A DNA stretch of 64,000 nt from Methylomonas koyamae (GTDB lineage: Bacteria; Pseudomonadota; Gammaproteobacteria; Methylococcales; Methylomonadaceae). The notes under the pieces were generated by a model. The model did not search any database. It was not told the DNA's origin and worked only from the letters and a program-made list of their open reading frames with translations. Made by a program: the position numbers and the translations under genes. The DNA lies in NCBI RefSeq assembly GCF_006483455.1, contig NZ_PPPU01000022.1, forward strand, positions 124,001 to 188,000, written 5' to 3'. Shown here piece after piece: positions 1 to 64,000 of the stretch (position 1 is the first letter of the stretch; each line of letters opens with the position of its first letter).

Positions 1-259
1 GCACTTGGGTGGTATTTTCGACGAAATGGTCCAGTAAATAGCTGGCGGCAATATTCAAATCCTTTTGATCCAAATTGACGGTTTTCAGTTGACTCCGCTC
101 TTCGGGACGTACTTGCAGCAATTGTTTGGCGCGTTGGATGTCGTCGCGGGTCAGTCCCTGATTCAAGCTGGGTAACGGCGAGTCGTCGATCGCGAATAGC
201 AACAGTACTGCCAATAGCGCCGCGGTCGAGAACAGCGCGAATAACAAAGCCTTCAGCAT
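1..259 (-). CDS. Membrane-anchored hypothetical protein, 5' part only
   Basis: The start codon lies at 259-257 and overlaps the end of the ppx-type gene by 7 bp, so the two are probably co-transcribed. The 86 visible residues begin with MLKALLFALF and form one N-terminal hydrophobic span (about residues 3-25), followed by a polar region containing QGLTRDDIQRAKQLL and then DLNIAASYLL. The C-terminal part lies beyond the window edge. I do not recognise the family. The layout fits a protein anchored in the inner membrane with a periplasmic domain. Confidence 0.65.
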   Translation of the reverse strand, partial: MLKALLFALFSTAALLAVLLLFAIDDSPLPSLNQGLTRDDIQRAKQLLQVRPEERSQLKTVNLDQKDLNIAASYLLDHFVENTTQV

Positions 260-1755
260 TGATCGATGATCAACTCGAAATTAGCGTCTTCCAGGTAATG
301 CATTTCTTTTTTCAAGTCGGCGTAGGTCAGCGGTGCCTGTTCCAGCCAGCCTTCCGGAAACGCGAGTTTGATGGTGTTGCCGTCGATATCGATTTTGAAG
401 TCGGCACGTTGGCTGTGGCGGTTTCGGTGGAGTACCGTCGCCAAGCGAAACACGATGGCCATAATCGGAGCATTTTGCCGCCAGGGATGAGGCAAGTCGG
501 CGAAGCGCTCGAGGCGCAGCTTTTTGCGGTGGCTGCGTACCAACTTCGACAGCAGCAATTGATCTTGCTTGGAGAATCCGGCCAGATCGCCGTTCTCCAG
601 GATGTATGCACTGTGTTTGTGGTAATGACTGTGCGCGATTTCGAAGCCGATTTCGTGCAGTTCCGCCGCCCACACCAGAAATTGCAGGCTGGCCGGATTG
701 TCTTGAAAGCAGGGGTGTGATTCTAATTGCCGCACAATGTAACGCAGGGTATCTTGCAGTTGCTCGCTATGGCGTTGATCGGTGTGGTAGCGGGCGGCAA
801 TCAGTTTACTGGTCTGCGAACGAATATCGTCGTTATAGATGCGGCCCAACAGGTCGTAAACCAAGCCCTCGCGCAGCGCGCCGTCTGACACCGTCATCTG
901 TTCGATATGCAAGGTCTTGAACGTCGCATAGACGATTGCGACCGCGCCGATAAAGACCGGGCGGCGCTCCAGGCTCAATGCCGGGAAATTGATCTGCTCC
1001 ACTTTATCCAGCTTCAACAATTGCGCAACCAGTTGCTCCATGCCGGCCAGCGTAATGCCGTTGTTGCTCCAGCCCGAGGTTTGCAGCACGTTGCTGATCG
1101 CCTTCAAACTGCCGGAGGCGCCGATCGCTTCATCCCAGTTTTGGGAATGGAAGGTGTTTTGGAAGGGTTCCAAATGCTGTTCGGCAAACAGCGTGGCTTT
1201 GCGGAACGCTCGCTTGTTGATATCGCCGTTCTTAAAAAAAAGCTGGCTAACCGTGACGCAACCCATGTTCAGGCTTTCCTTGGTATGGGCGACATCGTTG
1301 CGACCGATGATGTATTCGGTGCTGCTACCGCCGATATCCATCACAAAGCGGTTATTGGCGTTGCTGGCCAGACTGTGGGCTACACCCTGGTAGATCAAAC
1401 GGGCTTCTTCGATGCCGGAAATGATATGAATCGGATGGCCTAAGGCCCGTTCGGCTTTTTTGATGAACTGTTGCGAGTTCTTGGCGATGCGCAAGGTGTT
1501 GGTACCGACGATGGCCACGCTGTTCGGTGGGAAATTACGAATGCGTTGGCCGAAGCGTTCCAGGCAAGCCAGTGCCCGTTCTTGCGTAGCCTGATCCAGG
1601 TACTTCTGCGAGTCCAGTCCCGCTGCCAGGCGCACCATTTCTTTCAATCGGTCCAGGGTTTGCAGCTTTCCGTCGTGCAAACTGCAAATGATCATGTGGA
1701 AACTGTTGGAGCCAAGATCGACCGCGGCGACGCTGGTCGGTATTTGCTGAGGCAC
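253..1755 (-). CDS. ppx: Ppx/GppA exopolyphosphatase family protein
   Basis: Removes terminal phosphate from long-chain polyphosphate, or hydrolyses pppGpp as GppA does. The family signatures occur in order: VAAVDLGSNSFHMII (phosphate loop), VGTNTLRIAKN, ISGIEEARLIYQG, FVMDIGGSSTEYI (second phosphate loop), GASGSLKAIS and MTVSDGALREGL. A C-terminal HD-like domain follows, with AAELHEIGFEIAHSHYHKHS. I chose a GTG start at 1755 because AGGA sits about 8 nt upstream and the 500-residue product matches Ppx/GppA length; the frame stays open upstream but that part is not family-like. ppk1 lies far away at 39.6-41.7 kb, so synthesis and degradation are not in one operon here. Ppx versus GppA activity cannot be decided from sequence alone. 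Confidence 0.9.
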   Translation of the reverse strand: MPQQIPTSVAAVDLGSNSFHMIICSLHDGKLQTLDRLKEMVRLAAGLDSQKYLDQATQERALACLERFGQRIRNFPPNSVAIVGTNTLRIAKNSQQFIKKAERALGHPIHIISGIEEARLIYQGVAHSLASNANNRFVMDIGGSSTEYIIGRNDVAHTKESLNMGCVTVSQLFFKNGDINKRAFRKATLFAEQHLEPFQNTFHSQNWDEAIGASGSLKAISNVLQTSGWSNNGITLAGMEQLVAQLLKLDKVEQINFPALSLERRPVFIGAVAIVYATFKTLHIEQMTVSDGALREGLVYDLLGRIYNDDIRSQTSKLIAARYHTDQRHSEQLQDTLRYIVRQLESHPCFQDNPASLQFLVWAAELHEIGFEIAHSHYHKHSAYILENGDLAGFSKQDQLLLSKLVRSHRKKLRLERFADLPHPWRQNAPIMAIVFRLATVLHRNRHSQRADFKIDIDGNTIKLAFPEGWLEQAPLTYADLKKEMHYLEDANFELIIDQC

Positions 1756-1874
1756 GAGTCTGTTCCTGTTCGGACTACGGGGGAAGGCGGAGTCTGATAG
1801 AATTCCGCAGCTTAACTGGCGATACCGTTCCCAACTGGCGCCAGCTTTCATCGGCGGCCATTATAACTTAGAGC

Positions 1875-2780
1875 ATGACGGCTTTATCCATTCAAAACTT
1901 AAAAAAAACGTATAGCAACGGCTTCGAGGCCTTGAAGGGCGTGGATCTGGAAGTCGAACGCGGTGACTTTTTCGCGTTACTCGGCCCCAACGGCGCCGGC
2001 AAATCCACGTTGATCGGCATCATCAGTTCTTTGGTCAATAAAACCAGCGGCAAGGTCAGCATCTTCGACCACGATCTGGACACCGACCCGGTCGCGGCAA
2101 AAACCTGCATCGGCGCGGTGCCGCAGGAAATCAACTTCAACCAATTCGAAACCTGTTTCAGCGTGGTTTTCAACCAGGCCGGTTATTACGGGATTCCGCG
2201 CAAGTTGGCGATGCAACGCACCGAGCAGTGCTTGCGCCAGGTTGAACTGTGGGATAAGCGCGATACCGTGTCGCGGCGGCTGTCGGGCGGCATGAAACGG
2301 CGCTTGATGATCGCGCGGGCGATGGTGCATTCGCCGCGGCTGCTGATTCTGGACGAACCGACCGCCGGAGTCGACATCGAGATCCGGCGTTCGATGTGGG
2401 AGATGATGCAGGCGGTAAACAAACAAGGCACGACCATCATCCTGACGACCCACTATCTGGAAGAGGCGGAAAGCCTGTGTCGCAATATTGCGATCATCAA
2501 CAATGGCCAGATCATCGAGAAATCGGCGATGCATCAATTGCTGGGCCGGATGCATACCGACCATTTCGTGCTGGATGTCGGGCGCAGTCTGAGTGGCGTG
2601 CCGGCGATCCCCGGGTATCACATCGAATTGGTCTCGGAACGCAGTCTGGAAGTGGCCGTGCCGAAAAGCCTCGGTTTAAACCGATTGTTTCAGGAGCTCT
2701 CCGCCCGGCAGATTGAAGTGTTGAGTCTGCGTAACAAATCCAACCGTCTTGAACAACTTTTCCTGGACTTGGTGCAATGA
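1875..2780 (+). CDS. ABC transporter ATP-binding protein (ABC-2 exporter type)
   Basis: Energises an exporter together with the permease that overlaps its stop codon by 4 bp. Visible motifs are Walker A GPNGAGKST (about residues 37-45), signature LSGGMKRRLMIARAM, Walker B LLILDEPTAGVD and the switch region TTHYLEEAE. The 301-residue length and C-terminal domain resemble the YadG/NodI/CcmA-like group. Substrate unknown. No clear Shine-Dalgarno precedes the ATG. A TATAAC hexamer ends only 7 nt before it, which could mean a leaderless transcript, but no matching -35 box is visible. Confidence 0.9.
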   Translation: MTALSIQNLKKTYSNGFEALKGVDLEVERGDFFALLGPNGAGKSTLIGIISSLVNKTSGKVSIFDHDLDTDPVAAKTCIGAVPQEINFNQFETCFSVVFNQAGYYGIPRKLAMQRTEQCLRQVELWDKRDTVSRRLSGGMKRRLMIARAMVHSPRLLILDEPTAGVDIEIRRSMWEMMQAVNKQGTTIILTTHYLEEAESLCRNIAIINNGQIIEKSAMHQLLGRMHTDHFVLDVGRSLSGVPAIPGYHIELVSERSLEVAVPKSLGLNRLFQELSARQIEVLSLRNKSNRLEQLFLDLVQ

Positions 2781-3541
2781 ACTATTCCGTGGCCTTTTCG
2801 ACCATCTTAATCAAGGAAATTCGCCGCTTCACCCGGATCTGGCCGCAAACCTTGCTGCCGCCGGCCATCACTACGGCCTTGTATTTTCTGATCTTCGGCA
2901 AATTGATCGGCGACCGGATCGGCTTGGTGCACGGCGTCCGCTATATGGATTACATCGTGCCCGGCATTATTTTGATGTCGGTGATCAGTCATTCCTATTC
3001 GAACGTGGTGTCCTCGTTCTATTCCACCAAGTTTCAGCGCCACATCGAAGAGCTGCTGGTGGCGCCGGTGCCGAATTATGTGATTTTGTCCGGTTACGTT
3101 TGCGGCGGCATCGCCCGCGGCGTATTGGTGGGCTTGGTCGTGGCCGGTATTTCGATGGCCTTCACCGACACGGCAATTTTGCATTGGGATATCGCGGCAG
3201 CGGTATTCGTGTTGACAGCGACCTTGTTTGCCTTGGCCGGCTTCATCAATGCCGTCTTCGCCGACAGTTTCGACGATATTTCCATCATCCCGAACTTCAT
3301 CCTGACGCCGCTCAGCTATTTGGGCGGCGTGTTTTACTCGGTCGAAATGCTGCCCGGTATCTGGCAGAAGGTTGCTCAGGGCAATCCGATTTTGTACATG
3401 ATCAACGCCTTTCGTTACGGCATGATCGGCGTCAGCGACGTGCAAATTCAGATTGCGTTTGCGATGACGGCCGGCTTTATTCTGCTGCTGGCCGGCCTGA
3501 GCCTGTTTTTACTGCACAAAGGTATCGGCATCAAAAACTGA
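2777..3541 (+). CDS. ABC-2 type transporter permease
   Basis: Membrane component of the exporter encoded with the upstream ATPase; the ATGA overlap (2777-2780) indicates translational coupling. The 254-residue protein has about six hydrophobic spans and the ABC-2 family look of YadH/NodJ, including MDYIVPGIILMS near residues 56-67 and the region LTPLSYLGGVFYSVEMLP. It converges on the fnr gene with a single base between the two stop codons, so any shared terminator would have to lie inside coding sequence. Confidence 0.9.
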   Translation: MNYSVAFSTILIKEIRRFTRIWPQTLLPPAITTALYFLIFGKLIGDRIGLVHGVRYMDYIVPGIILMSVISHSYSNVVSSFYSTKFQRHIEELLVAPVPNYVILSGYVCGGIARGVLVGLVVAGISMAFTDTAILHWDIAAAVFVLTATLFALAGFINAVFADSFDDISIIPNFILTPLSYLGGVFYSVEMLPGIWQKVAQGNPILYMINAFRYGMIGVSDVQIQIAFAMTAGFILLLAGLSLFLLHKGIGIKN

Positions 3542-3542
3542 C

Positions 3543-4250
3543 TTATTCCAAAGGCAACAGCATGTTGCGCAGGCCGGTCGGGTTTTTGATCGCGATAAAA
3601 CGGTTCTGCACCACGATCAGTTCGTCGTCCTGGAATTTTTTCAGCAGCCGGCTGACGGTTTCCAGCGCCAAGCCGAGATGGTTGCCGATTTCCTGGCGGG
3701 TCAACGACAACTTGAATTCGGACGAGGAAAATCCGCGCCGCTTCAAGCGCTCGGACAGGCTGATCAAAAAATAGGCCAGCCGCTCGTCGGCCGGGCGCTT
3801 GCTTAGTACCAACTGGTTTTTGTCTTCCAGCATTTTTTCGCCGGTATGGCGAAACAATTCCCTGGTCAGACTCGGCACGTTTTTGAACAAGTCGTCCATG
3901 TTGTCGGCCGGCAATATGCAAAAACTCATGGTTTCCAGCGCAATCGCCGCGCAGTTGTGTTTGTCTTCCGATAGGCCGTCGAATCCCAGCAATTCGCCGG
4001 GCAGCAAAATATTCAAAATATGTTCGTTGCCGTGGCTGTCGTTGGCCACCAGTTTGGCGCTACCGGACTTGATGGCCAGAATGCCGCGAAAGTTGTCGCC
4101 TTCCCGGTAAATGAAGTCGCCGCGTTGCAAGGTTTTGCGGGCTTTTACGACTTGGCTGATGTTGTTGATTTCGCTTTGCGACAAGCCGCGGGGTAAACAA
4201 ATATTGTCCAAGCCGCAGTTGGCACAATTGACTTGATTTTTAATCGTCAC
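3543..4250 (-). CDS. fnr: FNR-type oxygen-sensing transcription regulator
   Basis: Crp/Fnr-family activator that senses oxygen through a [4Fe-4S] cluster. All four cluster cysteines are visible: C9, C12 and C18 (C-x2-C-x5-C, the spacing of E. coli FNR) and C111 in MSFCILP, matching FNR C122. The cyclic-nucleotide-like beta-barrel is followed by a helix-turn-helix whose recognition helix has LETVSRLLKKFQ; E197, S200 and R201 match the FNR residues that read TTGAT half-sites. At 235 residues it is close to FNR length. It therefore looks like a true oxygen sensor rather than a generic Crp relative. The norCB locus in the same window is a plausible physiological partner, but I saw no FNR box there. 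Confidence 0.93.
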   Translation of the reverse strand: MTIKNQVNCANCGLDNICLPRGLSQSEINNISQVVKARKTLQRGDFIYREGDNFRGILAIKSGSAKLVANDSHGNEHILNILLPGELLGFDGLSEDKHNCAAIALETMSFCILPADNMDDLFKNVPSLTRELFRHTGEKMLEDKNQLVLSKRPADERLAYFLISLSERLKRRGFSSSEFKLSLTRQEIGNHLGLALETVSRLLKKFQDDELIVVQNRFIAIKNPTGLRNMLLPLE

Positions 4251-4275
4251 GTTAAACTAAATTTCCGATAAATAA

Positions 4276-4321
4276 GGTAGCCGCGCCGGTCACAACCGGC
4301 TACCGACTCATCCGGAGTCGG
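4276..4321 (-). terminator. Tandem hairpins downstream of fbp
   Basis: Two adjacent inverted repeats lie between fbp and fnr. CCGACTC/GAGTCGG has a 5-nt loop (4303-4321), and GGTAGCCG/CGGCTACC spans 4276-4304. On the minus strand they follow the fbp stop codon by about 18 nt, and the second hairpin runs into TTATTTAT, a weak U-rich tail. They share two bases, so they could be alternatives of each other. A terminator is the simplest reading. Confidence 0.5.
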
Positions 4322-4338
4322 TTTCTGGTTTTAAATGT

Positions 4339-5346
4339 TCAATCCTGTTGATGGTAGGCAATGATGCGTTCGACTTCGTTCTTCGAGCCCAAAATCAACG
4401 GCACCCGCTGATGGATGCTATTCGGTTTCAAATCCAAAATCCGTTCCCGGCCGGTGCTGCATAAACCGCCGGCTTGCTCGATGATGAATGCCATCGGATT
4501 GGCTTCGTACATCAGACGCAGCTTGCCCGGTTTGCTCGGGTCGCGCAAGTCGTGCGGATATAGAAACACCCCGCCGCGGTTTAATATCCGGTAGACCTCG
4601 GCCACCAGCGATGCCACCCAGCGCATGTTGAAATTTTTGCCGCGCGGACCGTCTTCGCCGGCCACGCATTCGTCGATATAGCGTTTTACCGGCGGCTCCC
4701 AAAAGCGCTGGTTGGACATATTGATGGCAAACTCGCTGCTTTCTTCCGGGATTTTCATGTTGCAATGGGTCAGGATGAACTCGCCGACGTCCTGGTCCAA
4801 AGTAAAGCCGTTGACGCCGTTGCCGGTGGTCAGTACCAGCATCGTCGACGGCCCGTACAACACGAAACCGGCGCAGACCTGTTCGGTGCCGCGGCGCAGA
4901 AAATCTTCGGTTTCCGGTTCGATGCCTTCGCGGCAACGCAGAATCGAGAAAATGGTGCCGACGGTCATGTTGATGTCGATATTGGAGGAACCGTCCAGCG
5001 GATCGAACAACACCAAGTATTTGCCTTTCGGATATTGCTTCGGAATCTTGATCGGATCGTTGATTTCTTCGGAGGCCATGCCGCCCAAAGAACCGCTCCA
5101 ATCCAGGGCTTTGACCATGATGTCGTTGGTGATGATGTCCAGTTTTTTCTGGACCTCGCCCTGCACGTTTTCCGATTCGGCGCTGCCTAACACGCCGATC
5201 AAGGCTCCGCAGTTCACCCGATGCGAGATTTGTTTGCAGGCGGTGACGATGTTGTTCAGCAACAGGGTAAAGGTCCCCGAAGCGTCCGGCAGACCGCGCT
5301 GCTGTTCGATGATGAACTGGGTAAGGGTGACTTGCTGGTTAGACAT
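4339..5346 (-). CDS. fbp: Fructose-1,6-bisphosphatase class I
   Basis: Hydrolyses fructose 1,6-bisphosphate to fructose 6-phosphate in gluconeogenesis; in a methanotroph it would also feed the ribulose monophosphate cycle. The metal/substrate signature [13 protein letters not shown] is intact, with the upstream [10 protein letters not shown] and downstream [13 protein letters not shown] and GGVFLYP blocks. At 335 residues it is the usual class I length (E. coli 332). The start is supported by GGAG about 10 nt before the ATG. It has its own promoter region of about 100 bp shared with nothing else. Confidence 0.95.
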
Positions 5347-5450
5347 GAATCTGTATCTCCAATGGATGAACGGCGCACGCCGCGGCGCGGCGGCCGAAGC
5401 GGAAATGAGTGTAAAGGCTGAACGTGAGCGGGCTGTTCAAGGTTAGGCAG

Positions 5451-6947
5451 CTAGACTTTTTCGCTTAACAAGCTTTGCGGCGACGCTATCGGCGAGTGTT
5501 CTTGGGCAGGTTTGCCTTGTTGGGCATCCATAAAACCGGGCTTCAATCCTTTTTCTTCGAATTGCCGTCTCAGGTAGTCGAGACGCGCGTTAATTTTTTC
5601 GACCGTAACGGCCGATTCGCTCCAGAAACGGGTGTTGACGCTACCGTCGTAACAGGAGAGCTTGCAATGTATTGTAGCAAGTTCCGGCGGGGTAATGGTA
5701 ATGCTCACTACCCAGTTGTTCTGTCCGGCGGGGTTGCCGCTGCCGTCTCGATCGTGCTCCACGACCAGTTCCAGCAGGTCCGGCTTACCGTTTTGCAGGA
5801 AAGGCAGCTCCAACACCCAAACCTGACGCGGCGCATCGTCTTTCGGCAACGAATGCAACTGGTCCAAGGTTAATTTCGCCAGACTGCCCTCGGCTTGCTG
5901 CAACAGCTCTCTCAGCAGCGGTTCGCTGGCGGAGGCGGAATGTTCCGCCGCAGCCGGTTTTAATTCCAGCGCCAATTGCGCAATAAACTTGCTCAGTCTG
6001 AGCTTGAAATCGTCCGCCAACGTAGGCGGCGCCTGCTGCCGGCCGGCTTGCGCCAGTTGCGCTTCCAGGAACAGGCCGGAGCGAGCGACAGCTGTTTTCA
6101 GATCGTTGGGTTGGAACAACGCCGACTTATCCGGAATCGCCCGCAAAATCTGCAAAGCCAGATGTTTCAGGGTTTCGCCGACGGTTTTATCGGCGATCAA
6201 TTCACCGACGGCATGGTCCAGCCGGTTCAGCATGAGCAGCGGCGAACTTTGCTGCGGCAGGGCTTGTTTGAAAGCGGCGGCGACCAGTTCAGCTTCCAAG
6301 TCCGCCGGCGCCAGGCTGACGCTGAACAATGGCGGCGAGCCGGCCTTGACCAGTTGCAATTCGATGCGGCTACCCGGCACCAGCACCGGTTTGGCCGGAT
6401 CGGCTTCGAGCAATTGCCGGCTATCCAGCGTGACCGGCTGAGCTGGCGAATGGCCGGCAACGTTATCGGTTGCTGGTTGGCCGGATGCAGGCAATGGCAT
6501 AGCCAATTGCAGCGTCACGCCCTGTTTGCCGACGCTGACCACCTGGGCCGGCACGGCCTGGCCGAGTTGCAGGTTTGGTAACGGATTGCCGGCTGCCGCC
6601 ACTTGTGCCGGCGCGGCGGCAGTGGTCAGTTTCAGCAGCGGCGCTTCGCCCCCGGCTGTCGGCTTGGCATTGGCCGGTAGCGGCGGCGCGATCAACTTGA
6701 ATTCCGGCGTCGGCAATAATTTGACCACTTGCAGTTGCAAGCTTTGGCCGGCAGCGAGCGGCAAGGGCAGTGGCGTTTGCAGCGTCAAGGTCTTGCCGGC
6801 CATGTTTACCGTCAGCAGATTCAATTGGGCTTGATTGACGGCGATCTTGGCTTCCAGAACCTGATTCAGTTTCAGCTCCGGAAAGGCGGCGCTGACTTTG
6901 TTCAGGGCGGCTTGCAGATTGGCATCCAGCGGCAGTTTGATTTCCAC
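5451..6947 (-). CDS. FliK C-terminal-domain (hook-length control-like) protein
   Basis: The 498-residue protein is rich in Ala, Leu, Pro and Gln. It has a long low-complexity N-terminal and middle region and a C-terminal block (about residues 375-465, from VWVLELPFL through FWSESAVTVEKINARLDYLRRQFEEKG) that fits the flagellar hook-length control C-terminal domain. No other flagellar gene is nearby. Its upstream neighbour is the EVE-domain gene, 28 bp away on the same strand, so it may be an orphan FliK homologue or a protein that borrowed this domain. The family call rests only on the C-terminal block. Confidence 0.65.
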   Translation of the reverse strand: MEIKLPLDANLQAALNKVSAAFPELKLNQVLEAKIAVNQAQLNLLTVNMAGKTLTLQTPLPLPLAAGQSLQLQVVKLLPTPEFKLIAPPLPANAKPTAGGEAPLLKLTTAAAPAQVAAAGNPLPNLQLGQAVPAQVVSVGKQGVTLQLAMPLPASGQPATDNVAGHSPAQPVTLDSRQLLEADPAKPVLVPGSRIELQLVKAGSPPLFSVSLAPADLEAELVAAAFKQALPQQSSPLLMLNRLDHAVGELIADKTVGETLKHLALQILRAIPDKSALFQPNDLKTAVARSGLFLEAQLAQAGRQQAPPTLADDFKLRLSKFIAQLALELKPAAAEHSASASEPLLRELLQQAEGSLAKLTLDQLHSLPKDDAPRQVWVLELPFLQNGKPDLLELVVEHDRDGSGNPAGQNNWVVSITITPPELATIHCKLSCYDGSVNTRFWSESAVTVEKINARLDYLRRQFEEKGLKPGFMDAQQGKPAQEHSPIASPQSLLSEKV

Positions 6948-6975
6948 GAGCGTTACCTTGCCGCCGGCACTGCGG

Positions 6976-7434
6976 CTATTCCAGCGCCAGAATAAACGCC
7001 CACTGCTCGGCGCTGACCGGCATGATCGACAGCCGATTGCCGCGGCGCAACAAAGCCAGCTCGCCCAGCTCGGATTTGGTTTTCAGCTCGCGCAAGCTGA
7101 TCGTGCGCGAGAGTTTGCGCACGAACTTGACGTCAACCATAAACCAGGTCGGCTTATCCAGATGGCTTTTCGGATCGAAATGCTTGTCGTCCGGATCGAA
7201 CGCCGTGAAATCCGGATAACTTTCCCTGACCACCTCGGCAATGCCGACGACGCCGGGCTCGTCGCAATTGGAGTGGTAAAACAAGATTTGGTCGCCGATT
7301 TTCATCTCGTCGCGCATCATGTTGCGTGCCTGGTAATTGCGGACGCCGTCCCAATGTTCGGTTTGCTGCGGCCGCGCATATAAATCGTCGATACCGAAGG
7401 TTTCCGGTTCCGATTTCATCAGCCAATAACGCAT
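6976..7434 (-). CDS. EVE domain-containing protein
   Basis: A 152-residue single-domain EVE protein (PUA/YTH-like fold, homologous to human THYN1), a family thought to bind modified bases in DNA or RNA. The opening MRYWLMKSEPETFGIDDL and the motifs HWDGVRNYQARNMMRDEMKIGD, LFYHSNCDEPGVVGIAEVV, and WFMVDVKF are all characteristic. The likely start has AGGAG close upstream. It is probably co-transcribed with the FliK-domain gene 28 bp downstream. Its exact ligand is not known. Confidence 0.9.
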   Translation of the reverse strand: MRYWLMKSEPETFGIDDLYARPQQTEHWDGVRNYQARNMMRDEMKIGDQILFYHSNCDEPGVVGIAEVVRESYPDFTAFDPDDKHFDPKSHLDKPTWFMVDVKFVRKLSRTISLRELKTKSELGELALLRRGNRLSIMPVSAEQWAFILALE

Positions 7435-7697
7435 AAATTCTCCTTGATATTCGAATCGGTCTACTGTCGGCCAAAACCGGCCGGTAGCGGAAACCGGGGG
7501 CGGCCTTAGTTTATCAAGTTATAGCCATAACCATAGCCAAACTGCCGCAATTGCATACCCGCCGTAACGCAGCGAGTCATGGCAACGCAATCCAAAACTT
7601 GGACTATGTTTACGCTACCCAGCAACAACGCTAGAGCCGACCAGCCAGTCGCGGCGCTTGGCTGGCCCCTTTGCAATTTACCCCAACCAGGAGCTTC

Positions 7698-8537
7698 ATG
7701 CTTACCAGCCTAAGAATTTGGCCGAATCTGTTATGCCTGTTGGCCGGCATCGTTTTCGGATTTCCGTTAATCCATGCGCCGTTGAACCATCCTGTCAGTC
7801 GCATGGCGTCCGCCAATCCGGCTTATCGCGAACTGAGTCAGAATGCATTCATGGTGATGTCGAATCGGATTGAGTTGAGTCGGGGGCGTTTGGTCCGCTA
7901 TACCGACGCTGCCGGGCAACTGCAAATCACTCGGATTCAGGGCATGCCGGGCGACCAAGTCGGTTTTGCCGGGCAAACCCTGACGGTGAACGCCCAGCCG
8001 GTGGCCGTGTATCCGCAACTGCGGATGGCGCAAGGCTCGTTAATCGTGCCGCAGGACGCGGTGTTCTGTTTTCCGGATATCGCCGCGGACATTGGCGGCA
8101 ACGAACGCAATCTGCAGCAGTATCTGATTCCGGCCAATGTGTTGGACGGCAGCGTGCTCTATGTGTTGAACAACAATTCGACCGCTGCGGCAAATCCGGA
8201 GTTTTTCGGTTACGGTTACGGATTGTTACTGGCCTATTTGATCGTGTTTCTGGCCCTGGCCAGAAATAAAGATCGGTTGCATCCGGCGGTTTACTATCCG
8301 GTGCGCTGGGTCGTCGGCCTGAATCTGCTGGTCTGGGTTTTACTTGCCGGTTACGGGATTTATGTCGGTTTATCCGGAATCGTGCCGTCGATCTACTTCA
8401 TTTTTCTATCGGCGTTGGCGTATTTGGGCTTGTCGGCGGTCGCGGCGAGTACTTCTGCTTTGGCGGTCGGGCTATTGGCCTTGCTGGTCATTTTTGCCGA
8501 TAAGCCGATCTTGGGCCAAGCCGGTCCGAATTCCTGA
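7698..8537 (+). CDS. Signal peptidase S26-like membrane protein lacking the catalytic lysine
   Basis: First gene of the MoxR operon, started at the ATG preceded by AGGAG. The 279 residues comprise an N-terminal hydrophobic segment (about 9-28), a periplasmic-type domain, and about four C-terminal membrane spans. The domain keeps S26 peptidase landmarks: RGRLVRYTD (like RGDIVVFKYP), TRIQGMPGDQV (like the box IKRAVGLPGD), LTVNAQPV, VPQDAVFCFPD and a closing IPANVLDGSVLYVL. The lysine that precedes Arg in the catalytic box is Thr78 here, and no SM-P-T serine box is visible, so it should not be an active peptidase. It resembles a pseudoenzyme fused to a membrane bundle. The S26 relationship is my reading of motifs and needs a profile search. 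Confidence 0.6.
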   Translation: MLTSLRIWPNLLCLLAGIVFGFPLIHAPLNHPVSRMASANPAYRELSQNAFMVMSNRIELSRGRLVRYTDAAGQLQITRIQGMPGDQVGFAGQTLTVNAQPVAVYPQLRMAQGSLIVPQDAVFCFPDIAADIGGNERNLQQYLIPANVLDGSVLYVLNNNSTAAANPEFFGYGYGLLLAYLIVFLALARNKDRLHPAVYYPVRWVVGLNLLVWVLLAGYGIYVGLSGIVPSIYFIFLSALAYLGLSAVAASTSALAVGLLALLVIFADKPILGQAGPNS

Positions 8538-8556
8538 TTCAACTCAATAGCTCGCT

Positions 8557-9483
8557 ATGGAAAACATTCACACCCTGATCGAAAACGTCGAACGCGTCAT
8601 CGTCGGCAAACGGCCGGTCATCGAACTGGCTTGCGTCGCCATCCTTTGCAAAGGCCACATTCTGCTGGAAGACGTGCCGGGAACCGGCAAAACCATGTTG
8701 GCGCGGGCATTGGCGCGGTCGATCCAAGTCGACATGAAGCGCCTGCAATGCACGCCCGATTTATTGCCGTCGGACATCACCGGCGTCGCGGTATACAACC
8801 AGAAAAGCGCGGATTTCGAATTCCGTCCCGGCCCGGTATTCACCCAATTGCTATTGGCCGACGAAATCAACCGGGCGACGCCGCGGGCCCAGTCGGCATT
8901 GCTGGAATGCATGGAAGAGTTCCACGTCAGCGTCGACGGCCAAAGTTACGAATTACCGAAATTATTCACGGTCATGGCTACGCAAAACCCGATTGACATG
9001 GCCGGCACCCATGCGCTGCCGGAGGCGCAGTTGGACCGTTTTTTCATCCGGCTGCATATGGGCTATCCCAACATCGACCAGGAAATCAAAATTTTGGCGG
9101 CGCAAGCGCACAACCATCCGATCGAGACCCTGCAACCGGTTACCACCGAAGCCCAAATTCTGGCGGCGCGCGCCGAGGTGAAAAATGTCTATATCAGCCC
9201 TGATGTGGCCGCCTACGTCGTCGGTATCGGCGCTGCCAGCCGCAAACACGCCGATCTTCGTTTGGGCGCCAGCCCCCGCGCAACCTTGGCGCTGGCGCGC
9301 GCCGCGCAAGGTTTGGCCTGGTTGCGCGGCCAAGCCTTCGTCACTCCGGATTTGGTGAAGCTAATCGCGCCGGCGGTACTGGAGCACCGATTGCTGGTGC
9401 GGCCGCAGGCGGCGGTGCTGGGCCGCAGCGCCGGCGAAATTCTGGCCGAGATTCTTGGCCAATTGCCGCCGCCGGTGGTGTAG
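8557..9483 (+). CDS. MoxR family AAA+ ATPase
   Basis: MoxR-type ATPases act as chaperones in maturation of protein complexes, often with DUF58/VWA partners encoded next to them, as here. Motifs: Walker A EDVPGTGKTMLARAL, Walker B LLLADEINRATPRAQSALLECMEE, sensor 1 VMATQNPID, then the C-terminal lid with GASPRATLAL. The 308 residues are standard length. The DUF58 gene follows 4 bp after the stop codon, so the two are almost certainly co-translated. Confidence 0.93.
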   Translation: MENIHTLIENVERVIVGKRPVIELACVAILCKGHILLEDVPGTGKTMLARALARSIQVDMKRLQCTPDLLPSDITGVAVYNQKSADFEFRPGPVFTQLLLADEINRATPRAQSALLECMEEFHVSVDGQSYELPKLFTVMATQNPIDMAGTHALPEAQLDRFFIRLHMGYPNIDQEIKILAAQAHNHPIETLQPVTTEAQILAARAEVKNVYISPDVAAYVVGIGAASRKHADLRLGASPRATLALARAAQGLAWLRGQAFVTPDLVKLIAPAVLEHRLLVRPQAAVLGRSAGEILAEILGQLPPPVV

Positions 9484-9487
9484 GCCG

Positions 9488-10744
9488 ATGTCGGTTCAAC
9501 GCCGGTTTTGGATACTGGCCGGTTTTGCGTTGGCGGCTTATGCCGCCGCCATCGCCCGCGAACAAAGTCTGCCTTGGCTATTGGCGGCCTTGATTGGCGG
9601 CGGTTTACTGAGCGGTTTGCTTTGGCCTTATCTGTTGTTGAAGCGGGTGGCAATCCGTCGGATCGCCCCGCAACGGGCTTTGGAAGGCGATACGGTTAAA
9701 TTCGAATTCGAAGTGCATAACCGTGGCTGGCTGCCGCGCTTTATGCTGGAGTTAGCCGACCATCTGCCTTTTGTCGGCGCCGCCGAATCGCTGCCTGCCG
9801 CCGGCGCTCGCTTGCTCGGCGGGATTTCGTACATCCCCGGCGGCGCTAGCCGCCGTTTCGAGTTGACGTTGCAATGCGAAAAACGCGGCTTTTACCGGCT
9901 GGGGCCGGTCGGCCTGGCTTCGTCGTTTCCGTTAGGTTTGGCGGAACTGCGTATCGCCGGAGAACAGACGACGCCAGAATTCACGATCTACCCCAAATTG
10001 TTTCCGATCCAGGCCTTGGCCTTGCTCGGTGCGCCCAGCCAGATTCACCGCGGCGCCTACTGTTTGCCGGAGGGCGCCGGAGCGGCCGAGTTCGCCGGCC
10101 TGCGCGAATACCGCAGCGGCGACAACCCGCGCCACGTGCACTGGCCGACCACCGCGCGCATGAACGAATTGATGGTAAAAGAATTCGAACCGTTGGCTTC
10201 GGCTTGCCTTTACATCGCACTGGATTTGGCCAAGGACGCCAATGTCGGCCGCGGCCGCCACAGCACCCTGGAGTATGCGATACGCATCGCCGCATCGGTC
10301 GCCGGATATGCCTGCCGCCAAAACATCCATAGCCGCTTGCTGGCTTACGGGGCTCAAACCGTGCGCTTTGCTTCCGGCAAAGGCGACTTGCACTTTCAGC
10401 ATATGTTGGACGCCTTGGCCGTGGCGGACAGCGACGGCCGCACCCCGTACGCCGAACTGTTGACCGACATCGCGTTGGATTGCCAGCGCGGCGAGACGGT
10501 GGTGTTGCTGCTCAGCGAACCGCCGCACCGGGACTCGGCGACGCTACAAGCGCTGGCTTTGCTGCGCGCCAGAGGCGCCAATTTGCTGGCGGTAAGTTTC
10601 GATCGCGACAGTTTTTTTCCGAGCGGCGCCGGCATGGCCGCCGCACCGCGGCGGCGGGATTTGACCCTGGGCCTGCTGGAGATGGGTGTGCCGAGCCTGA
10701 CCGTGCGCAAAGGCGACGATTTGACCGAGGTATTCAATTCGTGA
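9488..10744 (+). CDS. DUF58 domain-containing protein
   Basis: MoxR partner protein. Two N-terminal membrane helices (about residues 8-50) are followed by a region with beta-rich character and then the DUF58 signature GLREYRSGDNPRHVHWPTTARMNELMVKEFE (about residues 208-238), after which comes a VWA-like domain beginning LYIALDLAKDANVGRGRHS. I used the ATG at 9488, 4 bp after the moxR stop. The stop overlaps the GTG start of the next gene. The product is probably an inner-membrane protein with a cytoplasmic von Willebrand-like domain, but its client is unknown. Confidence 0.88.
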   Translation: MSVQRRFWILAGFALAAYAAAIAREQSLPWLLAALIGGGLLSGLLWPYLLLKRVAIRRIAPQRALEGDTVKFEFEVHNRGWLPRFMLELADHLPFVGAAESLPAAGARLLGGISYIPGGASRRFELTLQCEKRGFYRLGPVGLASSFPLGLAELRIAGEQTTPEFTIYPKLFPIQALALLGAPSQIHRGAYCLPEGAGAAEFAGLREYRSGDNPRHVHWPTTARMNELMVKEFEPLASACLYIALDLAKDANVGRGRHSTLEYAIRIAASVAGYACRQNIHSRLLAYGAQTVRFASGKGDLHFQHMLDALAVADSDGRTPYAELLTDIALDCQRGETVVLLLSEPPHRDSATLQALALLRARGANLLAVSFDRDSFFPSGAGMAAAPRRRDLTLGLLEMGVPSLTVRKGDDLTEVFNS

Positions 10745-12099
10745 GCGAAACCAAACTTGCCGGATCGCTGTATGCCGGGTTGTTCGCCGCGCAACTGTTG
10801 GCGCTGGCCTGCAACGCGTATTTGGATATCGGCTACGGCAGCTTCGGCAGGGAAATGCTGTTTTGGACGGTGGTGTGCGGCGGCACCCTGGCTGTTGGCT
10901 GGCGCCAAGCCCGAAAAGCCGGCGGCTGGGGCGGCATTGCCCAAAAATTCGTGTTGTTTTTCGGTTTGGTGTTGTTCGTGTTCGCATTCTTGCCGCTGTG
11001 GGGCATGCCGCGCGCCGGCCTGTACCTGCTGGCGATGCTGCAAGCGGCTTACAATTGCGCGACCGCCAGTCGCCGCCAGTTGCACCTGGGGTTGTTGACC
11101 TCGCTGGCCTTGGTGCTGTTTGCCGCTTCCCACTACCGGGCGGACTGGACCATGTTGTTTTATATCCTGCCGTATCTGATGGCCGCCGTGTTTACCTTGG
11201 TTGCCAGCCAGATTGGTCAGCGTAGCGACGACCTGCGCCTGACCGGCCTGGCGCGGACATCGAGCAGCCAGGGGCAGGGCGCCGCCAGCTTGGCCGCCAC
11301 GCTGAGCATCTTGTTGCTCGGTGGCGGCTTGTACCTGTTGACCCCGCAAGTCAGTTGGCCTTATCTGGAATCGCGCTTCGGCCAGGATATTCCGCAGGCG
11401 CCGGGCGGCGAGCTGGAACAGGCGGAGTCCGGCGGGCAGACCGGTTCCGCCGCAACTAAAAGCCAGGGCGGGGCCGCCGAAAACGGAACCGGTGGCGGCC
11501 AAGGTTTGCAATGGCCGGGCATGCACTGGCCCGGTCCGCAGGAAATGCGCGCCGCGGCGCAGCGGCCGCATATGCCGCACTGGCAAAAATCGGCGATTGA
11601 GCAACTGGCCGGATTCAGCGAAACGCTACAGCCGGCGGTATTGCTTGTCTTCGATTGGTGGCGCTGGCTGCGGCAATGGCTGCGCGAACATTGGCTGGAT
11701 TTGATGTTCGCGTTGCTGGGATTGATTCTGCTGGCCGTGATACTGGCTTTCCGCAATCTGCTGCGGGAGACGCCTTGGGCGATCTGGCTGGCAAGCCGTT
11801 GGGATTATTGGTATCTGGGCCGCTGCGGACGCCACGCCGGGGGCGAGTCCGGCGCTTGCCAATACTACCGGGCGATGGAACGTTTGTTTGCGCTCGGCGA
11901 ATTGCCCAGATCGCGCTTCAGCAATACGCGCGAATATCTGGCGCAGATCAACCGGCTGCAGCGTCGGCAGGTCCAGCGCCACGCTCAGGAGCTGACGCAC
12001 TTGTTCGAAGCAGCCCGCTACGGGGCCGGCGCCGCCGACCCGGCGCACTTGCAACGCATGCGGCGGATTTATCTGGAAATGTATCGCGAATCGATTTGA
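10741..12099 (+). CDS. TgpA-like membrane protein with DUF4129-type C-terminus, no transglutaminase core
   Basis: The GTG start at 10741 overlaps the upstream stop (GTGA). Residues 1-200 hold about six membrane helices like the DUF3488 part of TgpA-type proteins. A Gly/Gln/Pro-rich linker follows (about 215-270). A further membrane helix (about 315-340) precedes a C-terminal domain resembling DUF4129, with TREYLAQINRL and LTHLFEAARYG. The transglutaminase-like core normally located between the two membrane parts, with its Cys-His-Asp triad, is absent; only about 100 residues fill that place. The operon thus keeps the MoxR-DUF58-TgpA order but has lost the enzymatic part of this member. Confidence 0.75.
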   Translation: MSETKLAGSLYAGLFAAQLLALACNAYLDIGYGSFGREMLFWTVVCGGTLAVGWRQARKAGGWGGIAQKFVLFFGLVLFVFAFLPLWGMPRAGLYLLAMLQAAYNCATASRRQLHLGLLTSLALVLFAASHYRADWTMLFYILPYLMAAVFTLVASQIGQRSDDLRLTGLARTSSSQGQGAASLAATLSILLLGGGLYLLTPQVSWPYLESRFGQDIPQAPGGELEQAESGGQTGSAATKSQGGAAENGTGGGQGLQWPGMHWPGPQEMRAAAQRPHMPHWQKSAIEQLAGFSETLQPAVLLVFDWWRWLRQWLREHWLDLMFALLGLILLAVILAFRNLLRETPWAIWLASRWDYWYLGRCGRHAGGESGACQYYRAMERLFALGELPRSRFSNTREYLAQINRLQRRQVQRHAQELTHLFEAARYGAGAADPAHLQRMRRIYLEMYRESI

Positions 12100-12168
12100 A
12101 ACGCTCGCGTCGGGCGCGTACCCAGCGCCGACATGAGCCTGTTTCTCGGCTTGCCGTTCGGGCGCGGC

Positions 12169-13145
12169 TCAAGGCGCGAACTGCGCCTTCAATGCCAGTA
12201 TTTCCGGCATGATCGCCATGAACAGTTCCAGCAAATGCGGGTCGAAATGGCTGCCTGCGCCGCTACGCATCGTTTCCAGGACCGTTTCCTGCGGCCAGGC
12301 TGGTTTGTAAGGCCGTTTGCTGCTCAAGGCATCGAACACGTCGGCAATTGCGACGATGCGGGCCGATTCGGGGATGGCTGCGCCGGCCAAGCCGGCCGGA
12401 TATCCGGTGCCGTCCCAGCGTTCGTGGTGGTAATGGGCGATTTCGGCGGCCATTTTGAATACCGGATTGTCGGTCTTGCTCAGAATGTCGTAGCCGATTT
12501 GCGAATGCGTTTTCATGATGTCCCAATCGCGGCCGGCCAAACCCGATTGCGCCTTCAAGATCGCGTGCGGAATGCCAATCTTGCCGGTGTCGTGGGTCGG
12601 GGCGGCCAGCTTGATCATTTCCACTTGCGCCGGGCTCCAGCCGGCAGCACGGGCCAGCGCCGCCGAATAGGCCGCCATCCGCCAGATGTGGTCGCCGGTG
12701 TAAGGGTCGTTGTAATGGCCGGCGGCACCCAGCATTTCGATCGCGGCGCGGGCCAAGTCATCCAGTTCCTCGACCCGGACCAGCGACAGGTGGGTTTGGA
12801 CCCGGCGCAGCACGATCGGGCCGGAAACCGGCTTTTGAATGTAGTCCACCGCACCGACGTCGAAACCGTAGGCCTCGTTTTCGGTTTCGCCCATCGCCGT
12901 GACGAAAATGACCGGAATCTTCGCGGTGCCGGCGTCCGCTTTCAAGTGGATGCAGACCTGGTAACCGTCCATGTCCGGCATCATGATGTCCAGCAGAATC
13001 AGGTCCGGCCGGTGGTCGCGCGCTGCGGCCAGCGCTTTTTCGCCGTTGATGGCGAAAATCAGCTCGTAGCGGTCTTTCAGGATTTGCTGCAACACCTTCA
13101 GATTGTTCGGTTCGTCGTCGACCAGCAGCAGTTTGTAACTGTCTT

Positions 13146-13149
<4 letters not shown>
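12169..13149 (-). CDS. Response regulator with HD-GYP domain (c-di-GMP phosphodiesterase)
   Basis: Receiver domain (about residues 5-120; LLLVDDEPNN, phospho-acceptor Asp in LILLDIMMPDMDG, Lys in DYIQKPV) joined to an HD-GYP domain (about 135-320). The HD-GYP part has THDTGKIGIPHAIL, HHERWDGTGYPAGL and ARIVAIADVFDALSS, so metal ligands and the GYP triplet are intact and activity against cyclic di-GMP is expected. The gene overlaps the end of the upstream hybrid kinase by 4 bp, so the kinase is its probable phosphodonor. It converges with the MoxR operon. Confidence 0.93.
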
Positions 13150-16835
<3,686 letters not shown>

Positions 16836-17051
16836 CAGAGTATGCCTCGCGGGGATGGCGTTGCCGCCGATGTTACGCCGAATGCCGGCAGCGCTGCAAC
16901 GCTTGAATATGACCGGCCGTTAGTGGATTAACATGCCGCGGCGGGCGAGCTTGTCAAACCGGACCAGGTTGGGGGCTGGCAAAAAGCGCGGATTCAATGG
17001 CACCGGGTTTCCGTATAATTCCGGCCAGTTCAACAACATAAGCAAAATCGT

Positions 17052-17528
17052 ATGTCGATCGTCGATTTGACCGCCGCACCTCATCACCTGCCAACTTTGG
17101 CCGCCTGGCACCAAGCGGAATGGGCGTATTTGAATCCGGGCGAAACCTTGCCGATGCGCATCGCCAGGATGCAGGCTTATTTGCAGGCCGGCCTGATTCC
17201 ATCGACCTTTGTCTACGAGCGACAAGGTTGTCTGGCCGGGTCGGCGGCCATTGTGGCCTGCGATATGGAAACCCGACCGCAGTGGACGCCTTGGTTGGCC
17301 AGCGTGTTTGTCGCGCCGGAGTTTCGTCGGCAGGGAATCGGCGGGCGCTTGGTGCGGCATGTCATGGCCCAAGCCGGTGCGGCCGGTTACGAGCAGTTGT
17401 ACTTGTTTACCCCGGATCGGGTTGCGTTTTACGAAACTCTGGGGTGGCAGCCTGTTGCCGAGGAAATATACCGCGGCAGCCGGGTTAGCGTGATGCGGGC
17501 GCAATTGCACGATCTTGAAACGGCGTAG
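17052..17528 (+). CDS. GNAT family N-acetyltransferase
   Basis: 158 residues with the acetyl-CoA loop RRQGIGG in ASVFVAPEFRRQGIGGRLV (about residues 88-106) and the C-terminal AFYETLGW block. The substrate is not predictable. A consensus TATAAT at 17014-17019 lies 33 nt before the ATG, though the -35 region is poor. The gene stands alone, divergent from the hybrid kinase. Confidence 0.88.
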   Translation: MSIVDLTAAPHHLPTLAAWHQAEWAYLNPGETLPMRIARMQAYLQAGLIPSTFVYERQGCLAGSAAIVACDMETRPQWTPWLASVFVAPEFRRQGIGGRLVRHVMAQAGAAGYEQLYLFTPDRVAFYETLGWQPVAEEIYRGSRVSVMRAQLHDLETA

Positions 17529-17573
17529 TGTTGGCGGGCGGGCAGACTAGAAAAAACCTTGATTATTAAATGC

Positions 17574-17603
17574 TTGACAGCGGCGAGCGATAAATTCTAG
17601 GCT
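17574..17603 (+). promoter_or_regulatory. Sigma-70-type promoter for the secreted propeller gene
   Basis: TTGACA (17574-17579) is followed after 18 bp by TAGGCT (17598-17603), about 30 nt before the start codon at 17635, which itself has GGAG 6 nt upstream. The -35 box is perfect and the -10 is weak. Confidence 0.45.
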
Positions 17604-17634
17604 CAGTTGACTTTTGCCACAGCCGGAGTACGCC

Positions 17635-19578
17635 ATGAAACGAATTGCGCTCAGTCTTGCCGGGGCCGTGTTAAGCGGTGTGTTTGTCAATCAGGCGGTG
17701 GCGGTCAGTATTACCCAACGGGCCGGCAACAATTTCCGCACCGCCGCCAACAATCAGGAAGTGCTGCTTGACAAGGATAGCGTCAACCCCGACCGCTTCG
17801 GTTTGTTGCGTACCTATGATTTCAACGCCAAAGTCGAAACCCAGCCATTGGTGCTGGAAAACGCGGCCAACGGCGACGATTTGGTCGTCGTCACGACGAT
17901 GAAAAACGAAGTTGTCGGCATCAACGCCCGCACCGATGCCACCGTTTATCACGTCAAATTGGGGCCGGAAATCAGTTCGCAGGACATGGATATGTGGAAG
18001 CACACGCCGACCTGGGGCATATCGGCCACGCCTATCGTCGATCCGGCCAGCAATACTTTATTTGTCGCCTCCTGGCAAAAGAAAAACAACGACAACAAGC
18101 TCCGCGACTATTGGGTCTATGCCTTGAATCCCGCGGACGGCAGCCAAAAAGCGCCGCCGGTGAGGATTTTCGGCCGGTCGCAGGAAGGCAACGGCTGTTG
18201 GTTCAACGACGCCGGTGCGCTTTACCGGGAGAATAACCAGACCAAGCAATATGTCTATCCCAAGTTGCGCGCCGGTCTGGCATTGACCGCGAATAACGGC
18301 TTGGTCATGGCATTTGCCGCCAACGAGGAAAAATTGCTGGGCGGGCGCAAAAATCCGCACGGTTTTGTCGTCGCCTACGATACCCGCGCGCTGCTGGGGC
18401 AGCCGGGGTTCTCCAAAGAAGCGGCGATCTTCTGCGCGACCGCGTTCAATTCGTGGGGCGCCGGCATCTGGCACGCCGGCGGCGCACCGGTCACCGAAGA
18501 CGACATGATCTACGTTGCCACCTCCAACGGTACGTCCAATAACGGCGGCGTCGATCTGGCGGAAAGCATGATCAAACTGCGCTTCAAGCCCGGCCTTGGC
18601 GGCGCCCGGCCGCTGTTGGAGCAAGTGGATTATTACAAAGCCTTTCTTGACGAGCGGGTTGCGCCAAAGGATTGCCTGTGGCAGGACAACGACTCGGAAG
18701 TGTCCTGCGGCCGGGCCGGTGCCGGTTCCGCTGGCGCGGATTGGGATTTCGGTGCGGCGGGGCCGATGCTGGTGCCGGGTTCGAGTTTGCTGCTCCAAGG
18801 CACCAAGGACGGCATCATTTATTCGTTGGATAAATTCAATCTGGGGAAAAACGATCGCTTCAACCAGTTGCTATCCAAACCGCCGCTGGTGGCGACTTAC
18901 TACGGCGGCGGCATCGACGAGAACTGGGACAGGGCGCAACACCTGAACCGCAGTCTTCCGTGTCCGGCGGCCGGCCACAGCGACCACGGCTGGTTCGTAC
19001 CCTGCGGCGATCCGGAAAACAACAAGATGCACCATATCCATGCTTTGGCGCTGGCGCAACGCGACCAGAGCGGCGGTATCGTCTACGTCTGGGGCGAAAA
19101 TTCGCGGTTGAAGGCTTACGATTTCTCGACGCTGGACGGCAAATTGCCCAGCTTCCGCGCCGAAGCCGACGATCTGGCCTCGGTCGGCGTCGCCTCTCCC
19201 GGCGGCATGCCCGGCGGTTTGCTGATGATCTCCGGCAAACCCTCGGCCGCATCGGCGTTTCCGCACGCTATCGACTTCGGTTCTGCCATTGTCTGGGCGG
19301 TTTATTCCAAATTCGGCGATGCAAATAAGGAGTTCGCCGAAGGCCAATTGGTCGCCTACGACGCGACCACGGTGTTGCCGGGCAACAAGCTGAAACGCCT
19401 GTTCCGCACCGGCGACGACAATAACGGCGGCCTGGGCAAAATGTCGCGAATGATCCCGCCGGTGGTCGCCAACGGTCGGGTGTATGTGATGATTTACCGA
19501 ATCGGCACCTCGGATTGCACCGCGCCGGATAACCAGTTGCCGGTTTGCAGCCAATTGAAGGTGTATGGTTTGAAATAG
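17635..19578 (+). CDS. Secreted PQQ-like beta-propeller protein
   Basis: 647 residues starting MKRIALSLAGAVLSG, a Sec signal peptide with likely cleavage after VNQAVA (about residue 24). The mature part has repeated blades of the quinoprotein type, for example LVVVTTMKNEVVGINARTDA, YWVYALNPADGS and IIYSLDKFNL, plus several Cys (GCWFND, KDCLWQ, SCGR, LPCP, VPCGD, SDCT, PVCS) suggesting disulfide bonds in the periplasm or outside. The start codon has GGAG 6 nt upstream. I do not see the complete tryptophan docking motifs or the vicinal Cys pair of methanol dehydrogenase, so quinone binding is unproven. It stands alone in its transcript. Confidence 0.7.
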   Translation: MKRIALSLAGAVLSGVFVNQAVAVSITQRAGNNFRTAANNQEVLLDKDSVNPDRFGLLRTYDFNAKVETQPLVLENAANGDDLVVVTTMKNEVVGINARTDATVYHVKLGPEISSQDMDMWKHTPTWGISATPIVDPASNTLFVASWQKKNNDNKLRDYWVYALNPADGSQKAPPVRIFGRSQEGNGCWFNDAGALYRENNQTKQYVYPKLRAGLALTANNGLVMAFAANEEKLLGGRKNPHGFVVAYDTRALLGQPGFSKEAAIFCATAFNSWGAGIWHAGGAPVTEDDMIYVATSNGTSNNGGVDLAESMIKLRFKPGLGGARPLLEQVDYYKAFLDERVAPKDCLWQDNDSEVSCGRAGAGSAGADWDFGAAGPMLVPGSSLLLQGTKDGIIYSLDKFNLGKNDRFNQLLSKPPLVATYYGGGIDENWDRAQHLNRSLPCPAAGHSDHGWFVPCGDPENNKMHHIHALALAQRDQSGGIVYVWGENSRLKAYDFSTLDGKLPSFRAEADDLASVGVASPGGMPGGLLMISGKPSAASAFPHAIDFGSAIVWAVYSKFGDANKEFAEGQLVAYDATTVLPGNKLKRLFRTGDDNNGGLGKMSRMIPPVVANGRVYVMIYRIGTSDCTAPDNQLPVCSQLKVYGLK

Positions 19579-19829
19579 CCGGGGTTTGTGAGTTGTTCCG
19601 CGCTATTCGGTTGCGAGGTTGATTGGCTGGTTTCGACCCTTTGCGGTCTGTCACCTAATGTGATTCTATGACAGAGATTGATTCGTTACCAGTCATATAC
19701 CTTGGTCTTCGATAATATGGTGGATTGGGCGCAATGAAACGGTAAACCTAATTGCTATGTTGCTATGGATTGATAAGAGCTGATTTAGCTAACACTTTGC
19801 AGAGGCAAGCTAGTGCTTAATTGCGTAAA

Positions 19830-20762
19830 TCAACGATCACTATTTTTCGCTCGCCAGGCAGCAGGTGGAGTACCGATTTCCCGTTTGAAAGCCTTATTGA
19901 AAGCTACTTCGGATTCGTAGCCGACTTTGACGGCGATTTGAGCAATCCCCAAAGCAGACGATTGTTGCAGCAGCTCTTTTGCTAGATTCATCCGGATGAG
20001 TTTGAGATAAGCCATGGGGGCAATGCTCAGTTTTTGCTTAAACTGCTGAGTAAATACCGAGCGGGACATGCCGCTTTGTGCTGCCAACGCGGCTATCGTC
20101 CAGGGCTTGCCAATCTGCTGATGCATGCACCGCAACGCCTTGCCCAATCGCTCATCACTTAACAAACCTGCCCATCCGGTTTGACGGTCGCTAGACCCCG
20201 ACAAATAGGCGCGCAATGTTTGCACGAAAAAAATGTCGGCCAGCGAATTCAGCATGGCCTGAGTGCCAAGAGTTTGCGAGCGGATTTCCTGTTCCATCAA
20301 TGACAATGTGGCCTGTAGGGCAACCAACTCCGAGTCGGTGACCTGAAAACAAATCAACGGAGGCAGTAAATCGAGTGCTAAAGGATAACGCTCAAGCGCA
20401 AAAACGAATTGTCCACCCAGCACGATGGTTTGGTCGCCATCCTGACCACAGCGCAACACTCTACCTTGCAAATTCACCAGCAAATCCTCGAATTTGTCGG
20501 TCGTGCCGTCTGCCGATGAACGAACCCGGAACGCATTGCCACGCGGCAATAAATAACAGAACCCCCGTTCAAGTTTTACCGGCAAGGAACCATCCTTAAG
20601 GTCTATGTAGCAGCAACCCTGGATCACAATGCCAAACTTGGTATGCGGGTAGGCTTTTAAATCAATCCCCCAGGGCGAATGCCCCTCTACTCGGGTATAA
20701 ACGGCTTTTTCTATCTGTAGCTTAGGCAGCAGGACTTCCAGCGCATCCATCAATACGGCCAA
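19830..20762 (-). CDS. AraC family transcriptional regulator
   Basis: 310 residues. An N-terminal cupin-type effector domain (DLKAYPHTKFGIVIQGCCYIDL, about residues 34-55; GFCYLLPRGNAFRV) is followed by two helix-turn-helix motifs in the C-terminal 100 residues (WTIAALAAQSGMSRSVFTQQFKQKL and IAQIAVKVGYESEVAFNKAFKREIG). It is divergent from the SDR gene 103 bp away, the usual arrangement for a regulator of that gene. This patch looks AT-richer than its flanks. Confidence 0.92.
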   Translation of the reverse strand: MAVLMDALEVLLPKLQIEKAVYTRVEGHSPWGIDLKAYPHTKFGIVIQGCCYIDLKDGSLPVKLERGFCYLLPRGNAFRVRSSADGTTDKFEDLLVNLQGRVLRCGQDGDQTIVLGGQFVFALERYPLALDLLPPLICFQVTDSELVALQATLSLMEQEIRSQTLGTQAMLNSLADIFFVQTLRAYLSGSSDRQTGWAGLLSDERLGKALRCMHQQIGKPWTIAALAAQSGMSRSVFTQQFKQKLSIAPMAYLKLIRMNLAKELLQQSSALGIAQIAVKVGYESEVAFNKAFKREIGTPPAAWRAKNSDR

Positions 20763-20865
20763 TCGGACAAAACTTCAGGATTTTCAGGCATGGTTTGACA
20801 AACTCCCCCGTCTTAAACTTCGCACACCCTACAGCGAGGGGATTTAGTGAGGTTAGGAATTTAGC

Positions 20866-21636
20866 ATGAAACTTGAATTGAAAAATAAAAGAGTACTGGT
20901 AACGGGGGGAACGCGTGGTATAGGACTGGCGATTGTGCAGGCAATGGTTGCCGAAGGGGCAACAGTTTGTCTGTGCGCCCGCAATCCGCAACGCCTTAAG
21001 CAGGTAGCTACGGATTTTCAGCAGCAAGGCTATCCGGTAGACGCAAGCTGCTTGGATGTATCGGATTCCAAAGCACTCAAACAATGGATCGCCGACTCAG
21101 CCGAAACCATGGGCGGCATTGATATCATCATTGCCAATCCCAGCGCGTTTGCCATCGGCTTCAGCGAACAGGACTGGCAAATGGGCTATTCAACAGATCT
21201 CATGAGCACAGTTCACTTAATACAGGAAGCTCAACCCTATTTACAGCAATCGGCACTCCAATCAGGCGATGCGGCAATAGTAATCCTTTCTTCCGTGGCA
21301 ACCGTTGAAGCCGACCAAGAAAGCGCTTATGGCGCTTATAAAGCGGCTTTGATTCATGTAGCCAAAGGTGCGGCTCGAAGACTGGCCAATCAGAAAATTC
21401 GCGTCAATGTGATCTCCCCTGGAACGATTTACGTCGAAGACGGTTTTTGGGGCAATGCCAGACAGCAGATGCCGGAATTGTTCCAAAGCTATTTGAACAA
21501 GAATCCATTCGGAAGAATGGGAACACCTGGGGAAGTGGCCAATGTTGCCATTTTTCTGTGTTCTGCCGCTGCTTCCTTTGTAACCGGCGCCAATATTCAT
21601 GTGGATGGCGCCTTGTCGAGCCGGGTTAACTATTGA
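20866..21636 (+). CDS. SDR family NAD(P)-dependent oxidoreductase
   Basis: 256-residue classical short-chain dehydrogenase: cofactor loop VTGGTRGIGLAIV (about 13-25), IIIANPS in place of the usual NNAG, catalytic Ser in ILSSVA, Tyr-x3-Lys in SAYGAYKAALI, and C-terminal ISPGTIYVEDGFWG and FVTGANIHVDGA. Substrate not predictable. The divergent AraC protein is its probable regulator. Confidence 0.92.
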   Translation: MKLELKNKRVLVTGGTRGIGLAIVQAMVAEGATVCLCARNPQRLKQVATDFQQQGYPVDASCLDVSDSKALKQWIADSAETMGGIDIIIANPSAFAIGFSEQDWQMGYSTDLMSTVHLIQEAQPYLQQSALQSGDAAIVILSSVATVEADQESAYGAYKAALIHVAKGAARRLANQKIRVNVISPGTIYVEDGFWGNARQQMPELFQSYLNKNPFGRMGTPGEVANVAIFLCSAAASFVTGANIHVDGALSSRVNY

Positions 21637-21656
21637 TTGTTCGTGTTTGACCGTTT

Positions 21657-21681
21657 CGCAACGCCGTCACACGGCGTTGCG
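21657..21681 (+). terminator. Perfect 11-bp stem hairpin after the SDR gene
   Basis: CGCAACGCCGT and ACGGCGTTGCG are perfect complements separated by 3 nt, beginning 20 nt after the SDR stop. There is no long T-tract, so termination may be weak. Confidence 0.5.
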
Positions 21682-21765
21682 TAAATCGAGCAATGCTACC
21701 CCATCAGTCAAGCTCGACTCGCTAAATCGCCCACATTATAAAAAACGTTAATCATCGGAAGTTTT

Positions 21766-22197
21766 ATGCTGGGTCATTGCCTTTGCGGACAAGTCGAATT
21801 TGAAATTGTTGGCGAGAGTTTCAAGCTCTACCAATGCCACTGCTCTCTTTGCCGGAGGCAAGGCGGCTCGCTATCCAATGCTGCCACAATTGTTCCGAAC
21901 GAAAAATTTCGGTGGTTGGCCGGTGCTGAGTTCATATCCTCGTGGATGAAAGAATCAGGGTTCCGCTCTGATTTTTGTTCCATCTGCGGCTCTCCCGTTC
22001 CGAATCCGCTAAGAAACCTACCTTACATCTGGGTGCCTACCGGTTTGCTTGAAGACAACGGCGACCTGCAAATCGTTGCCCAACTATGTGTTGCGTACAA
22101 AGCCTCATGGGATCCCACCATTCTTCAGGGAGTATGCTATGACGAGTTACCAAACCTCTCTGAGTTCATCTCACTTTTACAGGCAGCCAAGGTATAA
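21766..22197 (+). CDS. GFA family (CENP-V/GFA domain) zinc protein
   Basis: 143 residues with the zinc cysteines of the glutathione-dependent formaldehyde-activating enzyme family: HCLCGQVEFE, CHCSLCRRQGG and FCSICGSPVPN. The family name comes from Gfa, proposed to speed condensation of formaldehyde with glutathione; most members have no proven role. In a one-carbon organism formaldehyde handling is conceivable but not shown. Preceded by an AT-rich spacer. Confidence 0.88.
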   Translation: MLGHCLCGQVEFEIVGESFKLYQCHCSLCRRQGGSLSNAATIVPNEKFRWLAGAEFISSWMKESGFRSDFCSICGSPVPNPLRNLPYIWVPTGLLEDNGDLQIVAQLCVAYKASWDPTILQGVCYDELPNLSEFISLLQAAKV

Positions 22198-22469
22198 CCT
22201 TTGCGCGAAGCCCCACAACTCCATGTTAAATGAGCAATCTGTGACTTATACCGGACATTCAGAGATCAACCTAGAAGGACGGCAATTGGCCGCTAGTCAA
22301 CACTCCCTTTGCCGGTCAGTCCAGGTGGCCCGGAACAAGCGTTAGCGTTTCCAGTAAGTTTTAAATCACCAGAAACGCCGTTCGGCATATTCCGACACAG
22401 ATGATGGGATTCTTTAAATTCATTGGAGATTACGACCTGCCACGAGGGTAAGCACTGCGTAGCTTTAGG

Positions 22470-23804
22470 TCAAAGCATCCACAGCCAGCCGCCTAGCGCC
22501 GCGCCGGCAATGACCGGGATAATGCCGAGTTTGAACCGAAACAACGCCAACAGCGCGGCCAGACTCAGCCCGGCGGCAAACAGGTCGAACGATCCGTTCC
22601 AGCCCTGCGGCCAGAACACGTGGTAAGCAAAAAATACGGCCAGATTGACGATGACGCCGACCACGGCGGCGGTGACGCCGGTCAGCGGCGCGGTGAATTT
22701 CAGATTGCCGTGCGTGGTTTCCACCAGTGGGCCGCCGGCCAGAATGAATAAAAAGCTGGGCAGGTAGGTAAAGTAGGTGACGACCATGGCCGCCACGCTG
22801 CCGGCCAAAAACGCCGAATCCGCGCCAAACCAGGCTTGGCCCCAACCGGCGACGAAACCGACGAAGGTGTTGACCATGATAAGAGGCCCTGGCGTGGTTT
22901 CGCCCAGCGCCAGTGCGTCGATCATTTGTTGCGGCGTCAGCCAGTGGTACTGTTCCACTGCCCCCTGATAGACGTAAGGCAATACCGCATAGGCGCCGCC
23001 GAAGGTCAGCCAGGCGGCCTTGGTAAAGAACCAGCCCATTTGGGTCAAACCGCCCTGCCAGCCGTATTGCGCGCACAGCCAGCCCAGCACGCCGGCCCAC
23101 AGCACCAGGCCTATCGCCAACAGGCGGTAAAACTTGCCCCACCTGAATAGGGCGTGCTCTGGCGTTGGCGTATCGTCGTCGATCACGGCCGGGCCGAAAT
23201 TGGCCTTGGTGCTGCCGTGGCCGCCGCCGACCGCAAAATACTGCGGCGCCCATTTACCGCCGGCGGCGCCAATCAAGCCGGCCGCAATCACGATCAACGG
23301 AAACGGCAATTGCAACGCAAAAATGGCGATAAAGGCTGCCGCCGCCATCGCCCACAGCCAGCGGTTTTTCAAGGCCCGCGAACCGATCCGATAGGCAGCA
23401 AACAACACGATCGCCGTGACGGCCGGTTTGATGCCGTACAACAAGCCGGCCACCGTGGGCAGGTCGCCGAACCGCATGTAGACCCAGCCCAGGCCGATCA
23501 AAATCAACAGCGCCGGCAGGAAAAACAGGCCGCCGGCGATCAATGCGCCCGGCGTTTTGTGCAGCAGCCAACCGATGTAAGTCGCCAGTTGTTGCGCTTC
23601 CGGGCCGGGCAGTACCATGCAGTAATTCAAGGCGTGCAGATAGCGTGTTTCGCTGATCCAGCGCCGGCGCTCGACCAACTCCTGGTGCATGATCGCTATT
23701 TGCCCGGCCGGGCCGCCGAAGCTGATGAAGCCCAGCTTCAGCCAGAATCGGCTGGCTTCGGCTAGGCTGGGGCTGAAAGGTGCTTGCTGCGGATTTTGGT
23801 TCAT
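22470..23804 (-). CDS. chrA: Long-chain ChrA chromate transporter
   Basis: 444 residues with two homologous halves, the long-chain CHR form. The first half has FGGPAGQIAIMHQELVERR and NYCMVLPGPEAQQLATYIG; the second has FGGAYAVLPYV and ALGETTPGPLIMVNTFVGF. It exports chromate from the cytoplasm. About ten hydrophobic spans are visible. A 272-bp spacer without genes separates it from the GFA gene. Confidence 0.92.
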   Translation of the reverse strand: MNQNPQQAPFSPSLAEASRFWLKLGFISFGGPAGQIAIMHQELVERRRWISETRYLHALNYCMVLPGPEAQQLATYIGWLLHKTPGALIAGGLFFLPALLILIGLGWVYMRFGDLPTVAGLLYGIKPAVTAIVLFAAYRIGSRALKNRWLWAMAAAAFIAIFALQLPFPLIVIAAGLIGAAGGKWAPQYFAVGGGHGSTKANFGPAVIDDDTPTPEHALFRWGKFYRLLAIGLVLWAGVLGWLCAQYGWQGGLTQMGWFFTKAAWLTFGGAYAVLPYVYQGAVEQYHWLTPQQMIDALALGETTPGPLIMVNTFVGFVAGWGQAWFGADSAFLAGSVAAMVVTYFTYLPSFLFILAGGPLVETTHGNLKFTAPLTGVTAAVVGVIVNLAVFFAYHVFWPQGWNGSFDLFAAGLSLAALLALFRFKLGIIPVIAGAALGGWLWML

Positions 23805-23851
23805 AGTCTAGGCCGGCGGCTGATACTGCTTTTACCATGAATAATTGGGGT

Positions 23852-24064
23852 TCAGTTCGGCCATTTTCTGACCCAAATATGGCGGCCCCAGTATAAAAAC
23901 ACCGGAAACAGGCCCCACCAGAAAAAATGTTCCAGTCGGCCGGTCGCTTCGTCGCCGTAGGGGACGACGAAAGCCGGTACCGCCAGCATCCAGATTGCGG
24001 ATAAGACCACCGCCAGTTTGTTTTTGCGGTTTAACCGCCGGAACCAGGTAATTGTTCTGATCAT
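23852..24064 (-). CDS. Small membrane protein of unknown function (70 aa)
   Basis: The start codon overlaps the stop of the upstream membrane-protein gene (ATGA, 24061-24064), which supports a real gene. MIRTITWFRRLNRKNKLAVV opens a basic N-terminus, followed by two hydrophobic stretches (about residues 17-34 and 46-60) and a Trp/Arg-rich end (GRHIWVRKWPN). Family unknown. Probably acts with its upstream neighbour. Confidence 0.6.
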   Translation of the reverse strand: MIRTITWFRRLNRKNKLAVVLSAIWMLAVPAFVVPYGDEATGRLEHFFWWGLFPVFLYWGRHIWVRKWPN

Positions 24065-24621
24065 GTTTGCTCGCCGTCGAGGCGGCGGACTTTTGCGCCA
24101 AGGAAATTGCGTAGCAACGACACGGCGACGATGGTGGCGGCGAATCCACCGCAAGCCCACAGAAAGGGTTGCACGTAACCGATGATCACGGCGCAGCCGA
24201 CCAGAAAAAAGCCCAGGAAACTGAATTCCCAGCCGATGTGGTAACCGTCCAGCATCGCCGCCAAGCCTAAAATCAGCAATATCACCAAGTCGGCGCTGAC
24301 GCCGGACAATTGGCCGGACTTGTTCAAAAAGGCTGCGGCGATCACGACCACGATGGTATGCAGCCAATGCATCGCCTGCGCCTTCAACACCTGGCCGAAA
24401 TCGGCGGCGCCGTTTTTGGCCTGCAGCCAGGACACGAACACCGAAAGCGAACCGAATACGAACACCATAGTCAGCCAGTAACCGTAGCCGTCATCCGGAT
24501 TGAAATCGGTAATGTAAATTCCGGCCAGAGATAACAAAACCAGCAGAATAAACACGCTTTGCTCGACAAAAACGTAGCGCTTGCCGGGTTCGGTTTCGGG
24601 TATTGACGGTTCTTGATACAT
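24061..24621 (-). CDS. Multi-span membrane protein of unknown function
   Basis: 186 residues from the ATG at 24621, which has AGGAAG 8 nt upstream; the frame stays open 12 codons further with no better site. After a polar 25-residue head there are about five to six hydrophobic spans (SVFILLVLLSLAGIYI, WLTMVFVFGSLSVFVSW, WLHTIVVVIAAAFL, LVILLILGLAAML, FLGFFLVGCAVIIGY). I do not recognise a family. It couples to the 70-residue gene downstream. Confidence 0.65.
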   Translation of the reverse strand: MYQEPSIPETEPGKRYVFVEQSVFILLVLLSLAGIYITDFNPDDGYGYWLTMVFVFGSLSVFVSWLQAKNGAADFGQVLKAQAMHWLHTIVVVIAAAFLNKSGQLSGVSADLVILLILGLAAMLDGYHIGWEFSFLGFFLVGCAVIIGYVQPFLWACGGFAATIVAVSLLRNFLGAKVRRLDGEQT

Positions 24622-24692
24622 GCTTGGGCTTCCTGAAAAATGGTGCGGTTGGGACAAGGGGTTTTATTAACCCGACTTTAAAATAGGGTCGC

Positions 24693-24746
24693 TCCCGCCA
24701 AAGCGGGGGCCCAGAATCAATAGTGGATTCCCGCCTTCGCTGGAAT
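24693..24746. repeat. REP-like palindromic intergenic sequence
   Basis: Two short dyads, CCCGC/GCGGG (24693-24708) and ATTCC.GC/GC.GGAAT (24727-24746), separated by about 18 bp between two minus-strand genes. The core resembles the ATTCCCGCC...GGAAT palindromes dispersed in many proteobacterial genomes. The second arm has one mismatch. Only one copy lies in this window, so its repetitive nature is inferred. Confidence 0.5.
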
Positions 24747-24874
24747 GACGACTCCAGGGAGTTTAAGGGCCTGGTTAATAGTTCACGCGGCCGCGGCGCA
24801 TTCACTAGCTGGCTCAGCATAGCGCGGCATCGGCTCGCAGGTAAAGCCGGCTCGCCGCCGTGCGGGCCAGTCGG

Positions 24875-26326
24875 TCAAAACAGGCTGCCGTTGATCAGAA
24901 AATGCGCGCCGACGCTGCCGAGATAGCCCAACATGATGGCCGGCGCCCATTTCAGGTGGGTCATAAAGGTGTAAACCCCCTTCGCTTGCCCCATCAGCGC
25001 GACGCCTGCGGCCGAGCCTACCGATAGCAAGCTGCCGCCGACTCCCGCGGTCAATGTCACCAGCAACCATTGGCCCTCGCTCATGTCCGGCGTCATGGCC
25101 AGTATCGCGAACATCACCGGAATGTTATCCACCACCGCCGACACGATACCGACCAGAATGTTGGCCGGCGTCGCCCCCAGTTCTCCGTACAGGAACTCGG
25201 ACAGATGCTGCAAATAGCCGATGAAGTTGAGGCCGCCGACGCACAGCACCACGCCGTAAAAGAACAGCAGGGTGTCCCATTCCATCCTGGCCAGATGGTG
25301 GAACACGTCGAAACGCAGACCGTTGCCGCCATCGCCGGTCTCCGGCAGATGGTCCCCGGCCACGCCGTCGATACTTAGTTCCGGTTCGTCGCGGTGGGTG
25401 ATGTGCAGGAAGTAGCCGAACAGTTGCAGGTAAGTCAGACCGGCCATCATGCCGACGGCGGCCGGCAATTGCAGGCTGTTCTGGAACCCGACCGCGGTCA
25501 GCACCGTCAGCAGAAACAGCAGGACGATGCGTTTGGCGCCGCGCAGCGTGCGGATTTGGACCTGAATCGGCGCCGGCCGGGCGTTGGGTATTGCGAAATG
25601 CATGATGGTTGCCGGTATCAGAAAATTGACGACCGACGGAATGAACAGGTTGAAAAAGGTCCAAAACTCGATCATGCCCTTTTGCCAGACCATCAAGGTG
25701 GTAATGTCGCCGAAAGGGCAGAATGCGCCGCCGGCATTGGCGGCGACGACGGTGTTGACGCAGGAAATGCCGACGAAGCGCGGATTGTCTTTCCCGACTG
25801 CCATCACCACGGCGCACATCAGCATTGCGGTCGTCATGTTATTGGAGACCGCCGAAATGAAGAATGCCAGCAGGCCGGTGACCCAGAATAGCTGACGGTA
25901 ACTGAAACCGCGATTTACCAGCCAGGCACGCAAGTTGTCGAATACGCGCCTTTCGTCCATCGCATTGATGTAGGCGATGGAGACGATCAAAAACAGGAAT
26001 AATTCGCTGTAATCCAGCACGTAATGCCGTATCGCCGTTTCGGCGAGGTCCGACAAGCCATGGCTTTTGTAAATCAGTGCGATTGCCAGCCAAATTAGCG
26101 CGGCGGCCAGCATCATCGGCTTGGATTTGCGCAGTTCCAACAGTTCTTCCAGAACTACCAGCACGTAGGCGGTGGCAAACAAACCCAAGGCCAGGAAGCC
26201 GATCCAATGCCCGCTTAAATCCAAAGCCTCCGGCGTGGCGCAAAACGCGGAATTGGGCTGTAGCATTAACATGAAGCTGATGCCGGCATATCTCAGTTTG
26301 CCGGCCGAAAATTTGTTGATTGCCAT
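24875..26326 (-). CDS. nhaD: NhaD-type Na+/H+ antiporter
   Basis: 483 residues with an N-terminal hydrophobic signal-like segment and about 12 further spans, family NhaD of the ion transporter superfamily. Typical blocks: ALIWLAIALIY, FLFLIVSIAYINAMDERRVFD, VSNNMTTAMLMCAVV, GGAFCPFGDITTLMVWQKG, and SAVVDNIPVMFAILAM with a buried acidic residue. It exports sodium in exchange for protons, which supports pH and salt tolerance. Confidence 0.9.
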   Translation of the reverse strand: MAINKFSAGKLRYAGISFMLMLQPNSAFCATPEALDLSGHWIGFLALGLFATAYVLVVLEELLELRKSKPMMLAAALIWLAIALIYKSHGLSDLAETAIRHYVLDYSELFLFLIVSIAYINAMDERRVFDNLRAWLVNRGFSYRQLFWVTGLLAFFISAVSNNMTTAMLMCAVVMAVGKDNPRFVGISCVNTVVAANAGGAFCPFGDITTLMVWQKGMIEFWTFFNLFIPSVVNFLIPATIMHFAIPNARPAPIQVQIRTLRGAKRIVLLFLLTVLTAVGFQNSLQLPAAVGMMAGLTYLQLFGYFLHITHRDEPELSIDGVAGDHLPETGDGGNGLRFDVFHHLARMEWDTLLFFYGVVLCVGGLNFIGYLQHLSEFLYGELGATPANILVGIVSAVVDNIPVMFAILAMTPDMSEGQWLLVTLTAGVGGSLLSVGSAAGVALMGQAKGVYTFMTHLKWAPAIMLGYLGSVGAHFLINGSLF

Positions 26327-26490
26327 ACTAATAATCCTGATCAGTCTGTTGTCGGCAGCCCGGCATTTTGCCGCCCGAACGCCGGGCCGCGCAATACCGG
26401 CCGCCGGCTAGCATACCTGGAAAAACTGCAAATTCAGCCAATCACCGAGTCGATCAAGATCGCAATCCTGACGATCCGCTCAGCCCTAAT

Positions 26491-27864
26491 CTACAACTGG
26501 CGCTGGGCCACGGTTTCGGTATCTGTGTCGGGTTTGGTTGCGCCGGTCTGCAGCAGTTCGCCGGTTGGCGCCGGCTCTGGTGCCGGCGGCGCGGTCGCTA
26601 CGGCCGGCGTGTTGGCGTCATCCTGGCTCCGAACCAACAGCAGCGGTGTCAAGGCGGCGCAGACCAGGACGGGCAGGGCGGCGGCTTGTTTCAACCCCAA
26701 GCCGAACAAGGGCGGCAAACTGCTAGTCTCGCGCTCGGCGTCGGAGCGATAAGTCGCTTGCCACGGCTTGGCATGCAGCCAGGCCAACAGTCTGGCGATA
26801 CTCAGCAGGCCGGCGATGCCGGCGAGGTTGACCGCGGCTGCGGCAAGCGGCTCCCGGCCGGCCCAATCCAGCGCCATTCCGCCCAAATACGACAGGACCA
26901 TGCCGCACAAAAACAGGGGCAGGGACTGGCGTCCCATTTCGGCCAGCCAACGCGCCGGAGCTCGCTCCAAGCCTGCCGTGATGCGGGCCGGCAGTTGCGC
27001 GGCCAGATAGGCCAGTGCCAGCAGATGCAGCCAGCGCAAAGGGCCGAGGTGGCTTTTGTCCAGCAACGGCTCCAGCTGTGCCCGCAGTTCCAGTAATGGC
27101 GCATGCCGGCTATAGAACGGTTCGTAAGCCAACGGCACGGCCAGGGCCGCGATCAGGGCGCAGGCCAAGATCAGACCGGGCCGGTAGCCGGGTTGCGGCA
27201 GCCATCCGGCAGCGAAGGCAAAGCCGGTGAAAAACAACAGTTGCCAACAGAACGGATTGAAAAACCAGGGCCGGCCGTCGTGCGGGTCGCCGCTCAGCTC
27301 CAGTCCGTAGTGCCAGGCTGCCAGGTAAATCAGCAGCGAAGCCGCTACGGCCAGGTATTTGCCGAGCAGGGACAGGCTCCAGGCCAGCGGCACCCAGGCC
27401 AGCAGCACCAAATACAAAGGCAGGATGTCGAAATAATTCGGCACGTAACTCAATGCAAATAAATCGAACACAGCTTGCTGGGTATCGTTAAAAAAATAAG
27501 CGATGTTCAATTGTTGGATGTAGTCGGTTCCGGGCAACCAGCGGTTGCCGACTACGCAGACGGCGGCCATTGCCAAAAACGATGCCAGATGGGCGGCGTA
27601 AATCTGAGCACAACGCAAGAACACCCTGACGCTACCCAGCGCCAGGCCGGCCTGGCGGAAGCCGCGGCCGTAGGCGACGGCCGAGACGTATCCGGATAAA
27701 AACACGAAAATCTCCGCCGAATCGCTGAAGCCGAAACGCGACGGCGTGTACCAGAACCAGGGGTTGCCCGGCATGTGGTTGACGAAAATGACCAACAGCG
27801 CCACGCCGCGGAAAAAGTCCAATTGCCGATTGCGCGGTTGCGCGGTCGCTAATGTCGATTTCAT
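26491..27864 (-). CDS. OpgC domain-containing acyltransferase-like membrane protein
   Basis: 457 residues. It begins RQLDFFRGVALLVIFVNHMPG (about 13-33) and continues SRFGFSDSAEIFVFLSGYVSA, matching the OpgC family of membrane acyltransferases that succinylate osmoregulated periplasmic glucans. About ten hydrophobic spans, then a C-terminal tail rich in Ala, Pro and Thr that looks low-complexity. The His in FVNHMPG may be the acyl-transfer residue of this superfamily. No opgGH is nearby, so the acceptor is uncertain. Confidence 0.85.
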   Translation of the reverse strand: MKSTLATAQPRNRQLDFFRGVALLVIFVNHMPGNPWFWYTPSRFGFSDSAEIFVFLSGYVSAVAYGRGFRQAGLALGSVRVFLRCAQIYAAHLASFLAMAAVCVVGNRWLPGTDYIQQLNIAYFFNDTQQAVFDLFALSYVPNYFDILPLYLVLLAWVPLAWSLSLLGKYLAVAASLLIYLAAWHYGLELSGDPHDGRPWFFNPFCWQLLFFTGFAFAAGWLPQPGYRPGLILACALIAALAVPLAYEPFYSRHAPLLELRAQLEPLLDKSHLGPLRWLHLLALAYLAAQLPARITAGLERAPARWLAEMGRQSLPLFLCGMVLSYLGGMALDWAGREPLAAAAVNLAGIAGLLSIARLLAWLHAKPWQATYRSDAERETSSLPPLFGLGLKQAAALPVLVCAALTPLLLVRSQDDANTPAVATAPPAPEPAPTGELLQTGATKPDTDTETVAQRQL

Positions 27865-28018
27865 AATGAACTCTGTTGTGGTGTCGGGTAGCTTGCCGTT
27901 GCCGGTTCGAGTAGCGCGATTAGCGGTGCGGTGGCAATCCCTGCGCTTGCCACCGGTTTTAACCCTGCCACTTTAGCGGGCTAACCTTTCATCAACCTTT
28001 CATTAGCGAGAATGGCAC

Positions 28019-28687
28019 ATGAGGATTTTGCTGGTCGAGGACGATCAGGCCTTGGCCGACGGACTGTCGCATAGTTTGCGCGACTGGGGATTCGACGTCA
28101 CACTGGCCAAGACCGGTACCTTTGCCGTCGGGGTCTTGAGTACGCAACCCTTCGAGTTGGCGATTCTGGACTTGGGTCTGCCGGACATGGACGGGCGCGA
28201 AGTGTTGCGCGAATTGCGCGGGCGGCAGCAGTCGCCGATGCCGGTGTTGATATTGACCGCCCGCGACGGCCTGAACGACCGGGTCGGCGGCTTGCAGCTC
28301 GGTGCCGACGATTACATGACCAAGCCGTTCGAGCTGCTGGAACTGGAGGCGCGGGTCAGAGCGTTGTTGCGCCGCAGCCAGGGCGGTTTCAGTCACGATA
28401 TCGTTTTCGGCGACCTGGTTTGGGATACCCGTCAGCAGCAGATCAAGGTGCGCGGCGAGCCCCTGCAACTGCCGCCGCGCGAATACGGCGTTCTGGAGGC
28501 GCTGTTGTTGCAGGCCGGGCGCGTAGTCAGCAAGGACCATATCGCCCAACGCTTGGCGGCGCGTTCCTACGAGTTGGCGGACAACGCCATCGAGGTCTAC
28601 ATCCACCGGTTGCGCAAACGGCTGGAACCCTATGCCATCGGTATCCGCACCTTGCGCGGCCTGGGCTATCTGCTGGAGCAAGACTGA
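28019..28687 (+). CDS. OmpR-family response regulator (QseB/PmrA-like)
   Basis: 222 residues. Receiver with ILLVEDDQALADGL and phospho-Asp in LAILDLGLPDMDG, Lys in DYMTKPF, followed by a winged-helix DNA-binding domain (LPPREYGVLEALLLQAGRVVSKDHIAQRL, IEVYIHRLRKRL, IRTLRGLGYLLE). It overlaps the sensor kinase start by one base. Divergent from the OpgC gene, which is a possible target. Confidence 0.95.
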   Translation: MRILLVEDDQALADGLSHSLRDWGFDVTLAKTGTFAVGVLSTQPFELAILDLGLPDMDGREVLRELRGRQQSPMPVLILTARDGLNDRVGGLQLGADDYMTKPFELLELEARVRALLRRSQGGFSHDIVFGDLVWDTRQQQIKVRGEPLQLPPREYGVLEALLLQAGRVVSKDHIAQRLAARSYELADNAIEVYIHRLRKRLEPYAIGIRTLRGLGYLLEQD

Positions 28688-30075
28688 TGCGCAAACCGCA
28701 GAGCCTGAGAGCGCAGTTGCTGGCGCGGCTGACGCTGCCGTTGATCGCGGTCGTCGTGCTGGATGCCGCCGTGTCTTATTTCGTGGCGTTGCACTATGCC
28801 GACCGCGCTTACGACAGTTGGCTGCTGGACTCGGCCAAATCGTTGGCGCAGGAGGTGAAGACGCAAAAGGATAAAGTGACTTTCGATTTGCCGCCGATTG
28901 CGGTCGAAGTGTTCCGTTGGGACGCAATGGACAAGACCTTTTTCAAGGTCGAGTCGGCGGCGGCCGGATTCATTGCCGGCGACAGGGCATTGCCCGGTCC
29001 GGCGTTGGCGGCGATGGCGGCCGATGCGCCGTTGTTCTCCGACGGCGAAATCCAGGGGCGTAAGGTTCGCATCGTTTCGGTGTTGACCGCGTCGGCCGGC
29101 GGCGATAGCGGCGACGTGCTGGTGTCGGTCGCGGAAACCTTGAACAAGCGGCGCGGCATGATGAACGAGATTTTGCTGGCGGTGGTCGCGCCCCAGCTAT
29201 TACTGCTGCTGGTCGCCGGGCTCCACATCTGGGCCGGCATCAATCGCGGCTTGAGCCCGTTGCACGATCTGGCGACGCTGATCGGCCAGCGGTCGGCGCG
29301 GGAACTGGACCCGATTCCGGATACCAACGTGCCGCTGGAAGTGCGGTCCTTGACCCACACCATCAACGCGCTGCTGCAACGCCTGGGTTCCGCGCTGGCC
29401 GCGCAGCAGCGTTTCATCGAAAACGCCGCCCACCAACTACGCACGCCGCTGGCCGGGCTGAAAGTGCATGCCGAGCGGGCGTTGGCCGCGGATAGTCCGG
29501 ACGCGATGAAACCGGCACTGAGCCACATCAAACATTCGGCAGACCGGGTGGCGCATTTGAGTTCGCAGTTGCTGGTTCTGGCCGGTTCCGAATCGGTCTC
29601 GCAGGGTTCGCGCCCGTTTCGGCTCCTGGATTTGGCCGCGCTGGCCAAAGCCTGCTGTATGGACTGGGTATATAAAGCCCTGGAACAGGAAATTGAATTG
29701 GGATTCGACGCGCCGCGCGTCCCGGTTTCGATCAAAGGCGACGAAACCCTGCTGCGGGAGCTGCTGAACAACCTGCTGGATAACAGTATTTGCTACAGCA
29801 ATCCGGGCGGCCGGATCAACGTAACGGTTCTGGCTGACCCGCCCGGCTGGGTGGTCAAGGACGACGGTCCCGGTATCCGGCTGGAGGAAGCGGACCGGAT
29901 ATTCGAGCGGTTTTACCGGATTCCGGGCAGCCGCGGTGAAGGCTGCGGTTTGGGCCTGGCCATCGTCAAGGAAATCGCCGACCTGCACGCGGCGCGGATT
30001 GAAGTCGGCCCCGGCATCGGTGGCCACGGCAGCGGGATTAGCGTTTTGTTCGGCCGGCAATCTCGAGCCGGCTAG
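28687..30075 (+). CDS. Sensor histidine kinase (QseC/PmrB-like)
   Basis: 462 residues from the ATG sharing its A with the regulator stop codon. N-terminal span (about 12-35), a periplasmic sensor of the two-component-sensor N-terminal type (about 36-160), second span (about 163-183), HAMP-like linker, phospho-His in NAAHQLRTPLAGL, then N-box LLNNLLDNS, G1 VKDDGPGI and G2 GCGLGLAIVKEIADLH. Works with the upstream regulator; the signal is unknown. Confidence 0.94.
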   Translation: MRKPQSLRAQLLARLTLPLIAVVVLDAAVSYFVALHYADRAYDSWLLDSAKSLAQEVKTQKDKVTFDLPPIAVEVFRWDAMDKTFFKVESAAAGFIAGDRALPGPALAAMAADAPLFSDGEIQGRKVRIVSVLTASAGGDSGDVLVSVAETLNKRRGMMNEILLAVVAPQLLLLLVAGLHIWAGINRGLSPLHDLATLIGQRSARELDPIPDTNVPLEVRSLTHTINALLQRLGSALAAQQRFIENAAHQLRTPLAGLKVHAERALAADSPDAMKPALSHIKHSADRVAHLSSQLLVLAGSESVSQGSRPFRLLDLAALAKACCMDWVYKALEQEIELGFDAPRVPVSIKGDETLLRELLNNLLDNSICYSNPGGRINVTVLADPPGWVVKDDGPGIRLEEADRIFERFYRIPGSRGEGCGLGLAIVKEIADLHAARIEVGPGIGGHGSGISVLFGRQSRAG

Positions 30076-30145
30076 ATGGCCGGCGTCAGCTATTGAAACC
30101 GCGGCGATCGCCCTTGTTGCCGCGTGATAACAGAATCCGGGTTCG

Positions 30146-30172
30146 TCTGGCTGACGTTTAACGTCAGCCAGA
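30146..30172. terminator. Bidirectional hairpin between the sensor kinase and oxyR
   Basis: TCTGGCTGACGTT and AACGTCAGCCAGA form an almost closed palindrome (13-bp arms around 1 nt) lying between two convergent genes. No strong T-tract on either side. Confidence 0.6.
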
Positions 30173-30188
30173 TCAAAGCTTCTCCCAC

Positions 30189-31064
30189 TCAGGGCAATGG
30201 TTTGTATGCCAGCAGTTGGGCCATGGTTTCCAGCAAGGCGATACGCGGATGAGTCTTGAGCCATACCAGGGCAATGGCTCGACTGGGGCGTTGCCGAATG
30301 TCGATGTAACGAATGTCTTTGTCTTCCGGCTGAATCGCCACGGATGGCATCAAGGTAACGCCGACACCGTTCCTGACCATGAAGCGCAGGGTTTCCAGAC
30401 TCGACGCCCGAAAATCGTGTTCGATGAAACGGGACGGGTCGCACAATTTCAGTGCCTGGTCGCGCAGGCAGTGGCCTTCGTCCAGCAGTAGCAGGTTTTC
30501 GTTGGCGGCTTGGTTGAGGTCGACTTCGGCCTGATCGGCGAGCGGATGATCGGCGCTGACTGCCAGCGTGAATGGGTCCTCGAACAACACCCGGGAGTCT
30601 AGCGTATCGGGGGCGATCGGCAAGGCCAGCAGGGCCGCGTCCAGTTTTTTGTCGAGCAGCAATGCGATCAAGGCGTGGGTTTTTTCCTCAACCAATTGCA
30701 ATTTGAGTTCCGGATAATGTTGCTTGATGCGAAAAACGTACTCCGGCAATACGTAACTTGCCAGCGACGGAAACGCGCCCAGTGACAGTTGGTTGCGTTG
30801 GCGGCCGCTGGCATGGGCGGCGATTTGGCGAATGGCGCGGGCGTCGTCGAGCATGCGGCGGGCGATGGGTAAAATCTCCCGACAGGCTTCGGTTACGTCC
30901 ACATTGTTTTTGTCGCGCAAGAACAGGTCCACACCCAGATAGTCCTCGAGCTTTTTGATTTGGGTGCTCAAAGTGGGTTGGCTGATTGCACAATGTTCGG
31001 CCGCTTGGCTGAAGTTTCTAAATTCCGCCACCGCTACCAGATAGCTCAATTCGCGCAAAGTCAT
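30189..31064 (-). CDS. oxyR: OxyR-type peroxide-sensing LysR regulator
   Basis: With the start at 31064 the product has 291 residues and its redox pair falls at C199 and C208 (EGHCLRDQALKLC), the same numbers as in E. coli OxyR. The N-terminal helix-turn-helix is FSQAAEHCAISQPTLSTQIKKLE. The FRASSLETLRFMVRNGVG block is also conserved. The frame is open 18 codons upstream, but OxyR proteins begin at this MTLRELSYLV. It is divergent from katG, the classic target, across 361 bp with several dyads. Confidence 0.93.
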   Translation of the reverse strand: MTLRELSYLVAVAEFRNFSQAAEHCAISQPTLSTQIKKLEDYLGVDLFLRDKNNVDVTEACREILPIARRMLDDARAIRQIAAHASGRQRNQLSLGAFPSLASYVLPEYVFRIKQHYPELKLQLVEEKTHALIALLLDKKLDAALLALPIAPDTLDSRVLFEDPFTLAVSADHPLADQAEVDLNQAANENLLLLDEGHCLRDQALKLCDPSRFIEHDFRASSLETLRFMVRNGVGVTLMPSVAIQPEDKDIRYIDIRQRPSRAIALVWLKTHPRIALLETMAQLLAYKPLP

Positions 31065-31425
31065 GGCTTGCTGCCCGTCGTTAGTTGGAAAGTCCGGAAA
31101 GGTTGGTTTCAGCCGCAAATGATAACAACATAAAGCGAGGCTTATTGATTCCGCCTATCGGCTTATCGAGGGAATCAATTTCTAATTCCAGGCTCTATTC
31201 GGTTCAATGTAGCCACCGAGCACGTTCAAAGGGCGGACGGATAATTCGCTAGTACCGTTGGCAATGGCAGATAAGTTTATTTGCCATCGCCGTACAGCAA
31301 TTCGGTAGTGCCTGAGCGATGACGCCAGTTTTAAGCGGCTACGGTTTTATTCCGTAGCGGCATCTAAACTCAGCTATCGACGGTACGTATTTTCGCAGAC
31401 TAACAATAATTAACAGAGGTGCACC
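31065..31425. promoter_or_regulatory. oxyR-katG divergent control region with three dyads
   Basis: No gene here. Three inverted repeats are visible: ATTGATTCC/GGAATCAAT (31144-31179), ATGGCA and ATAA with TTAT and TGCCAT (31264-31287, a near-perfect 24-bp palindrome) and GCTACGG/CCGTAGC around 7 nt (31338-31358). Any of them could bind OxyR or another factor. None is an exact match to the four-ATAG/CTAT OxyR pattern I know from E. coli. The katG start has AGAGGTG a few bases upstream. Confidence 0.4.
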
Positions 31426-33558
31426 ATGAAAACCAAACCAATTTTGCTGGCATCCGCCTTGGCGTTAGCCATCTCCGCAGCCTTGAACGCCGGCCAGGTG
31501 TTGGCGGAATCGCAACCGACCATGAACAGTTTCTGGTGGCCGGACCAGTTGGATTTGACACCGCTACGCCAGAACGCGGCCGAGTCCAATCCGTTGGGAC
31601 AAAATTTTAATTACGCGGCTCAATTCAAAACCCTGGACTTGACGGCGGTGAAAAAGGATATCGCCGGGGTGCTGCATACGTCCCAACCCTGGTGGCCGGC
31701 GGATTACGGCAATTACGGGCCGTTCTTCATTCGCATGGCCTGGCATAGCGCCGGTGTTTACCGCATCTTCGACGGCCGAGGCGGCGCCTCCGGCGGCCAG
31801 CAACGCTTCGAACCGCTCAACAGTTGGCCGGACAACGTCAACCTGGACAAAGCCAGACGCTTGTTGTGGCCGGTCAAACAAAAATACGGATCCAAACTGT
31901 CCTGGGCCGACTTGATGGTGCTGGCCGGCAACGTGGCGCTGGAAGACATGGGCTTCAAGACCTTAGGCTTTGCCGGCGGCCGTGCCGACGATTGGGAAGC
32001 CGAGGTCGTGAATTGGGGTAGCGAAAAGAAATTTCTGGCCGACGAACGCCATGACGAAAAAGGCGATCTGGCGAAACCGCTGGCCGCCGTGCAAATGGGC
32101 CTGATCTACGTCAACCCGGAGGGCCCCGGCGGCAATCCCGATCCGTTGGCAGCGGCCAAACATATCCGCGAAGCCTTCGGCCGGATGGCGATGAACGACG
32201 AGGAAACCGTGGCGCTGATCGCCGGCGGCCATACCTTCGGCAAGGCCCACGGTGCACATAAGCCGGACGAATGTGTCGGTAAGGAACCCGCCGCTGCCGG
32301 CATCGAACAGCAAGGCCTGGGCTGGGCCAACAAATGCGGTGCAGGCAACGGGGTCGACACGGTCAGTAGCGGCCTGGAGGGGGCCTGGTCGACCAATCCG
32401 ACCCGCTGGACCCACGATTACCTGACTTGGCTGTATACCTTCGAGTGGCAACAAACCAAGAGCCCTGCCGGTGCGACGCAATGGATTCCGAAAGACGGCA
32501 AGGGCGACAACTTCGTGCCGGACGCGCACGATTCGAGCAAGCGCCATGCGCCGATCATGTTCACCACCGATTTGGCTTTGAAAATGGACCCGGAGTATCA
32601 AAAAATATCCAAACGTTTCCTGGATGACCCTAAAGCGTTCGAAGCGGCGTTCGCCAAAGCCTGGTTCAAGCTGACCCATCGCGACATGGGGCCGAAAGCG
32701 CGTTACGTCGGTGCCGAAGTGCCGGCCGAAGACTTTATCTGGCAGGATCCTATCCCCAAAGTCGATCATAAACTGATCGATGCCAAGGATGTCGCCAAGC
32801 TGAAATCGGCGATTCTGGCTTCGGATTTGACGATTCCGGAATTGGTCAGAACCGCCTGGGCATCGGCAGCCACCTTCCGCGGTACCGACCTGCGCGGCGG
32901 CGCTAACGGCGCGCGGATTCGGCTGGCGCCCCAGAAAGACTGGGAGGCCAACGATCCCGCCGAATTGGCTAAAGTGCTGGGCAAACTGGAAGCCGTCCAA
33001 GCCGACTTTAACCGCACTTTGAAAGGCGGCAAGAAAGTGTCGCTGGCCGACGTGATCGTGCTGGGCGGGTCGGCGGCGGTGGAAGAAGCCGCCAAAAAGG
33101 CCGGTTACAAGGTGCAAGTACCGTTCAAACCGGGGCGGATGGACGCGACCCAGGAGCAAACCGATGCCAATTCCGTCGCGGTGTTGGAACCCAAAGCCGA
33201 CGGTTTCCGCAATTACTTCGGCAAGGATAATGCGCATTCGCCGGCGGAAATGCTGGTCGAGCGCGCCAACTTCCTGACCTTGACCGTACCGGAAATGACG
33301 GTGCTGGTCGGCGGTATGCGGGCACTGGATGCCAACGCCGGTCATAGCAAGCACGGCGTACTGACCAGCCGGCCGGGCACACTGAATAACGATTTCTTCG
33401 TCAATTTGTTGGATATGTCGACGCAGTGGAGCAAGTCGGCCAGTGATGGCATTTATGAGGGGCTTGACCGTTCGACCAAGCAAGTCAAATGGACTGCGAC
33501 CCCCGTCGATTTGATTTTCGGCTCCAACTCCGAGTTGCGGGCGGTGGCCGAGGTGTAA
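31426..33558 (+). CDS. katG: Secreted catalase-peroxidase KatG, stopped early
   Basis: Removes hydrogen peroxide by catalase and peroxidase activity. A Sec signal peptide (residues 1-27, ending QVLA) points to the periplasm, unlike cytoplasmic KatG. Active-site residues are intact: R103, W106 and H107 distal, H269 proximal in [11 protein letters not shown], and the W106-Y228-M254 crosslink trio. The ORF ends with TAA at codon 711, directly after AVAEV. The codons that follow in the same frame encode the usual conserved KatG ending, so the TAA replaces a Tyr codon (expected AEVYAADDAK). The product lacks 30 residues of the C-terminal domain unless the stop is read through or is a sequence error. 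OxyR is divergent upstream. Confidence 0.93.
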
Positions 33559-33648
33559 GCGGCGGACGACGCCAAGCAGAAGTTCGTTCAGGACTTCGCC
33601 ACTGCCTGGGCCAAGGTGATGGATTTGGATCGTTTCGAATTACACTAA
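33559..33648 (+). pseudogene. katG: In-frame katG tail after the internal stop
   Basis: Continues the katG frame for 29 codons to TAA at 33646. It encodes AADDAKQKFVQDFATAW then AKVMDLDRFELH, which is the expected KatG C-terminal helix and ending. No frameshift or extra stop has accumulated, so the nonsense change is recent, tolerated or bypassed. Full-length KatG would be 740 residues. Confidence 0.85.
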
Positions 33649-33823
33649 ACGCTCCGCGGCTTGACTAGGTCCGGGGCGGATCTAGTCGAGTGTCCGCGGT
33701 TTAAAAAAGGGGTTCAGTACGGCGGCATTCAGGCAGAGCAAGGTAAGAATCGAACGCTTTTACTTGAGTGTGCATCCGCTTGATTGCAGAGATTATTAAT
33801 TAGGGATTGCAAAGGAGTGATCT

Positions 33824-34849
33824 ATGAGAGTGCGTGGCGGCTTTGTTGGCATTATCGCCTGCTGGCTGGGCCTGACAATAGCGCCGGCCTTGGCGCAAGA
33901 ATCCGCATTGGATGTCGGTGTCGGCGAACGTTTACTGGTGTTGGCTCCCCATCCGGACGACGAGAGTCTTAGTTCTGCCGGTTTGACTCAGCGAGTGTTT
34001 GCCAAAGGCGGCTCGGTGCGAGCCGTTGTCGTGACATCCGGCGATGCCTATGTCGATGCGGTAAAAATGGATACCGGCAAAAGCCGCTTGTCTGCGGCCG
34101 ATTATTTGGCATTCGGCGAAAAACGGCTGGAAGAATCCCGCCGGGCGGCGCAGATTTTAGGCAACGGTTTCCTGCACTTGGATTTAATGGGATTTTCCGA
34201 CGGTGCGATCTATTCCGCTCTGGTATCGCATTGGCGGCGAAACAGCCCGTTTCGGTCGCAATTCACCGGGTTCGACCATGTACCGTATCGCGACAGCCAG
34301 GATTGGGGCTACGCGCAAGATGGTAAAGATCTGGTCGCAGAATTGGTGGCAATCATGCAGGAGACCAAACCGACCATCATCAGTTTTCCGGATGTGATGG
34401 AAGACGATTCCGACCATGCCGGATTGGGTATGTTTGCATTGTTGGCGGTGCACGAATGGCGGGCGCAAGCATCGGCCGAACAGGTCAACCCGAAAATGTT
34501 GGCGTATCTGGTGCATTGGCCGCATTGGCCTACGGGTTCGGATTGGGGCGTCGCGCAGGATTGGAGCAACCAACCCATGCATTTGCCGGAAAATCTGCCG
34601 CCACGCGGGCATCGCCGGGTTTGCCTGGATTTGACGCCGACCGAGATCGCTCGCAAGCACGAAGCGATTGCCCAGTACGCGACGCAGCAACGCATTATGG
34701 CCGATTTTTTGGCCTCCTTCGTTCGCAGCAGCGAGTGTTTTACCCAGCTAACGCCGGCGAATACCAATCGGATCGAAGCGGTCATTGAACACTGGCAACA
34801 GGCGCGCAAGGCCTTTAACAATCATCCGCTGGATCGGCGAAAAATTTGA
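33824..34849 (+). CDS. Secreted PIG-L family deacetylase
   Basis: 341 residues. Signal peptide (about 1-25, ending APALAQ), then the PIG-L metal motif LVLAPHPDDESLS (His, Asp, Asp; about residues 41-53) and the downstream HAGLGMFALL His. PIG-L enzymes remove acetyl groups from N-acetylglucosamine-type substrates; the substrate here is not known. AGGAG lies 7 nt before the ATG. Cys224-type residues (RRVCLDL, SSECFTQ) may form a disulfide. Stands alone after katG. Confidence 0.87.
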   Translation: MRVRGGFVGIIACWLGLTIAPALAQESALDVGVGERLLVLAPHPDDESLSSAGLTQRVFAKGGSVRAVVVTSGDAYVDAVKMDTGKSRLSAADYLAFGEKRLEESRRAAQILGNGFLHLDLMGFSDGAIYSALVSHWRRNSPFRSQFTGFDHVPYRDSQDWGYAQDGKDLVAELVAIMQETKPTIISFPDVMEDDSDHAGLGMFALLAVHEWRAQASAEQVNPKMLAYLVHWPHWPTGSDWGVAQDWSNQPMHLPENLPPRGHRRVCLDLTPTEIARKHEAIAQYATQQRIMADFLASFVRSSECFTQLTPANTNRIEAVIEHWQQARKAFNNHPLDRRKI

Positions 34850-34923
34850 CGGGATAGGGCTTGCGGCGGGCTCCGTGGCGGTTGCCTCGCGTTGGGCGAC
34901 GCCGTACCTTCAGGCGCCGGAAT

Positions 34924-34948
34924 TCGCCCACACTCCCGATGTGGGCGA
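34924..34948. terminator. Bidirectional hairpin between convergent genes
   Basis: TCGCCCACA and TGTGGGCGA, perfect 9-bp arms around 7 nt, between the PIG-L gene and the barrel-like gene. No marked T-tract. Confidence 0.5.
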
Positions 34949-34968
34949 TGCAGCCGCCGCTGGCGCTA

Positions 34969-35535
34969 TCAGATTACGCCGTCGCAGAGTCCGGTGACCG
35001 GGTTGTAGTGTTGTCCTGCCACCGGACAGATAAACCTGAAATTTACGCCCGGCTTACGGTACTGGCCGATTGAATCCAGCATGAAGTAAGGAACTAACGG
35101 CACCGGGCCGTTAAACTGATAATCCAAACCCACGCTGGAGAAAGGCGCTTTGCCGCCGATGCCGACGAAAAAACCGTTTTTGAAATCGTAGCCGCCGCCG
35201 ACCTCGCCTTGCAGATAGTCGGCGCCGTTAAAGTATTTCAATCTTATTTGTCCGGGCTGCAGGCCGCCCCAAACCCGGAATGAAAACGAAATATCGCCGC
35301 CATAGGTATCGCCGTTCGAGCTGATGTTGGCATGGCGGAATCCGACGACCAATTCAGGAATGAAACTTTCTCCCAAAGTCCATTTTAGGCCGGCGTAGCC
35401 GTTATCGACATTGCGGTTGCTACGCGAGCTGTTGATCAGCGGCGAGGTGTTGACGAAGGAGGCCATTGCCGAACTACTGAATAGTAATGCGGCCGCCGCG
35501 ATCGGCCCGAAATTGCGTTTATAGAGGAAAGTCAT
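34969..35535 (-). CDS. Secreted beta-barrel-like protein of unknown function
   Basis: 188 residues from the ATG at 35535. Signal peptide of about 25 residues ending SSSAMA, then alternating hydrophobic and polar strands (GYAGLKWTLGESFIPELVVGFRH, DISFSFRVWGGL, QIRLKYFNGAD, LQGEVGGGYDF, FFVGIGGKAPF, SSVGLDYQF) typical of a small outer-membrane barrel. Two Cys occur near the C-terminus (FICPV, GLCDG). I do not recognise the family. Confidence 0.7.
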   Translation of the reverse strand: MTFLYKRNFGPIAAAALLFSSSAMASFVNTSPLINSSRSNRNVDNGYAGLKWTLGESFIPELVVGFRHANISSNGDTYGGDISFSFRVWGGLQPGQIRLKYFNGADYLQGEVGGGYDFKNGFFVGIGGKAPFSSVGLDYQFNGPVPLVPYFMLDSIGQYRKPGVNFRFICPVAGQHYNPVTGLCDGVI

Positions 35536-35876
35536 GGTTTTTCTCGTTATTGTTGTTATCGGTTGTCCGAACGCCGAGCGTTCGTGCCGCACAGTATCGG
35601 AGAGATTTCCGCGATCCAACAAACGGATTAGGCAAAATAAGGCCGGGTAGTCACACTTTTGCGAACCGGTTCCGGGATGGTTGTATTAGCGCCTGCAATT
35701 TTTAGGGCCTGCGCCGTTTGGCTTGGAACCGTCAGAACGGCGTATTGGCCGGGCGCCGGACAGAGGTAATAAGCTAAAGACAGTGTTTGTGCCGCGGCAG
35801 CTTTAGCCGCGGCACAAGATCGGAAGCTGCATTCCGGGCAAACCGGTCTGTGCTTGCCCGGTTGAGCGATAATTGC
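35536..35876. other. 341-bp intergenic stretch with two hairpins
   Basis: No gene is visible. It holds a CGCCGTT/AACGGCG dyad (35712-35742) and the stronger norB-side hairpin listed separately at 35787-35817. The half nearer the barrel-like gene must hold that gene's promoter, but I cannot pick one. Confidence 0.4.
35787..35817 (-). terminator. norB terminator hairpin
   Basis: TTGTGCCGCGGC and GCCGCGGCACAA are perfect 12-bp arms with a 7-nt loop, about 60 nt downstream of the norB stop on the minus strand. The tail is only mildly T-rich. Confidence 0.6.
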
Positions 35877-37376
35877 TTATTCGGCTGTGCTAGCGATTAC
35901 TGCGGCGGGCCGTTGTTCGCCTTTGCCGATTTCCAGTAAGTCCCAGAACAGCAGGCCGCCGCCGGCCGCGGTCATCAGGCCGAACACCATGCGCCAGACC
36001 ATGGCTTGCATGAACCACGGGTGGTTTTGCGCGGCGAAGTAGCCGGCCCAGGTCGAGCCTTCGACGGCGCGTTCTATGAAGGATTGCTCATAACCGGCGA
36101 TCAACAGCGCTACGGTCATGCCTAGCACGCCGAGGTTCAGCAAAATCGCCGCCGTTTTCCAGCGCCAGCCGTTGGCCAGGTCGCCGCCCATCCAGACCTT
36201 ACCGCGCGCCTGCTGTGCCGCCAGGTAAAAGAAGGCGATATTGATCGTGGCATAGGCGCCGAAGAAGGCCAAGTGGCCATGCGAGGCGGACCATTGCGTG
36301 CCGTGGGTGTATAGGTTGATTTGCGGCAGGGTGTGCATGAAACCCCAGACGCCCGCGCCGAGGAAGTTGCCGAAGGTGTGGGCAATGATCCAGGCCAGGG
36401 CAGGGTGGTTACTGTTTTTAAAGCGATGGACGCCGGAATCGTAGACCGAATGCACCACCATCGCTACCAGCGGGATCGGTTCCAAGGCCGAGAAAAATCC
36501 GCCGATGCTGAACCAATATTCCGGGGTGCCGATCCAGAAATAGTGATGGCCCAAGCCCAAAATACCGGAGCCGAACATCAACGCCACTTCGATATACAAC
36601 CAGGTCTGCACGATTTGGCGGCGCACGCCAAGCAGTTTCATCAAGCTCCAGGCCATGATGCAGCCGACCAAGACTTCCCAGGTCGCTTCCACCCACAAAT
36701 GGATCACCCACCACCACCAGTACTGGTCGACCGAAATGTTGGTTACGTAAAACATCCCGGCCAGATACAAACCGGCCAATGCCACCAAGTCCAGCACCAG
36801 TACGCCGGCGATGCCGGACCACCGGCCCTTGGCAAAGGTGGCGGCGACGTTGTAGAAAAAGGTCAAGACCACGACGACGATGCCGATGTCGGCCCAGCGC
36901 GGCGCTTCGATGTATTCGCGACCTTCGTTGATCAGCCACAGCGAGGTATCGTTGCCGGCGCCGAACTGGATGAACAAGTAAACTAAAACCACCAGCGTCA
37001 CGGCGCCGGTCAGCACCCAAAACGCCAGTTGGCCCCATTTCAGACCGACGATTTCGACGCCGCTTTCGTCTTCCAGAAACCAGTACACCGAGCCGATAAA
37101 ACCGTACAACATCCACACCACCATGGCGTTGATATGCACCATGCGGTTGACGTTGAAATCCAGGATTTCGTAAAGAAAACTCGGAAACAAGAATTGCAGG
37201 CCGGCCAGCAGGCCGAATAGCAATTGCGCCATGAACAGCACCATGGCGACGGTGAAGTAGTGCACCGCCAGTTTCTGGCCGCCGCTTAAATGCGGATTGG
37301 CCATGAGCTCGGCGTGACGTTGCTTGCAGCCGAACCAGCAGGCGGCCGCTTTGTCTTGGAAAGTTGTCGCTGTCAT
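35877..37376 (-). CDS. norB: Nitric oxide reductase subunit B (cNOR)
   Basis: Catalytic subunit of the cytochrome c-dependent NO reductase (2 NO to N2O) in the inner membrane. The 499 residues have about 12-14 spans and the histidine-rich haem and non-haem-iron sites: VHINAMVVWMLYG, WWWWVIHLWVEATWEV, GLGHHYFWIG, HTFGNFLGAGVWGFMHTLP and HGTQWSASHGHLAFFGAY. Glu in VEATWE is the expected non-haem iron ligand. It lacks the N-terminal quinol-oxidase extension of qNOR, agreeing with the adjacent norC. Last gene of the small-protein-norC-norB operon. Confidence 0.96.
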   Translation of the reverse strand: MTATTFQDKAAACWFGCKQRHAELMANPHLSGGQKLAVHYFTVAMVLFMAQLLFGLLAGLQFLFPSFLYEILDFNVNRMVHINAMVVWMLYGFIGSVYWFLEDESGVEIVGLKWGQLAFWVLTGAVTLVVLVYLFIQFGAGNDTSLWLINEGREYIEAPRWADIGIVVVVLTFFYNVAATFAKGRWSGIAGVLVLDLVALAGLYLAGMFYVTNISVDQYWWWWVIHLWVEATWEVLVGCIMAWSLMKLLGVRRQIVQTWLYIEVALMFGSGILGLGHHYFWIGTPEYWFSIGGFFSALEPIPLVAMVVHSVYDSGVHRFKNSNHPALAWIIAHTFGNFLGAGVWGFMHTLPQINLYTHGTQWSASHGHLAFFGAYATINIAFFYLAAQQARGKVWMGGDLANGWRWKTAAILLNLGVLGMTVALLIAGYEQSFIERAVEGSTWAGYFAAQNHPWFMQAMVWRMVFGLMTAAGGGLLFWDLLEIGKGEQRPAAVIASTAE

Positions 37377-37380
37377 CGTC

Positions 37381-37983
37381 TTATTCCTCTGCGCCGAGTG
37401 CTCTGAAATTATGCGGGAAGCCGTTGGTGTCGATGGCTGCCATCCATTTCAGGAAAGCGACGATGCCTTCGGCTTCTTGCGGGGTGATCTCCAGGTTCGG
37501 CATCTTGCGGTTGGAACCGAAGGTGCGGGCGTTCTTTTCCGGATCGAGCAGAAAATTGAGCATCATCTGTTCGCGCGATTCCTTGGCGATCCAGCCCTGG
37601 TCCAGCCAGGCTTTGGTCAGATCCGGCGCGTAATAGGCGCCGTTGCCGAGCAGGGTGTGGCAGTTCATACAGTTTTTGGCCTGCACGGTTTTCTTGCCCA
37701 GATCGACCAGTTTTTCAGCTTCCTCTTCGCTCAGGATTTTACCGAACAAGGGCGCTTCGGCGCCGATCACCGGCTGGTAACGCTGTTTGGTTTTATCGAA
37801 ACGGTAACCGACGTCTTGGTTGATCACGCTGTAAGCCGGTACCCGCGGGCCGCCGGCGGAAATCTTCGCCAACGAGTCGAAGGTTAAAATCACTAGCAGT
37901 ACGAATGAGCCGCCGGTGACCCAGATTGCGGTTTTCTTCCAGAAAGTTTCCGTCGCCCAGGGCGGCGGGATGTGCTCAGTCAT
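37381..37983 (-). CDS. norC: Nitric oxide reductase subunit C (cytochrome c)
   Basis: 200 residues: one N-terminal membrane anchor (about 19-35) and a periplasmic c-type haem domain with C105-M-N-C108-H109 and a later Met ligand in NRKMPNLEIT. It carries electrons to NorB, whose gene begins 4 bp after the norC stop. Its own start overlaps the upstream small membrane protein gene by 8 bp. Confidence 0.96.
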   Translation of the reverse strand: MTEHIPPPWATETFWKKTAIWVTGGSFVLLVILTFDSLAKISAGGPRVPAYSVINQDVGYRFDKTKQRYQPVIGAEAPLFGKILSEEEAEKLVDLGKKTVQAKNCMNCHTLLGNGAYYAPDLTKAWLDQGWIAKESREQMMLNFLLDPEKNARTFGSNRKMPNLEITPQEAEGIVAFLKWMAAIDTNGFPHNFRALGAEE

Positions 37984-38314
37984 GGTGGTCTCCTGCTTGG
38001 TGAGGGGGATGATGGTCCGGCTGGTGCGTGGCTGCGCACAACTGCCAGATAAAGCGCGGCATCCAGCCGTAACCTAGCGCCATTAGCAGCGACAGTACCA
38101 GCCAATAGTCGCTGAAATGGTTGACGTAGCTAAAAACAGCGACGCAAACCATCAACGCGAAGTATGTTATCCACGCAGCAACGCCCAGCGACCGGCGGCC
38201 GCTGGCCTTGCCCCAGGCAAATAGCGCCGCGTACAGCGTGGCGAGCAAAATAATCAGCGCCGCACTGAAAAAACTCAGAAAAAAGTCGGATAACGCCACC
38301 GGTTCTATCAACAT
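37976..38314 (-). CDS. Small three-span membrane protein heading the nor operon
   Basis: 112 residues, overlapping norC by 8 bp and lying closest to the NsrR operators, so it is the first gene of the operon. Three hydrophobic spans (about residues 10-33, 43-63, 68-85) and a C-terminal tail rich in His and Pro (HQPDHHPPHQAGDHHD). The tail could bind metal. I do not recognise a family. Position suggests a role in assembling or supporting cNOR, like other accessory nor genes, but this is inference. Confidence 0.75.
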   Translation of the reverse strand: MLIEPVALSDFFLSFFSAALIILLATLYAALFAWGKASGRRSLGVAAWITYFALMVCVAVFSYVNHFSDYWLVLSLLMALGYGWMPRFIWQLCAATHQPDHHPPHQAGDHHD

Positions 38315-38340
38315 CGATTACCACCGCCAGGTAAGTTTTT

Positions 38341-38363
38341 AAGGTGTTTTTTAAATGCAGCTT
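38341..38363. promoter_or_regulatory. NsrR-type operator near the nor operon
   Basis: Half-sites AAGGTGTTTTT and AAATGCAGCTT sit with one base between them, the 11-1-11 palindrome layout of NsrR sites (consensus half AAGATGCATTT). The second half matches 10 of 11, the first 8 of 11. It lies 27 bp before the first gene of the nor operon. Confidence 0.75.
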
Positions 38364-38385
38364 TACGACAAGTGTAAGCGCCATT

Positions 38386-38408
38386 AACATTTATTTCAAA
38401 TACAGCTT
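38386..38408. promoter_or_regulatory. NsrR-type operator before nsrR
   Basis: Half-sites AACATTTATTT and AAATACAGCTT with one base between them, again the 11-1-11 layout. It ends 14 bp before the nsrR start codon, so it would suit autorepression. Spaced 45 bp from the first operator. Confidence 0.7.
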
Positions 38409-38422
38409 TGTGAGGACTGGAT

Positions 38423-38854
38423 ATGCAACTGACTGCACACACCGATTACGCGCTGCGCGTACTGATTTATCTGAACGTCAATAACGAAAAATTGGTCACG
38501 ATTACCGAGCTGGCCGAGTTCTTCGGTATTTCCAGAAACCATCTGGTCAAAGTGGTACACAAGCTGGGTGTCAAGGGTTTCATCAAAACCGTACGCGGCA
38601 AAGGCGGCGGCATCCGCCTGTCCCGGCCGGCCCAGGAAATCAGTATCGGTAATGTGGTGCGCGAAGTCGAAGGCCGGTTTCAGATGGCAGAATGCTTCAA
38701 TCCGAAAAAGCAGGGGCTTTGCCCGTTGGAAAATGGGTGCGGCTTGACCGGTCTATTGGGTCACGCCATCGAACAGTTTTTGCAAACCTTGGACAAAGCC
38801 GTATTGAGCGATTTTAGTGCTCCGCAGGCTTTGACCAGACGGGCTATCGGTTGA
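38423..38854 (+). CDS. nsrR: NsrR nitric-oxide-sensing Rrf2 repressor
   Basis: 143 residues of the Rrf2 family. It starts MQLTAHTDYALRVLIYL like E. coli NsrR, with helix-turn-helix ITELAEFFGISRNHLVKVVHKL and wing VRGKGGGIRL. Three cysteines, C91, C100 and C106, provide the iron-sulfur cluster that NO destroys. Divergent from the nor operon with two operators between them, so it should repress nor genes and itself until NO appears. Confidence 0.95.
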   Translation: MQLTAHTDYALRVLIYLNVNNEKLVTITELAEFFGISRNHLVKVVHKLGVKGFIKTVRGKGGGIRLSRPAQEISIGNVVREVEGRFQMAECFNPKKQGLCPLENGCGLTGLLGHAIEQFLQTLDKAVLSDFSAPQALTRRAIG

Positions 38855-38878
38855 GGTCAGTGCGCTCCGCCGTTAATT

Positions 38879-39595
38879 TTATTCCTGCCAAAGGCAAACG
38901 CCGCCGCTAGCCTTGCTGATTTTTGCCAAACGTTGCTGATGTGCCGACAGTTCGTCGTCACTGCAGGCAATCACCTTCAAACGCGGCCGATCCGCCGGCA
39001 ACCGCACAATCGCGCGTTCGCCGCCGCCGTCCTGCTGGTCGCCCTCGTCCAGCAATGAAGATTGGCCGCCGGTCATCAACAAATAAACGTCGGCCAGAAT
39101 TTCGGCGTCGAGCAGCGCGCCGTGCAACTCCCGGTGGCTGTTGTCGATGCCGTAACGTTTGCATAACGCGTCCAGGCTATTGCGGGCGCCGGGATGTTTT
39201 TTGCGGGCGTAGGCCAGCGTGTCGAATACGCTGCTGTTGCTTTCCACGGTGCGGGTCTCGCGCGGCAGCTGCGACAGCTCGTGATTCAAAAAGCCGACGT
39301 CGAACGGCGCATTATGGATGATCAGCTCGGCGCCGGCGGTAAACGCCATGAAATCTTCCACCACGTCGGCGAAGCGCGGTTTGTCGCGCAGGAATTCGTT
39401 GGTGATGCCGTGGACTTCAATCGCGCCCGCGTCGATTTCCCGATCCGGGTTCAGATAGACGTGGAAATGGTTGCGGGTCAGCCGGCGATTAACCAACTCG
39501 ACACAGCCGATTTCTATGATTTTGTGGCCTTCTTTCGGGTTGATACCGGTGGTTTCGGTATCCAGAACGACTTGACGGTGAGTCGGTTTACTCAT
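38879..39595 (-). CDS. dnaQ: DNA polymerase III epsilon subunit (3'-5' exonuclease)
   Basis: Proofreading exonuclease of the replicative polymerase. Exo I has D12 and E14 in VVLDTETTG, Exo II HNAPFDVGFLNHEL, Exo III HRELHGALLDAEILADVYL. At 238 residues it matches DnaQ and keeps a C-terminal tail for binding the alpha subunit. Its start lies 9 bp after the ppk1 stop, so it may be read with ppk1. The usual rnhA neighbour is absent. Confidence 0.93.
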   Translation of the reverse strand: MSKPTHRQVVLDTETTGINPKEGHKIIEIGCVELVNRRLTRNHFHVYLNPDREIDAGAIEVHGITNEFLRDKPRFADVVEDFMAFTAGAELIIHNAPFDVGFLNHELSQLPRETRTVESNSSVFDTLAYARKKHPGARNSLDALCKRYGIDNSHRELHGALLDAEILADVYLLMTGGQSSLLDEGDQQDGGGERAIVRLPADRPRLKVIACSDDELSAHQQRLAKISKASGGVCLWQE

Positions 39596-39604
39596 GCCTT
39601 GGCC

Positions 39605-41674
39605 TCAGGAGCAAAAGTGTTTCAACAATTCGGTTTGCACTTGGTAAAGCGGGTGTTGTTCGTCGTGTACTTGCCGGTATTGGCCGTCGGGACCGAGCAG
39701 CCAAGCCTGGGTGTTGTCCTTCAAATAGCCGTCCAGGTCGCCGAGTACGCGTTCGACGATTTTTTTGTCGGCAATCGGGAAGCAAACTTCGACCCGGCGG
39801 AACAGATTGCGGTTCATCAGGTCGGCACTGGAGGCGTAGACGGCCCAGTCGCCGCCGTTGTAGAAGGCATAAACCCGGGTATGTTCCAGGAAGCGGCCGA
39901 CGATGGAGCGGACTTCGATATTGTCTGAAACCCCAGGCACGCCCGGCCGCAGGCAGCAAACGCCGCGCACGATCAATTTGATCTCGACTCCGGCCTGCGA
40001 GGCGCGATAAAGGGCTTGAATCGCTTGCTCTTCGACCACGGCATTGACCTTGATCACGATCTTGGCCATTTTACCTTTCTTGGCCTGTTCGATTTCTCTT
40101 TCCACCATTTTCAGCAGGCCGTGATGCAGCGTAAACGGCGATTGCAGCAATTTATTCAGTTTGCTGACCTTGCCCAGACTGGTCAATTGCATGAATACCC
40201 GGCGCACGTCCTCGGCCAGTTCCTTCTCGCAGGTGAACAGGCCGTAATCGGTATATAGCCTGGCTGTGCGTGGATGGTAGTTGCCGGTGCCGAGATGGAC
40301 GTAATTGCGTAAGCTGTTGCCCTCCTTGCGCAGCACCATGCACATTTTGGCGTGGGTTTTATATCCGACCACGCCGTATACCACGTGCGCCGCGGCTTCC
40401 TGTAATTTGGCGGCCAGGCCGATGTTGTCCTTTTCGTCGAACCGGGCCCGCAATTCGATGACGACCGTGACTTCCTTACCGGCACGGGCGGCTTTGATCA
40501 GCGCGGCGACGATAGGCGAATCGACACCGGTCCGGTACAGGGTTTGTTTGATGGCCAACACGTCGGGATCGGCTGCGGCCTGCTTGATGAAATCGACCAC
40601 CGGCGAAAACGATTCGTAGGGATGGTGCAGCAGGATGTCCTGTTTGCGGATGCTGGCGAAGAAGTCTTTGTTGCGGCCGAAGGCCGACGGTACGCTGGGT
40701 TTGAACGGCGGAAACTTCAAATCGGGCCGTTCGATCATGTTGTAGATGGCTTGCATCCGGCTCAAATTGACCGGGCCGTTGGCCAAAAACAATCGATCTT
40801 GGGTCAAGTCGAAGCGTGCCAACAGGAATTGGGTGGTTTCTTCCGGGCAATTGGCGTCGATTTCCAGCCTAACCTCGTCGCCGTAGTTGCGCATCGCCAG
40901 TTCGCCTTCCACGGCGAGCAGCAAATCGTCGATCGCGTCGTCGTCGACGAAAAAGTCGCTGTTTCGAGTGACCCGGAATTGGTAACAACCTTTTACCGTC
41001 ATGCCGTTGAACAGGTCGTTGACAAAGGCGTGGATGATCGACGACAGAAACACAAAATCGTGCGGCCCGCTGTCGGTTTCGCTGACCGGCAATTGGATGA
41101 TGCGCGGCAGCGCCCTCGGTGCCTGCAGCACGGCGCGGCCGCTGTTGCGGCCGAACGCGTCTTTTCCGGTCAACGAGATGATGAAGTTCAAACTCTTGTT
41201 CAGGATGCGCGGAAACGGGTGGGCCGAATCCAAACCGACTGGCGTCAGAATCGGCAGCAATTCCTCGTTGAAGTATCTTTCCAGCCAGGCTTTTTGCGAC
41301 GGCGACCAACGGTCGCGGCGCAGGAAGCGGATGTTTTCGCCTTCCAGCTTCGGGATCAGAATTTCGTTCAGCACCCGGTATTGTTCGGCGACCAGCTCGT
41401 GGGCTTTTTGCGAAATTTTCTCGAACTGTTCGTTGATGGTCAGGCCGTCGGCGCTGACCAGATTCGGGTCCATTTCCGCCATCTGCAACAAGCTGGCGAC
41501 GCGCACCTCGTAGAACTCGTCGAGGTTGGAACAGGATATGCATAGATAATTCAAGCGCTCCAGCAGCGGGAGTCTTTCGTCCAATGCCTGCGCCAGCACC
41601 CGAACGTTGAATTCCAGCAGGCTGTGTTCGCGGTTCAGGTAGAGTTCGGGACTCGTCAAATCGATGGATTCCAT
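39605..41674 (-). CDS. ppk1: Polyphosphate kinase 1
   Basis: Makes polyphosphate reversibly from ATP. 689 residues in the usual order: N-terminal ELYLNREHSLLEFNVRVL, head domain, then the two phospholipase-D-like catalytic halves with KTHAKMCMVLRKEG (autophosphorylated His), GTGNYHPRTARLYTDYGLFT and the second His in FLEHTRVYAFYNGG. The end EVCFPIADKKIVERVLGDLDGYLKDN is canonical. Works against the Ppx protein encoded at the other end of the window. Confidence 0.96.
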   Translation of the reverse strand: MESIDLTSPELYLNREHSLLEFNVRVLAQALDERLPLLERLNYLCISCSNLDEFYEVRVASLLQMAEMDPNLVSADGLTINEQFEKISQKAHELVAEQYRVLNEILIPKLEGENIRFLRRDRWSPSQKAWLERYFNEELLPILTPVGLDSAHPFPRILNKSLNFIISLTGKDAFGRNSGRAVLQAPRALPRIIQLPVSETDSGPHDFVFLSSIIHAFVNDLFNGMTVKGCYQFRVTRNSDFFVDDDAIDDLLLAVEGELAMRNYGDEVRLEIDANCPEETTQFLLARFDLTQDRLFLANGPVNLSRMQAIYNMIERPDLKFPPFKPSVPSAFGRNKDFFASIRKQDILLHHPYESFSPVVDFIKQAAADPDVLAIKQTLYRTGVDSPIVAALIKAARAGKEVTVVIELRARFDEKDNIGLAAKLQEAAAHVVYGVVGYKTHAKMCMVLRKEGNSLRNYVHLGTGNYHPRTARLYTDYGLFTCEKELAEDVRRVFMQLTSLGKVSKLNKLLQSPFTLHHGLLKMVEREIEQAKKGKMAKIVIKVNAVVEEQAIQALYRASQAGVEIKLIVRGVCCLRPGVPGVSDNIEVRSIVGRFLEHTRVYAFYNGGDWAVYASSADLMNRNLFRRVEVCFPIADKKIVERVLGDLDGYLKDNTQAWLLGPDGQYRQVHDEQHPLYQVQTELLKHFCS

Positions 41675-41798
41675 GTCTGCTGCGGGTTGGATTGGGTTGA
41701 ATCGATTATAAAGGAATTTTTTCGGCCTTGGGTTACAGCGGCGCCTCAGGCCTCGAACTTGCTATAATCGCCGCCATCACGCAAATCGGATGCCATTG

Positions 41799-42689
41799 AT
41801 GAACTTCCCAACCATTGAGTCTTTTGTCGGAAATACGCCATTGGTGCGCCTGCAACGTCTGCCGGTGGTCGGCGGCAACACCGTGTTATTGAAACTCGAA
41901 GGCAATAATCCGGCCGGTTCGGTCAAGGACCGGCCGGCTGTCAGCATGATCAAGCACGCCGAAGCCCGCGGCGAGATCAAACCGGGCGACCGGTTGATCG
42001 AAGCCACCAGCGGCAATACCGGTATCGCATTGGCGATGGCCGCAGCGATCAAGGGCTATAAAATGACCTTGATCATGCCCGACAATATGAGCGCGGAACG
42101 GATCGCGTCGATGAAAGCCTATGGCGCCGAGATCATTTTGATCCCGGCAAAACAGAGCATGGAAGGCGCGATCGATTTGGCGCGGGCGATGGAAGCCCGC
42201 GGCGAAGGCCGGATTTTGGACCAGTTTGCCAATCCCGATAATCCGCGGGCGCATTACGAAGGTACCGGCCCGGAAATTTGGCGCGACACCGATGGCAAAG
42301 TGACCCATTTCGTCAGCTCGATGGGGACTACCGGCACGATTATGGGGACTTCGAGGTATCTGAAGCAGCAAAATCCGGATGTTCAAATCGTCGGTGTGCA
42401 GCCGGCAGGCGAATCGAAGATACCCGGCATCCGCCGCTGGCCACAGGAGTATCTGCCGAAAATCTACGACGCCAGCCGGGTGGATCGGATCATCGAAGTC
42501 GAGCAATTGGATGCGGAAAACACCACGCGCAGTCTGGCGGCGGTGGAAGGTATTTTTGCCGGGGTCTCTTCCGGCGGTGCCGTGTTTGCCGCGTTGAAAT
42601 TGGCCGAGCAAGTCGAAAACAGCTTGATCGTCACCATCGTCTGCGACCGCGGTGACCGCTATTTGTCGACCGGCGTATTTCCGACCTGA
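41799..42689 (+). CDS. cysM: Cysteine synthase B (O-acetylserine sulfhydrylase)
   Basis: PLP enzyme that forms cysteine, in the B isozyme also using thiosulfate. PLP lysine K43 lies in NPAGSVKDRPA; SGNTGIALAMAAA and SSMGTTGTIMG are the substrate and phosphate loops. The 296-residue length and SGGAVFAALK ending fit CysM rather than CysK. I used the second ATG (41799), because the one at 41790 has no ribosome site; the difference is three residues. Confidence 0.94.
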   Translation: MNFPTIESFVGNTPLVRLQRLPVVGGNTVLLKLEGNNPAGSVKDRPAVSMIKHAEARGEIKPGDRLIEATSGNTGIALAMAAAIKGYKMTLIMPDNMSAERIASMKAYGAEIILIPAKQSMEGAIDLARAMEARGEGRILDQFANPDNPRAHYEGTGPEIWRDTDGKVTHFVSSMGTTGTIMGTSRYLKQQNPDVQIVGVQPAGESKIPGIRRWPQEYLPKIYDASRVDRIIEVEQLDAENTTRSLAAVEGIFAGVSSGGAVFAALKLAEQVENSLIVTIVCDRGDRYLSTGVFPT

Positions 42690-42775
42690 ACCACCTCTTT
42701 TAAACTATCCGTCTTCGCATCCTGTCATGTCGGGTCGCGCTCTAACGAGCGGCCCCGATCTAACTTCTACTGATA

Positions 42776-44098
42776 ATGGCCCACAAGAAAAAACTTCCGC
42801 TCGAACCCGTCACCGTAACCATCGAATCACTGTCCCACGACGGTCGCGGCGTCAGCCACGTCAACGGCAAAGTGGTATTCATCGACGAAGCCTTACCCGG
42901 CGAAACCCTGGATTTTGTCTACACCGACAGCCGCCGCGATTATGCTGAAGGCAAAGTGGTCGAATTGCACGACCGCAACCCGCATCGGGTGGAGCCGGTT
43001 TGTCCGCATTTCGGCCGTTGCGGCGGTTGCAGTTTTCAGCATGTCGACGACGCCGAGCAAATTCATTTCAAGGAAGAATTGTTATGCGACCAGTTCCGCC
43101 GGATCGGTAAGCTGGAAATCCCGCAAATCTGGGAAGCGTTGACCGGGCCGCATTGGGGATACCGGCGTAAAGCCAGGATGGGCGTGAAATGGGTGGCGAA
43201 GAAGGGCAGGGTGTTGGTCGGCTTTCGTGAACGGCGCAATCCGTTTTTGGCGGAAATCGATAGTTGCAAGGTCATGCATCCTATCGTCGGCGAAAATCTG
43301 TTGGCCTTGGGCGAAATGATCGCCGGCCTGTCGATCAAGGACAAGATTCCGCAGATTGAAGTCGCGATCGGCGACAACGACTGCGTGCTGGCGGTGCGGG
43401 TGTTGGAACCGCCTAATTTGGCAGACAAGCAGCGCATGCGCGAATATGCCGAAAAGTTGGGAGTGACGATTTGTCTGCAACCGAAAGGCCCGGACAGCAT
43501 CGTGCCGCTGGATGGGGAAGCCGAAGTCGTGCCGAGTTATGCCTTGGCCGAGCAGGGCGTCAAATTCAATTTCCGCCCGGCGATGTTCACTCAAGTGAAC
43601 TATGAAATTAACCGGAAGATGGTGAGCCGCGCCATTGAGGCCTTGGAGTTGGGCAAAGACGACCGGGTACTGGATTTGTTTTGCGGCCTGGGCAATTTCA
43701 CCTTGCCATTAGCGACCCGCGCCGGCCATGTCGTCGGCGTGGAGGGCGATTTGCCGTTGGTCAACCATGCCAGGGAAAATGCCCGTCTCAACAATCTGCA
43801 GAATGTCGAGTTTCACGTCGCCGATTTGAGCAAGGACGTCAAGGAGCTGCCGTGGTGCAAGCAAAAATTCGATAAAGTCCTGCTCGACCCTTCGCGGGCC
43901 GGTGCGTCCGAGGTTTTGCATAATTTTAAGCATTGGCAGCCGGAACGGATCGTCTATGTGTCCTGCAACCCGTCGACGCTGGCCCGCGACGCCGGCATTC
44001 TGGTCAACGAACTCGGCTACAAACTGGTCAAAGCCGGCGTGATGGACATGTTCCCGCAGACCGCCCACGTCGAATCGATTGCATTGTTTGTGAAATGA
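42776..44098 (+). CDS. rlmD: 23S rRNA (uracil-1939-C5)-methyltransferase
   Basis: Methylates U1939 of 23S rRNA with S-adenosylmethionine. 440 residues: TRAM domain (about 1-70), cluster cysteines CPHFGRCGGC (about 77-86) plus a later Cys, methyltransferase domain with LDLFCGLGNFTLPLA, and catalytic Cys in YVSCNPSTLARDA. The stop codon overlaps the ATG of the L,D-transpeptidase gene. Confidence 0.95.
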   Translation: MAHKKKLPLEPVTVTIESLSHDGRGVSHVNGKVVFIDEALPGETLDFVYTDSRRDYAEGKVVELHDRNPHRVEPVCPHFGRCGGCSFQHVDDAEQIHFKEELLCDQFRRIGKLEIPQIWEALTGPHWGYRRKARMGVKWVAKKGRVLVGFRERRNPFLAEIDSCKVMHPIVGENLLALGEMIAGLSIKDKIPQIEVAIGDNDCVLAVRVLEPPNLADKQRMREYAEKLGVTICLQPKGPDSIVPLDGEAEVVPSYALAEQGVKFNFRPAMFTQVNYEINRKMVSRAIEALELGKDDRVLDLFCGLGNFTLPLATRAGHVVGVEGDLPLVNHARENARLNNLQNVEFHVADLSKDVKELPWCKQKFDKVLLDPSRAGASEVLHNFKHWQPERIVYVSCNPSTLARDAGILVNELGYKLVKAGVMDMFPQTAHVESIALFVK

Positions 44099-44592
44099 CG
44101 GATGCGTCGACGGCTTGCTTGATCGATGTCTCGATCGCCGAACAGCGCTTGCGTTTGCTGCAAGCTGGCGCGGTCGTTGCCGATTATCCGGTATCGACCG
44201 CAAAAAACGGCCCCGGCGAAAGAAAGGGCAGTTACTGTACGCCGACCGGCTGGCACCGGATTCGGGCCAAGATCGGGGCCGGTTTGCCGATTAACAGTGT
44301 GTTCAAAGCCCGGCGTCCGACCGGCGAGATTTACAGTCCCGAATTGTCGATTCAACAGCCGCAACGCGACTGGATTTTGAGCCGGATTCTGTGGTTGGGC
44401 GGTTTGGAGCCCGGCAAGAACCGTTACGGCGAGGTCGATAGTGGCTGGCGGTATATCTATATCCACGGCACGCCGGACGAATTGATGAACGGACAACCGG
44501 AGTCGCACGGTTGCGTACGGATGAACAACGCCGACGTGATTGCCTTGTTCGCTGCGGTGCCGGTCGGTTGCCGGGTATTTATTCATGTCTGA
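44095..44592 (+). CDS. L,D-transpeptidase (YkuD) family protein
   Basis: 165 residues, almost entirely a YkuD catalytic domain, with IHGTPDE and SHGCVRMNN carrying the His and Cys of the active site. No signal peptide is obvious in the ATGA-overlapped start, which is unusual for an enzyme acting on peptidoglycan. It could be secreted another way, or this start may be wrong, but the frame upstream lies inside rlmD. Function: peptide cross-links in the cell wall or another L,D-transpeptidation. Confidence 0.85.
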   Translation: MTDASTACLIDVSIAEQRLRLLQAGAVVADYPVSTAKNGPGERKGSYCTPTGWHRIRAKIGAGLPINSVFKARRPTGEIYSPELSIQQPQRDWILSRILWLGGLEPGKNRYGEVDSGWRYIYIHGTPDELMNGQPESHGCVRMNNADVIALFAAVPVGCRVFIHV

Positions 44593-44664
44593 GCCCCGTA
44601 TCCGAGATATGGCCGGCAATTTAAAACCGCGAAGCGTACCTGTCGATCACGGCGTGCCACCTGT

Positions 44665-45468
44665 ATGAATCGCATTGTTTTAGGCATCGAATACGACGGC
44701 AGCGCTTACGCCGGCTGGCAATGGCAGCAGGGCAAGCGCACCGTGCAAGGCGAACTGGAACGTGCCTTGAGCAAAATCGCCTGCGCGCCGATCAGTGTGT
44801 TATGCGCTGGCCGCACCGATGCCGGCGTCCATGCGCTGGAACAAGTGGTGCATTTCGATAGCCCGGTGCAGCGCGATTTGCGCGGCTGGTTGATGGGTGG
44901 CAACAGCCATTTGCCGGACGATATACGGATTACCTGGGCGCAGCCGGCAGTTGCCGACTTTCATGCCAGGTACAGCGCCATTGCCCGAGCTTACCGCTAT
45001 GTGATTTTGAACCGGCAGACAAAATCGGCCCTGCTGCGCAATCAGGCGACGTGGTGCTATTGGCCGTTGGACGAGCAGCGTATGCACCGAGCCGCTCAGC
45101 ATTTGCTCGGCGAACACGATTTTTCCTCGTTTCGCGCCCAAAGCTGTCAATCGGTCAGTCCGAACCGATTGATGTACTTCATCGATGTTTACCGCGACGG
45201 CGAGAGAGTGGTGATCGATTTATGCGCCAATGCCTTTTTGCATCATATGGTGCGCAATATCGCCGGCGTATTGATCGAAATCGGTAGCGGTAAACAGCCT
45301 GAGGATTGGACTGCCGAGCTATTGGTCGCCAAGGACCGTACTAGAGCTGCAATGACGGCGCCGCCCAACGGCCTTCATCTGGCCGCGGTGTATTACCCAC
45401 ACCAATACGGTATTGCCAAACATCCGCTTTTCGATAAGTTGCCGGCTAACGCCAAGCGGTTTGATTGA
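44665..45468 (+). CDS. truA: tRNA pseudouridine(38-40) synthase
   Basis: Makes pseudouridine at positions 38-40 of the anticodon arm. 267 residues; starts NRIVLGIEYDGSAYAGWQWQ, catalytic Asp in AGRTDAGVHALEQVVHF, then DFSSFRA and FLHHMVRNIAGVLIEIG. Followed by a tRNA-Leu gene. Confidence 0.96.
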   Translation: MNRIVLGIEYDGSAYAGWQWQQGKRTVQGELERALSKIACAPISVLCAGRTDAGVHALEQVVHFDSPVQRDLRGWLMGGNSHLPDDIRITWAQPAVADFHARYSAIARAYRYVILNRQTKSALLRNQATWCYWPLDEQRMHRAAQHLLGEHDFSSFRAQSCQSVSPNRLMYFIDVYRDGERVVIDLCANAFLHHMVRNIAGVLIEIGSGKQPEDWTAELLVAKDRTRAAMTAPPNGLHLAAVYYPHQYGIAKHPLFDKLPANAKRFD

Positions 45469-45532
45469 CGCGAACGGTTTAGCCGGCGTTTGCTGGACGG
45501 GGCCAGCCATTCGTTATTTAGGTAGATCTGAG

Positions 45533-45561
45533 TTGACATGTGCGCTGGCGATCTATACAAT
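45533..45561 (+). promoter_or_regulatory. Consensus sigma-70 promoter for tRNA-Leu(CAG)
   Basis: TTGACA (45533-45538), 17-bp spacer, TACAAT (45556-45561). The tRNA begins 20 nt downstream. Confidence 0.8.
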
Positions 45562-45580
45562 GTGGACTTCACTTGACTCA

Positions 45581-45667
45581 GCCGAGGTGGTGAAATTGGT
45601 AGACGCGCTAGCTTCAGGTGCTAGTGGGGGTAACCCCGTGGAGGTTCAAGTCCTCTCCTCGGCACCA
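45581..45667 (+). tRNA. tRNA-Leu (anticodon CAG)
   Basis: The 87-nt sequence folds as a class II tRNA. Acceptor GCCGAGG pairs with CCTCGGC, discriminator A and an encoded CCA. The anticodon arm is CTAGC-TTCAGGT-GCTAG, anticodon CAG, reading CUG. It has a long variable arm and the T arm with GTTCAAG. Confidence 0.96.
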
Positions 45668-45697
45668 TTTATTTTTTCCGGATAAATGGTCTTTCTT
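45665..45697 (+). terminator. Terminator overlapping the tRNA-Leu(CAG) 3' end
   Basis: CCATTTAT and ATAAATGG pair around 9 nt, starting in the CCA of the tRNA, and run into TCTTTCTT. The stem is AT-rich but the tail is suitable. Confidence 0.4.
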
Positions 45698-45880
45698 CTG
45701 CAGTGTTTTTTCCCCTTTTAGCTGGTAGGTTGTCCTCAATTTGTGAGGTCAGCGCAAATTGCCGGTCAATAAGTTCCTGATTTCTTTTCGTTTCCATGTG
45801 TTTGTTGTTTCCGGCGGAGTATGTGTGCAGGCTTGCTCGGGCCGTTATGCGGGGCTATTAACGAGGCGTCATCGGCAGGA

Positions 45881-46768
45881 TTATTTCAATTCGGCTAGTA
45901 ATTGTTCTACCATCCGGGCAGCTTGACTTAAGTAGCCCGAGCCGAACAAATTCAAGTGGTTGAGAATATGGTAGAGGTTGTACAAGGTTTTGCGGACTTT
46001 GTAGCCCGGATCCAAAGGGTAGTACGCTTGGTACGCCGAATAGAATTCTCGCCCGAAACCGCCAAACAATTCGGTCATGGCAATATCCGCTTCGCGGTCG
46101 CCGTAATAGCAGGCCGGATCGAACATTACCGGCTTCCCCTGGCTGTCGGCGGCAGCGTTGCCGCCCCATAAATCGCCATGTAATAGGGATGGTTGCGGTC
46201 GATAGCTGTCGAATAGGCTGTTTAGCCGTTCCTGAAGTTTTTCCCCCTGTTTTTGCAGTGTGCCGCGATGGCCATTCTCGGCGGCGAGTTGCAATTGCTT
46301 GCCCAGGCGCTGGTCGCGCCAAAATTCCATCCAGTCATGATGCCTCGGGTTGTATTGAGGAGTTGAGCCTATGGTGTTGTCGATGCTCCAGCCAAAGTAG
46401 GCTTGCGGTTGGAGGTGCATGCGGGCCAGTTGTTCGCCGAATAGTGCGGCAGCACCGGCTGACAAGGAGCGCAGTTCGATGTATTCCAAAACCAGGTAGG
46501 CGTATTGCTGATGCTGGCCATGGCAGACCACATTCGGGATGTGAACAGCGCCGATACCGGCCAATTCGGTCAAGCCGACGGCTTCGGCAGCAAACATGTC
46601 GGCCAATTCCGCTTGGTTAAGTTTGATAAACCAGTCGATACCCCGGCTTTGTAACCGATAAGCGGAATTGATGTCGCCGCCGCCGACGCTAGTCAGGCGA
46701 GCTTCGGCCAGATTTTGTCCGGTCGATTGCGCCAGATGCCGCATCAAGGGTTGCAATCGGTCCGACAT
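45881..46768 (-). CDS. Fructosamine/ketosamine-3-kinase family protein
   Basis: 295 residues of the YniA-type fructosamine kinase family, which phosphorylates sugar adducts on proteins so that they come off. Motifs: VGGGDINSAYRL (N-lobe loop), FIKLN, LLHGDLWGGNAA (catalytic Asp) and FDPACYYGDREADIAMTELFGGF. The stop lies 11 bp from nothing else; glnS begins 10 bp upstream, so it may be co-transcribed with glnS. Confidence 0.9.
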   Translation of the reverse strand: MSDRLQPLMRHLAQSTGQNLAEARLTSVGGGDINSAYRLQSRGIDWFIKLNQAELADMFAAEAVGLTELAGIGAVHIPNVVCHGQHQQYAYLVLEYIELRSLSAGAAALFGEQLARMHLQPQAYFGWSIDNTIGSTPQYNPRHHDWMEFWRDQRLGKQLQLAAENGHRGTLQKQGEKLQERLNSLFDSYRPQPSLLHGDLWGGNAAADSQGKPVMFDPACYYGDREADIAMTELFGGFGREFYSAYQAYYPLDPGYKVRKTLYNLYHILNHLNLFGSGYLSQAARMVEQLLAELK

Positions 46769-46778
46769 CGGCAGGCCC

Positions 46779-48443
46779 TTATTTTCCCCAGCTGTCGCGT
46801 AAGGTCACGGTACGATTGAATACCAATTTGCCGGCTTTGCTATCCAGGTCGTCCAGGTAGAAATATCCGGTGCGTTCGAATTGGTAGCGCGTGTCCGGTG
46901 CCGGCTTGGCTAAGCTGGCTTCCAGGCGGCAGTCGTTAAGGATTTCCAGTGAGTTGGGATTGATGCCGTCGAGGAAATTGTCCAACGTGTCCGGGTTGGG
47001 GTGGCTGAACAAGCGGTCGTATAAACGCAATTCCGCCGGGATGGAATGCGCCTCGGATACCCAATGGATGACGCCTTTGACTTTGCGGCCTTCAGGGTTT
47101 TTGCCCAAGGTTGCGGGGTCGTAGCTGCAAATGAGTTCGACAACATTGCCGGTAGCGTCTTTGATTACTTCATCGCATTTGATGACATAAGAGCCGCGCA
47201 AGCGCACTTCGCCGCCCGGCACCAGGCGTTTGAAATCTTTGGGCGGATTTTCCATGAAGTCGTCTTGTTCGATCAATATGACTTTGCCGAACGGAACTTC
47301 GCGACTACCCATTTCCGGTTTTTGCGGATGGTTGGCAATCTGGTAGGTTTCGGTTTTGCCGTCTTCCCAGTTGCTGATCGTCACTTTCAGCGGCCGCAAC
47401 ACCGCCATCGCGCGCGGTGCCCGCTCGTTCAAATCTTCGCGGATACAGTTTTCCAACACCCCCATCTCGATCCAGGAATCGTTTTTGGTCACGCCGATCC
47501 GTTCGCAGAAATCGCGAATCGCTTCCGGGGTGAAACCTGCGCGGCGTAGGCCGGAAATGGTCGGCATCCGCGGATCGTCCCAGCCGGAAACATGCTTCTC
47601 GGTGACCAATTGCAGCAGTTTACGCTTGCTGACGATGGTGTATTCCAATTGCAGGCGGGCGAATTCGATTTGTTGCGGATGGCAAGGTGTGTTCAATTTA
47701 TCCAACACCCAGTCGTACAAAGGTCGATGGTCTTCGAATTCCAAAGTACAGATCGAGTGGGTGATGCCTTCCAGCATATCCGACAAACAATGGGTGTAGT
47801 CGTACATCGGGTAGATGCACCATGCGTTCCCGGTGCGGTGGTGGTGTACCCGGCGGATGCGGTAGATCACCGGATCTCGCATGTTGATATTCGGTGACGC
47901 CATATCGATTTTGGCGCGCAGCACATATTGGCCGTCGCTGAACTCGCCGGCCCGCATGCGTTGGAATAAATCCAGGTTGTCATCGATGCTGCGGTTGCGA
48001 TCCGGGCTTTCTTTGCCCGGTTGAGTCAAGGTGCCGCGGTCCATGCGCATTTGTTCTGAACTGGAGCTGTCGACATAAGCGTCGCCTTGTTTAATCAACT
48101 GCACCGCGTAGTCGTAGAGCTGTTCAAAATAATCCGAGGCGTGGAATTTGCCGGCATATTTGAACCCAAGCCAAGCGACGTCGCGCTCGATCGACTCCAT
48201 GTACTCGACGCTTTCCTTTTCCGGATTGGTGTCGTCGAAGCGCAAATTACAGGTGCCTTTGTTTTCCAGTGCCAGAGTGAAATTCAGACAGATCGATTTG
48301 GCATGGCCGATATGCAGATAGCCGTTAGGCTCTGGCGGGAAGCGGGTGGCAACCTTGCCCTGGTTTTTGTTGGAAGCCAAGTCGGCGGCAATAATATGGC
48401 GAATGAAATTAGGCGCGGCGGTGCTGTTATCGTTGGCGGACAT
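46779..48443 (-). CDS. glnS: Glutaminyl-tRNA synthetase
   Basis: Class I synthetase charging tRNA-Gln. 554 residues, as in E. coli; [20 protein letters not shown] is the HIGH motif, and [11 protein letters not shown]-like sequence carries the KMSKS equivalent (IVSKRKL). C-terminal beta-barrel region ends [12 protein letters not shown]. The fructosamine kinase gene follows 10 bp downstream. Confidence 0.97.
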
Positions 48444-48609
48444 GTTCGGATGCGAGTTGAGGTTTTAGATTTTTTGCGAGAACGCTGATAAAAGCTAAGC
48501 GTCCGGTCATTTTAACGAGTTTGTCGTGAGCCCGTAAAGGCGAATGCAAACCGCGATAGAAGCTGGAAAATGGTTTATCTAACTGATATATAAAGAAATT
48601 GTTAAATTA

Positions 48610-48636
48610 TTAGCACTCTTGTTAAACGAGTGCTAG
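48610..48636. promoter_or_regulatory. CIRCE element (HrcA operator) upstream of rpoH
   Basis: TTAGCACTC and GAGTGCTAG are separated by exactly 9 bp, the CIRCE layout; only the last base differs from the consensus GAGTGCTAA. It lies 42 bp before the rpoH start codon. HrcA, stabilised by GroEL, represses through this element in many bacteria. Confidence 0.9.
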
Positions 48637-48639
48637 AAT
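48610..48639 (+). promoter_or_regulatory. Possible rpoH promoter overlapping CIRCE
   Basis: TAGAAT (48634-48639) is a 5-of-6 match to the -10 box and starts in the right arm of CIRCE. TTAGCA (48610-48615) is 18 bp upstream but is a weak -35. An alternative is TTGTTA with TTAAAC 17 bp apart (48599-48627). Either would be covered by bound HrcA. Confidence 0.4.
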
Positions 48640-48677
48640 TCGGACATGTCTAATTTTTCAGAAAAATCGAGGAAGAT

Positions 48678-49532
48678 ATGAGTAACAGCTTGGCTTTACC
48701 CATCAATTTGTCGGTTGGGACTTTTGATTCATACTTGAACCTGATTGCGCAGATGCCCAAACTCAGCGCCGAACAGGAGCAGGAACTGGCTTTACGTTAC
48801 CGCGATCGTGGTGATTTGGAAGCAGCGCGCGAATTGGTGATGACGAACCTGCGGTTTGTCGCCCACGTGGCGCGCGGGTACTCCGGATATGGTCTACCGA
48901 TGGCCGATATCGTGCAGGAAGGCAATATCGGCTTGATGAAAGCAGTCAAACGATTCGACCCCGACATGGGCGTACGTTTGGTGTCGTTCGCGGTCCATTG
49001 GATCAAAGCCGAAATCCACGAATATGTGATCCGGAACTGGCGTATCGTCAAAGTCGCCACAACCAAAGCGCAGCGTAAATTGTTTTTCAATCTACGTAAA
49101 TTCAAAAAGGAATTGAGCTATCTAACGCGGGAAGATGCCGAAGCGATTGCCGAAAATCTGGACGTAGACGTCAAAACCGTCTACGAGATGGAGCGGCGGC
49201 TGGACGGTCGCGACGTGGGGCTGGAGCCCACTGGCGACGATAGCGAAGATCAGGTGCAGGCCCCGATTGCCTACCTGGAACAACACGGCGCCGACCCGGC
49301 ATTAATGCTCGAAGCCAGCGACTGGGAAGGTCGCAAGGAAGAGCTGCTGATGGATGCCATGGCGGGGCTGGACGAAAGAAGTAGGGATATTCTGGCTAGC
49401 CGGTGGTTGGTCGAAGAAAAAGCTACATTGCACGAGCTTGCCGATCGGTATCAGGTATCTGCAGAACGGATTCGGCAGCTTGAGCAAAACGCGATGAAGA
49501 AACTCCGAGCGGCGGTGACATTAGAAGCTTGA
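48678..49532 (+). CDS. rpoH: RNA polymerase sigma-32 (heat shock)
   Basis: Directs transcription of chaperone and protease genes. 284 residues, the same as E. coli RpoH; region 2 GYSGYGLPMADIVQEGNIGLMKAVKRFDP, RpoH box QRKLFFNLR, region 4 LHELADRYQVSAERIRQLEQNAMKKLR. GAGGAAG lies a few bases before the ATG. A CIRCE element upstream suggests HrcA control in addition to the usual translational and stability control. Confidence 0.96.
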   Translation: MSNSLALPINLSVGTFDSYLNLIAQMPKLSAEQEQELALRYRDRGDLEAARELVMTNLRFVAHVARGYSGYGLPMADIVQEGNIGLMKAVKRFDPDMGVRLVSFAVHWIKAEIHEYVIRNWRIVKVATTKAQRKLFFNLRKFKKELSYLTREDAEAIAENLDVDVKTVYEMERRLDGRDVGLEPTGDDSEDQVQAPIAYLEQHGADPALMLEASDWEGRKEELLMDAMAGLDERSRDILASRWLVEEKATLHELADRYQVSAERIRQLEQNAMKKLRAAVTLEA

Positions 49533-49542
49533 TAAAAAACAT

Positions 49543-49570
49543 TTGTCATTTCTGAATATTTCAGTATAAT
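49543..49570 (+). promoter_or_regulatory. Sigma-70 promoter for tRNA-Leu(CAA)
   Basis: TTGTCA (49543-49548), 16-bp spacer, TATAAT (49565-49570), 12 nt before the tRNA. Confidence 0.75.
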
Positions 49571-49582
49571 GACGCTTTCTTT

Positions 49583-49667
49583 GCCGGGGTGGTGAAACTG
49601 GTAGACGCGCCGGATTCAAAATCCGGTTCCTTCGGGAGTGTCGGTTCGATTCCGACCCTCGGTACCA
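49583..49667 (+). tRNA. tRNA-Leu (anticodon CAA)
   Basis: 85 nt, class II fold. Acceptor GCCGGGG pairs with CCTCGGT (two G-U pairs), discriminator A, encoded CCA. Anticodon arm CCGGA-TTCAAAA-TCCGG gives CAA, reading UUG. T arm GGTTCGATTCC. Broken P4-type integrase genes start 169 bp downstream, which is how integration at a tRNA 3' end looks. Confidence 0.95.
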
Positions 49668-49700
49668 CCTACCTATCTAAGGTAGTCCAAAGAAATTTAA

Positions 49701-49735
49701 AAACCCGCGAGCCTCAAGGCTTAGCGGGTTTTTTA
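49701..49735 (+). terminator. Strong intrinsic terminator after tRNA-Leu(CAA)
   Basis: AAACCCGC and GCGGGTTT pair, with an inner AGCCT/AGGCT stem, followed by TTTATT. It lies 33 nt after the tRNA. Confidence 0.85.
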
Positions 49736-49835
49736 TTGTTCAACGAAATGTAGGGGGCATACACACCAAAAGTGTGTCCTTCATTGTGTCCTTTTCTATA
49801 ATGCTTCTCACCGAGGACACGATTGAAGACGCACA

Positions 49836-51084
49836 ATGGCGTTCCATCTCAATAAAGACACGGTTTACAGGGCGGCAAAGCCTCGCGATAAAGAATGCTT
49901 TATCAACGAAGGGGAGGGCTTTATCTGGTCGTCGGAAAAAACGGCACCGAAATATGGAAGTTCATCTTCACCTTCGAAGGGAAGCGAAAAACTTTTGTTT
50001 GGCGTGCATCCGGACACCACGTTGGAAAATGTCAGGCGCAAAGCTGAAGAAGCCCGAAACAATTTTGCCGACGGCATCGATCCAAGCGAAATCAGAAAGC
50101 AATCCAGGGCTGAAATTGCCCAAGTCGCCGAAAATCAACCCGGCTCGAAGCCGGCCTGCCTATCGCCAACAGCTTCGATCACATCACCCGACAGTGGCTC
50201 GAATCGTCGGCGCATACCGTGCGCGATATTACTCACCAAAAGAAAATCCGCCGCTTCGATCTCTACGTGTTTCCGGAAATTGGCCAAAAGCCGATCGGGG
50301 AAGTTAAATCGCCCGAAGTCTTTGCCGTGATCCGACCACTGATAATTAAAAAAAACTGGAAACTGCTCACAGGGTACGTGCCGACATCAGCACCGTTTAC
50401 GCATCCGCCATCGCCCATGGTTTTGCCGACTACGATCCGGCCCAAGCGGTTACTGCTAAAATCCCGGCGCAAAAGGCGAAGCACAACGCCGCGCTTACCG
50501 AGCCTAAAGAAGTGGGCCAGTTACTGCGGGACATCGCGCACTACAAAGGCGCATTCGTGGTGCAATCCGCGCTAAAGCTATCGCCTTACCTTTTTCAGCG
50601 GCCGGGAGAAATTCGGCAAATGGAATGGAAAGATGTCGATCTGGCGGCAAAGGAATGGCGTTACCTCGTCACTAAAACCGAAACGCTACACATTGTTCTG
50701 TTATCGCTGCAAGCGGTCGAAATTTTGGAAACCATCAAACCGTTAACCGGGGCCGGCCGATACGTTTTCCCGTCCAGCGGCGGCGACGGCCGGCCGATGT
50801 CCGACGGAACCATTCGCACCGCGCTGAAAACCCTTGGTTACGAAAGCGACCAAATGAGCGCCCACGGTTTTAGAACGACGGCGTCAACCTTACTCAACGA
50901 ACAAGGCTGGTCGCCTGATGCCATCGAGCGGCAGCTATGCCACATGCCGAAAGACCAAGTCAGAGCCGCCTGTAATCGGGCGCAATATCTGGACGAACGC
51001 CGGCGGATGATGCAGGCTTGCGCGGATTATCTTGACGCGCTACGGGACAGGGCGACGGTTATCCAATTTTCGCTTCAGGCTTAG
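49836..51084 (+). pseudogene. Frameshifted tyrosine integrase (P4 type, DUF4102 N-terminus)
   Basis: The reading passes through frames at least four times. LNKDTVYRAAKPRDK, then LYLVVGKNGTEIWKF in another frame (shift near 49918), GVHPDTTLENVRRKAEEA (shift near 49993), SFDHITRQWLESSAHTVRDI (shift near 50130), and from about 50360 ISTVYASAIAHGFADYDPAQ onward to the stop. The C-terminal part keeps the catalytic set: Arg in QRPGEIRQMEW, HGFRTTAS, a later His, and Tyr in RAQYLDERRRMMQ. So the protein is recognisable but cannot be made whole. It points away from tRNA-Leu(CAA), the usual order tRNA then integrase. Confidence 0.85.
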
Positions 51085-51146
51085 TTTGTGCTGAAGTTTT
51101 TCGGGGTGTTGAAATCGTTTATTGTCTGCCGATAGGGAAGGGCAAA

Positions 51147-51350
51147 ATGACGATGCACGGCTTTCGAGCCATGGCCAGAACCATCCTCGACGAAGTGTTA
51201 GGCGTGCGTCCGGACTTTATCGAACACCAGCTCGCCCACGCGGTCCGAGATCCCAACGGCCGTGCTTACAACAGGACAGCGCATTTACCGGAACGGCACA
51301 AGATGATGCAGCACTGGGCGGATTATTTGGATGGGCTAACAGGTTGGTGA
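51147..51350 (+). pseudogene. Integrase C-terminal fragment
   Basis: 67 codons with MHGFRAMARTILDEVL, HQLAHAVRDPNGRAYNRTAH and ERHKMMQHWADYLDGL, the last catalytic box (His, Arg, His, Tyr) of a second integrase. It lacks everything upstream of the HxxR box. Its end runs into the MITE-like element. Confidence 0.85.
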
Positions 51351-51467
51351 AAAACTCTTTTTGGCTTTGAATGACTCTATATTTAGTGACGATTAAGCCG
51401 CTTTCCTACTAAATGTTGGTTCGATTGAGCAAAATTAGCGTCTCAAATATGGTTTTTCACCAACCTG
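51340..51467. mobile_element. 128-bp MITE-like element with 16-bp terminal inverted repeats
   Basis: CAGGTTGGTGAAAAAC (51340-51355) and its perfect complement GTTTTTCACCAACCTG (51452-51467) bound a 128-bp non-coding segment. CTAA directly precedes and directly follows the element (51336-51339, 51468-51471), a 4-bp target duplication of the YTAR kind made by IS5-family transposases. It carries no transposase, so it would have needed one in trans. It sits between two integrase fragments. Confidence 0.75.
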
Positions 51468-51924
51468 CTAAACGACGGTTCTGGATTGTATTTGCTGGTT
51501 AAGACCAACGGCGCCAAATGGTGGCGATTCGATTATTCCATCGACGTCCGCCGAAAAACGATTTCTCTTGGCGTTTATCCCTCAACCAGCTTAACCGATG
51601 CCAGGCGTAAAACGGATAAGCCCGTGCGCCTGTGGTCAACGGCAGCGATTCCAGCAAAATTCGAAAGCCCATAACCCCCCCAAACAGGGGTGTTAGAACA
51701 GGAAAGGCACCTCGATGCCGGCCTGTGTTGATTAACAGCTTCAATATGTCACCCGAGAATGGCTGGCGTCGACCGCTCACACTGTCCGAGACATTACTCA
51801 GCAAAAGAAACAGCGCCGCTTCGAGTTATACGTCTTTCCGGCGATCGGGCAATTGCCGATTGGCGATGTTAAATCGCCAGATGTTTTCACCATCGTCCAG
51901 CCGCTGATTATCAAAAACCAATGA
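51468..51924 (+). pseudogene. Third integrase remnant (N-terminal and core-binding pieces)
   Basis: Begins in frame LNDGSGLYLLVKTNGAKWWRF and RKTISLGVYPSTSLTDARRK, the DUF4102 head of a P4-type integrase, then loses frame. A later stretch reads VTREWLASTAHTVRDITQQ and FELYVFPAIGQLPIGDVKSPDVF before TGA at 51922. That second part matches the equivalent part of the integrase at 49.8-51.1 kb (RQWLESSAHTVRDITHQ). No catalytic domain remains. Confidence 0.8.
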
Positions 51925-52036
51925 GACCGCGCGCCGCGAGTGACGGCGGAGAAAGCCGCTAGTTGATAAGTCGATAAAATACGGTAAAAGTGGAGTAGAG
52001 TATTTTGCGAATAAGAAACTAACGAGGGCGAAGGTC

Positions 52037-53965
52037 ATGATAGATAAGCAAAAAATCGGCGAGATTTACCGGCTTGCGGTCGAATGGCTGAATGTGGCCT
52101 GGGCTTGGCTACAGGGGCGTTGGCGCGCTTTTAATGCCAAAAGCGAGGATGGCGCCGGCCAATCCGGTAGCGACGCGCCGAAGCAATCGCGATTCTGGTT
52201 GTATCTGCTTTTAGGTATTTTCCTGTTGTCGATTTTTGCCGGCGGTGAACGTATCCAGGGTCGGGAAATCCCGTATAGCCAGTTCATCAATCTGGTCAAT
52301 GAAGACAAAGTGGAAAATGCGGTCGTGACCCAGCGCTTCATTAACGGCACCTTGAAGCAGGAAGACCAAAAGATCGGCAAGCAATTTTTCACGATACCGT
52401 TGTGGGACGAGTCGCTGGTCAAAAACCTGCAGGCGCATAAGGTGGAATATGTGGTCAGGAGCGGCGACAACTGGGCCAGCAGCTTGTTGTTCAATTGGAT
52501 CATTCCAATCGCGATTTTTGCCGGCATCTGGATGTGGCTGTTACCGAAAATGGCCGGTGGAGGCGGTCGCGGTTTTCTGAATCTGGGCAACAAAATGCGC
52601 ATCCAGCAGGAAACCTCGAAAACTACGTTCGACGATGTAGCCGGCGCCGATAGCGCCAAACAGGAACTTAAGGAAACCATCGAATTTTTAAAAGCGCCGG
52701 AAAAATTGCAAAAGCTGGGTGGGCGGATGCCGAAAGGCGTATTACTGGTCGGCTCGCCGGGTACCGGGAAAACCTTGCTGGCGCGGGCCGTTTCCGGCGA
52801 GGCCGGCGTGCCGTTCTTCAATATCAGCGCTTCCGAGTTTATCGAATTATTCGTCGGTGTCGGCGCGGCGCGGGTGCGGGACTTGTTCGAACAGGCCCGG
52901 CAGAAAGCCCCTTGCATCATTTTCATCGACGAACTGGATGCGATCGGCCGTTCTCGCGGCGGCCCGGTGGTGATGGGCGGCAACGACGAACGCGAGCAAA
53001 CCTTGAACCAATTATTGACCGAAATGGACGGTTTCGACGCCACTTCCGGCGTTGTGGTGATGGCAGCGACCAATCGGCCGGAAATTCTGGACAAGGCCTT
53101 GTTGCGCGCCGGCCGTTTCGACCGGCAAATCGTGGTCGACAAGCCCGATCAACTGGATCGGGTGGCAATCCTGAAATTGCACACTAAAGGCATGCAACTG
53201 GACAAAGACGTCGATCTGACCATCGTTGCCAAGCGCACCCCCGGTTTCGTTGGTGCCGATCTATCCAATATTGCCAACGAGGCGGCGATCCTGGCCGCTC
53301 GGGCCGGCCGCGACACCGTAAACATGGCCGATTTCGAAGCGGCGATCGACCGGGTTATGGCCGGGCCGGAAAAGAAAAACCGTGTGCTCGGCCCGGAGGA
53401 AAAACGCCGGGTGGCTTACCACGAAGCCGGCCATGCTTTGGTTGCCGAGAACGTGCCGACCGGCCAGCCGGTGCACAAAATCTCGATCATTCCGCGCGGC
53501 GTATCAGCGCTGGGATTTACTTTGCAGCTGCCGGTCGAAGAAAAATACCTGTCCACCGAAGCGGAACTGAAAGACCAAATCGCCATACTGCTGGCCGGAA
53601 GGGTGGCCGAGCAGCTGGCGTTGCAGAGCGTTTCCACCGGCGCCCAAAACGACCTGGAAAAAGCCAGCGAAATTGCCCGTAACATGGTGTGTTATTTAGG
53701 CATGAGTAAAAAGCTGGGGCCGTTGATTTACGGCCAACGCCAGCAGCTGCAGTTTTTGGCCGGAGACGTTACCGAACAGCGTAACTACAGCGAAGAAACC
53801 GCGCGGGTGGTCGATGCCGAAGTTCGCGAGCTGGTCGAAGATGCCGAACGCCGGGCCCACAAAATTCTGACCAGTAAGCGTGGCCAGTTGGATCGGCTCG
53901 CCGAGTTGTTGCAAGACCGGGAAGTAATACAGCGAGAAGAGATGTTGGAGTTGATCGGCGCGTAG
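52037..53965 (+). CDS. ftsH: FtsH family ATP-dependent zinc metalloprotease with extended N-terminus
   Basis: Membrane-bound AAA protease. 642 residues: about 50 polar residues ahead of the first span (52-67), periplasmic loop, second span (about 152-170), Walker A GSPGTGKT (239-246; usually GPPGTGKT), Walker [13 protein letters not shown], second region of homology [20 protein letters not shown], zinc site H462-E-A-G-H466. Canonical FtsH has almost nothing before its first span. It is not next to rlmE or folP and lies just beyond integrase debris, so it is probably a second copy. AGGGCGAAGG before the ATG serves as ribosome site. Confidence 0.93.
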
Positions 53966-54395
53966 CGGCGTAGCCTTTTGTTACGCTGAAAGGGATGCCT
54001 GGCAGTCCGGCGGCTTTCGTATGTCGCCGGATTGAACATATCTGCTGACCGTGAACGGCGCTGGTGCCGGGATCAGGCGATACATTCAACATGAAGATTA
54101 TTGAAGTTTATTGTCGAAAAATTTTACAAGTGTTTGTTGAATAATCAGTTTTCTGGTATTTGCAGAGCGAGTTGGTGACGATTGTTTCTGCATATTTGTT
54201 TAGCCGGATAAGGCTTTATGACTAGTCGGAAATTTTTACATATTTCTGTAACAAAGACCTGTTTCGTGTGAGGCTCGTCACATAAAGTGGTTATTTTTTC
54301 TTGCTTATTTGGTAAGTGCACATATTTTGCTTGGTGTCGGTGTGTAGGGAAAGTCTTTAAGAATTGTGATTTTAGCGATAGCGAGGCCAAAGATT
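53966..54395. other. 430-bp AT-rich intergenic stretch
   Basis: No coding frame of note and no tRNA or rRNA signature. The second half is clearly richer in A and T than the rest of the window. It must hold the promoter of the short gene at 54396 if that gene is real. I see no convincing hairpin with a T-tract. Confidence 0.4.
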
Positions 54396-54557
54396 ATGGA
54401 CACCAAGAAAAACGACACATCAAATAAGAATCACGGCGGCGATTGCAGCCATTCGTCTCTGGCAAAAGAATTGGTAATGGGCTTGCCGACCGGAAGTTTC
54501 GTCTGCGCTCATTGCGGCAAGCCATTGTCATCGATACTTAGGGCCGATAGAAGATAG
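54396..54557 (+). CDS. Small CxxC protein (53 aa), uncertain
   Basis: 53 residues beginning MDTKKNDTSNKNHGG, with C-x2-C in VCAHCGKPL and another Cys in GGDCSHSS. GAGG lies about 9 nt before the ATG. The pattern suggests a small zinc-ribbon-like protein, but two well-placed cysteines and length are the only support. Codon use is more neutral than in neighbours. Confidence 0.4.
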   Translation: MDTKKNDTSNKNHGGDCSHSSLAKELVMGLPTGSFVCAHCGKPLSSILRADRR

Positions 54558-54659
54558 GTTGTCGCCGACACGGACGGCAGGTTGGTATCCAAAGCCTGTC
54601 GTTCCCAAATTCAATACCGGCCCGTATGTCGTCAACGCCATATACACTGGGCTTTTCGG

Positions 54660-55976
54660 TTAATGCCGCAATCGATTCAATATTTCTCGAGCGGCGTTGC
54701 CACTCCAGGTTTGAATCCGTGGCCGGAGGGCGGCCCAAGCGGCGCCAATCCGTCTTGCAGAGCCAGCGGTTTTGCGTCTGGTTCTATCGGCCAGCGCTGC
54801 CCAGTCGACCTGGCGGTCCGCTATCCAGCCGTGCCGATATAGCCAATGCAGTAAGCCGGAAACGAACAACAAGGTTGGGGTCAGTCCGGCGCAGAACCAT
54901 AGAAAACGGCCGCCGCCACCGACGGCTTCCCCGGTGTGTAAGGGCCAAAGCCAGACCGTGAATGTCTGACCCATCGAGAACCGGTGCGGATTGCGGACGT
55001 CTCGGATTTGTCCGCTCCAGCGGTCGACCCAGACTGTGGTAAACGGGTGGTGTTGGTTGATTTCGTCGCGCTGGCGCAGATTGACCCGATACACGCCCAG
55101 TTCGCCGGCCGGCGTGGTTACTCGCCTGACCTCGGAACTGGGAAACGGTCCGCGGGCGACCAAAATCGCTTCGCCTACCGATACTGGCCTATCGTTCGGA
55201 ACCGCGGTACTGCGCACGTTGGGGCCGGCGTCGCCGTGGCCCATGCCTTCGGCCGAAGTCAGGCTTTCCAGTAACGGCGGATAAGCCAAATGGAGGCCGG
55301 TGAACGCCAGCAACAGCAAAAATCCGGCCGCTGCCAAGCCTAACCAGCGGTGGAGGTCGAATATCAGCCCGATCAGACTGCCATCGCGGCGGACGCGGAA
55401 AGCGCCGGCCAGATTTCGCCAGCCCGGCCACCACAAATACAGGCCGCTGACGGTAGACAGCATCAGCAAGCTGCCCAGAATGGCCATCGCGTTACGGCCG
55501 GCGGCGTCGAGTTGCAGTTGGGCGTGCAGGTCCAGGAGCCAGGTGGCGAAGGTCTGGCCCCACAATCGGCTGTCCAACACCGCTCCAGTGTAGGGGTTGA
55601 TCGAAACCATCAATGGTGCGTAAAACGCGTCGACGCTTTCCTTGGGTTTGTCGAACCAGGCGGTCAGCGGCCGGTCCGGCGCGAGCGGCATTTCCAGTGT
55701 CCAGGCGCCGTGGCGGTCGGGATGGGCGGTACGTAACGAAGCCAGGATTTTATCCAGTGGCAGCGGCGCACCATCGCGCGGAATGTCGATCCGCAGTTGC
55801 GGATTGAACAGGCTGTCCAGTTCCTCGCGGTAAACGCTGAGGCTGCCGGTCAGGCCGATCAGCGCAAATACCAATCCCAAGCCCAGCGCCAATAACAAAT
55901 GGCACTGGCGCCAAAATTTTCGGGCGTTGACGATAAAGCGGGGGCGGACGATCAGTGGGTAATACGGTTCAGGCAT
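54660..55976 (-). CDS. PepSY-associated membrane protein
   Basis: 438 residues from MPEPYYPLIVRPRFIVNARKFWRQCHLLLAL. Four membrane spans and PepSY regions: first span LLALGLGLVFALIGLTGSL, then LHAQLQLDAAG, ILGSLLMLSTVSGLYLWWPGW, LHRWLGLAAAGFLLLLAFTGLHLAYP and a C-terminal span FLWFCAGLTPTLLFVSGLLHW. The His pairs at span ends (CHLLL, LHRW) suggest haem ligands, as in iron-uptake reductase relatives. Often linked with TonB receptors; none is nearby. The frame is open 28 codons upstream and no clear ribosome site decides the start. Confidence 0.85.
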   Translation of the reverse strand: MPEPYYPLIVRPRFIVNARKFWRQCHLLLALGLGLVFALIGLTGSLSVYREELDSLFNPQLRIDIPRDGAPLPLDKILASLRTAHPDRHGAWTLEMPLAPDRPLTAWFDKPKESVDAFYAPLMVSINPYTGAVLDSRLWGQTFATWLLDLHAQLQLDAAGRNAMAILGSLLMLSTVSGLYLWWPGWRNLAGAFRVRRDGSLIGLIFDLHRWLGLAAAGFLLLLAFTGLHLAYPPLLESLTSAEGMGHGDAGPNVRSTAVPNDRPVSVGEAILVARGPFPSSEVRRVTTPAGELGVYRVNLRQRDEINQHHPFTTVWVDRWSGQIRDVRNPHRFSMGQTFTVWLWPLHTGEAVGGGGRFLWFCAGLTPTLLFVSGLLHWLYRHGWIADRQVDWAALADRTRRKTAGSARRIGAAWAALRPRIQTWSGNAAREILNRLRH

Positions 55977-56207
55977 GGTTGGGTTTGCGCTATATTGCAG
56001 GTCGTACACGGCCAGGCGAATCGGGGCCGGCTCGGCGTTTTCGCTTCGAGACGCCGACACCGCGAAAAAAATCGGCGCAGTTTAACGCGTTTCCTTGCCG
56101 CAGTTGGCCGAAAAATCGACTAGACTGGCCGGATTGTTTGGCCGCATAGATTCGATGGTAGAGTTAAAAAGCAAATCGGCACCGGCTGTTCCGGGAGAAA
56201 ATCAACA

Positions 56208-58469
56208 ATGACCGGCTACAGCTTGGCGTTTTTTGCCGGCATTGTTGCGGTTCAGCAATTCAGCCGCTTGCCGAATTCGGCGGAATGGCTCGGCTTGGCG
56301 GCGCTCGCGCTGCTGGCCTGCGTCAGGCGCCATTATGCCGTGTTGAGTTTGTCGCTTGGCCTGGCTTGGGCTTGCGCATTCGGCGCTTGGCGTTTGGCTC
56401 AACAATTGCCGGACCGTTACCAAAATACCGAAATAGAAGTCGAGGGCTACATCGCCAGTCTGCCCCAGGTTCAGGAACATCGAACCGGTTTCGATTTTGT
56501 GGTTACGAGCGCGCCGGATGCGGTTCCGGAGAAGATGCGCTTGTCCTGGTATACGCCGGAGTTCGAACTGAAGGCGGGGCAAAGTTGGCGGTTTCAGGTC
56601 AAGTTGCGAAAACCCCATGGCCGTTTCAATCCCAGCGGTTTCGATTACGAAGCCTGGCTGTTTGCCAATCACATTGGCGCCACGGGTTACGTCAAGAGCA
56701 AGCCGCCGCCGCAGCGGATCGCCGACAGCGCCAGCCTGGGCCGCTATCTTGCAGTCTGCCGCAATCTGATCGCGGACAAAATCGACGCGGCATTGCCGGG
56801 AAGTTCGCAACTTGGCGTGATAAAGGCATTGACCATCGGCACCCAGAACGCAATCAGCCAACAGCAATGGCAAATCTTCCGCGTCACGGGTGTCGTACAC
56901 TTAATCGTTATTTCCGGATCGCACATCGGCCTGATTGCCGGCTGGTTCTATCTGGCGACGCGGCGAATCTGGATTAACTTGGGTTTGCTCGGCATTTCGC
57001 CGCAATCGGCCGCCGCGCCGGTTGCTTGGCTGGCGGCGCTGTTCTATGCCGGTTTGGCCGGATTCTCGGCGCCGACGGAGCGGGCGGTAATCATGCTTGG
57101 CGTGGCGCTGGCGGCAATTGCCTGGCAACGCAATCCGGCACCGACACAGGTGCTGCTGTGGGCCTTGTTGGCTGTCGTGCTTGCCGATCCGTTGGCGGTT
57201 TTGTCAGTCGGCTTTTGGTTGTCGTTTGTGGCTGTGGCCTTATTGATGTATGTCTCGGTCGGACGGCTGGCGCGTCCCGCCTATTGGCGGGATTTGGCCG
57301 TGGCGCAATGGGCCAGTTTGCTTGGCCTGGCGCCGCTATTGGTCTTGTTTTTCCAACAGGTGTCCTTGATCGCGCCGCTGGCGAACTGGTTGGCGGTGCC
57401 GCTGATCGGAATCGTGGTGGTACCGTTGGCATTGTTGGCTATCGCGCTGTTGTTCGTCTGGCCGGCTGCTGCGAGCATTTTATTGCAGGTGGCGGATTCG
57501 GTATTACAGGGCTTGTGGTGGCTATTGCAGCATCTGGCAGCACTGCCTTTGTCGCAATTGAGTTTAGCGTCGCCGCCCTGGTACGCACTGCCACTGGCGA
57601 CAATCGGCATTCTGCTGGCGTTGGCGCCGCGCGGCTTTCCGGGGCGGCAGCTGAGTCCGTTGCTGCTGATTCCATTATTTTTTCCCGCTATCGACAAACC
57701 CAAGTCCGGTGAATTCGGCTTGACGCTGTTGGATGTCGGCCAGGGCCTGGCTACGGTGGTGCGGACCGCTAACCACGTGTTGCTGTTCGACACCGGGGCC
57801 AAATATTCCGAATTTTCCGATATGGGGGAATCGGTAGTGTTGCCCTTCCTGCGTCTGCGCGGTATTGCCAAGGTCGATGCGCTAATTGTCAGTCATGGTG
57901 ATAACGACCATAGCGGCGGTGCCGAATCGGTACTGGCCGAACTGCCGGTAGAGCGCCTGCTGAGCAGCGTTCCGGAGTGGGCCGAGCGCGAGCGTGCCGG
58001 TTATTGCCGGGCCGGGCAGGAATGGCTGTGGGACGATGTGCGTTTCCGGATGTTGGCGCCGCCGCAGCCGGCATTCAATAAAGAAAACGATAATTCCTGC
58101 GTATTGCAGGTCATCGCGGCCGGACAGAGTGCACTGCTGACCGGCGACATAGAGCAGACTGCCGAAGCCTGGTTGACTGCGACTTACGGCGGCGAGTTAG
58201 CCAGTCGGGTATTGGTTGCACCGCACCATGGCAGCAAGACCTCATCGACCCAGGCGTTTTTGGATGCGGTTAAGCCCGAATGGGTGTTGATCCCGGCCGG
58301 TTACGCCAACCGTTTCGGCTTTCCCCATCGCCAAGTGCTGGAACGTTATCGGCAACTCCCGGCTACGGTGATGAATACCGCTGAGCTGGGCGCAATCGAT
58401 ATCGTGAGCAGCGGCCAGTCTCCGGTGGCGGAGCGGCCACGGCGACGGCGCTATTGGCATTCGGACTAG
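56208..58469 (+). CDS. comEC: DNA internalisation competence protein ComEC/Rec2
   Basis: Inner-membrane channel for single-stranded DNA uptake. 753 residues: N-terminal DUF4131 part (about 25-180), competence domain with about eight spans (VVHLIVISGSHIGLIAGWFY, GFSAPTERAVIMLGVALAAIA) and a C-terminal metallo-beta-lactamase domain from LTLLDVGQGLATVVRT, with SHGDNDHSGG and LVAPHHGSKTSST. Supports natural competence; type IV pilus genes are not in the window. Confidence 0.95.
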   Translation: MTGYSLAFFAGIVAVQQFSRLPNSAEWLGLAALALLACVRRHYAVLSLSLGLAWACAFGAWRLAQQLPDRYQNTEIEVEGYIASLPQVQEHRTGFDFVVTSAPDAVPEKMRLSWYTPEFELKAGQSWRFQVKLRKPHGRFNPSGFDYEAWLFANHIGATGYVKSKPPPQRIADSASLGRYLAVCRNLIADKIDAALPGSSQLGVIKALTIGTQNAISQQQWQIFRVTGVVHLIVISGSHIGLIAGWFYLATRRIWINLGLLGISPQSAAAPVAWLAALFYAGLAGFSAPTERAVIMLGVALAAIAWQRNPAPTQVLLWALLAVVLADPLAVLSVGFWLSFVAVALLMYVSVGRLARPAYWRDLAVAQWASLLGLAPLLVLFFQQVSLIAPLANWLAVPLIGIVVVPLALLAIALLFVWPAAASILLQVADSVLQGLWWLLQHLAALPLSQLSLASPPWYALPLATIGILLALAPRGFPGRQLSPLLLIPLFFPAIDKPKSGEFGLTLLDVGQGLATVVRTANHVLLFDTGAKYSEFSDMGESVVLPFLRLRGIAKVDALIVSHGDNDHSGGAESVLAELPVERLLSSVPEWAERERAGYCRAGQEWLWDDVRFRMLAPPQPAFNKENDNSCVLQVIAAGQSALLTGDIEQTAEAWLTATYGGELASRVLVAPHHGSKTSSTQAFLDAVKPEWVLIPAGYANRFGFPHRQVLERYRQLPATVMNTAELGAIDIVSSGQSPVAERPRRRRYWHSD

Positions 58470-58559
58470 CCGGAAGGTTAGCCGGGAAGCCGAGATGAAT
58501 TGTGCCGGCCGGAGGTTTGTGCCTATACTCTGGCAAACCGAACACAGGAGTACCGATTC

Positions 58560-58934
58560 GTGCAGAACGAAAACCGCAGCAGAATACGTTTTAATCCGGC
58601 CGGATTAGTCGCCCACATTATTATCGATCCGCCGCCGCCCGGCGGGGAAATCGTCATCGACGGTCAAGTGGTGGATATGAGTTACAGCGGAATCAAAATC
58701 CGTTTGCGGGAGCCGTTGGGTCAAGCTATCGAAGAGGCCGAGTTACGTATTTCGATTGTATTGCCGGAGTCGGGAATACCGGTGTCGATTCACGGCACCA
58801 TCAAGCATATTCAGGAAGAACAAGAGTGCGGTTTGCAATACGACCCCGACAGGCACCAAGAACACGAATTGGACGATCTGATGTTCGAATGCGTCAAACT
58901 GGCGCCGCAACCGGAAGCGGTTCATGAAATTTGA
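58560..58934 (+). CDS. PilZ domain protein
   Basis: 124 residues from a GTG start with AGGAG about 10 nt upstream. The cyclic di-GMP ligands are present: RSRIR (R-x3-R) near residue 6 and DMSYSGIKI (D-x-S-x2-G) near residues 40-45. A single-domain receptor. Overlaps the YbdD-type gene by 11 bp. Confidence 0.88.
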   Translation: MQNENRSRIRFNPAGLVAHIIIDPPPPGGEIVIDGQVVDMSYSGIKIRLREPLGQAIEEAELRISIVLPESGIPVSIHGTIKHIQEEQECGLQYDPDRHQEHELDDLMFECVKLAPQPEAVHEI

Positions 58935-59109
58935 TTCGCAAGCGTGGTTGCAGGTCTGGCGCACTCTGAACGGCGATGCGGCCTACCAGCGCTATTTGCG
59001 CCATTGGCAGGCCGAGCATGCCGGCCAACAGGCCGAACCGCTCAGCCGCAAGGCGTTTTTCGCCGCCGAAACCCGCCGCAAATGGAGCGGCGTCAAACGC
59101 TGCTGCTGA
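58924..59109 (+). CDS. YbdD/YjiX family small protein
   Basis: 61 residues of the DUF466 family, ending KRCC like E. coli YbdD (GARCC), with GDAAYQRYLRHWQAEH and LSRKAFFAAET. Family members normally sit beside CstA/BtsT pyruvate or peptide carbon-starvation transporters. Here it overlaps a PilZ gene by 11 bp and no CstA gene is visible. GGAAG lies 6 nt before the ATG. Confidence 0.85.
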   Translation: MKFDSQAWLQVWRTLNGDAAYQRYLRHWQAEHAGQQAEPLSRKAFFAAETRRKWSGVKRCC

Positions 59110-59115
59110 CGCCCG

Positions 59116-60363
59116 TCAATCGATGGTCTGTATCCAATGGCAACGTTCGTTGACGACGGGCGCGGTTTTGTCGTTGGCGATACCTTTCGCGATCATCGCC
59201 ACCACTCGCTCGTCGGTATCGTAGCCGATGTGGGCATCCATCGGGTTGGCAAGCTTGCCCAAACCGAACGCATCGTAAACCCGGGCTACGTTGATGTTGA
59301 TGTTGGTGACATCAATGCACAGTCGCGAGTCCAGATACTTGTTGACGAAGTCGTGCGGGATCGCATAACTGAGTAGATCGTTGGGGTCGCTGAATGCAAT
59401 CACCGACGTTTTCGCGAGTATCCGTTCGCCGTATTTGGCGCCATTGCTGTTGCAATAGGCCTCGGCTTGGTTGGCGACTTCCGGTAGGCTGCGCCCCAAC
59501 TGCAACATCGGCAATTGGTTGGACATCATGTAGATCGGCACTTCCTTGTTTTTCAAGACATTGGTCAGCGCGGTGTAATAGCTGGCGGTATCGCCGTTGC
59601 TCAGTTTCGACGCCAGATGTTGCAGGCCGTCGATGGTGATCCGGCTGCCCAAACTATGCGAGACGAAGGCGTAACTGTCGTTGTAAAACGGTGTAACATT
59701 TTTGGTGGAACAGCTTTGTTGGACATCGTCCGGCAGGCTGTTCCAATCGCCTTGGATCATCCAGCAAAACGATTGAGCAAAGGCCGACAGGATGTCTTCG
59801 CGTTTCTCGCCCAGGTAGATGATCGGATCGGGACCGGTATCGTTGGAGAACTTCTTCAATAAGTCGTTGACTTCGGCGCGGCGGAAAGACTGTTCCCCGG
59901 AATTGTCGTAAGACAGCACTTCCTTGTCCTTGGCGCTGATTTCGGACCAGGTCAGCTCGTAAAACAGCATCTCTTGAGTCCGGTCGGCATTCAGATAGCG
60001 GTTGATGCGCAAATTGCCCAACGGCCTTGCCGGCTCCTTGGCATCGGTCAAGCGGATGTTTTTGATGTTGCGGGAGGTGACGGTCAGGTCCAATTCTTTT
60101 GCCAGCTTTTCCATGAACTGGGTGGAATAGCCCGGCAAATGGTTGCCGACGCCGTGCACCATCAACAATTTCATTTTCCGGTTGGCGATTTCCAACTGCG
60201 GTTTGATGCCGCTGAATTTTTCGCCTTTGATCTCGCAGATGCGGGTATCTTCTTCTTCCTGTTTTTCCAGGATGGCTTCGGTGATGCCTTTGCCGATACT
60301 GGCGCAGCCGGACGACAGCAGTGCAAGCGCCAGAATCGGCAGCTTCAGTTTGAGTATTTTCAT
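59116..60363 (-). CDS. Lipoprotein with alpha/beta-hydrolase features
   Basis: 415 residues. Signal peptide and lipobox LLSSGC (Cys20) mark a lipoprotein. KLLMVHGVGNHLPGYS resembles the oxyanion strand of alpha/beta hydrolases and FVSHSLGSRITIDGL a nucleophile elbow (S-H-S-L-G; Ser in the middle). The remaining catalytic Asp and His are not certain. An esterase or lipase-like role at the outer membrane is inferred. It ends 7 bp from the YbdD gene on the opposite strand. Confidence 0.7.
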   Translation of the reverse strand: MKILKLKLPILALALLSSGCASIGKGITEAILEKQEEEDTRICEIKGEKFSGIKPQLEIANRKMKLLMVHGVGNHLPGYSTQFMEKLAKELDLTVTSRNIKNIRLTDAKEPARPLGNLRINRYLNADRTQEMLFYELTWSEISAKDKEVLSYDNSGEQSFRRAEVNDLLKKFSNDTGPDPIIYLGEKREDILSAFAQSFCWMIQGDWNSLPDDVQQSCSTKNVTPFYNDSYAFVSHSLGSRITIDGLQHLASKLSNGDTASYYTALTNVLKNKEVPIYMMSNQLPMLQLGRSLPEVANQAEAYCNSNGAKYGERILAKTSVIAFSDPNDLLSYAIPHDFVNKYLDSRLCIDVTNININVARVYDAFGLGKLANPMDAHIGYDTDERVVAMIAKGIANDKTAPVVNERCHWIQTID

Positions 60364-60432
60364 GTGTGTTGCGTTTACGGGCAGGGTTGCTTGGTTGATG
60401 CCGACGGCAGGCGCGGTTTTCCGCAGCGGGCG

Positions 60433-60774
60433 TTACTTATCCAGCTTTTTCTTCGCCGCGTCGGCTTGGGCACCGACTTTCTCGACGGTTTCCCGATATT
60501 TGGCTTGAGCCTGGTTGGCGCTGTCGGCGATGGTGGCATTGTCGGTATTGGCTTCTTTGATCATGCACTCGAAATAGTCGCGCGATTTTTGTTGCCAGGT
60601 GTTGATTGCGGCAATGCTTTTATTGAAAGCATCGACATCGCTGTCATCGACGACCGGTGTTTCCGGCGGCGTACCGCAAGCGGCCGGAACCCAAGTGCCG
60701 TTGCCCAAAGTACCGGCGGTGGTGATGCTGCTGGACACCAGCAGGGCGGTCGTCGCTAAAACGGTCAGTTTCAT
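60433..60774 (-). CDS. Secreted small protein of unknown function
   Basis: 113 residues from an ATG with GGAGA 8 nt upstream. Signal peptide (about 1-20, TTALLVSSSITTAG), two Cys (PAACGTP, YFECMIK) that may pair, and a C-terminal helical, charged tail AQAKYRETVEKVGAQADAAKKK. No known family. It lies 69 bp upstream of the lipoprotein gene and could share its transcript. Confidence 0.7.
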   Translation of the reverse strand: MKLTVLATTALLVSSSITTAGTLGNGTWVPAACGTPPETPVVDDSDVDAFNKSIAAINTWQQKSRDYFECMIKEANTDNATIADSANQAQAKYRETVEKVGAQADAAKKKLDK

Positions 60775-60895
60775 TCGCTGTCTCCATGACGGATTTAAAC
60801 GGAAATTTATCGGCCGCAAGCGGCCGCGGGGGTTGCCGGCGGGATTATTCCGCAACCCGGCGCCAATGCCAATCGCCGGTACAAAAAACGGCAGC

Positions 60896-61780
60896 TTAGC
60901 TGAGCATTTGCCGGATATGTTCGATCTCGTCCTTGGCCTGGTCGAGAATATTGATGCTCAGATCGGCGTCCAGGTTCCCGGCCGCCAATTTTTTGTACGC
61001 AGGTAGTTCGTCCATCTTCGGCATTTGTTTGACGTCGACTTTGCCGATGAAGCTGTGCAATTGCGAAATCATCACGATGTCACTGTAGCTGGCCGATTCG
61101 CCACTGTCGCGCCGCCAGTTTTCGGCGTGAATGATCACGTCCTCGAAGTCGGCCGGGAAGTCCCATTTGCGCACGATCTGCACGCCGATCGGGCTGCGTA
61201 ATTCCCGCACGGCTTCGGCCAGGTCGCCCGGATTATCCAGAATGTCCGGTTGCCTATCGGCATATGCCAAAATCGGCACCACGCCAATGTCGTGGATCAG
61301 GCCGGCCAGCATGGCCCGGTCCGGATCGAAGCCCGGCGTCTTATGCGCCAGTACCGCACTGATAGCCGCCACGTAACTGCTGTGGGCCCACAGCTCCTGC
61401 ATTCTGCGCCGGATCACCGGCGAGCGGGCATTGAACACGGCTTTCAAGGCAAACGCGGTGATAATGTCTTGCGCTGCCTTCAAGCCGAGTCGGGTCAAGG
61501 CCTCCGGGCAGCTTTCGATGCGGCGTCGGCCGCGGTAGAGCGGGCTGTTCGAGATCTTGACCAGGCGGGCGGTGATGCTGGGGTCGATTTGCACCACGCG
61601 GGCGATCTTGTTGCTGTTGGCGCTGGGTTCGTTGATGGCGCGGCGGATTTTCAGCGATACGTCCGGAATGGTGGGCAAGGCCAGCGAATCGGATTGCATG
61701 TATTTGAAGCAATCCTGGTACAAGCGGTTTTTCGCCAGCTTGGCGCTGAGCGGATGGGTTGCGGCCTCGGTCATGGACAT
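60896..61780 (-). CDS. HDOD domain protein
   Basis: 294 residues, one HDOD domain with LPTIPDVSLKIRRAIN, IARVVQIDPSITARLVKISNSPLY, GLKAAQDIITAFAL and IHDIGVVPILAYADR. HDOD proteins are output or sensor modules in signalling; the HD metal site is not fully conserved in the family. No partner domain here. Divergent from prmB. Confidence 0.9.
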   Translation of the reverse strand: MSMTEAATHPLSAKLAKNRLYQDCFKYMQSDSLALPTIPDVSLKIRRAINEPSANSNKIARVVQIDPSITARLVKISNSPLYRGRRRIESCPEALTRLGLKAAQDIITAFALKAVFNARSPVIRRRMQELWAHSSYVAAISAVLAHKTPGFDPDRAMLAGLIHDIGVVPILAYADRQPDILDNPGDLAEAVRELRSPIGVQIVRKWDFPADFEDVIIHAENWRRDSGESASYSDIVMISQLHSFIGKVDVKQMPKMDELPAYKKLAAGNLDADLSINILDQAKDEIEHIRQMLS

Positions 61781-61851
61781 TGCTTAATTCGGACAAGCGG
61801 CAAGGGTTTGGTTTAAAATCCGCCGCTGCATTTTTTACACACGGATACGCT

Positions 61852-62781
61852 ATGACTATAACAGGCCCGGATGTTATTACAACCCTGAGCAGCATTCGAG
61901 ATTACATCCGCTGGGCCGCCAGCCGCTTTGCCGAACACAAGGTATTTCTCGGCCACGGCACCGCAACGCCGCTGGACGAAGCCGCGGCAATCGTACTGCA
62001 TACCTTGCACCAGCCCTACGATCTGGCCGATAGTTACTTGGATAGCGTATTGACGATGGCCGAGCGCCAGCAAGTGGTCGAACTCATAGAGCGGCGTATC
62101 GTCGAACGCAAGCCTTCCGCTTACTTGACCCACGAAGCCCTGTTTGCCGGTTTGTCGTTTTACGTCGACGAGCGGGTGCTGGTGCCGCGCTCGCCGATAG
62201 CGGAATTGATCAACGAACGCTTCGAGCCTTGGGTCGACGAAACCCAAGTATTCAATATTCTGGATTTGTGTACCGGTAGCGCCTGTATCGCCATCGCCTG
62301 CGCTTATGCCTTCCCGGAAGCGCAAGTCGATGCGGTGGAACTGTCCGACGCCGCATTGGCCGTGGCCCGCATCAATCTGGAACAGCACGAGTTGCAAGAG
62401 CAATTGCAGCTCTACCAGTCGGACTTATTCGATAGTCTGCCGGCCAAACCTTACGACATCATCGTCAGCAATCCGCCCTACGTTTCGATTGCCGAGTGGG
62501 AAAGCCTGCCTCCGGAATTCCATGCCGAACCGGCGCTGGGTTTCAAAGGCGGCGAACACGGCCTGGATTTGGTACTGCGAATTTTGGTCGATGCCGAGCG
62601 CTATCTGGCGGAGCAGGGTATCCTGGTGGTCGAAGTCGGCAGCAGCGCCCAGACCTTGCAGGAGATGTTCCCGGAAGTACCGTTCCACTGGCTGGAGTTC
62701 GAACATGGCGGCGACGGCGTGTTTCTGCTGACCGCCGAACAAGTTTCCACTTACCATTCACTCTTTACCAACGCGCTCTAA
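61852..62781 (+). CDS. prmB: 50S ribosomal protein L3 N(5)-glutamine methyltransferase
   Basis: 309 residues. SAM loop [26 protein letters not shown] signature, and [21 protein letters not shown] head helix shared with PrmC. The adjacent aroC start lies 2 bp after the stop, the prmB-aroC order known in gammaproteobacteria. Confidence 0.95.
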
Positions 62782-62783
62782 CC

Positions 62784-63872
62784 ATGTCCGGAAATACCAT
62801 AGGCAAACTGTTCACCGTTACCACCTTCGGCGAAAGCCACGGCCCGGCGCTGGGGGCGATCGTCGACGGCTGCCCGCCGGGACTGGAATTGTGCGAAGCC
62901 GATTTGCAGATCGATCTGGATAGGCGCAAACCGGGCACCTCGCGCCATACCACCCAGCGCCGCGAGGCCGACGAGGTCAAGATTCTGTCCGGCGTGTTCG
63001 AAGGTAAAACTACCGGCACGCCGATTGGTTTGTTGATCGAGAATACCGATCAGCGCTCCAAGGATTACGGCAAAATCGCCGAAAGCTTCCGCCCTGGTCA
63101 TGCCGATTACACCTACCACCACAAATACGGTATCCGCGACTATCGCGGCGGCGGCCGCTCGTCGGCGCGGGAAACTGCGATGCGGGTCGCGGCCGGCGCG
63201 ATTGCCAAGAAATATCTGTTCCAGCAACACGGCATTCAGGTGCGCGGTTATTTGTCGCAACTCGGGCCGATCAAGATCGAAAGTTTCGACTGGAACGAAG
63301 TCGGCAATAACCCGTTTTTTTCCCCAGACGCCGGCAAAGTTGCGGAAATGGAAAAATACATGGACGCGCTGCGTAAGGAAGGCGAATCGATCGGTGCCAA
63401 AATCGAAGTCGTCGCCAGCCAGGTGCCGCCGGGCTTGGGCGAGCCGATTTTCGACCGGCTGGATGCCGAACTGGCCTACGCCTTGATGAGCATCAACGCG
63501 GTCAAGGGCGTCGAGATTGGCGACGGTTTCGATTGCATCGCCACCAAAGGCACTCAGTTTCGCGATGAAATCACGCCGGAAGGGTTTTTGAGTAACCACG
63601 CCGGCGGCATTTTGGGCGGTATTTCCACCGGCCAGGACATCGTCGCCCGGATTGCGTTGAAGCCGACCTCCAGCCTGCGCCTGCCGGGCCGCAGCATCAA
63701 CACCCAAGGCGAACCGATCGAAGTCATCACCGAAGGCCGCCACGACCCTTGCGTCGGCATCCGCGCCACGCCGATTGCGGAAGCTATGGTAGCCTTGGTA
63801 TTGATGGATCACTTGCTGCGCCATCGCGCCCAAAATTTGCACGTCGACTGCGGTTTGCCTGTCTTGCGTTAG
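62784..63872 (+). CDS. aroC: Chorismate synthase
   Basis: Last step of the shikimate pathway, FMN-dependent. 362 residues: [75 protein letters not shown]. All FMN- and substrate-binding motifs intact. Follows prmB with 2 bp and precedes an MFS gene without a gap. Confidence 0.97.
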
Positions 63873-64000
63873 ATGCCAGTCCCGTATTGGCGGCTATCCG
63901 GCTTTTATTTCTTCTACTTCGCGACGCTCGGAGCGTTTCTTCCGTTCTGGAGCTTATATCTGAAGCAGGCCGGATTTGCCGCCGATGAGATCGGCGAACT
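63873..64000 (+). CDS. MFS transporter, N-terminus only
   Basis: Starts directly after the aroC stop. The 42 visible codons read MPVPYWRLSGFYFFYF, ATLGAFLPFWSLYLKQ and GFAADEIGE, the first span of an MFS_1-like carrier similar to the phenylpropionate/nucleoside transporter group. The rest lies outside the window. Confidence 0.75.
   Translation, partial: MPVPYWRLSGFYFFYFATLGAFLPFWSLYLKQAGFAADEIGE

Follow-up and report, generated by a model that had tools for sequence, protein, structure and literature searches.

The heat-shock sigma factor gene rpoH of this Methylomonas genome is preceded by a near-perfect CIRCE element, and both halves of a predicted sigma-70 promoter lie in the arms of that element. 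Very probably this element functions as the operator through which HrcA, itself governed by GroEL, acts on the rpoH promoter. Sequence, position, conservation, co-occurrence with hrcA and contrast with groES and hrcA sites were observed directly; HrcA binding, repression, the GroEL signal, promoter activity and the use of sigma-E are inferred. The stretch of DNA analyzed (64 kb) is referred to as the window, and coordinates are those of the window.

The CIRCE element and rpoH

The dyad at 48610–48636 (+) reads TTAGCACTC-TTGTTAAAC-GAGTGCTAG, with arms at 48610–48618 and 48628–48636 and a spacer of 9 bases, and was annotated as a predicted CIRCE (HrcA operator). It differs by 1 mismatch from the CIRCE consensus, the inverted repeat TTAGCACTC-N9-GAGTGCTAA, and is the sole match in the 64 kb window at ≤3 mismatches; 0/100 dinucleotide shuffles of the window contained a match. 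The preliminary description, which had placed here a dyad one base off consensus overlapping a -10-like TAGAAT, gave coordinates and reading correctly, and TAGAAT lies at 48634–48639. The dyad is a genuine observation. Its one departure from consensus might suggest a chance or vestigial repeat, a reading whose probability is practically nil given the shuffles, the conservation in the genus and class samples described below and the presence of hrcA; a chance origin is already refuted.

The dyad ends 41 bases before the start codon of rpoH (48678–49532, +), which encodes heat-shock sigma factor sigma-32 (284 amino acids). The product matched TIGR02392 at 395.5 bits (cut-off 323.1), an equivalog-level assignment that bears out the earlier naming of the gene 3′ of the dyad. 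Five matches to this family were found in the genome, and only the product of 48678–49532 passed the cut-off; a second rpoH was considered and rejected, no other match lying above it. The nearest named RpoH, among the best 80 of 592 confirmed loci, belongs to a Methylomonas assembly (82% identity). A ribosome-binding-site-like GAGG was identified by eye at 48669–48672 (+), 5 bases 5′ of the start codon. The divergent neighbor is glnS (46779–48443, −; TIGR00440, 781 bits).

A tRNA gene lies 3′ of rpoH (Rfam, 49583–49664). Short frames between it and ftsH (region 49583–51084) resemble, by eye, a disrupted integrase, which would suggest that an integrated element has degenerated at this place. 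The ftsH gene (52037–53965; TIGR01241, 771 bits) is located ∼2.5 kb beyond rpoH; FtsH is the protease that degrades sigma-32 in E. coli.

HrcA and its predicted regulon

The genome contains a single copy of hrcA (PF01628, 225.2 bits, contig C20), and the HrcA DNA-binding domain was also detected (22.8 bits, cut-off 21). At ≤3 mismatches, a threshold that more degenerate sites escape, the genome-wide search returned three CIRCE-like sites, each found on both strands, while the reversed pattern had no match in the whole genome at the same threshold. A perfect CIRCE precedes groES (Cpn10 domain), a site with 2 mismatches precedes hrcA, behind which lie genes for GrpE, Hsp70 (DnaK) and DnaJ, and the third precedes rpoH. 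Because CIRCE-like sites precede these three, the predicted HrcA regulon comprises groES (with groEL presumed behind it), the hrcA-dnaK operon and rpoH. Thus, the genome search proposed in the preliminary description yielded one hrcA and further CIRCE copies at groES and the hrcA operon. The genome also encodes RpoE (sigma-E; 313 bits).

A predicted housekeeping promoter within the operator

A promoter scan identified TTAGCA-18-TAGAAT (9/12, with TG ahead of the -10), a predicted sigma-70 promoter of the extended -10 type. The -35-like TTAGCA (48610–48615, +), a weak match (4/6), lies inside the left arm, 18 bases 5′ of the -10, and the extended -10-like TGCTAGAAT (48631–48639, +) overlaps the right arm, which itself supplies the TGN. 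Transcription is predicted to start at ∼48646. Within the scanned region (48440–48720) there were also two equal-scoring matches on the minus strand, giving 3 in total versus 0.5 in shuffles.

The same arrangement was found at rpoH sites of the genus and class samples. With controls picked by the exact CIRCE pattern and rpoH sites allowed 3 mismatches, TGNTANNNT was present at the right-arm place in 33/33 genus sites, 53/58 class rpoH sites and 5/37 groES or hrcA sites, and a TANNNT hexamer overlapped the right arm in 53/58 class rpoH sites versus 5/37 controls. In the class rpoH sites the left arm supplied TTAGCA (39/58) or TTGGCA (13/58), 18 bases upstream of the -10. The controls were 29 groES and 8 hrcA sites, 3 of 40 loci (L275, L305, L306) having been dropped as no groES or hrcA was found. 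At the groES sites, a TTGAC-like -35 and a TATTA-like -10 were seen by eye immediately 5′ of CIRCE.

The preliminary description had also held that the change from A to G in the dyad builds the -10. This was rejected: since TAGAAT and TAAAAT each differ from TATAAT by one base, the change did not create the hexamer, and among class rpoH sites TAAAAT is the commonest form (23/58, compared with 2/58 for TAGAAT).

The position of the predicted start bears on whether the repeat acts instead as an RNA hairpin in the rpoH leader, serving as a thermosensor or stability element. A sigma-E-type start would fall inside the repeat and could allow its partial transcription, whereas the predicted sigma-70 start leaves it untranscribed. 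Moreover, the sequence is held near the HrcA consensus, beyond what mere pairing asks, the site is absent in 22/25 hrcA-negative genomes, and Rfam detected nothing but the tRNA in 46000–52500. An RNA element is very improbable and was rejected on the Rfam result and the near-exact match of the repeat to the HrcA consensus; a DNA operator for HrcA is preferred.

Conservation within the genus

The genus sample comprised 37 genomes, 34 of which had an rpoH match; G034, in which the match begins at a contig end, was omitted, leaving 33 readable leaders, the window's included. CIRCE-like sites at ≤2 mismatches were present in 37/37 genomes, mostly three apiece. The comparison of rpoH leaders in relatives, also proposed earlier, showed the dyad before rpoH in 33/33 readable leaders. 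AAT follows the dyad directly in 33/33, and the final dyad base is G in 28/33, the form typical of the genus, and A in 5/33, giving TAGAAT or TAAAAT. Absence of hrcA and lack of conservation of the dyad had been named in the preliminary description as findings that would count against it; both were examined and neither was observed.

Association with hrcA across the class

The class sample contained one genome per family of the class, which was taken to be Gammaproteobacteria from the named relatives. Among 94 genomes searched, 85 had rpoH at 1e-85 or better, the window's own genome included, and the 84 other genomes (85 leaders) were scored for CIRCE with ≤3 mismatches allowed. CIRCE preceded rpoH in 55/59 hrcA-positive versus 3/25 hrcA-negative genomes (Fisher p about 3e-13, kinship ignored); reversed leaders gave 0/85 at ≤3 mismatches (lowest 4). 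The exceptions were four hrcA-positive genomes without the rpoH site (G047, G060, G070, G098) and three genomes with the site and no hrcA match (G050, G101, G117).

Named loci were the best 80 of 592 confirmed. For the hrcA comparison 50 of the 80 were used; the 30 left out were chiefly further Halomonas-, Psychrobacter-, Acinetobacter-, Pseudomonas-, Idiomarina- and Pseudoalteromonas-type loci, two of which were CIRCE-positive (L057, L061). In these 50 of the best 80 loci the site was present in 25/26 hrcA-positive versus 3/24 hrcA-negative genomes (Fisher tests again ignore kinship), the exceptions being L068, hrcA-positive without the site, and L005, L009 and L066, with the site and no hrcA match. 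Carriers include Methylobacter, Crenothrix, Methyloglobulus, Haliea, Thiogranum, Thiohalobacter, Pleionea, Pseudoalteromonas and tubeworm endosymbionts; the site is absent from the fetched Halomonas, Pseudomonas, Acinetobacter, Psychrobacter, Marinobacter and Shewanella rpoH loci. When the joint loss of hrcA and CIRCE was tested with independent pairs on the RpoH tree, the result ran in the expected direction (3–4 pairs same, 0–1 opposite) and, with so few pairs, fell short of significance (median p 0.125).

Lying between divergent genes, the operator might serve glnS (start 48443, −) rather than rpoH, 166 bases separating the glnS start codon from the dyad. However, glnS is the longest upstream frame at 1/80 named rpoH loci (best 80 of 592), namely that of the nearest relative (L005). 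At 21/30 named CIRCE-positive loci the upstream frame belongs to a 49-member cluster that is co-directional with rpoH, of which the two members tested are FtsX, and the -10-like hexamer in the window is oriented toward rpoH, not glnS. Control of glnS is extremely improbable, and glnS was rejected as the CIRCE target: the neighbor varies and the site remains with rpoH.

With rpoH as the target, HrcA could still bind with little effect, rpoH output coming mainly from other promoters and from sigma-32 translation and turnover. Control of sigma-32 in E. coli is mostly post-transcriptional, a precedent for such an arrangement, and 4/59 hrcA-positive families are without the site. Against this, retention in 55/59 hrcA-positive families and 33/33 genus leaders implies a fitness cost of loss, and we consider a minor effect unlikely.

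These genome comparisons give good support to direct control of rpoH by HrcA, because the predicted operator tracks the presence of hrcA and stays with rpoH as the upstream neighbor changes. The earlier proposal that HrcA stands over the sigma-32 gene is therefore favored as regards direct control. The view that this placement of CIRCE is unusual was not sustained: it is the common state in the hrcA-keeping families sampled and has a precedent in Geobacter sulfurreducens (available part of PMC545781).

Individual loci showed further variation. G066 carries two rpoH genes (L139, L181), with CIRCE in front of one only. In L009, a sponge symbiont of the Methylococcales with no hrcA match, the CIRCE before rpoH has 2 mismatches, one within the GAGTGC core, and seems to be degenerating now that the repressor is gone. 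Two Pseudoalteromonas loci (L047, L050; genomes G158, G161) have a perfect CIRCE at rpoH, while each genome has a single HrcA match, a highly divergent one (37.2 and 35.7 bits); a fast-evolving HrcA that retains its operator is possible. L024 and L084 have a tandem pair of CIRCE elements before rpoH, the upstream copy being weaker. In the hrcA-positive G098 (L303–L306), rpoH is without CIRCE and CIRCE elements lie near Hsp20 and Clp_N (clpB-like) genes as well as hrcA and groES, as if HrcA took over other heat-shock genes directly.

A sigma-E-like promoter at the same site

The sigma-E consensus consists of GGAACTT, 15–17 bases and TCNNA. A GAAC core is located 8–10 bases before CIRCE in 37/58 class rpoH sites versus 1/37 controls, at exactly 9 bases in 30/58; shuffled upstream stretches averaged 0.5, with a maximum of 4. 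The third spacer base (CIRCE position 12) is A in 43/58 class sites, 6/37 controls and 5/33 genus leaders, and in 35/37 sites with the GAAC core this A completes TCNNA. The full pattern is present in 34/58 CIRCE-positive class leaders (shuffled mean 0.4, maximum 3); the other 24 are without it. Together, these features resemble a sigma-E promoter whose spacer is mostly 16 bases long and whose -10 would be formed by the operator.

The composite pattern GAACTT-N8-10-CIRCE was searched in 275 class genomes, a sample that overlaps the one-per-family set. It occurred in 49/275, with one match each, and the reversed pattern gave 0 matches in the same genomes. Of 30 composite-pattern loci that were read, 29 precede rpoH; at the remaining locus (L344), which had no RpoH match, merely ∼275 bases of contig extend past the site. 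Position 12 is A in 43/49 matches, and one of the 49 (G098) precedes a Clp_N (clpB-like) gene. The sigma-E pattern also lies before rpoH at loci without CIRCE, in 20/50 named and 3/27 class leaders (shuffled means 0.4 and 0.3). Because it persists there, the operator in part of the class looks like a layer upon an independent sigma-E promoter.

The window itself reads AGAAATT-16-TCTTG, outside the sigma-E pattern. AGAAATT (48594–48600, +), relic-like, agrees at 5/7 positions with the sigma-E -35 GGAACTT and stands 9 bases ahead of CIRCE, at the conserved position; TCTTG (48617–48621, +), at the sigma-E -10 place, is missing the A of the TCNNA found in 43/58 class sites. To judge from these motifs, the sigma-E promoter of the window looks decayed and the housekeeping form retained. 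The GAAC core is kept in 2/33 genus leaders. Within the genus, G004 (L223) has TGAACTT-16-TCTTA and G002 (L210) has GGAAATT at the -35 place; the full composite pattern is also found in G326 (same family) and G217 (same order).

Proposed mechanism

The most likely mechanism is repression of rpoH transcription by HrcA, with GroEL adjusting HrcA activity. The -35-like TTAGCA and the extended -10 of the putative sigma-70 promoter both lie in the operator arms, so bound HrcA would exclude RNA polymerase. Free GroEL would keep HrcA active and rpoH transcription low. When GroEL is occupied by misfolded protein, or HrcA is unfolded by heat, groES(L), hrcA-grpE-dnaK-dnaJ and rpoH would be released jointly, and the additional sigma-32 would drive expression of the wider heat-shock set; recovery of GroEL would restore HrcA and close rpoH again. 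The role of GroEL as signal is proposed by analogy with other bacteria: the available part of PMC8533110 describes HrcA binding strengthened by GroE in Campylobacter and cites Bacillus and Chlamydia likewise. In families with the sigma-E form (34/58 leaders), envelope and cytoplasmic stress would converge on one site.

On balance we favor, with some reserve, a broader account for the hrcA-keeping Gammaproteobacteria. In these, rpoH would typically be a joint target of HrcA and sigma-E through one interleaved site of ∼46 bases, in which the sigma-E -10 is built from left arm and spacer and the housekeeping extended -10 from the right arm. HrcA and sigma-32 would make up one cascade in most such families, the stand-alone sigma-32 system of E. 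coli would be derived after loss of hrcA, and Methylomonas would have dropped the sigma-E input while keeping HrcA and the housekeeping promoter.

Repression by HrcA and activation by sigma-32 are usually described as alternative heat-shock strategies. Should most hrcA-bearing families of the class, to which E. coli also belongs, have HrcA on the sigma-32 gene, the two systems are one cascade, sigma-32 supply would be set by the availability of GroEL, and the circuit of E. coli may be a reduced form of it. The interleaved sigma-E promoter would turn the site into a compact gate with two inputs, cytoplasmic stress and envelope stress.

Comparison with known systems

A partial literature search, with the key survey of Permina and Gelfand 2003 outside it, found no published report of a class-wide link between hrcA and CIRCE at rpoH or of overlap between sigma-E promoters and CIRCE. 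By its title that survey reportedly covers the same regulons in the same class, and it may list rpoH sites; RegPrecise and the 2007 Geobacter RpoH study of Ueki and Lovley are said to be places that may hold more. In the sections available, PMC3989490 and PMC10696704 placed no CIRCE before rpoH, so that among these two and PMC545781 only the last does, and the available sections of PMC3224663, PMC10490939 and PMC1978210 added nothing on sigma-E/CIRCE or rpoH-CIRCE.

Rodionov et al. (2004; PMC545781, Table 8) predicted a CIRCE before rpoH of Geobacter sulfurreducens, at position -51 relative to the start codon. The likeness is close, as the same operator precedes rpoH and CIRCE is also present at groESL and hrcA-grpE-dnaK-dnaJ. 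That case is a computational prediction for one species of another group, and the available part of the paper does not describe promoter overlap. Here, by contrast, the arrangement occurs in another class, is genus-wide and frequent in the class sample, and the -10 and often a putative sigma-E promoter are interleaved with the operator. Taken alone, the window would be a further case of a known CIRCE-rpoH arrangement; the interleaved promoters and the class pattern would make it a variant that the literature searched does not report.

The classical HrcA/CIRCE system at groESL and hrcA-grpE-dnaK-dnaJ has the same operator and repressor, and both targets are present here, with groEL presumed. 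The promoters differ in placement: at groES the -35/-10 pair, judged by eye, lies just before CIRCE, whereas the -10 of rpoH overlaps the operator.

In Salmonella, rpoH is among the sigma-E targets (available part of PMC4577112), and a promoter of the same kind as the enteric sigma-E rpoH promoter is predicted in 34/58 CIRCE-positive class leaders. The enteric system differs in having no HrcA layer, since the HrcA family had no match in the E. coli control genome. In the window, the sigma-E part looks decayed.
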